IMG/VR virus record: IMGVR_UViG_3300025646_000500
Coordinates: 1 to 20,221 of that record
From: a virus
DNA length: 20,221 nucleotides
Reading direction: 5' to 3' (one strand)
Part shown: one piece after another, positions 1 through 20,221 of the stretch
Layout of the letters: every line of letters begins with the position of its first letter
Numbering within the stretch: position 1 is the first letter of the stretch
Translations under genes and position numbers: made by a program
The notes under the pieces: model-generated
What the model saw: the letters and a program-made list of their open reading frames with translations, nothing else
Databases searched by the model: none
Told to the model about the DNA's origin: nothing

Positions 1-43
1 TAACAATGATTTATTAGTAGATGATGAAGAAGCACCTTTTTAA
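1..43 (+). CDS. C-terminal end of a probable single-stranded DNA-binding protein (5' end outside window)
   Basis: An open frame enters from the left edge and ends at TAA 41-43. Its last residues read NNDLLVDDEEAPF. An acidic stretch ending in Pro-Phe at the extreme C-terminus is the hallmark of bacterial and phage SSB proteins, where it docks partner repair and replication proteins. The location directly upstream of a helicase and a recombination operon fits. It overlaps the helicase start (21 or 24) by about 20 bases, a translational coupling arrangement. Only 13 codons are visible, so the OB fold cannot be checked and identity rests on the tail alone. Another DNA-metabolism protein with an acidic tail is possible. 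Confidence 0.5.
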   Translation, partial: NNDLLVDDEEAPF

Positions 44-1601
44 TTTAAGACCTTACCAAAGTAAGGTTATAAATGATGTTTTAAAGCATTTAGAAATAAA
101 TAATAGATGTTGTGTTTCATTGGCTACGGGCGGCGGTAAGACCGTGATTTTCAGTAACTTAGTAAATCATTTTAAAAATAGCAAAGTTTTAATTTGCGTA
201 CACCGAGAGGAATTAGTGCACCAAACCTCAAAAACTTTACCGATTGAACATAACTTGATAATTCCAAGCCACAAAAACAAGCAAGAGTTAAATGTAACCG
301 TTGCAATGGTGCAGACCTTAAATAATAGAATTAAAAAAGGTTTGGTAAATATCAATGATTTTGATTTTGTAATAGTTGATGAATGCCATCGGGGGGAATT
401 TATGAAAGTAATCGATAAATCTGTTTACAATAATAAATTAATCGGATTTACTGCAACGCCAAATTATGAAAAAATCGAAACTATAAAAATAGGTGGAGAA
501 AAGTACAGACAAAAAGTGCCTTTAGCAAAGTATTACGATACATTAATTAAAGGCGTTGAAATTAACGAATTAATCGAGCAAGGGTATTTAGTGCAAGATG
601 AAAACTTTACTTTATCAAATGAAGATTTAGGATTGTTACAAGAAGATGACAAAGGCGGTTATACTGATGAAAGTCAAAGTTTAGTGTTTGGATCTCCTAA
701 AGCATTGCAAAATAGTTTAGATGTTTACAACGAATATTGTAAGGGTAAAAAAACAATTATTTTTAACTCTAATACTATTGTAAATAAAAAACTTTATGAA
801 TTAATGTTGGCTAACGGTGTAAACGCTAAAATGTACGATAGTAAAAATAGTGAAGAACACCGCTCGGAATTGATAGAATGGTTTAAAAATACTCCTGATG
901 CCGTACTTTTAAACGTGCATATTTTTACAACTGGCTTTGATTGTACAGATGTTGAGGTTGTATTTTTGAATAAAAAAACTAAGTCAATAAACCTATTTTT
1001 ACAAATGGTTGGTAGAGGTGGACGTATTACCGATAAAATATTTAAGCCAACTTTTAAAGTTATAGATTTAGGGGCTAACATTGAAGATTTTGGAAAATGG
1101 AGCGCCCCTCGAAATTGGGATTTTTATTTTACAGATAGTGAACGAAAAAAAGTTGGTAAACCTCAACCAGCTAAAACAAGGATTTGTCACGTTTGTGAAG
1201 CTATAAATTCGGCTAATAGTTTAACTTGCTTTAAATGTGGAGCTGAAAAAAGGTTTACAAATGGAAATAGCGTAGTAGGTATTCCAAAACGTGAGGGAAA
1301 ATTTGTTTTACCTCCAGCTAATGCAGTTGTTGATTATTGTACTAAAAATAATTTAACTACTTTACAAGCAACTAAAATTGTTTACGGATATTTGGTAGAA
1401 ATGATAAAAGACTTTGATTATCATAAATTTGAAGTAGTGTTGTTAAATGGTAAACTTTACAAGCGATTAAAAGAAGTGTTAACACCTTACTATTTTGCTA
1501 TTCAAAAAAGTGAGTTAGATGGAAATCGAAATAGGCGTTTTGATACTTTTATTGATAATAGTATTGAGGCAATGAAAAAGTATTATTCAAATCAAATATA
1601 A
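21..1601 (+). CDS. DEAD/DEAH-box superfamily 2 helicase with C-terminal zinc ribbon
   Basis: This 526-residue protein has the SF2 helicase layout of the SSL2/RecQ-like phage helicases and should use ATP to unwind or remodel DNA during phage replication or recombination. An LRPYQ motif lies at residues 9-13, Walker A ATGGGKT at 35-41, Walker B DECH at 120-123, motif III TATP at 144-147, and the arginine-finger motif VI QMVGRGGR at 328-335. After the second RecA-like domain, a C-x2-C-x10-C-x2-C cluster (Cys389, 392, 403, 406) forms a probable zinc ribbon. The start could be 21 or the adjacent ATG at 24; both are inside the tail of the upstream SSB-like gene, and the LRPYQ motif needs a start this early. 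The stop is two bases before the VRR-NUC gene, so they are probably co-transcribed. Family assignment is firm; the exact substrate is inferred. Confidence 0.93.
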   Translation: MMKKHLFNLRPYQSKVINDVLKHLEINNRCCVSLATGGGKTVIFSNLVNHFKNSKVLICVHREELVHQTSKTLPIEHNLIIPSHKNKQELNVTVAMVQTLNNRIKKGLVNINDFDFVIVDECHRGEFMKVIDKSVYNNKLIGFTATPNYEKIETIKIGGEKYRQKVPLAKYYDTLIKGVEINELIEQGYLVQDENFTLSNEDLGLLQEDDKGGYTDESQSLVFGSPKALQNSLDVYNEYCKGKKTIIFNSNTIVNKKLYELMLANGVNAKMYDSKNSEEHRSELIEWFKNTPDAVLLNVHIFTTGFDCTDVEVVFLNKKTKSINLFLQMVGRGGRITDKIFKPTFKVIDLGANIEDFGKWSAPRNWDFYFTDSERKKVGKPQPAKTRICHVCEAINSANSLTCFKCGAEKRFTNGNSVVGIPKREGKFVLPPANAVVDYCTKNNLTTLQATKIVYGYLVEMIKDFDYHKFEVVLLNGKLYKRLKEVLTPYYFAIQKSELDGNRNRRFDTFIDNSIEAMKKYYSNQI

Positions 1602-1603
1602 AA

Positions 1604-1954
1604 ATGGAAAAAACAGAAGACCAAATCCAAGCTGAAATCTTTAAATGGTTTCACAACGAGTATTGTACAAAATTTAGTAACCCTAGATGTTGCATTTTCG
1701 CAGTTCCAAACGGTGGACTACGTTCCAAGCACGAAGCAATGAAATTAAAATCAACAGGTGTTGTTGCTGGAGTTTCAGATCTAATCGTGCTACTACCTAA
1801 CCGCTGTTTATTCGTTGAGGTAAAGACTGAAATCGGAAGACAAAGCGACAAACAAAAGGAATTTGAGCAAATTGTTAAAAATTTAGGCTTTGAATATCAA
1901 TTAGTTAGAAGTTTAAACGACTTTTTAACGTTCATTAACGTGTATATAAATTAA
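1604..1954 (+). CDS. VRR-NUC domain nuclease
   Basis: A single-domain protein of 116 residues, the usual size of stand-alone phage VRR-NUC proteins. These are PD-(D/E)XK-fold nucleases thought to cut branched or Holliday-like DNA. The visible core is Glu11 in the first helix, PNGG at 35-38, the GVSDL motif with Asp59, the E-x-K pair Glu72/Lys74 in FVEVK, and an SDKQ motif ending in Gln84. All expected active-site positions are present, so it looks functional. It starts two bases after the helicase stop; phage helicase/VRR-NUC neighbours are common and suggest the two act together on replication intermediates. A promoter-like box follows at 1962, so this gene may be the last in its transcription unit or be read through. 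Confidence 0.9.
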   Translation: MEKTEDQIQAEIFKWFHNEYCTKFSNPRCCIFAVPNGGLRSKHEAMKLKSTGVVAGVSDLIVLLPNRCLFVEVKTEIGRQSDKQKEFEQIVKNLGFEYQLVRSLNDFLTFINVYIN

Positions 1955-1961
1955 ATTTGTG

Positions 1962-1969
1962 TATATTTG
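1962..1969 (+). promoter_or_regulatory. Bacteroidota-type -7 promoter box (TATATTTG)
   Basis: TATATTTG matches the TAnnTTTG -7 element of Bacteroidota sigma-A promoters. It lies in the 41-base gap before the ERF gene at 1996, giving a leader of roughly 20 bases. No clear TTG -33 element is seen at the expected distance, so strength is uncertain. Confidence 0.55.
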
Positions 1970-1995
1970 TAGAAACAATTTAAACAATTAAAACT

Positions 1996-2544
1996 ATGGA
2001 AAAATTAACAAAAATTCAAGCCGAGTTAAAAGCTCCAAAGGGGCAATACAACTCATTTGGTAAGTACAAGTACCGCAGTTGTGAGGACATCCAAGAAGCG
2101 GTTAAACCTTTACTTAAAAAGTACAATGTTTCGCTAACCTTAAGCGACGATTTGCAAGTAATCGGAGAAAGGTACTACATTAAAGTAACTGCGGTTTTAG
2201 TTTGTAACGAAACAAAAGAAAGCGTATCGGTTACTTCATTTGCTCGAGAAGAGGAAACAAAAAAAGGTATGGACGGTTCACAAGTTACTGGAGCATCTTC
2301 AAGTTACGCAAGAAAGTACGCTTTAAACGGTTTATTTTTAATTGATGACACAAAGGATAGCGACGCAACTAATAACGAAATAACAACTCCAAAAAAGCCA
2401 ACACTTGACAAAGCAAGATTTAACGGTGCCTTAGATAGTATTAAAAAAGGCACTTACTCGATTGAAAAGTTAGAAGAAACTTTTGAATTAAGCGAAGCAC
2501 AAAGAAAGGAATTAAATAAATTTATTAACGAAAAAGCGAAGTAA
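1996..2544 (+). CDS. erf: ERF-family single-strand annealing recombination protein
   Basis: A 182-residue protein of the ERF superfamily, phage recombinases that anneal complementary single strands (Erf of P22 is the type member). The diagnostic stretches are the N-terminal KAPKGQYNSFGKYKYRS segment, the following helix EDIQEAVKPLLKKY, and the conserved GSQVTGASSSYARKYAL block near residues 93-110 followed by LFLIDDTKDSD. The C-terminal 50 residues are Lys/Glu-rich and probably a separate small helical domain. A promoter box sits just upstream. One base after its stop comes an unknown gene and then an exonuclease, so it heads a recombination operon. ERF proteins need a partner exonuclease to expose single strands; the nuclease at 2940 is the obvious candidate. 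Confidence 0.92.
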   Translation: MEKLTKIQAELKAPKGQYNSFGKYKYRSCEDIQEAVKPLLKKYNVSLTLSDDLQVIGERYYIKVTAVLVCNETKESVSVTSFAREEETKKGMDGSQVTGASSSYARKYALNGLFLIDDTKDSDATNNEITTPKKPTLDKARFNGALDSIKKGTYSIEKLEETFELSEAQRKELNKFINEKAK

Positions 2545-2545
2545 C

Positions 2546-2938
2546 ATGGAAAATAGTAAAGAATACACCCGACTAGCTAAAGAGGGTAAATTTGACCAGT
2601 TACCTGATACTTGTGAGTTTTCCGAGCCTGTGGAGTTGGAGATTTGGGATAATGAATTATCGAGATATTTTCGTAAAATTATAGGTAAATTCAAAGGTAA
2701 TTATATGGATATTCATTGTATTGGATGGAAAAACGCCCAACTACCCACCGAAAAAATAGATTTTTTGCAGTTCAAAACTGGCGATGTTGTGGAGGTGGAA
2801 GAGGAAAATGTATTTTATGGTCAGTTGTGCGGAATGGATGATTATCTAATATTTATAACTTTTGGAATTAGTGAAAATGCCGAATTAATAAAGTGCATAG
2901 AAAAAGAAAAAATAAAATCAATAACTAAAATCAAATAA
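2546..2938 (+). CDS. Hypothetical protein in the recombination operon
   Basis: I do not recognise this 130-residue protein. It starts one base after the ERF stop and ends one base before the exonuclease start, so it is an integral part of the operon. The sequence is mixed alpha/beta in character, with alternating hydrophobic segments (residues 60-125) and acidic clusters, including a run rich in Val and Glu near residue 90. There is no signal peptide, membrane segment or cysteine cluster. Its position between annealase and nuclease suggests an accessory role in recombination or an inhibitor of a host nuclease, but that is inference from location only. Confidence 0.75.
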   Translation: MENSKEYTRLAKEGKFDQLPDTCEFSEPVELEIWDNELSRYFRKIIGKFKGNYMDIHCIGWKNAQLPTEKIDFLQFKTGDVVEVEEENVFYGQLCGMDDYLIFITFGISENAELIKCIEKEKIKSITKIK

Positions 2939-2939
2939 A

Positions 2940-3596
2940 ATGGAACTAAAAGTAAGATGTTCGGAACTTAGCAACTTAATGACTAAGGGCAGAAGCAAAG
3001 CCGAGCCACTAGGCGAAACCGCTAAATCATACATACAAGAAAAAGCAAAATGCGACTTCTACGGTTTAAAACCTATTTTAGAAAACAAGTATCTTAGCAA
3101 GGGTATAGCCAACGAGCAAATTGGGATTGACTTAGTTAACCAAGTTAGATTTATGGATTTTGTGAAAAATACCGAGCGAATAGATGTGGGGTGGTTGACT
3201 GGCGAGTGTGATATAAACGCAGAAGACCGTATTATTGATATAAAATGCAGTTGGAGTTTCGACACATTCCCAGCGTATGAAGAAGAAGCACAAAAATCTG
3301 TTAAAAAAGCTGGTTACGATTGGCAAATGAGGGGTTACATGATGCTGTATAACAAAGAAGTTGCAGAAGTGATTTACTGTCTTACTTCAACACCTGATCT
3401 TTTGTTGACATCTTGGGATGACTTAACCATGCATAAGGTGGACCACATAGAAGCCGAAAAACGAATTACAGCGGTTCGAATTGAAAGAGATTTGGAAATA
3501 GAAGAGGAAATAAAAAAACAGTATCAAATAGGGAATGAATATTATAAAGAGTGTATTAATCAATTAACAACTAAAAACCAACAATCATGGATTTAA
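2940..3596 (+). CDS. PD-(D/E)XK exonuclease, YqaJ/lambda-exonuclease-like
   Basis: A 218-residue nuclease with the conserved order of the YqaJ/lambda exonuclease family. Seen are Glu59 in a GIANEQIG helix, the metal-binding Asp91 in GECD, the D-x-K pair Asp100/Lys102 in IIDIKCS, and a Q-x3-Y motif (Gln129, Tyr133) in the following helix. The length matches lambda exonuclease-type proteins. Such enzymes resect double-stranded ends to make the 3' single strands that an annealing protein uses, so pairing with the ERF protein two genes upstream is natural. The last ten bases overlap the DUF3127 gene, indicating translational coupling to an SSB-like partner. Nuclease fold is well supported; polarity and substrate are inferred from family. 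Confidence 0.85.
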   Translation: MELKVRCSELSNLMTKGRSKAEPLGETAKSYIQEKAKCDFYGLKPILENKYLSKGIANEQIGIDLVNQVRFMDFVKNTERIDVGWLTGECDINAEDRIIDIKCSWSFDTFPAYEEEAQKSVKKAGYDWQMRGYMMLYNKEVAEVIYCLTSTPDLLLTSWDDLTMHKVDHIEAEKRITAVRIERDLEIEEEIKKQYQIGNEYYKECINQLTTKNQQSWI

Positions 3597-3904
3597 AAGG
3601 AGAAATTATTAGAATTTACGACACAAAACAAGTAAGCGACAAATTTGCAAAACGTGAATTTGTATTGGAAACAGCGGAGCAGTATCCGCAACAAATCTTA
3701 ATCCAAGCAACCAATGAGCGTTGCGGAATATTGGATAAGTTAACGATAGGGCAAGAAGTAACTGCAAGTATTAACCTTAGAGGACGCAAGTGGACGGATA
3801 AAGACGGTAACGATAAGTATTTCAACACGATTGAAGCTTGGAAGATTAACTTTGGAGAAGCAACAGCCCCAACGCCAAAACCGACTAATGATTTACCATT
3901 TTAG
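3587..3904 (+). CDS. DUF3127 SSB-like protein with acidic C-terminal tail
   Basis: A 105-residue protein of the DUF3127 family, which is typical of Bacteroidota and their phages. The body begins MDLKGEIIRIYDT and shows the beta-rich pattern of an OB fold, with the family-like segment WTDKDGNDKYFNTIEAW near residues 64-80. A Pro/Thr-rich linker then leads to a C-terminus ending NDLPF, a near-perfect SSB docking tail. It probably binds single-stranded DNA made by the overlapping exonuclease and recruits host or phage repair proteins. It overlaps the exonuclease by ten bases and is followed two bases later by an HTH gene. Together with the truncated gene at the left edge, the phage appears to encode two proteins with SSB-type tails. 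Confidence 0.85.
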   Translation: MDLKGEIIRIYDTKQVSDKFAKREFVLETAEQYPQQILIQATNERCGILDKLTIGQEVTASINLRGRKWTDKDGNDKYFNTIEAWKINFGEATAPTPKPTNDLPF

Positions 3905-3906
3905 TT

Positions 3907-4116
3907 ATGAAAATACAAGCAAAACAATTAAGTAACCTTGTCGATGACTGCAAGGAGCTTATAAAGGAATACATGGAAAAAAATAATTTAACAATAAATG
4001 CAATGGGTGTAAAGTGCAAGATACACCCAGCGCAGTTACATTTATTCTTAAGCGGTAAAGGTGGGTTAAATTTAACAACTATGCAGAAAATAGGGAGTGT
4101 AATTAGTAATCATTAA
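3907..4116 (+). CDS. Small helix-turn-helix DNA-binding protein (XRE-like)
   Basis: A 69-residue protein whose second half reads like a lambda-repressor/XRE-type HTH: a helix around NNLTINAMGVKCK, a turn, a recognition-like helix IHPAQLHLFLSGKG, and a final helix LTTMQKIGSVI. The small size means it is essentially only the DNA-binding domain preceded by a short charged helix. It is the last gene before the terminator at 4124 and may regulate its own operon or the switch to the following module. A TAnnTTTG octamer inside the upstream gene (3847-3854) could be an internal promoter, but one such match could easily be chance. The fold is moderately sure; the target is unknown. Confidence 0.75.
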   Translation: MKIQAKQLSNLVDDCKELIKEYMEKNNLTINAMGVKCKIHPAQLHLFLSGKGGLNLTTMQKIGSVISNH

Positions 4117-4123
4117 CTTTATA

Positions 4124-4151
4124 GGTGGGGTAATTACTCCGCCTTTTTTTT
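4124..4151 (+). terminator. Intrinsic terminator of the recombination operon
   Basis: A nine-base-pair inverted repeat with two G-T pairs (left arm from 4124, right arm ending 4143, centre around 4133) is followed by an uninterrupted T tract at 4144-4151. It closes the operon ending with the HTH gene, and a promoter-like box follows within 20 bases. Confidence 0.85.
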
Positions 4152-4166
4152 ATTAATTTTTTTCAC

Positions 4167-4174
4167 TAACTTTG
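4167..4174 (+). promoter_or_regulatory. Bacteroidota-type -7 promoter box (TAACTTTG)
   Basis: TAACTTTG matches the TAnnTTTG -7 element and sits between the terminator and the start at 4181. Only six bases separate it from the ATG, so the transcript would be leaderless or nearly so if that start is used. The -33 region is T-rich without a clear TTG. Confidence 0.55.
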
Positions 4175-4180
4175 TAACCT

Positions 4181-4426
4181 ATGAACTTTTTTAAGAAAAT
4201 AAAGGTAAAACGAGAATTAAAGGAAATCGAGCAACAACTTGAAGCACTTAAGCAAATTAAGTTTTACGAGGCTTTGATTTTAGCCTTACCAACGGAACAG
4301 CTTAATGTAAGGGTTGGCTATATGGACTTTGTACTCGAAAAAGACGATAAGTTGAAACCAGTAGTTGATAAGATTTTGATAGAGGAAATTAATAAACAGA
4401 TTGAAAATTTAAAGGGTAAGTTATGA
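4181..4426 (+). CDS. Small coiled-coil hypothetical protein
   Basis: An 81-residue protein dominated by charged amphipathic helix: residues 3-28 are a Lys/Glu/Leu-rich stretch likely to form a coiled coil, and the C-terminus ends in another Lys/Glu helix. No catalytic motif is visible. It is the first gene after a new promoter box and ends in an ATGA overlap with the ParB-like gene, so the two are translated together. I do not recognise the family. It may be a small partner or scaffold for the modification genes behind it, which is only a guess from position. Confidence 0.7.
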   Translation: MNFFKKIKVKRELKEIEQQLEALKQIKFYEALILALPTEQLNVRVGYMDFVLEKDDKLKPVVDKILIEEINKQIENLKGKL

Positions 4427-5022
4427 GAACCGAAATGGTAAAGATAAGCGAGGTTAAAAACAATCCGAACAACCCAAGAGTAATAAAGGATGATAAATTT
4501 GAGAAACTTGTAAGGAGTATTAAAGAGTTTCCGAAAATGCTCGAAATTCGACCGATAGTTGTAAATGATGATATGATTGTATTGGGTGGAAATATGCGAT
4601 TAAAGGCGTGTAAAGAAGCTGGTTTAAAAGAAGTGCCGATTATAAAGGCAAGTGATTTGACCGAAGAGGAACAAAAGCAATTTATTATAAAGGATAATGT
4701 AAGCGGTGGAGAATGGGATTGGGAAATGTTGCAGAACGATTGGAATTTAGAGGAATTAGACGAATGGGGTTTGGATGTTATAGGTTTTAATTTAGACGCT
4801 GAGGAATTAGGTACAGATTTTACTTTACCAGATGGAGACAAAGCACCTTTTCAACAGATGACTTTTACCCTTGCTGATGAACAGGCGGAGCAAATAAAAA
4901 ACGCAATAGCAGATATTAAAGAAACTGAAGAGTATAAATATTGCGAAACAATGGGTAACGAAAACAGCAACGGAAACGCACTTTATTTAATCGTAATGCA
5001 ATGGGCAGAGCAAAGGAAATAA
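4423..5022 (+). CDS. ParB N-terminal-like domain protein
   Basis: A 199-residue phage protein with a ParB/sulfiredoxin-like N-terminal domain. An N-P-R motif lies in the segment NNPNNPRVI near residues 13-21, a helix LVRSIKEF follows, then RPIVVNDDMIVLGGNMRLKA, where GGNMRLKA replaces the GxRRxxA box of true ParB proteins and is a CTP/ATP-binding signature. The C-terminal half is acidic and lacks the ParB HTH and dimer domains, so this is not a chromosome partition protein. Stand-alone proteins of this type are frequent next to DNA-modification genes or terminases in phages. It overlaps the coiled-coil gene by four bases and the Mom-like gene by 22, which makes a role with DNA modification likely but unproven. 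A second ATG exists at 4435. Confidence 0.83.
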   Translation: MRTEMVKISEVKNNPNNPRVIKDDKFEKLVRSIKEFPKMLEIRPIVVNDDMIVLGGNMRLKACKEAGLKEVPIIKASDLTEEEQKQFIIKDNVSGGEWDWEMLQNDWNLEELDEWGLDVIGFNLDAEELGTDFTLPDGDKAPFQQMTFTLADEQAEQIKNAIADIKETEEYKYCETMGNENSNGNALYLIVMQWAEQRK

Positions 5023-5717
5023 TAGTAAAGGTAATACCAAGTAAAGTAGCAAATGAGTTTGTAAAGAAACATCATTACAGCGGAAAAGTTGCCTCGACTG
5101 GTTTGATTTGTTTTGGAGCGTTTTTAAATAATAAACTTATTGGAGTTTCACAATGGGGAAGACCGATAAATAAATATTTACATTTACATATAGTTGAAAA
5201 TACAAAATGGAATGATTTTTTAGAATTAAATAGATTAGTTTGTATAGATGACACGCCAAAAAATACTGAAAGCAGATTTATTAAGATTTGTTTAATGCTA
5301 ATAAAAAAAAATGCACCGCAAGTAAAATGGGTTATGAGTTTCGCAGATGCAACACAATGCGGAGACGGAACTATATACAGAGCAAGTGGGTTTGTTTTAA
5401 CAAATATAAACGATAGTAAACAGCTTTATGAATTGCCAAACGGGGACACCCTACATTTAATGGGTTTACAAGGTGGACAGCACGGAGCATTAAGAAAAAA
5501 AATGTTAGAGAGTGGTTATGGTAATGCTAAAAAATATATGGTCGAGGTTTTAAAAGGAAAAGTATTAGTGGGTAAACAATTAAAATACATTTACTTAATA
5601 GATAAATCTTGCAAAATAACAGTTCCAATATTACCATTTAGTAAAATAGATGAGATGGGAGCGGGAATGTATAAAGGTAAAAAAATAACATTACAAGAAC
5701 GTAAAGAAAAAATTTAG
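5001..5717 (+). CDS. Mom-like GNAT-fold DNA adenine modification protein
   Basis: A 238-residue protein resembling the Mom family, named for phage Mu Mom, which converts adenine in phage DNA to a methylcarbamoyl derivative and so blocks host restriction. Supporting stretches in order are the KKHHYSGK segment at residues 22-29, the beta strands GAFLNNKLIGVSQWGRP (39-55), the block FLELNRLVCIDD near 73-84, and MSFADATQCGDGTIYRASGF near 112-131. This combination (HHYS, ELNRL, S-x-AD, YRASGF) is what I associate with Mom-like GNAT proteins. The start overlaps the ParB-like gene by 22 bases. The tRNA-like element follows at once. A related GNAT protein of unknown substrate is the main alternative. 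Confidence 0.72.
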   Translation: MGRAKEIIVKVIPSKVANEFVKKHHYSGKVASTGLICFGAFLNNKLIGVSQWGRPINKYLHLHIVENTKWNDFLELNRLVCIDDTPKNTESRFIKICLMLIKKNAPQVKWVMSFADATQCGDGTIYRASGFVLTNINDSKQLYELPNGDTLHLMGLQGGQHGALRKKMLESGYGNAKKYMVEVLKGKVLVGKQLKYIYLIDKSCKITVPILPFSKIDEMGAGMYKGKKITLQERKEKI

Positions 5718-5725
5718 TATATTTG
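5718..5725 (+). promoter_or_regulatory. Bacteroidota-type -7 promoter box (TATATTTG)
   Basis: TATATTTG begins directly after the Mom-like stop codon and lies eight bases before the first base of the tRNA-like element (5734). It shares the longer core GTATATTTGTA with the box at 1962. This placement would start transcription almost at the element's 5' end and would also serve the terminase genes. Confidence 0.55.
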
Positions 5726-5733
5726 TATAAAAT

Positions 5734-5805
5734 GCGCGGGTAGTTTAAATGGAAAAACACTTTACAATCCAGTAAGGAGATAATGTTCGAGTCAATTTCC
5801 GCGCT
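5734..5805 (+). tRNA. Degenerate tRNA-like element, anticodon not assignable
   Basis: The 72-base element has a tRNA outline. A seven-base-pair acceptor stem (5734-5740 with 5798-5804, one G-T pair) is followed by TA at positions 8-9, a four-base-pair D stem (5743-5746 with 5755-5758) with GG in the loop, and a T loop GTTCGAGTC matching the canonical TTCRA core. The middle is irregular: the best anticodon stem has six pairs (5760-5765 with 5772-5777) closing a six-base loop AATCCA, so no normal seven-base loop with U33 can be drawn. The T stem has one or two mismatches, and no CCA is encoded. It is either a decayed tRNA, a divergent phage tRNA, or a tRNA mimic used for something else. No gene overlaps it. 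Confidence 0.5.
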
Positions 5806-5820
5806 CAATCTTTAAAAATA

Positions 5821-6246
5821 ATGGCATACGATAGGAAAAAAATATTTGAACAAGCTAAAGATGTAATCGTTAAACATAAGTTGTTTTGGATTGAAGATAT
5901 TGTTGCCTTTTTACCTTGTGATAAAACAACTTTTTATCGTTTTTTTGAGCCTGAAAGCAACGAATACAACGAGCTAAAAGAACTACTAGAGCAAAATAGG
6001 GTTGAATTAAAAGTGTCAATGCGTTCAAAATGGTACAAGTCAAACAGTCCAGCATTGCAAATGGCTTTAATGAAATTACTCGCAAATAAGGACGAGTTAA
6101 AACGCTTATCAATGCAGTACAGCGATGTTACTACGAACGGCAACGAAATAAACCAAACGCCTATAATCGTGGCTAACAAGGAAACCGCAGACGCTTTAGA
6201 GGAATTAAGAAAAAGATTTGAAGATGAACAGGGAGAAATTGGCTAA
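5821..6246 (+). CDS. terS: Terminase small subunit-like protein
   Basis: A 141-residue protein with an N-terminal helix-turn-helix (about residues 22-43, including WIEDIVAFLPCDKTTFYRFF), a central helical pair (ELKELLEQNRVELKVSMRSKWYKS) and a C-terminal acidic helix ending EELRKRFEDEQGEIG. This layout (DNA-binding HTH, oligomerisation helices, tail that contacts the large subunit) is that of phage small terminases, which recognise the packaging site and load the motor. Similar proteins precede the large terminase in Bacteroidota phages. Here two small genes separate it from the large subunit. The identification depends on layout and position more than on a signature motif. Confidence 0.75.
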   Translation: MAYDRKKIFEQAKDVIVKHKLFWIEDIVAFLPCDKTTFYRFFEPESNEYNELKELLEQNRVELKVSMRSKWYKSNSPALQMALMKLLANKDELKRLSMQYSDVTTNGNEINQTPIIVANKETADALEELRKRFEDEQGEIG

Positions 6247-6298
6247 CATGTACCGTTTTTCTAGGCAAATACAACAGCTCCCTATTTAATTAAAAGAT

Positions 6299-6511
6299 AT
6301 GATTTGGAAAAGACAATTAAAGGTAAAAAAGATAGGAAGATATATTGATATTGAAAAACCTAAACCAGCAAAAAAAGAGTTTGAGATAATGCTAAACTTA
6401 TTAAAAGATGCTGAGGAATTAGATAGTGCTAATCAAGTTGAATTATCTTTAGAAGTTTTAAAAATGTTAAGAAAGACAATTAAAAAATATGAAAATTTAC
6501 AAATACATTAA
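6299..6511 (+). CDS. Small hypothetical protein between terminase genes
   Basis: A 70-residue basic and helical protein that I do not recognise. The first 25 residues are Lys/Arg-rich; the rest is an acidic-then-basic amphipathic helix (EEFEIMLNLLKDAEELDSANQVELSLEVLK-like pattern, residues about 27-60). No catalytic or metal-binding motif is visible. It follows the small terminase by 52 bases and overlaps the next small gene by 23 bases, which supports real translation of the pair. A nucleic acid-binding or packaging accessory role is conceivable from charge and location only. Confidence 0.6.
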   Translation: MIWKRQLKVKKIGRYIDIEKPKPAKKEFEIMLNLLKDAEELDSANQVELSLEVLKMLRKTIKKYENLQIH

Positions 6512-6689
6512 CAGACTAAATGAAGATAATATACTTGAAATGGTTATTTTAGCTCCAGACATAAAAACTGCAAGGAAATACGCAAATATAGAAATTGAAA
6601 AACGAGGTTGGGCGGAAGCTGATACAGGTTATTTCATAGAGGTTAAAGATAAAAAACAAACTATTTTAGTTAGTGTTTTTAAATCATAA
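6489..6689 (+). CDS. Small hypothetical protein upstream of the large terminase
   Basis: A 66-residue unrecognised protein. It reads as a compact alpha/beta domain: an opening strand MKIYKYIN, a second strand EMVILAPD, the helix IKTARKYANIEIEKRGW, and a terminal strand pair GYFIEVKD and QTILVSVFK. The helix with TARKYA is reminiscent of small phage proteins of unknown role. It overlaps the preceding gene by 23 bases and ends seven bases before the large terminase, so it belongs to the packaging operon. Confidence 0.6.
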   Translation: MKIYKYINRLNEDNILEMVILAPDIKTARKYANIEIEKRGWAEADTGYFIEVKDKKQTILVSVFKS

Positions 6690-6696
6690 TTAAGCA

Positions 6697-7854
6697 ATGA
6701 AACTAACGAAGACGTTTCATAACACTTTAAGAGCCTATTTAAAAAATAGCAGATTTATAGTAAACAAGGGAGGGTCTAGAAGTGGTAAAACCTACTCTGC
6801 CCTCCAACTGCTTTATATCATTGCAAGAGATAGCAAGAAGCCTTTAATTATTCATGTTGTAAGCCATAGCACCCCTCATTTAAAGGACGGTGCTATAGTT
6901 GATTTTGAGCACATCCTAAACGGGCAACAGGTTAACATTGACGCCATACGAACGCAGAACCCTCACACCTACAAAATAGGGGTGTCAGTAATAAAGTTTA
7001 TTGGATTTGATAACGTAGGTAAGTCACACGGGGCAAAGAGGGATATACTATTCGTTAATGAGTGCAATCTGATGAAGTATGAGATTTGTCACCAATTATT
7101 TCAACGTACTAGGGGCACTATCTTTTTAGACTATAACCCAAGTTCAAAATTTTGGATAGATACTTGCGGGATATTGGAAGATGAACGCACAACATTGATA
7201 CACTCCACATTTTTAGACAATGCCGAGAATTTAACCCTAGCCCAAATTGACGACTTCGAAATGGCAAAGCGCAAACACGATGAGGAACGCCAACGGGGAA
7301 TACAAGGGTATTATTATAATTGGTGGAGGGTTTACGGCTTAGGCTTGTTGGGGCGTGTTAGTGGTACGATAATTAATAATTGGGAGGTTGCTCCATTTCC
7401 TGATACTGATGTTTACGGCTATTGTATTGACTGGGGAGCGAAAGACCCGTTTACATTGACTAAGGTAGCAGTTGACAAAAAAGGCAAACGTATTTGGGCC
7501 CACCAAGAAATTTATGCCCCAATGCCAAATTTGGATAACATGGTGGAAGCTATTACTAAGAAAATAAAAGACCGTTCAAAGGTAATTATTTGCGATAGTG
7601 CCAGACCTGATTTAATCGTGTTGCTAACAAGGAACGGCTTTAATGCTCGGCCTTGTTTGCCCAAGAAAAAGTTAAATAGTATTCAACTATTATCTAGTTA
7701 CCAATTACTTATCACAGAGCAATCTTACAACATACAAGACGAACTTTATAAATACAAATGGAAAGACAAAGCGGGGGAAGTACCTGAGGACGGCAACGAC
7801 CACGCAATCGATCCTTTAGGATATTATTTGCGTTGGTACGATTATACTTATTAA
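6697..7854 (+). CDS. terL: Terminase large subunit (packaging ATPase and nuclease)
   Basis: The 385-residue packaging motor. The ATPase domain shows Walker A GGSRSGKT at residues 25-32, Walker B ILFVNE at 117-122 with the catalytic Glu122, and coupling motif FLDYNPSS near 144-151. The C-terminal RNase H-like nuclease has acidic residues in YCIDWGAKDP (about 242-251), VIICDSARPDL (about 298-308) and DGNDHAIDPLGYY (365-377, Asp372). All key positions are intact. It translocates DNA into the prohead and cuts genome ends. Its length is on the short side for the family but both domains are complete. A promoter box follows in the 22-base gap before the portal gene. Confidence 0.95.
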   Translation: MKLTKTFHNTLRAYLKNSRFIVNKGGSRSGKTYSALQLLYIIARDSKKPLIIHVVSHSTPHLKDGAIVDFEHILNGQQVNIDAIRTQNPHTYKIGVSVIKFIGFDNVGKSHGAKRDILFVNECNLMKYEICHQLFQRTRGTIFLDYNPSSKFWIDTCGILEDERTTLIHSTFLDNAENLTLAQIDDFEMAKRKHDEERQRGIQGYYYNWWRVYGLGLLGRVSGTIINNWEVAPFPDTDVYGYCIDWGAKDPFTLTKVAVDKKGKRIWAHQEIYAPMPNLDNMVEAITKKIKDRSKVIICDSARPDLIVLLTRNGFNARPCLPKKKLNSIQLLSSYQLLITEQSYNIQDELYKYKWKDKAGEVPEDGNDHAIDPLGYYLRWYDYTY

Positions 7855-7863
7855 TTTTTTTTA

Positions 7864-7871
7864 TAACTTTG
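7864..7871 (+). promoter_or_regulatory. Bacteroidota-type -7 promoter box (TAACTTTG)
   Basis: TAACTTTG lies in the gap between the large terminase and portal genes, only five bases before the portal ATG at 7877. As with the box at 4167, a transcript from here would have almost no leader. It is preceded by a T tract, with no clear TTG at -33. Confidence 0.55.
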
Positions 7872-7876
7872 CAAAT

Positions 7877-9064
7877 ATGATAATTAAAAACTATAATACA
7901 GAGCCTTATAACGTTTTCGAAACGACTAAACCAGCGACCGAAAATGTTTTTATACCCTTGTTCAGTTCGGGAAGGGCAAATACCAATATAAGCGAAAGCT
8001 ATTTAATCGAAGAGGGGTACATAACCAACGACATGGTTTACGCCGTTGCCAAGCGTATAGCTCAGGTAACCGCAAGTTTACCCATAATACTCGAGAACAA
8101 CGGACAATATATTGAAGACGACACCGATGAGTTAAAGCGGTTTATATTCGAGAATTGGCACGATAACGATAGCTTAGACCAAGCGTTGTTTAAAGAGGTG
8201 TTGTACTTGATACTAACAGGGGACAGCTACCATTACGCACCATACGAGTATATTGGTGCTAGTTTACCCGCTAAAAATTATATTTTGCCCCCTCAAAACG
8301 TGAGGGCGTGGAGAGAAACAATGTCGATATTGTCCGATATTGACCGTTACGAGTTTAACGACGGGATAAGCATTAGGAAGATTAGCCCAACGGAAATAAT
8401 GCACTGCCAATATTTTAACCCTACTATTGAGGGAATACGCAATAACGAGGGGTTAAGCCCTTTACAATCGGGCTTTGATTTGTTGAAAGCTACCAATAAC
8501 CGAAATTTGGCAGAAAGTAGCTTATACGAAAATAGGGGTGCAAGTGGTATTATTTCAAGTAAGAATGAATATCCGATTACTGCCGAAGATAGGGAGCAAC
8601 TACAAAGAGATTTTAACAATCGGGTAGGCGGTGCAAAAAACGCCAACAAAATTATAACGGTACAAGGTTCTGTTGACTACAAGCAACTAGGAATGAGTGC
8701 AAGTGATATGGAGTTGCTAGGTATGAGAGCCGAACACCTTAGGGCGGTGTGTTCATTGTTTGGGGTGCAATCGGTTATCTTTGGCGATGTTGGTGCGAGT
8801 ACTTACAACAATATGCAAGAAGCTATGAAAGACTTCTACAACCAAACTTGTATTCCTATTATGGAGCAAATTTTAGCGCAAAAGAACAAGCAACTTGTAA
8901 AACGTTATAACTACATATCGGGGCAAAGATACAAGCTTACAATAGACAAAAACGATATTGATGCGTTGAAACCTGACTATACCGTTAAAGTGGATAATAT
9001 ATTGAAACTAATTAATGCTGGTTTGATGACCGTAGAAGAAGCTAAAACAGAACTAAACCTTTAA
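7877..9064 (+). CDS. Portal protein, HK97 family
   Basis: A 395-residue protein of the HK97-type portal family, which forms the dodecameric ring at one capsid vertex for DNA entry and tail attachment. Family-like features are the N-terminal segment with YAVAKRIAQVTASLPI (about residues 55-70), the strand LILTGDSYHYAPYE (about 111-124), the motif EIMHCQYFNP...GLSPLQ (about 173-195), the long stem helix around NRNLAESSLYENRGASG, and the C-terminal part with EQLQRDFNNRVGG. Length is normal for the family. It sits directly between large terminase and prohead protease, the standard order, and starts right behind a promoter box, three bases ahead of the protease gene. Confidence 0.93.
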   Translation: MIIKNYNTEPYNVFETTKPATENVFIPLFSSGRANTNISESYLIEEGYITNDMVYAVAKRIAQVTASLPIILENNGQYIEDDTDELKRFIFENWHDNDSLDQALFKEVLYLILTGDSYHYAPYEYIGASLPAKNYILPPQNVRAWRETMSILSDIDRYEFNDGISIRKISPTEIMHCQYFNPTIEGIRNNEGLSPLQSGFDLLKATNNRNLAESSLYENRGASGIISSKNEYPITAEDREQLQRDFNNRVGGAKNANKIITVQGSVDYKQLGMSASDMELLGMRAEHLRAVCSLFGVQSVIFGDVGASTYNNMQEAMKDFYNQTCIPIMEQILAQKNKQLVKRYNYISGQRYKLTIDKNDIDALKPDYTVKVDNILKLINAGLMTVEEAKTELNL

Positions 9065-9067
9065 AAA

Positions 9068-9856
9068 ATGGAAATAAAAACACTAATTGAGAAAAAAACA
9101 GAAGTATTAAAACTTAGGAGAATTGCAAGAAAATATGATGTTATAACTAAATCCGATGTTGTAGAGATTGAGAGCGAGGACGATGTACTAAAACGTACTA
9201 TTATCGGCAACACTTATAATTGGTTAGATAATCATGGGGACGTGCATTTATCGGGGTGCTTTGCTAAGTCAATAAGTGAGCGTGTACCGTTTTTCTTAGC
9301 CGACCATAAGCACGATGTTACTGCAAAGGTGGGAATAATTAACGAGGTAATGGAGTCACCAATAAGTTGGGCAGAATTAGGAATTGATAAAGATGGGAAT
9401 ACCGAGTGTTTAAAGGCAAATGTTGATATTATCGAGGATCTAAACAAAAGTGTATATTACCAATATAAAAATGGTATGATTAACCAACACTCAGTTGGAA
9501 TGGAATACATACAACTGGATATTGCCATTAACGATACTTACGATAAAGATGGTTATGCAAATTGGTTAAAATACTTACCGATGTTAGGCAATCCAATCGA
9601 AGCTGAGGAATGTGGTTACTTCTACCTAGTTAAGGAAGCGAAATTGTTTGAAATAAGCGCAGTTTTATCGGGTAGTAATATACTTACCCCAACCATGCAA
9701 GACGATGCCGTTATAAAAGAAATTTATAATAAATTTGGAGATATAGAAAAATTTTATGAATTTTGTAAAATCACTCTAGGAACTGAGCCGAATGTAATCA
9801 CTCAGGTAGTAGAGCCGAAAAAGAAAAGCTATTATAAACATTTAATTAAAAAGTAA
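9068..9856 (+). CDS. Prohead protease, HK97 (U35) family
   Basis: A 262-residue serine protease that matures the capsid by removing the scaffold segment of the major capsid protein. The catalytic histidine region is FFLADHKHD (His80/His82), and the nucleophile region is INQHSVGMEY (Ser142), matching the H...S spacing of HK97 prohead proteases. The opening strand IIGNTYNWLDNHGDVHLSGC with the later AKSI helix is also typical of the family. The C-terminal 60 residues are Lys/Glu-rich and probably dispensable or self-cleaved. It lies between portal and capsid genes with three- and five-base spacers, consistent with one operon. Confidence 0.92.
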   Translation: MEIKTLIEKKTEVLKLRRIARKYDVITKSDVVEIESEDDVLKRTIIGNTYNWLDNHGDVHLSGCFAKSISERVPFFLADHKHDVTAKVGIINEVMESPISWAELGIDKDGNTECLKANVDIIEDLNKSVYYQYKNGMINQHSVGMEYIQLDIAINDTYDKDGYANWLKYLPMLGNPIEAEECGYFYLVKEAKLFEISAVLSGSNILTPTMQDDAVIKEIYNKFGDIEKFYEFCKITLGTEPNVITQVVEPKKKSYYKHLIKK

Positions 9857-9861
9857 AAACA

Positions 9862-11124
9862 ATGGAAAACTTTACAGCAGAAACAACCTTTGAGGAATAT
9901 TTAGGAATGTTGGGTATTGCCAACTTCGATGAATTACCTGAAGAGGAACAAGCGAAATTAGTGCAAGACTACCAAGACGCTTTAGCTAACTTGGTTAAAA
10001 TGTACGAAGAAGAAAACAAGAAAAACAAAACTCAAATTTCAGTAATGAAAAACCAAATGGAAATTGGGTTCAAAGAATTATCTAAAAAAATTGAAAAAAT
10101 GAAATCAGTAGAAAGCGTAGTAAAGAGCTTTAGCGCTCAAATTCGTGAAAGCTTAATGGCTAACAAACAAGCGTTAAGCGATTTAAAGAACGATAAAAAT
10201 AAATCCGTAGTATTTAAGGCGGTTGGTAACATGACCTTTAGCGGTAACTTATCAGGCGGTAACGTACCTGTTGAGGACCGTATCGAGGGTTTAAATGTAA
10301 TTGCATCGAGAGAAAACAAATTCTTATCGGCATTACAAGCAAAAGCAACTTCAAGCAATGTTATTAGTTGGGTAGCTCAAGCGAATAAAGACGGTGCAGC
10401 GGGACAAACTGCTGAGGGTACTGCTAAAAACAAAATTGATTTTGATTTAGTTGTTGCTTCAGAGAATGTTAAGAAAACAACAGCGTACATTAAAATTTCT
10501 AACGAAATGTTAGACGATGTTGATTGGATGCAGTCAGAAATCGAAGCGGAGTTAATGAGAGAGTTATTCAAAGCAGTTGAGAACGGTGCATTTAGCGGAG
10601 ACGGTACAGGTGCTAATTTGAAAGGTGTTAAAACCGTAGCAACTGCGTTCGCAATTACAGGAGCTGACTTTGGCGAAGTAGTTGTTAACCCTAACATCGT
10701 GGATGTATTGGTTGCGGGTAACTTACAAATTGAATTAGCTGAACAAGGTCAAGCCTCTTTATGCTTCTTAAATCCTAGAGATATAGCGAAATTAAAAGTT
10801 CAAAAAGTAAGTGGAACAGATAAGAGATACATCGACCGTTTACAAACTATCGGGGACACTTTATTATTAGACGGAATTACTAAGATAGTTCCAACTACTT
10901 TAATCCCTACAGGAGAATTCTTAATGGGTAACTTTGATAAAGCGTACTTAGTAGAAAAAGACGGTGTTAAATTTGACATCGGCTACGAAAACGATGACTT
11001 CACTAAAAACTTTGTTACATTATTAGCTGAGTGGAGAGGTGCGGTAGTTGTTAAGACTAACGATAGAACGGCGTTTATCAAAGGCGACTTTGCATCTGCT
11101 GAAGCATTATTACAAACTACGTAA
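9862..11124 (+). CDS. Major capsid protein, HK97 fold, with N-terminal scaffold domain
   Basis: A 420-residue HK97-fold capsid protein. Residues 1 to about 115 are a charged, coiled-coil-like delta (scaffold) domain that the neighbouring protease is expected to remove. The mature part holds the segment VISWVAQANKDGAAGQ, the long E-loop/helix block EMLDDVDWMQSEIEAELMRE (about residues 215-234), and the conserved FSGDGTGANLKGV block at 244-256. A late FLMGNFDKAYLVEKDGV strand pair ends in the A-domain. Length and order are normal. A strong terminator follows the stop by 37 bases, so capsid transcripts probably end here while some pass on to the tail genes. Confidence 0.95.
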   Translation: MENFTAETTFEEYLGMLGIANFDELPEEEQAKLVQDYQDALANLVKMYEEENKKNKTQISVMKNQMEIGFKELSKKIEKMKSVESVVKSFSAQIRESLMANKQALSDLKNDKNKSVVFKAVGNMTFSGNLSGGNVPVEDRIEGLNVIASRENKFLSALQAKATSSNVISWVAQANKDGAAGQTAEGTAKNKIDFDLVVASENVKKTTAYIKISNEMLDDVDWMQSEIEAELMRELFKAVENGAFSGDGTGANLKGVKTVATAFAITGADFGEVVVNPNIVDVLVAGNLQIELAEQGQASLCFLNPRDIAKLKVQKVSGTDKRYIDRLQTIGDTLLLDGITKIVPTTLIPTGEFLMGNFDKAYLVEKDGVKFDIGYENDDFTKNFVTLLAEWRGAVVVKTNDRTAFIKGDFASAEALLQTT

Positions 11125-11161
11125 TCTTTCTTTCATATCATAGTAGTTTAATTGTTGAATG

Positions 11162-11192
11162 GTGGGGGCGTAATTGCCCCCACTTTTTTTTT
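11162..11192 (+). terminator. Strong intrinsic terminator after the capsid gene
   Basis: A perfect eight-base-pair GC-rich stem (11162-11169 with 11176-11183) closes a six-base GTAATT loop and is followed by nine T. It lies between the capsid gene and the glycosyltransferase-like gene, whose ATG is only six bases downstream. Confidence 0.92.
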
Positions 11193-11198
11193 GGTAAT

Positions 11199-12011
11199 AT
11201 GAATAAAGTAATATACATAATGGCAATATATCAACGCCATGAATTAACTAAGATAGTGTTAGACTATTACAAGGAATTGGGTATTGATTTAATAATTGCG
11301 GGTAGTGAGGGCGTAATAAGTCAAGATTTGGCAAAAGGGTTTAAGTATATCGAAACGCCAAACAGTCCGCTAACTTACAAGAATAATGCAATGTTAAAAG
11401 AGGTGCAGAAATATGAACATGACGCGGTTGTGTTGTTGGGTAGTGATGACTTGATTTGTCCTAATACGGTGGAATTTTACAAGCACCTAAAAACAGATAA
11501 AGTATTTGGGTTTAGTGATATTTATTTTTATTCAACTGAGCATAAACAACTCGGATATTTAGAACTCGACAAACATTTTGGAGCTGGGCGTTTTTTCCCT
11601 AAGTCGGTATTAGAAAAATGCAATTATAAAGCTTGGCAAAGGCAAATAGATAGGGGGTGCGATATGGAAACAGAACGATATTTTAAAACATTGGGGATTG
11701 AATTTGAGCGAATAAGTATAAAGAAAAACAATCTTTTTTTAATAGATATAAAGCACGATTATAATATCTCGAGCAAAAACATTATCTTTGCTTGTAAGAA
11801 AGAAAACTTTAATATTATGGCTAAAAAAGTAGGAAAACAAACAGCGAATAAAGTAGAGCAGTTAACATTTACACCTAAAGCAGTGTTAAACGGTTACGTG
11901 CGTGTAATTTGTAACGACAAAAACGAAAGTTTAAAGGGGCGTACATTGTTGTTGCCTGAGGAAAAAGCAAACTTAATAGTGGCTAAAGGTTGGGGAGTTT
12001 ATGAGGGTTAA
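11199..12011 (+). CDS. Glycosyltransferase-like (GT-A fold) protein with extra C-terminal phage domain
   Basis: A 270-residue protein. The N-terminal 180 residues look like a family 2-type GT-A glycosyltransferase: opening strand KVIYIMAIYQRHELT, helix, second strand LGIDLIIAGSEG, the segment NSPLTYKNNAML, then AVVLLGSDDLI with Asp83/Asp84 as the DxD-like metal and nucleotide-sugar site, and FGAGRFFPKSVLEKC as a likely acceptor-side strand. From about residue 215 a different domain starts, ending LLPEEKANLIVAKGWGVYEG. That ending resembles small phage head-associated domains of the type L-P-x-E-x-A-x-x-L-x-x-KG-x-x. A fusion of enzyme and virion-type domain would be unusual. No promoter box is visible; expression may depend on reading through the terminator. 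It overlaps the next gene by 11 bases. Confidence 0.72.
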   Translation: MNKVIYIMAIYQRHELTKIVLDYYKELGIDLIIAGSEGVISQDLAKGFKYIETPNSPLTYKNNAMLKEVQKYEHDAVVLLGSDDLICPNTVEFYKHLKTDKVFGFSDIYFYSTEHKQLGYLELDKHFGAGRFFPKSVLEKCNYKAWQRQIDRGCDMETERYFKTLGIEFERISIKKNNLFLIDIKHDYNISSKNIIFACKKENFNIMAKKVGKQTANKVEQLTFTPKAVLNGYVRVICNDKNESLKGRTLLLPEEKANLIVAKGWGVYEG

Positions 12012-12714
12012 GATAGAGGGCAAGAATTACGAGGTTAAGACCTTGTTCGGCGAGTATAAAATAAAAGATTTAATTTGGGCAAATCGTATCTTAAGGGAAA
12101 ACGATATGAGCCCTCGATTTTGTATGAAGTTGCTTAAAGAAACGACTAACATCCCTGTTGAGGTGCTCGAAATATTGGATTTTGAAAGCGAAATAAAGGT
12201 ACTTGCTGAAATGAGTTTAATCGGTTTGCGTACTCCTGATATAGATGTGTTCATGGATTATGTGCAAGTGGACGGTGTTAAGTACTACAAGCGTGAAGAA
12301 TTGTTAACCTTAAGCGGTATAAAGGTAATGTTTGGTAAAAACAACTTTAAACAGTTTGCATTAATGGGGCAGTTGCACGATATATTAGCACGTAATAAGG
12401 AAGTTGATCCTACAAACTTAGCTTCATTGGTTGCGGTGTTGTATGGCGAAGACTTTTCGGATAAGGCGATAGAGGAACGAGCAAAAAAGTTTATGGAGTT
12501 GGATTTGTATTCGGCTTTTAGCGGTTTTTTTTTGTTTCAAAGGGAATGGAACAAATTTCTAAATTGTTTGTCGGAATTTTCACAAATGAGAGTTCAAGCG
12601 CTGTTAAGTATCGAGCGTTTGCAAAGAAAATTATTGAAAACAATTTTTGGTTTTCTTTTGCCTTTGAGGTGGCAGAAATGGGAATTTTTAATAAACCTAA
12701 CAAGACGCCTTTAG
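12001..12714 (+). CDS. Probable tail assembly chaperone, zero-frame product
   Basis: The zero frame encodes 237 residues beginning MRVKIEGKNYEVKTLFGEYK. Residues 1-177 look like a genuine helical protein. After the run of nine T at 12525-12533 the remaining 60 residues read as low-quality sequence (rich in Leu, Phe, Arg, Trp), whereas the -1 frame there has normal protein composition. I therefore think the functional longer product switches frame at the T run. A short and an extended product from one gene, in a tail module, is the pattern of the gpG/gpGT-type tail chaperones that coat the tape measure protein. The sequence itself does not show an established family motif, so the function is inferred. 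The start overlaps the glycosyltransferase-like gene by 11 bases. Confidence 0.68.
   Translation: MRVKIEGKNYEVKTLFGEYKIKDLIWANRILRENDMSPRFCMKLLKETTNIPVEVLEILDFESEIKVLAEMSLIGLRTPDIDVFMDYVQVDGVKYYKREELLTLSGIKVMFGKNNFKQFALMGQLHDILARNKEVDPTNLASLVAVLYGEDFSDKAIEERAKKFMELDLYSAFSGFFLFQREWNKFLNCLSEFSQMRVQALLSIERLQRKLLKTIFGFLLPLRWQKWEFLINLTRRL
12525..12533 (+). promoter_or_regulatory. T9 slippery run, probable -1 frameshift site
   Basis: Nine T follow GG, read in the zero frame as GGT TTT TTT TTG. The heptamer T TTT TTT is a canonical X XXY YYZ-type slippery sequence, and a U9 run can also cause RNA polymerase slippage. A TAG in the -1 frame at 12519-12521 lies immediately upstream and the zero-frame stop is at 12712-12714, so the run is at the very start of the overlap window. 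Confidence 0.65.
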
Positions 12715-12800
12715 AGAGTGTACATGAAACTAACTGCATGGATGTACTGCACTATTTAAACGTAAAACAAGCACAAGCTAAATTAATAAATTATGATTAA
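12546..12800 (+). CDS. -1 frame extension of the probable tail chaperone
   Basis: The -1 frame is open from 12522 to the TAA at 12798-12800; 12546 is its first ATG. The sequence (GMEQISKLFVGIFTNESSS..., ending QAQAKLINYD) has ordinary charged, helical composition, unlike the zero frame over the same bases. A -1 shift at the T9 run would join 177 zero-frame residues to 89 residues of this frame, giving about 266. The stop overlaps the next gene's ATG (12793) by eight bases, in keeping with the tight coupling of neighbours; the zero-frame stop leaves a 78-base gap. Independent initiation at 12546 would make an 84-residue protein but lacks an obvious A-rich start context. A missing T in the sequence is the other explanation. 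Confidence 0.68.
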   Translation: MEQISKLFVGIFTNESSSAVKYRAFAKKIIENNFWFSFAFEVAEMGIFNKPNKTPLESVHETNCMDVLHYLNVKQAQAKLINYD

Positions 12801-13263
12801 CAAGATTATTGAATTACTTGAAGAAGTTGCAACCGCCTACACTTATGTACAGGGGTTTAGTTATGCAAGTCCCTACGAGATGAACGGCGCACCAAGTATG
12901 CAATTTCCTCATATTTTAGTAGCTGATACACCTGATTGGAGTAATAAAGGCGAATATCGTGGCAATGGTTTAGGCAATAAAACAACGTGGGATTTAAGAA
13001 TATTCCTATTTGACACTTACAACCAAGCCGAGCGTACAACGGTGGGACGTGCAACCAAGCAACAGGAATTAAAGACTGCAATGGATAGGTATTTGGCAGA
13101 GTTCAAATACAGGGCGTTAAATGAGTTGGGTTACAATGTAGAGTTAAGCAATGGATTTGTAGCCAAACGCCAAATGAATGGTAAATTGGAACAATGTAGT
13201 GCCAACTTGAGGGTAACAGGCAACAACACGTGTGATTTAGGAGTTTTTGAATATGCTGGATAG
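12793..13263 (+). CDS. Probable head-tail joining or tail completion protein
   Basis: A 156-residue protein of the size and pattern of phage tail terminator/completion proteins: an N-terminal helix (INKIIELLEEVATAYTYV), a Gly/Pro/Asn-rich middle (SPYEMNGAPSMQFPHILVAD), a strand TWDLRIFLFDTYN, a long helix TKQQELKTAMDRYLAEF, and closing strands AKRQMNGKLEQCSANLRVTG. That helix-strand-strand-helix order resembles the gpU-like or HK97 gp9/gp10-neighbour fold. No enzymatic motif is visible. It overlaps the following gp10-like gene by 17 bases. The role is inferred from size, position and fold pattern; the exact family is unconfirmed. Confidence 0.65.
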   Translation: MINKIIELLEEVATAYTYVQGFSYASPYEMNGAPSMQFPHILVADTPDWSNKGEYRGNGLGNKTTWDLRIFLFDTYNQAERTTVGRATKQQELKTAMDRYLAEFKYRALNELGYNVELSNGFVAKRQMNGKLEQCSANLRVTGNNTCDLGVFEYAG

Positions 13264-13759
13264 TTGGAGAGCAAAAGGGTTGGAATTAATCGGGGAGTTT
13301 GTGCTCGATTTGATGAAAACGGAACTTGAGGAACAAGGGCATAGGGCAACGGGGAAGCTAATTGATAGTATGACTTACAAAATCAATGGCGATAGTATTG
13401 AGTTTTACGCTGAGGATTATGCGAAATTTGTGGATAGTGGGCGAAAAAAGGGAGCTAGAAAAGTGCCGATAGATGCGTTAATTGCGTGGATTGAGCAGAA
13501 AGGTATAGCAAGTGGAGATACAGAGGTTAAAAAAGTAGCTTACGCAATCCAAACGGCTATATATAAAGAGGGTAGCCCAACGGTTTTAAGTTTGGAACAC
13601 TCAAAAAACGGCAGAAGAAAGGACTTCATAAAGTTTGCAGTTACGGAAAATGAAAAGATTATACTTCAAAAAGTAGTAGAAATATTCGATAAGACGGTTA
13701 AAACCGAGTTTATAAATGAAATGGTAAATATTAGAAAGCAATGGCAACAACGAACTTAG
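13247..13759 (+). CDS. HK97 gp10-like neck/tail completion protein
   Basis: A 170-residue protein carrying the pattern of HK97 gp10-type virion morphogenesis proteins: a helix (ELIGEFVLDLMKTELEEQG) then HRATGKLIDSMTYKI, EFYAEDYAKFVDSGRKKGA, and VPIDALIAWIEQKGIA. The T-G-x-L-x-x-S motif followed by an acidic Y-A-x-x-V-D-x-G-x-x segment is what I use to recognise the family. These proteins act at the head-tail neck. The start overlaps the previous gene by 17 bases and the end overlaps the next by 19, so three consecutive genes are translationally linked. Confidence 0.8.
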   Translation: MNMLDSWRAKGLELIGEFVLDLMKTELEEQGHRATGKLIDSMTYKINGDSIEFYAEDYAKFVDSGRKKGARKVPIDALIAWIEQKGIASGDTEVKKVAYAIQTAIYKEGSPTVLSLEHSKNGRRKDFIKFAVTENEKIILQKVVEIFDKTVKTEFINEMVNIRKQWQQRT

Positions 13760-14874
13760 GACTTTTAGGCAGTCCGTACTTAACACAAAAGAGGGTAGCA
13801 AGGGCACAAACTAATAATGCAAGTGTAATACAAATGCGTATGACCGTAACTATTGACGCGGTTGATTATGTATTTGAGCAACTACCAGATATTGGAACGA
13901 GCAACCTATTCACGTTTGAATTGAATAGCTTTTTACGGAACTTTGTAGTAAGCAGTTTAAAAACTTTAAGCTCGGGTAGTGTTGCAAGTGGTAACACAAC
14001 TTTGTTCACGTACGTTTTTGTTGGCTTAGACGTTAACAACGATGTTATAAGCGGGGAAACGTCCGCAAGTGGCACAAACGTAGTAATGAATTACAGCAGT
14101 GATGATTTAAACCCTATTGATATTGCCGATTATCTGAACTCGAATACAGGTATAGCAACCAACTTGCTTTTAACAGACTTTTTAAACCCAAGAAAGGTAA
14201 TATTAAATAGTTACGTAGCTTTAAGTAGCTTTAGGACTGGCGACACTCAAAGGTGGTGCGTAGTATTTACAGACGCAACGGATAGTATAGTGTCAGACGC
14301 TGAGGTTTTGCCTGTGTTTGACGGTACATTGGGGAGTGACATAAACTACGGAAGCACGTTAATACAACAATTTGATGAGCCAACAGCAACGAAAATGAGT
14401 ATATTTATTGCTGATACAGGCGGTTCGGGGTTTAGTCGTACGCTTAGGAGTAGGATTTACACCTTTGAAAAAGTTGCAGAACCGTGCCAATATGTAGAAG
14501 TATTATGGATTAACCAATTTGGAGCAATGGAAATTACATTGTTTAATTCCAATTTTGCATTTGGAACGCAAATAAATAAAAAATCATTTGAGAAAGTAAG
14601 ACCAGTTAACCCTACTTCATACGATAGAGGGCAAAATAATTACATGGTTGAGAGTGTTAAGCGCTTTACCATTTGGAGCGACTACGAAAAAATGGAAGAT
14701 ATAGAGAAGCTGAACTACATTTCAGTAAGTCCGCAAGTTGCTGTTAGAATTGGAACGCAAATAATTCCTGTAATTGTTGAAAATGCAACGACTGAAGATT
14801 ATAATTACCATGAGCCTATAAACCGAGTTACTTTCAATATGGTAATGGCAAACAAACGTATAAATGTTGTATAA
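13741..14874 (+). CDS. Tail structural protein, beta-rich, unknown family
   Basis: A 377-residue protein without a motif I can name with certainty. It is rich in Ser, Thr, Asn and Val with short alternating hydrophobic strands throughout, as in multi-beta-sandwich virion proteins. The segment YVEVLWINQFGAMEITLFNSNF (roughly residues 257-278) resembles a stretch seen in Bacteroidota phage structural proteins. Only two cysteines and no signal peptide or membrane segment are present. It lies between the gp10-like neck gene (19-base overlap) and the large tail protein (one-base TAATG overlap), so a virion role, perhaps at the tail or baseplate, is likely. It could alternatively be part of the host-recognition device. 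Confidence 0.62.
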   Translation: MATTNLGLLGSPYLTQKRVARAQTNNASVIQMRMTVTIDAVDYVFEQLPDIGTSNLFTFELNSFLRNFVVSSLKTLSSGSVASGNTTLFTYVFVGLDVNNDVISGETSASGTNVVMNYSSDDLNPIDIADYLNSNTGIATNLLLTDFLNPRKVILNSYVALSSFRTGDTQRWCVVFTDATDSIVSDAEVLPVFDGTLGSDINYGSTLIQQFDEPTATKMSIFIADTGGSGFSRTLRSRIYTFEKVAEPCQYVEVLWINQFGAMEITLFNSNFAFGTQINKKSFEKVRPVNPTSYDRGQNNYMVESVKRFTIWSDYEKMEDIEKLNYISVSPQVAVRIGTQIIPVIVENATTEDYNYHEPINRVTFNMVMANKRINVV

Positions 14875-17099
14875 TGGAAGATTTACAGATATACATAGTA
14901 GGTAAAGGGTACTTAGATTTACTAGATTTTACCGACTTCCCGTTGGTACTTAAAAAAAGTATTGCTAATATTAGCGATGTGACAGCCCGGGAAAGTGACT
15001 TCAGCTACGATTTTGAAATACCAAACAATGCGAATAATAACAGCATTTTATTTGGTATGGAATACGTAAGTTATGCGGACAAATCTATATTAGGTAAGCA
15101 AGAAGCGGTTATCGTTTTAAACGGTGCTGAGTATCAACGTGGATTTGTAGAGGTTCGCGCGTCTAGGTACATGGATAAATACGTGTGTAACTTTTTCGGT
15201 GGGAATGCTGAATGGATTGAAGAGGGTGCAAATATTTTGGTTAAAGATTTGGATTGGAAAAACGACACGCAGAACTTTACGCAGTCGGGTATTACAACGG
15301 TTAACACTTCGGGACGTTCAATTAATGATATATTTTACCCATTTGTTGACAGGAACACCGCAAACGATATAGGCACGTATCGACCTGTATTTTATTTGCG
15401 TAATTTATTTGAGTTGTTTTTTAGTGGCATTGGTTATAGTATAGATAGCGACTTTTTAAGTAGTAAATTTGTTAATGGTTCAGGCAACAACAACGGTTTA
15501 GCAGTTGATTTAGGCGTTAACTTTGAGTTTGATGAAAGCGATATAGTTGATACTATTGCGAACTATTCGGGCGACAATGCGGACGCTGTTAATTATTTTT
15601 TAGCGTGGATATTTCAAGGAGCAACGCCGATAGCGGTACAAACGATTAGAAATATTACACCGTTTTACACGATTGAGAATAGTGATGACTTTAGTTTGTT
15701 CGACCCTTTAGTAGGTTATACAGTGCCAAAAACGGGTTTTTATCAATTTACCTTTGACTTTTCGCAATCTTTATGGTCGTTATATTATGGAGCTACATTT
15801 GACCCTAGAGGTTTAAGCCCCTATATCGAACTACAATTAAAGCGAGGGACTGAAGTTGTTGCATTTACAGATATTAACGACGAGGTACAACCGCAAGGTA
15901 AGAATGTAAATTTGAGCGTGTTTTTAAATATTGGAGATGTAATTACCTTTACAATTAGGGAACGCAATCAAATGTTAAACCCCGCTGAAGCTTTTGTAAA
16001 TCGTAAATATAAGATACAACCGCGTAACAACACTTTCAACATCCAATTTAAAGCTAAAATAGAACTAGGCGATACCTACGCAATTAGCCAAGTAGTGCCT
16101 AAGGATATGAAAGCAATCGACTTAATTAGCGACTTTAAATTTTTGTTTAACCTTTACTTTGATGCCGATATTAAACGCAAGGTAGTGAAGATTGAGCCTC
16201 GCAATAGTTGGGTGGATGTAGATAGCGCAGAAGTAGACGGATATTATCAAAGTGTTGGTTTAGCTAGTAATTGGACTGATTTAATAGATTATACAAATCC
16301 GCCCGAGATATTTAACGAGCTAAATTACAATCGGGATTTAAAGTTAAGATATAAAGCCGATGCAGATGATAAGTGGTTACTACAATGGGAAAAAAACAAC
16401 AATAGAACTTATGCGCAATACATCCATAATTTAGGCACTAGGTTCCCGAATGGGGAAACTATACTTGAAACAAAAATAATAGCACCAACCATACAAGGGC
16501 GTACGAGCAATGTAGTTACTTCAATAGTGCGCCAAGAGTACGCGCCTTTAATTGGAGTTGATACAGACCAGCCAAGTCCGAATAACAGATATGCGCCACG
16601 TATTGGGTGGATAGTGAACAGCAGTTTTGTAATGGAAGCATTTGACGACTTAGTAGTGTTTGCCGATAGTAGTAAGCTAACATTTAACGGCACTAACGGA
16701 CTATTTGAGAGGTTTTGGAGTAAGAATATACGCAATTTAATTAATGCCGTGGTGGTTAAATGTAAGGTGCGGTTAACAAAGTATGAGATTAAAACTTTTG
16801 ACTTTAGCAAACCTGTTTATATTGCATTACCGCAACAATTAGCGGGATATTACGCGGTGCAAAGTATTGAAGCAAACTTATTAGATGATGATTTGGTAAA
16901 TGTGGAGTTGCTAACTTACAAAGATTATGCACCTTTGACCGTTGATCCGAGCCAACGAACTAATATAAATGCAAACACGCAAAACCAACAGAACCAACCC
17001 GCAAGATTTGTTTTGTTTGAAGACGATACAACAGGGCAATTAATCAACGTGCTTGATGTGGACGATAATGGAAACTTTATTAATTTAATATACGAATAG
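14874..17099 (+). CDS. Large tail structural protein, probable distal tail or baseplate hub
   Basis: A 741-residue beta-rich protein. The start region includes LVLKKSIANISDVTARESDFSYDFEIPNNANNN, a pattern (S-D-x-x-x-R-x-S-D-F-S-Y-D-F-E-I-P) I associate with large tail proteins in Bacteroidota phages that replace the usual distal tail or hub proteins. The middle is Asn/Tyr/Phe-rich, with QFTFDFSQS-like strands, and the C-terminus has an Asn/Gln-rich linker (about residues 690-710) before a final small domain. No peptidase or glycosidase motif is visible. It lies between another structural gene and the tape measure gene, two bases upstream of the latter. A virion role is clear from context; the precise part is inferred. 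Confidence 0.65.
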   Translation: MEDLQIYIVGKGYLDLLDFTDFPLVLKKSIANISDVTARESDFSYDFEIPNNANNNSILFGMEYVSYADKSILGKQEAVIVLNGAEYQRGFVEVRASRYMDKYVCNFFGGNAEWIEEGANILVKDLDWKNDTQNFTQSGITTVNTSGRSINDIFYPFVDRNTANDIGTYRPVFYLRNLFELFFSGIGYSIDSDFLSSKFVNGSGNNNGLAVDLGVNFEFDESDIVDTIANYSGDNADAVNYFLAWIFQGATPIAVQTIRNITPFYTIENSDDFSLFDPLVGYTVPKTGFYQFTFDFSQSLWSLYYGATFDPRGLSPYIELQLKRGTEVVAFTDINDEVQPQGKNVNLSVFLNIGDVITFTIRERNQMLNPAEAFVNRKYKIQPRNNTFNIQFKAKIELGDTYAISQVVPKDMKAIDLISDFKFLFNLYFDADIKRKVVKIEPRNSWVDVDSAEVDGYYQSVGLASNWTDLIDYTNPPEIFNELNYNRDLKLRYKADADDKWLLQWEKNNNRTYAQYIHNLGTRFPNGETILETKIIAPTIQGRTSNVVTSIVRQEYAPLIGVDTDQPSPNNRYAPRIGWIVNSSFVMEAFDDLVVFADSSKLTFNGTNGLFERFWSKNIRNLINAVVVKCKVRLTKYEIKTFDFSKPVYIALPQQLAGYYAVQSIEANLLDDDLVNVELLTYKDYAPLTVDPSQRTNINANTQNQQNQPARFVLFEDDTTGQLINVLDVDDNGNFINLIYE

Positions 17100-17101
17100 A
17101 A

Positions 17102-19858
17102 ATGGCTGAAGAATTAATTTACAAACTAAACTTTGAGGGTGCTGATGACGCAACTAAAAACTTAGCGAAACTTAAAAAGGAGTTAGCGGACTTGACCGCA
17201 AAACAAAAGGAAAATAAGGAAGCTTTAAAGCTAGGTACTATTTCGCAAGAGGAATATTACGAAAGTCAGGTTAAGTTAGAAGCTGAAACTAAATCGTTAA
17301 AGGAAGCAACGCGCCAAGCAGAAACGGCATACATGGCAAACGCTAAGGCGTCGGCTGGTGCTGGTATGAGTATAAAGCAACTTAGCGCTGAATTATCCAA
17401 GAATAAACAAGCTTATCAAAATTTAAGTAAAGAGGAACGCGAAAATGATGCAATAGGGGGCGAATTATTACGTACTATCCAAGAGCAAGACAAAGAGTAT
17501 AAAGAGTTACAAGTTAGTATAGGTAATACCCAAGTAATGGTGGGTAGTTATTCAGACGCAATACAATCAAGTTTGCCGTTAATGGGGAGCTTTGGCGGAC
17601 AAATACAGTCTATTATAGGCACATTGGGACAAGTTAAAGAGGCTTTTTCTAAAATAGGTGCGGTTGTCGGTAATCAAAGAACCGTTGTGCAAGGGTTTGG
17701 GAAATCAACGCAATCTACAAGCAACGATATTAATGGGATGTCCGCAAGTATCGGAAATGCAACCGCCTCTACTATTGGGTATAGTCAAGCGCAGAACATA
17801 AGTAACAGTGCTACGCAAGAAGCGACTGCTTCAACAATAGGGTTTCAGAGAGCAACTCAATCCGCTACTGCTTCAACTAAAGCCCAAGCGGTCGCAACAA
17901 ATGTTAGTTCAAAATCGTTAAAACTGCTTAGAATTGCCCTAATTAGTACAGGAATTGGTGCGATAGTGGTGGCTTTAGGTAGTTTAATTGGTGCATTTGC
18001 TAGTACTCAAAGAGGAGCGGACGCAATAGCTAGGGCACTTGGTCCCGTTAAAGAAATTTTTGCGGTGTTCGTGGGTTTCCTACAAGATAAAGCATTGGCA
18101 ATATTCGACCGCTTAAAGGAAGCAATCAACAATCCTAAACAAGCGTTTGTGGATTTATTAGGATTTGTAAAAGATGTTGTAATAAACCGATTTAAAGGGT
18201 TACAAATGTTTTTTGAGGGGTGGGGCAATAACTTTGTGGGTTCGTGGCAAACTTTAGGACTGAAACTAAAAAAGGTTTTAAACAACGTGCCTATAATTGG
18301 AGCGGGTTTAGGTAAAGACGCACTTGCAAAGTTGGATAAAGATATTGCAAGGGCTGAGAAAAAGGTTACAGACGGAGCGCAAAAGATGAAGAAAGGTTTA
18401 GCCCAAGCAACAGGAATGGATGTAATTGCTGAGGGCTTTAATAAGGCGGGGAAGGCAATGGATGAAGCTAGTAAGAGAGCGCAAAGAATGCAAGATATAT
18501 TGGTGGCTATCCGTAAAAGTGAAATTACTTTAAATAGGGATTTGGAGCGTAATAGACGCAAAATGGAGGAGCAAAAGTTAATCTTAGAAAATCAGTTGTT
18601 ACCAATCGAGGAAAGAAATAAGGCGGGTAAAGAATATATGCGTTTGTTGGATGAAAATGTAAAACGTGAAAGTGATATAAGCAAAATGAAGTTAGAACAC
18701 GCACGTTTAAGTATGGAAGCCAACGATACAGATGATGAACAAAAAAAGGCTTATTATGATATGGTTGCAGAAAACGAGCGTATGTTGGCAGAAGCAACAG
18801 GACGACGCATTGAAGTACAAAACAAATTAAATGACTTTCAAAAACAAGCTATTGCAGATGTAAAAAAACAAGAAGAAGAACGTTTAAAAGCACAAGCAGA
18901 AGCCGAAAAGGAAGCGCAAAAAACAGCTTTAGAAAATCAAAAACAAGCATTGCAAGAGCGCATTGCCTTAGAAGAATTTGAATTTAAGAAAAAGCAAATT
19001 TTATTTGGTGGCACCCAACAGGAAGAATACGAGATGGAAGTGGCGCACCAAAAAACAATGCTTGATTTGAAATTGGAATATGCTAAAATCGCTGGGGATA
19101 GTGAGGTAGAAGTTAAGCGCGAAACTGATTTGGCTATATTGGAATTGGAAAAACAAAGGGTAGATAAATTAAAGGAAGATGAAAAAGAGCGACAAGAATA
19201 TCAACTAGGGTTAAAAGCGGAACAAGCTAAAAAACAACAAGAGCAAGTAGATGCAGCGCAAAAGGTAGGCGATGAATTATTTAAAAATGAGGTGCGTAGA
19301 ATTGAAGCAACACAAAAGCGTGAAATTGACAGCCTTACATTAAGAAGACAAGCGGGGGAAATTAGCCAAGAGGAATACGAAAAGAAAAGACTAGAGATTG
19401 AAAAGAAAGCGTTTAAGGAAAAGCAAAATTTAGATGTCAAACAAGTATTAATTAACGCGGTTGTAGGTGCTAGTAAATTGATTAGTCAGTTGGGTATTGG
19501 TGCAATTCCCGCATTAGTTGCTTTAGCTGCCCAAACAGCTGGACAAGTGGCGAATATCAAAGCGCAGAAGTTTAGATTTGGCGGTAACGTTGGCGGTAAA
19601 TTACACTCACAAGGTGGGACAATGATTGAAGCGGAAAAAGGCGAGGCAGTTATCATGCGAGAGGCAGTAAACCCAATTACAGCTCCAATATTATCGGCTA
19701 TTAATACGGCTTACGGGGGCAACCCAATCGAAGCAATAGGACAAAAAAACGCCCCAATGCAAATGCAACCGCAAAGAATTGAAGTCGTGAATGTTGCAAC
19801 TGAAACAACAAATATTTCAAATCGTGTAAAAAATTTACAAAATGCAAGGCGGATATAA
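17102..19858 (+). CDS. Tape measure protein
   Basis: At 918 residues this is the longest gene in the window. The N-terminus (about 3-130) is Lys/Glu/Gln coiled coil with a G-x-ISQEEY repeat motif; a Ser/Thr/Ala/Gln-rich linker with repeated ATAST units follows at about 200-270. A hydrophobic Gly-rich segment (about 273-303, LLRIALISTGIGAIVVALGS-type) is a likely membrane-inserting helix. A long coiled coil fills about 470-800. The end has a second hydrophobic helix and RFGGNVGGKLHSQGG, then EAEKGEAVIMREA, the G-G-x-x-H-x-x-GG-x-x-x-x-x-x-GE-x-x-I signature often found at tape measure C-termini. The protein should set tail length and help DNA enter the host. By the usual scaling, a tail above 100 nm would be expected. 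Confidence 0.92.
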   Translation: MAEELIYKLNFEGADDATKNLAKLKKELADLTAKQKENKEALKLGTISQEEYYESQVKLEAETKSLKEATRQAETAYMANAKASAGAGMSIKQLSAELSKNKQAYQNLSKEERENDAIGGELLRTIQEQDKEYKELQVSIGNTQVMVGSYSDAIQSSLPLMGSFGGQIQSIIGTLGQVKEAFSKIGAVVGNQRTVVQGFGKSTQSTSNDINGMSASIGNATASTIGYSQAQNISNSATQEATASTIGFQRATQSATASTKAQAVATNVSSKSLKLLRIALISTGIGAIVVALGSLIGAFASTQRGADAIARALGPVKEIFAVFVGFLQDKALAIFDRLKEAINNPKQAFVDLLGFVKDVVINRFKGLQMFFEGWGNNFVGSWQTLGLKLKKVLNNVPIIGAGLGKDALAKLDKDIARAEKKVTDGAQKMKKGLAQATGMDVIAEGFNKAGKAMDEASKRAQRMQDILVAIRKSEITLNRDLERNRRKMEEQKLILENQLLPIEERNKAGKEYMRLLDENVKRESDISKMKLEHARLSMEANDTDDEQKKAYYDMVAENERMLAEATGRRIEVQNKLNDFQKQAIADVKKQEEERLKAQAEAEKEAQKTALENQKQALQERIALEEFEFKKKQILFGGTQQEEYEMEVAHQKTMLDLKLEYAKIAGDSEVEVKRETDLAILELEKQRVDKLKEDEKERQEYQLGLKAEQAKKQQEQVDAAQKVGDELFKNEVRRIEATQKREIDSLTLRRQAGEISQEEYEKKRLEIEKKAFKEKQNLDVKQVLINAVVGASKLISQLGIGAIPALVALAAQTAGQVANIKAQKFRFGGNVGGKLHSQGGTMIEAEKGEAVIMREAVNPITAPILSAINTAYGGNPIEAIGQKNAPMQMQPQRIEVVNVATETTNISNRVKNLQNARRI

Positions 19859-19869
19859 GTAAAATTTAT

Positions 19870-19877
19870 TAACTTTG
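19870..19877 (+). promoter_or_regulatory. Bacteroidota-type -7 promoter box (TAACTTTG)
   Basis: TAACTTTG lies 12 bases after the tape measure stop and 29 bases before the ATG at 19907, leaving an A-rich leader of about 25 bases. Such a leader is the preferred initiation context in Bacteroidota. No clear TTG at -33 is seen. Confidence 0.58.
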
Positions 19878-19906
19878 AAAAAATATAAACTAAAACTAAA
19901 AAAATT

Positions 19907-20221
19907 ATGAGTTGTGCAATAACTTCTAACTTATCGGTAACTTGTGCCGACGAAACTGCAAACGGTGGTTTGTCAAGAATTTTTATGGTAGCAGATAAAC
20001 AAGTGGCGTCTGTTACATTTGGCGTTTCTCCAGCGCATACTATTACAGGAATTACAACCGTTGATAGTGCTAAATTTGTGGAGTACATGGGTAGATTTGA
20101 AACTAAATCTATTGCTACTGAGGCAAACAAAGATAACGGAGGTGTAAGATACACTCACACTATCGAGTTGTTTATCCCTAAATTAAACAAAACTAAAGCC
20201 GAAGTATTAGCGCAGTTAGAC
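19907..20221 (+). CDS. Phage structural protein, possible major tail (tube) protein; 3' end outside window
   Basis: A frame opens with ATG at 19907 and runs to the window edge (105 codons, no stop). It begins MSCAITSNLSVTCADETANGG, followed by short beta strands (LSRIFMVADKQVASVTF), then FVEYMGRFETKSIATEANKD and GVRYTHTIELFIPKLNK. The opening with two nearby cysteines, a GG segment and a later T-H-T-I-E-L-x-I-P-K-L pattern resembles abundant structural proteins of Bacteroidota phages that I would place as tail tube proteins. A dedicated promoter box and strong leader fit high expression. Lying after the tape measure gene is unusual for a tail tube gene. The function is inferred; the C-terminus is not visible. 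Confidence 0.6.
   Translation, partial: MSCAITSNLSVTCADETANGGLSRIFMVADKQVASVTFGVSPAHTITGITTVDSAKFVEYMGRFETKSIATEANKDNGGVRYTHTIELFIPKLNKTKAEVLAQLD

Follow-up and report, generated by a model that had tools for sequence, protein, structure and literature searches.

A probable programmed -1 frameshift at a run of nine T's in a candidate tail assembly chaperone gene of a mostly uncultured phage group

The G/GT tail assembly chaperone genes of phage lambda rely on a -1 shift at the slip sequence GGGAAAG. G/GT frameshifting is widely conserved among long-tailed double-stranded DNA phages despite low sequence similarity (reviewed in PMC5009743). A change of frame can also arise during transcription, as slippage of bacterial RNA polymerase is efficient where nine A's or T's follow one another (PMC5009743), and the dnaX gene is known in both forms, with a ribosomal frameshift at A AAA AAG in Escherichia coli and RNA-polymerase slippage at a nine-base run in Thermus thermophilus (PMC5009743, PMC3711429). 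Here we analysed a 20,221-nucleotide stretch of viral DNA (the window; IMG/VR record IMGVR_UViG_3300025646_000500, positions 1 to 20,221), in which positions 12001-12800 are almost certainly a programmed -1 frameshift gene with a run of nine T's (T9) as its slip site. Its two nested products appear to resemble the lambda G/GT pair in design, and we claim likeness of design rather than membership in a known chaperone family.

The slip site and its two reading frames

The gene is part of a late module that also holds terminase, portal, HK97-type capsid, neck1-like and tape measure genes. The features referred to below are as follows.

12001-12800, plus strand: whole frameshift gene, joined -1 product of 266 aa (open reading frames and joined translation; kept in 14 relatives)
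12001-12531, plus strand: N part, zero frame, 177 aa, common to both products (pN/pS and interclade identity)
12525-12533, plus strand: slip site T9, invariant in relatives of both clades
12525-12531 and 12528-12534, plus strand: the in-frame heptamers T TTT TTT and T TTT TTG within the T9
12531-12800, plus strand: C part, -1 frame, 89 aa plus stop (pN/pS and interclade identity)
12532-12714, plus strand: zero-frame tail, 60 aa plus stop, overlapping the -1 coding sequence (open against chance)
12793-13263, plus strand: next gene, 156 aa, whose ATG overlaps the -1 stop by 8 bases, a conserved neighbour
13247-13759, plus strand: neck1 or tail-completion-like gene, a conserved neighbour (phrog_5, E 9e-4 in the window and 2e-5 in L023)
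17102-19858, plus strand: tape measure protein gene (phrog_20660, E 4.6e-6; tblastn to annotated tape measure genes)

The slip site lies within GGTTTTTTTTTG, which spans 12523-12534 and whose nine T's occupy 12525-12533. The zero frame (12001-12714) encodes 237 aa and a switch to the -1 frame yields 266 aa, the -1 frame being bounded by a TAG at 12519-12521, open from 12522 and closed by a TAA ending at 12800. These frame ends and product lengths, like the T9 itself and the 8-base overlap with the next gene, agree to the base with an earlier sequence-only reading of this DNA. Scanning the plus strand of the window for slippery heptamers that have a long zero frame before them and a long -1 frame after them returned the T9 site only, as two overlapping heptamers, and the codon-usage score favours the zero frame before the T9 and the -1 frame after it.

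A protein search of IMG/VR metagenomes yielded 14 related contigs that fall into two clades, one at 98-100% identity and the other at about 53%. In 14/14 the run counts exactly nine T's and its phase is unchanged, and all of them have the 237-aa zero frame and the 266-aa -1 product, one being cut by the contig end. Identity between the clades is 53-54% in the N part and also 53-54% in the C part, and in the joined protein both parts are conserved across these 14 relatives; the longest DNA stretch identical between the clades is 28 bases, GCTTTTAGCGGTTTTTTTTTGTTTCAAA. In clade 1, pN/pS is 0.04 for the zero frame of the N part before the T9, 0.10 for the -1 frame versus 1.47 for the zero frame within the overlap, and 0.03 for the -1 frame after 12714. 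The corresponding overlap values in clade 2 (0.21 for the -1 frame and 0.37 for the zero frame) are based on fewer changes and are less clear. Substitutions in the overlap sit at third positions of the -1 frame (binomial P 4e-4 for clade 1 and 0.15 for clade 2), and it is this frame, rather than the full zero frame to 12714, that protein conservation follows. At the level of sequence, the comparisons show two nested coding sequences that are joined at the T9 and are both under selection.

A wider family and the zero-frame tail

A 741-aa neighbour gene led to the distant contig L052, whose relatives L065, L066 and L067 likewise encode an N part that is continued, in the -1 frame, by a C part; in the L052 group, a gene resembling the 156-aa one adjoins the frameshift gene. 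A search with the joined-protein alignment found 32 loci, all by protein patterns that leave out the slip site and not by the T run. Thinned to <70% identity and joined by both window clades and the cultured phage P12024S, they make up 23 representatives; in 23/23 the shift point is the same and a C part of 81-95 aa in the -1 frame follows it, which bears out the -1 shift that had been proposed for the window. The site itself varies among the representatives, being T9 in 18, T8 in two and A AAT TTT in three, and its homopolymer never reaches ten T's. At nearly all T9 loci the slip site is the sole A/T run of nine or more. Moreover, the third -1 Phe codon is TTT in 17/17 T9 representatives of the common phase, with TTC at 49% elsewhere in these genes, so that selection acts on the run at the level of DNA or RNA and not on the protein alone. 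The window clades are placed in this larger family by synteny, site, phase and size, sequence tying them to it weakly (hhalign E 0.018, probability 2.6%). We considered GTTTTAAAAAAC as the slip site of L052 and dropped it, as the -1 protein of L066 is conserved from A AAT TTT onward. At another locus (L092, 3001-3507 onward) the C part is shortened and the zero-frame tail differs from that of near-identical loci; the copy may be broken, or two sequences may have been joined in assembly.

The family has cultured members in the Nonlabens phages P12024S and P12024L. A fold predicted for the N part of L064, which is on the same contig as L052 (pLDDT 87.8), matched a 175-aa protein of P12024S that we equated with gp38 by its length, its other matches being unnamed viral proteins. 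In P12024S, gp38 has a T9 close to its end (23578-23586), and gp39 is the last part of the -1 continuation of gp38; P12024L carries the same pair. The annotation of both phages treats the halves as two hypothetical genes and records no frameshift, and PHROGs holds them as two separate families of unknown function, 32199 and 38404, which when joined across the T9 have the same architecture as the window gene. A terminase gene adjoins gp38/gp39 and a neck1-like gene lies downstream, while the codon phase of the P12024S T9 differs from that of the window (CTT TTT TTT TAT). The N-part model of the window itself was poor (pLDDT 59) and fold searches with it gave nothing usable on their own; about a dozen unnamed viral proteins are common to its weak list and to the L064 fold matches. 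Another weak fold match, gp10 of Flavobacterium phage 6H, was not counted, a -1 stop following right after its T6; on the minus strand of that phage (L101, 10047-10927), an open stretch that carries no annotation follows gp10 in a different frame. Searches of cultured phages by tblastn with window and L052-group proteins gave no match, and no relative was found in the bacterial genomes scanned. Since Persicivirga is the host of P12024S and the closest capsid relatives belong to Flavobacterium phages, the hosts of this phage family are probably Bacteroidota.

Past the slip site, the zero frame stays open for 21-61 codons (median 46, 23 representatives), whereas the -1 protein and codon usage lead one to expect a zero-frame stop usually within a few codons. 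The P value for this openness is about 0.01-0.03 for each of the window clades and about 1e-8 for the 23 representatives combined, a figure that is too small because the representatives are related and a simple codon-usage model lies behind it. The controls were null, both for the third frame across this region and for the two off frames of the N part, and synonymous change is lowered in the first 20 codons after the T9. The unusual composition that the sequence-only reading had noted for this tail is thus real, but the tail is not simply dead sequence, since it is kept open against chance. From this we infer that the unshifted product probably carries a real tail or that early termination at this place is harmful, and its being kept open suggests that, in genes of this kind, the overlap of coding sequences is not a mere by-product.

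Ribosome or RNA polymerase

Most ribosomes would stay in the zero frame and make the 237-aa protein, and a fraction would slip back one base on T TTT TTT or T TTT TTG to make the 266-aa protein, which would carry a different C-terminal domain. RNA polymerase adding one T would lead to the same frame and may contribute, so that, while we place ribosomal slippage first, the mechanism at the T9 may be a mixed one. The site variants bear on this point: A AAT TTT belongs to the canonical -1 heptamers and has no homopolymer as long as RNA-polymerase slippage requires, and the lineages that carry it must, to judge from this motif, use ribosomal -1 frameshifting, its presence in three representatives thereby indicating ribosomal slippage as the common mechanism. 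The RNA downstream of the T9 has an MFE z of -1.2, and RNAalifold found no strong conserved helix.

In a purely transcriptional account, RNA polymerase would add one U at the T9, creating mixed mRNAs from which the 266-aa protein is made by normal translation. The preference for exactly nine T's (18/23 representatives, never ten or more), the retention of a ninth T that a single T TTT TTT heptamer can do without, and the highly efficient slippage of the bacterial polymerase on runs of nine A's or T's (PMC5009743) all speak for it. We nonetheless hold this account to be unlikely, though it fares best among the alternatives, because the A AAT TTT relatives have, at the same place, a sequence incapable of such slippage, because two tandem heptamers (T TTT TTT, then T TTT TTN) would also explain the keeping of nine T's, and because an A9 at 5303 lies within another gene of the window with no obvious frame switch. 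Ribosomal slippage, perhaps with a transcriptional share, is the reading that we carry forward. A more elaborate picture, which we put forward only tentatively, is that both frames after the site are functional, with a tail of ~45-60 residues under selection and the T9 held at its length for joint ribosomal and RNA-polymerase slippage, the sister lineages with A AAT TTT being purely ribosomal. The exchange of T9, T8 and A AAT TTT at one site makes a natural series for the use of ribosomal versus RNA-polymerase slippage, and the question is testable since P12024S and P12024L were isolated on a cultured host.

Two further homopolymers were observed in the window. The A9 (5303-5311) is within the gene 5001-5717, which encodes a Mom-family DNA modification protein (Pfam Mom, E 7e-45) and is adjoined by a ParB_N-domain gene. 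A second T9 (11184-11192) lies between the capsid gene and the gene at 11199; it is present in most clade 1 contigs and absent from clade 2.

Role of the gene and comparison with known systems

The frameshift gene and the tape measure gene run in the same direction in the window (starting at 12001 and 17102), in L052 (1811 and 8209) and in P12024S (gp38 and gp49), and the neck genes are near and the tape measure gene downstream in the window, L023, L052 and P12024S. A gene similar in size to the 156-aa one comes next in the L052 group and in P12024S. In the window, the tape measure gene begins 4.3 kb past the end of the frameshift gene, in keeping with the placement far upstream of it that the sequence-only reading had described. 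The window also has a 270-aa open reading frame (11199-12011) conserved in both clades, which looks like a glycosyltransferase-like part in frame with a short part from an internal ATG (MAKKVGKQ...); neither part matches Pfam.

Judged by its architecture, in which two products are nested, neck genes adjoin and the tape measure gene follows after 4.3 kb, the gene is likely to act as a tail assembly chaperone gene of the lambda G/GT design. The 237- and 266-aa proteins would act like lambda gpG and gpGT, binding the tape measure protein, and the -1 domain would recruit the tail tube protein. This role, which the earlier reading had also inferred, fits the architecture and we found no better rival for it; the explanation as a whole, frameshift and chaperone together, has in our estimate a good chance of being right. 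Comparison of the joined proteins with Pfam, PHROGs, NCBIfam and PDB sequences gave no functional match and no chaperone family, the PHROGs matches of family proteins being to unknown-function families only, and the L064 N-part model had no significant match in the PDB. No major tail protein was identified in the module. The gene after the tape measure gene (19907-20221 in the window; 17946-18527 in L023, 193 aa there) has no PHROGs match and is possibly the major tail protein gene, which would thus be downstream of the tape measure gene.

Phages that have a tape measure protein as a rule also need a tail chaperone, and no other candidate for one was seen in the module. This weighs against a different virion-assembly role for the frameshift gene, such as that of a head-tail connector or an extended minor head protein, as does the lack of a significant match to connector or head families. 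Such a role is rather improbable, slightly more so than purely transcriptional slippage, even though the gene is flanked by the terminase and capsid genes on one side and the neck genes on the other and stands 4.3 kb ahead of the tape measure gene, and frameshifts in head genes do exist, for example in phage A2 (PMC5009743). Explanations that dispense with the shift fare far worse. An ATG at 12546 in the -1 frame of the window might suggest two overlapping genes that are started independently, but clade 2 lacks this ATG and its -1 frame has no ATG, GTG or TTG for at least 64 codons after the T9, yet protein conservation begins at the T9 all the same; there the C part can be reached only by a shift, and we reject an independent start as highly improbable. 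Least credible of all is a sequencing or assembly error hiding ten T's and one ordinary 266-aa gene, since, prone to error as homopolymers are, nine T's recur in the window and 14 further assemblies, in distant relatives and in the cultured phage P12024S, the A AAT TTT relatives need a shift too, and the zero-frame tail is kept open.

The programmed -1 frameshift gene is a probable missing tail chaperone of a broad, mostly uncultured phage group, two cultured members of which infect Nonlabens/Persicivirga (phylum Bacteroidota), and whose halves, where the reference library has them, are filed as two separate unknown-function families. With lambda G/GT it shares a single start, a common N part, a -1 shift and a different C-terminal domain, as well as a position upstream of the tape measure gene, and low similarity among phage groups is the rule for such genes. 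It differs from lambda G/GT in that no sequence match is detectable, in lying before the neck genes and several genes away from the tape measure gene, in using a T9 homopolymer as slip site in most family members, and in a zero-frame tail that across the family is mostly about 40-60 codons. The dnaX genes of E. coli and T. thermophilus offer a second likeness, as homologous genes that arrive at a two-product outcome via different slip sequences, one of them a homopolymer of nine. While dnaX differs in gene and function, here the switching between T9, T8 and A AAT TTT takes place within one phage family.
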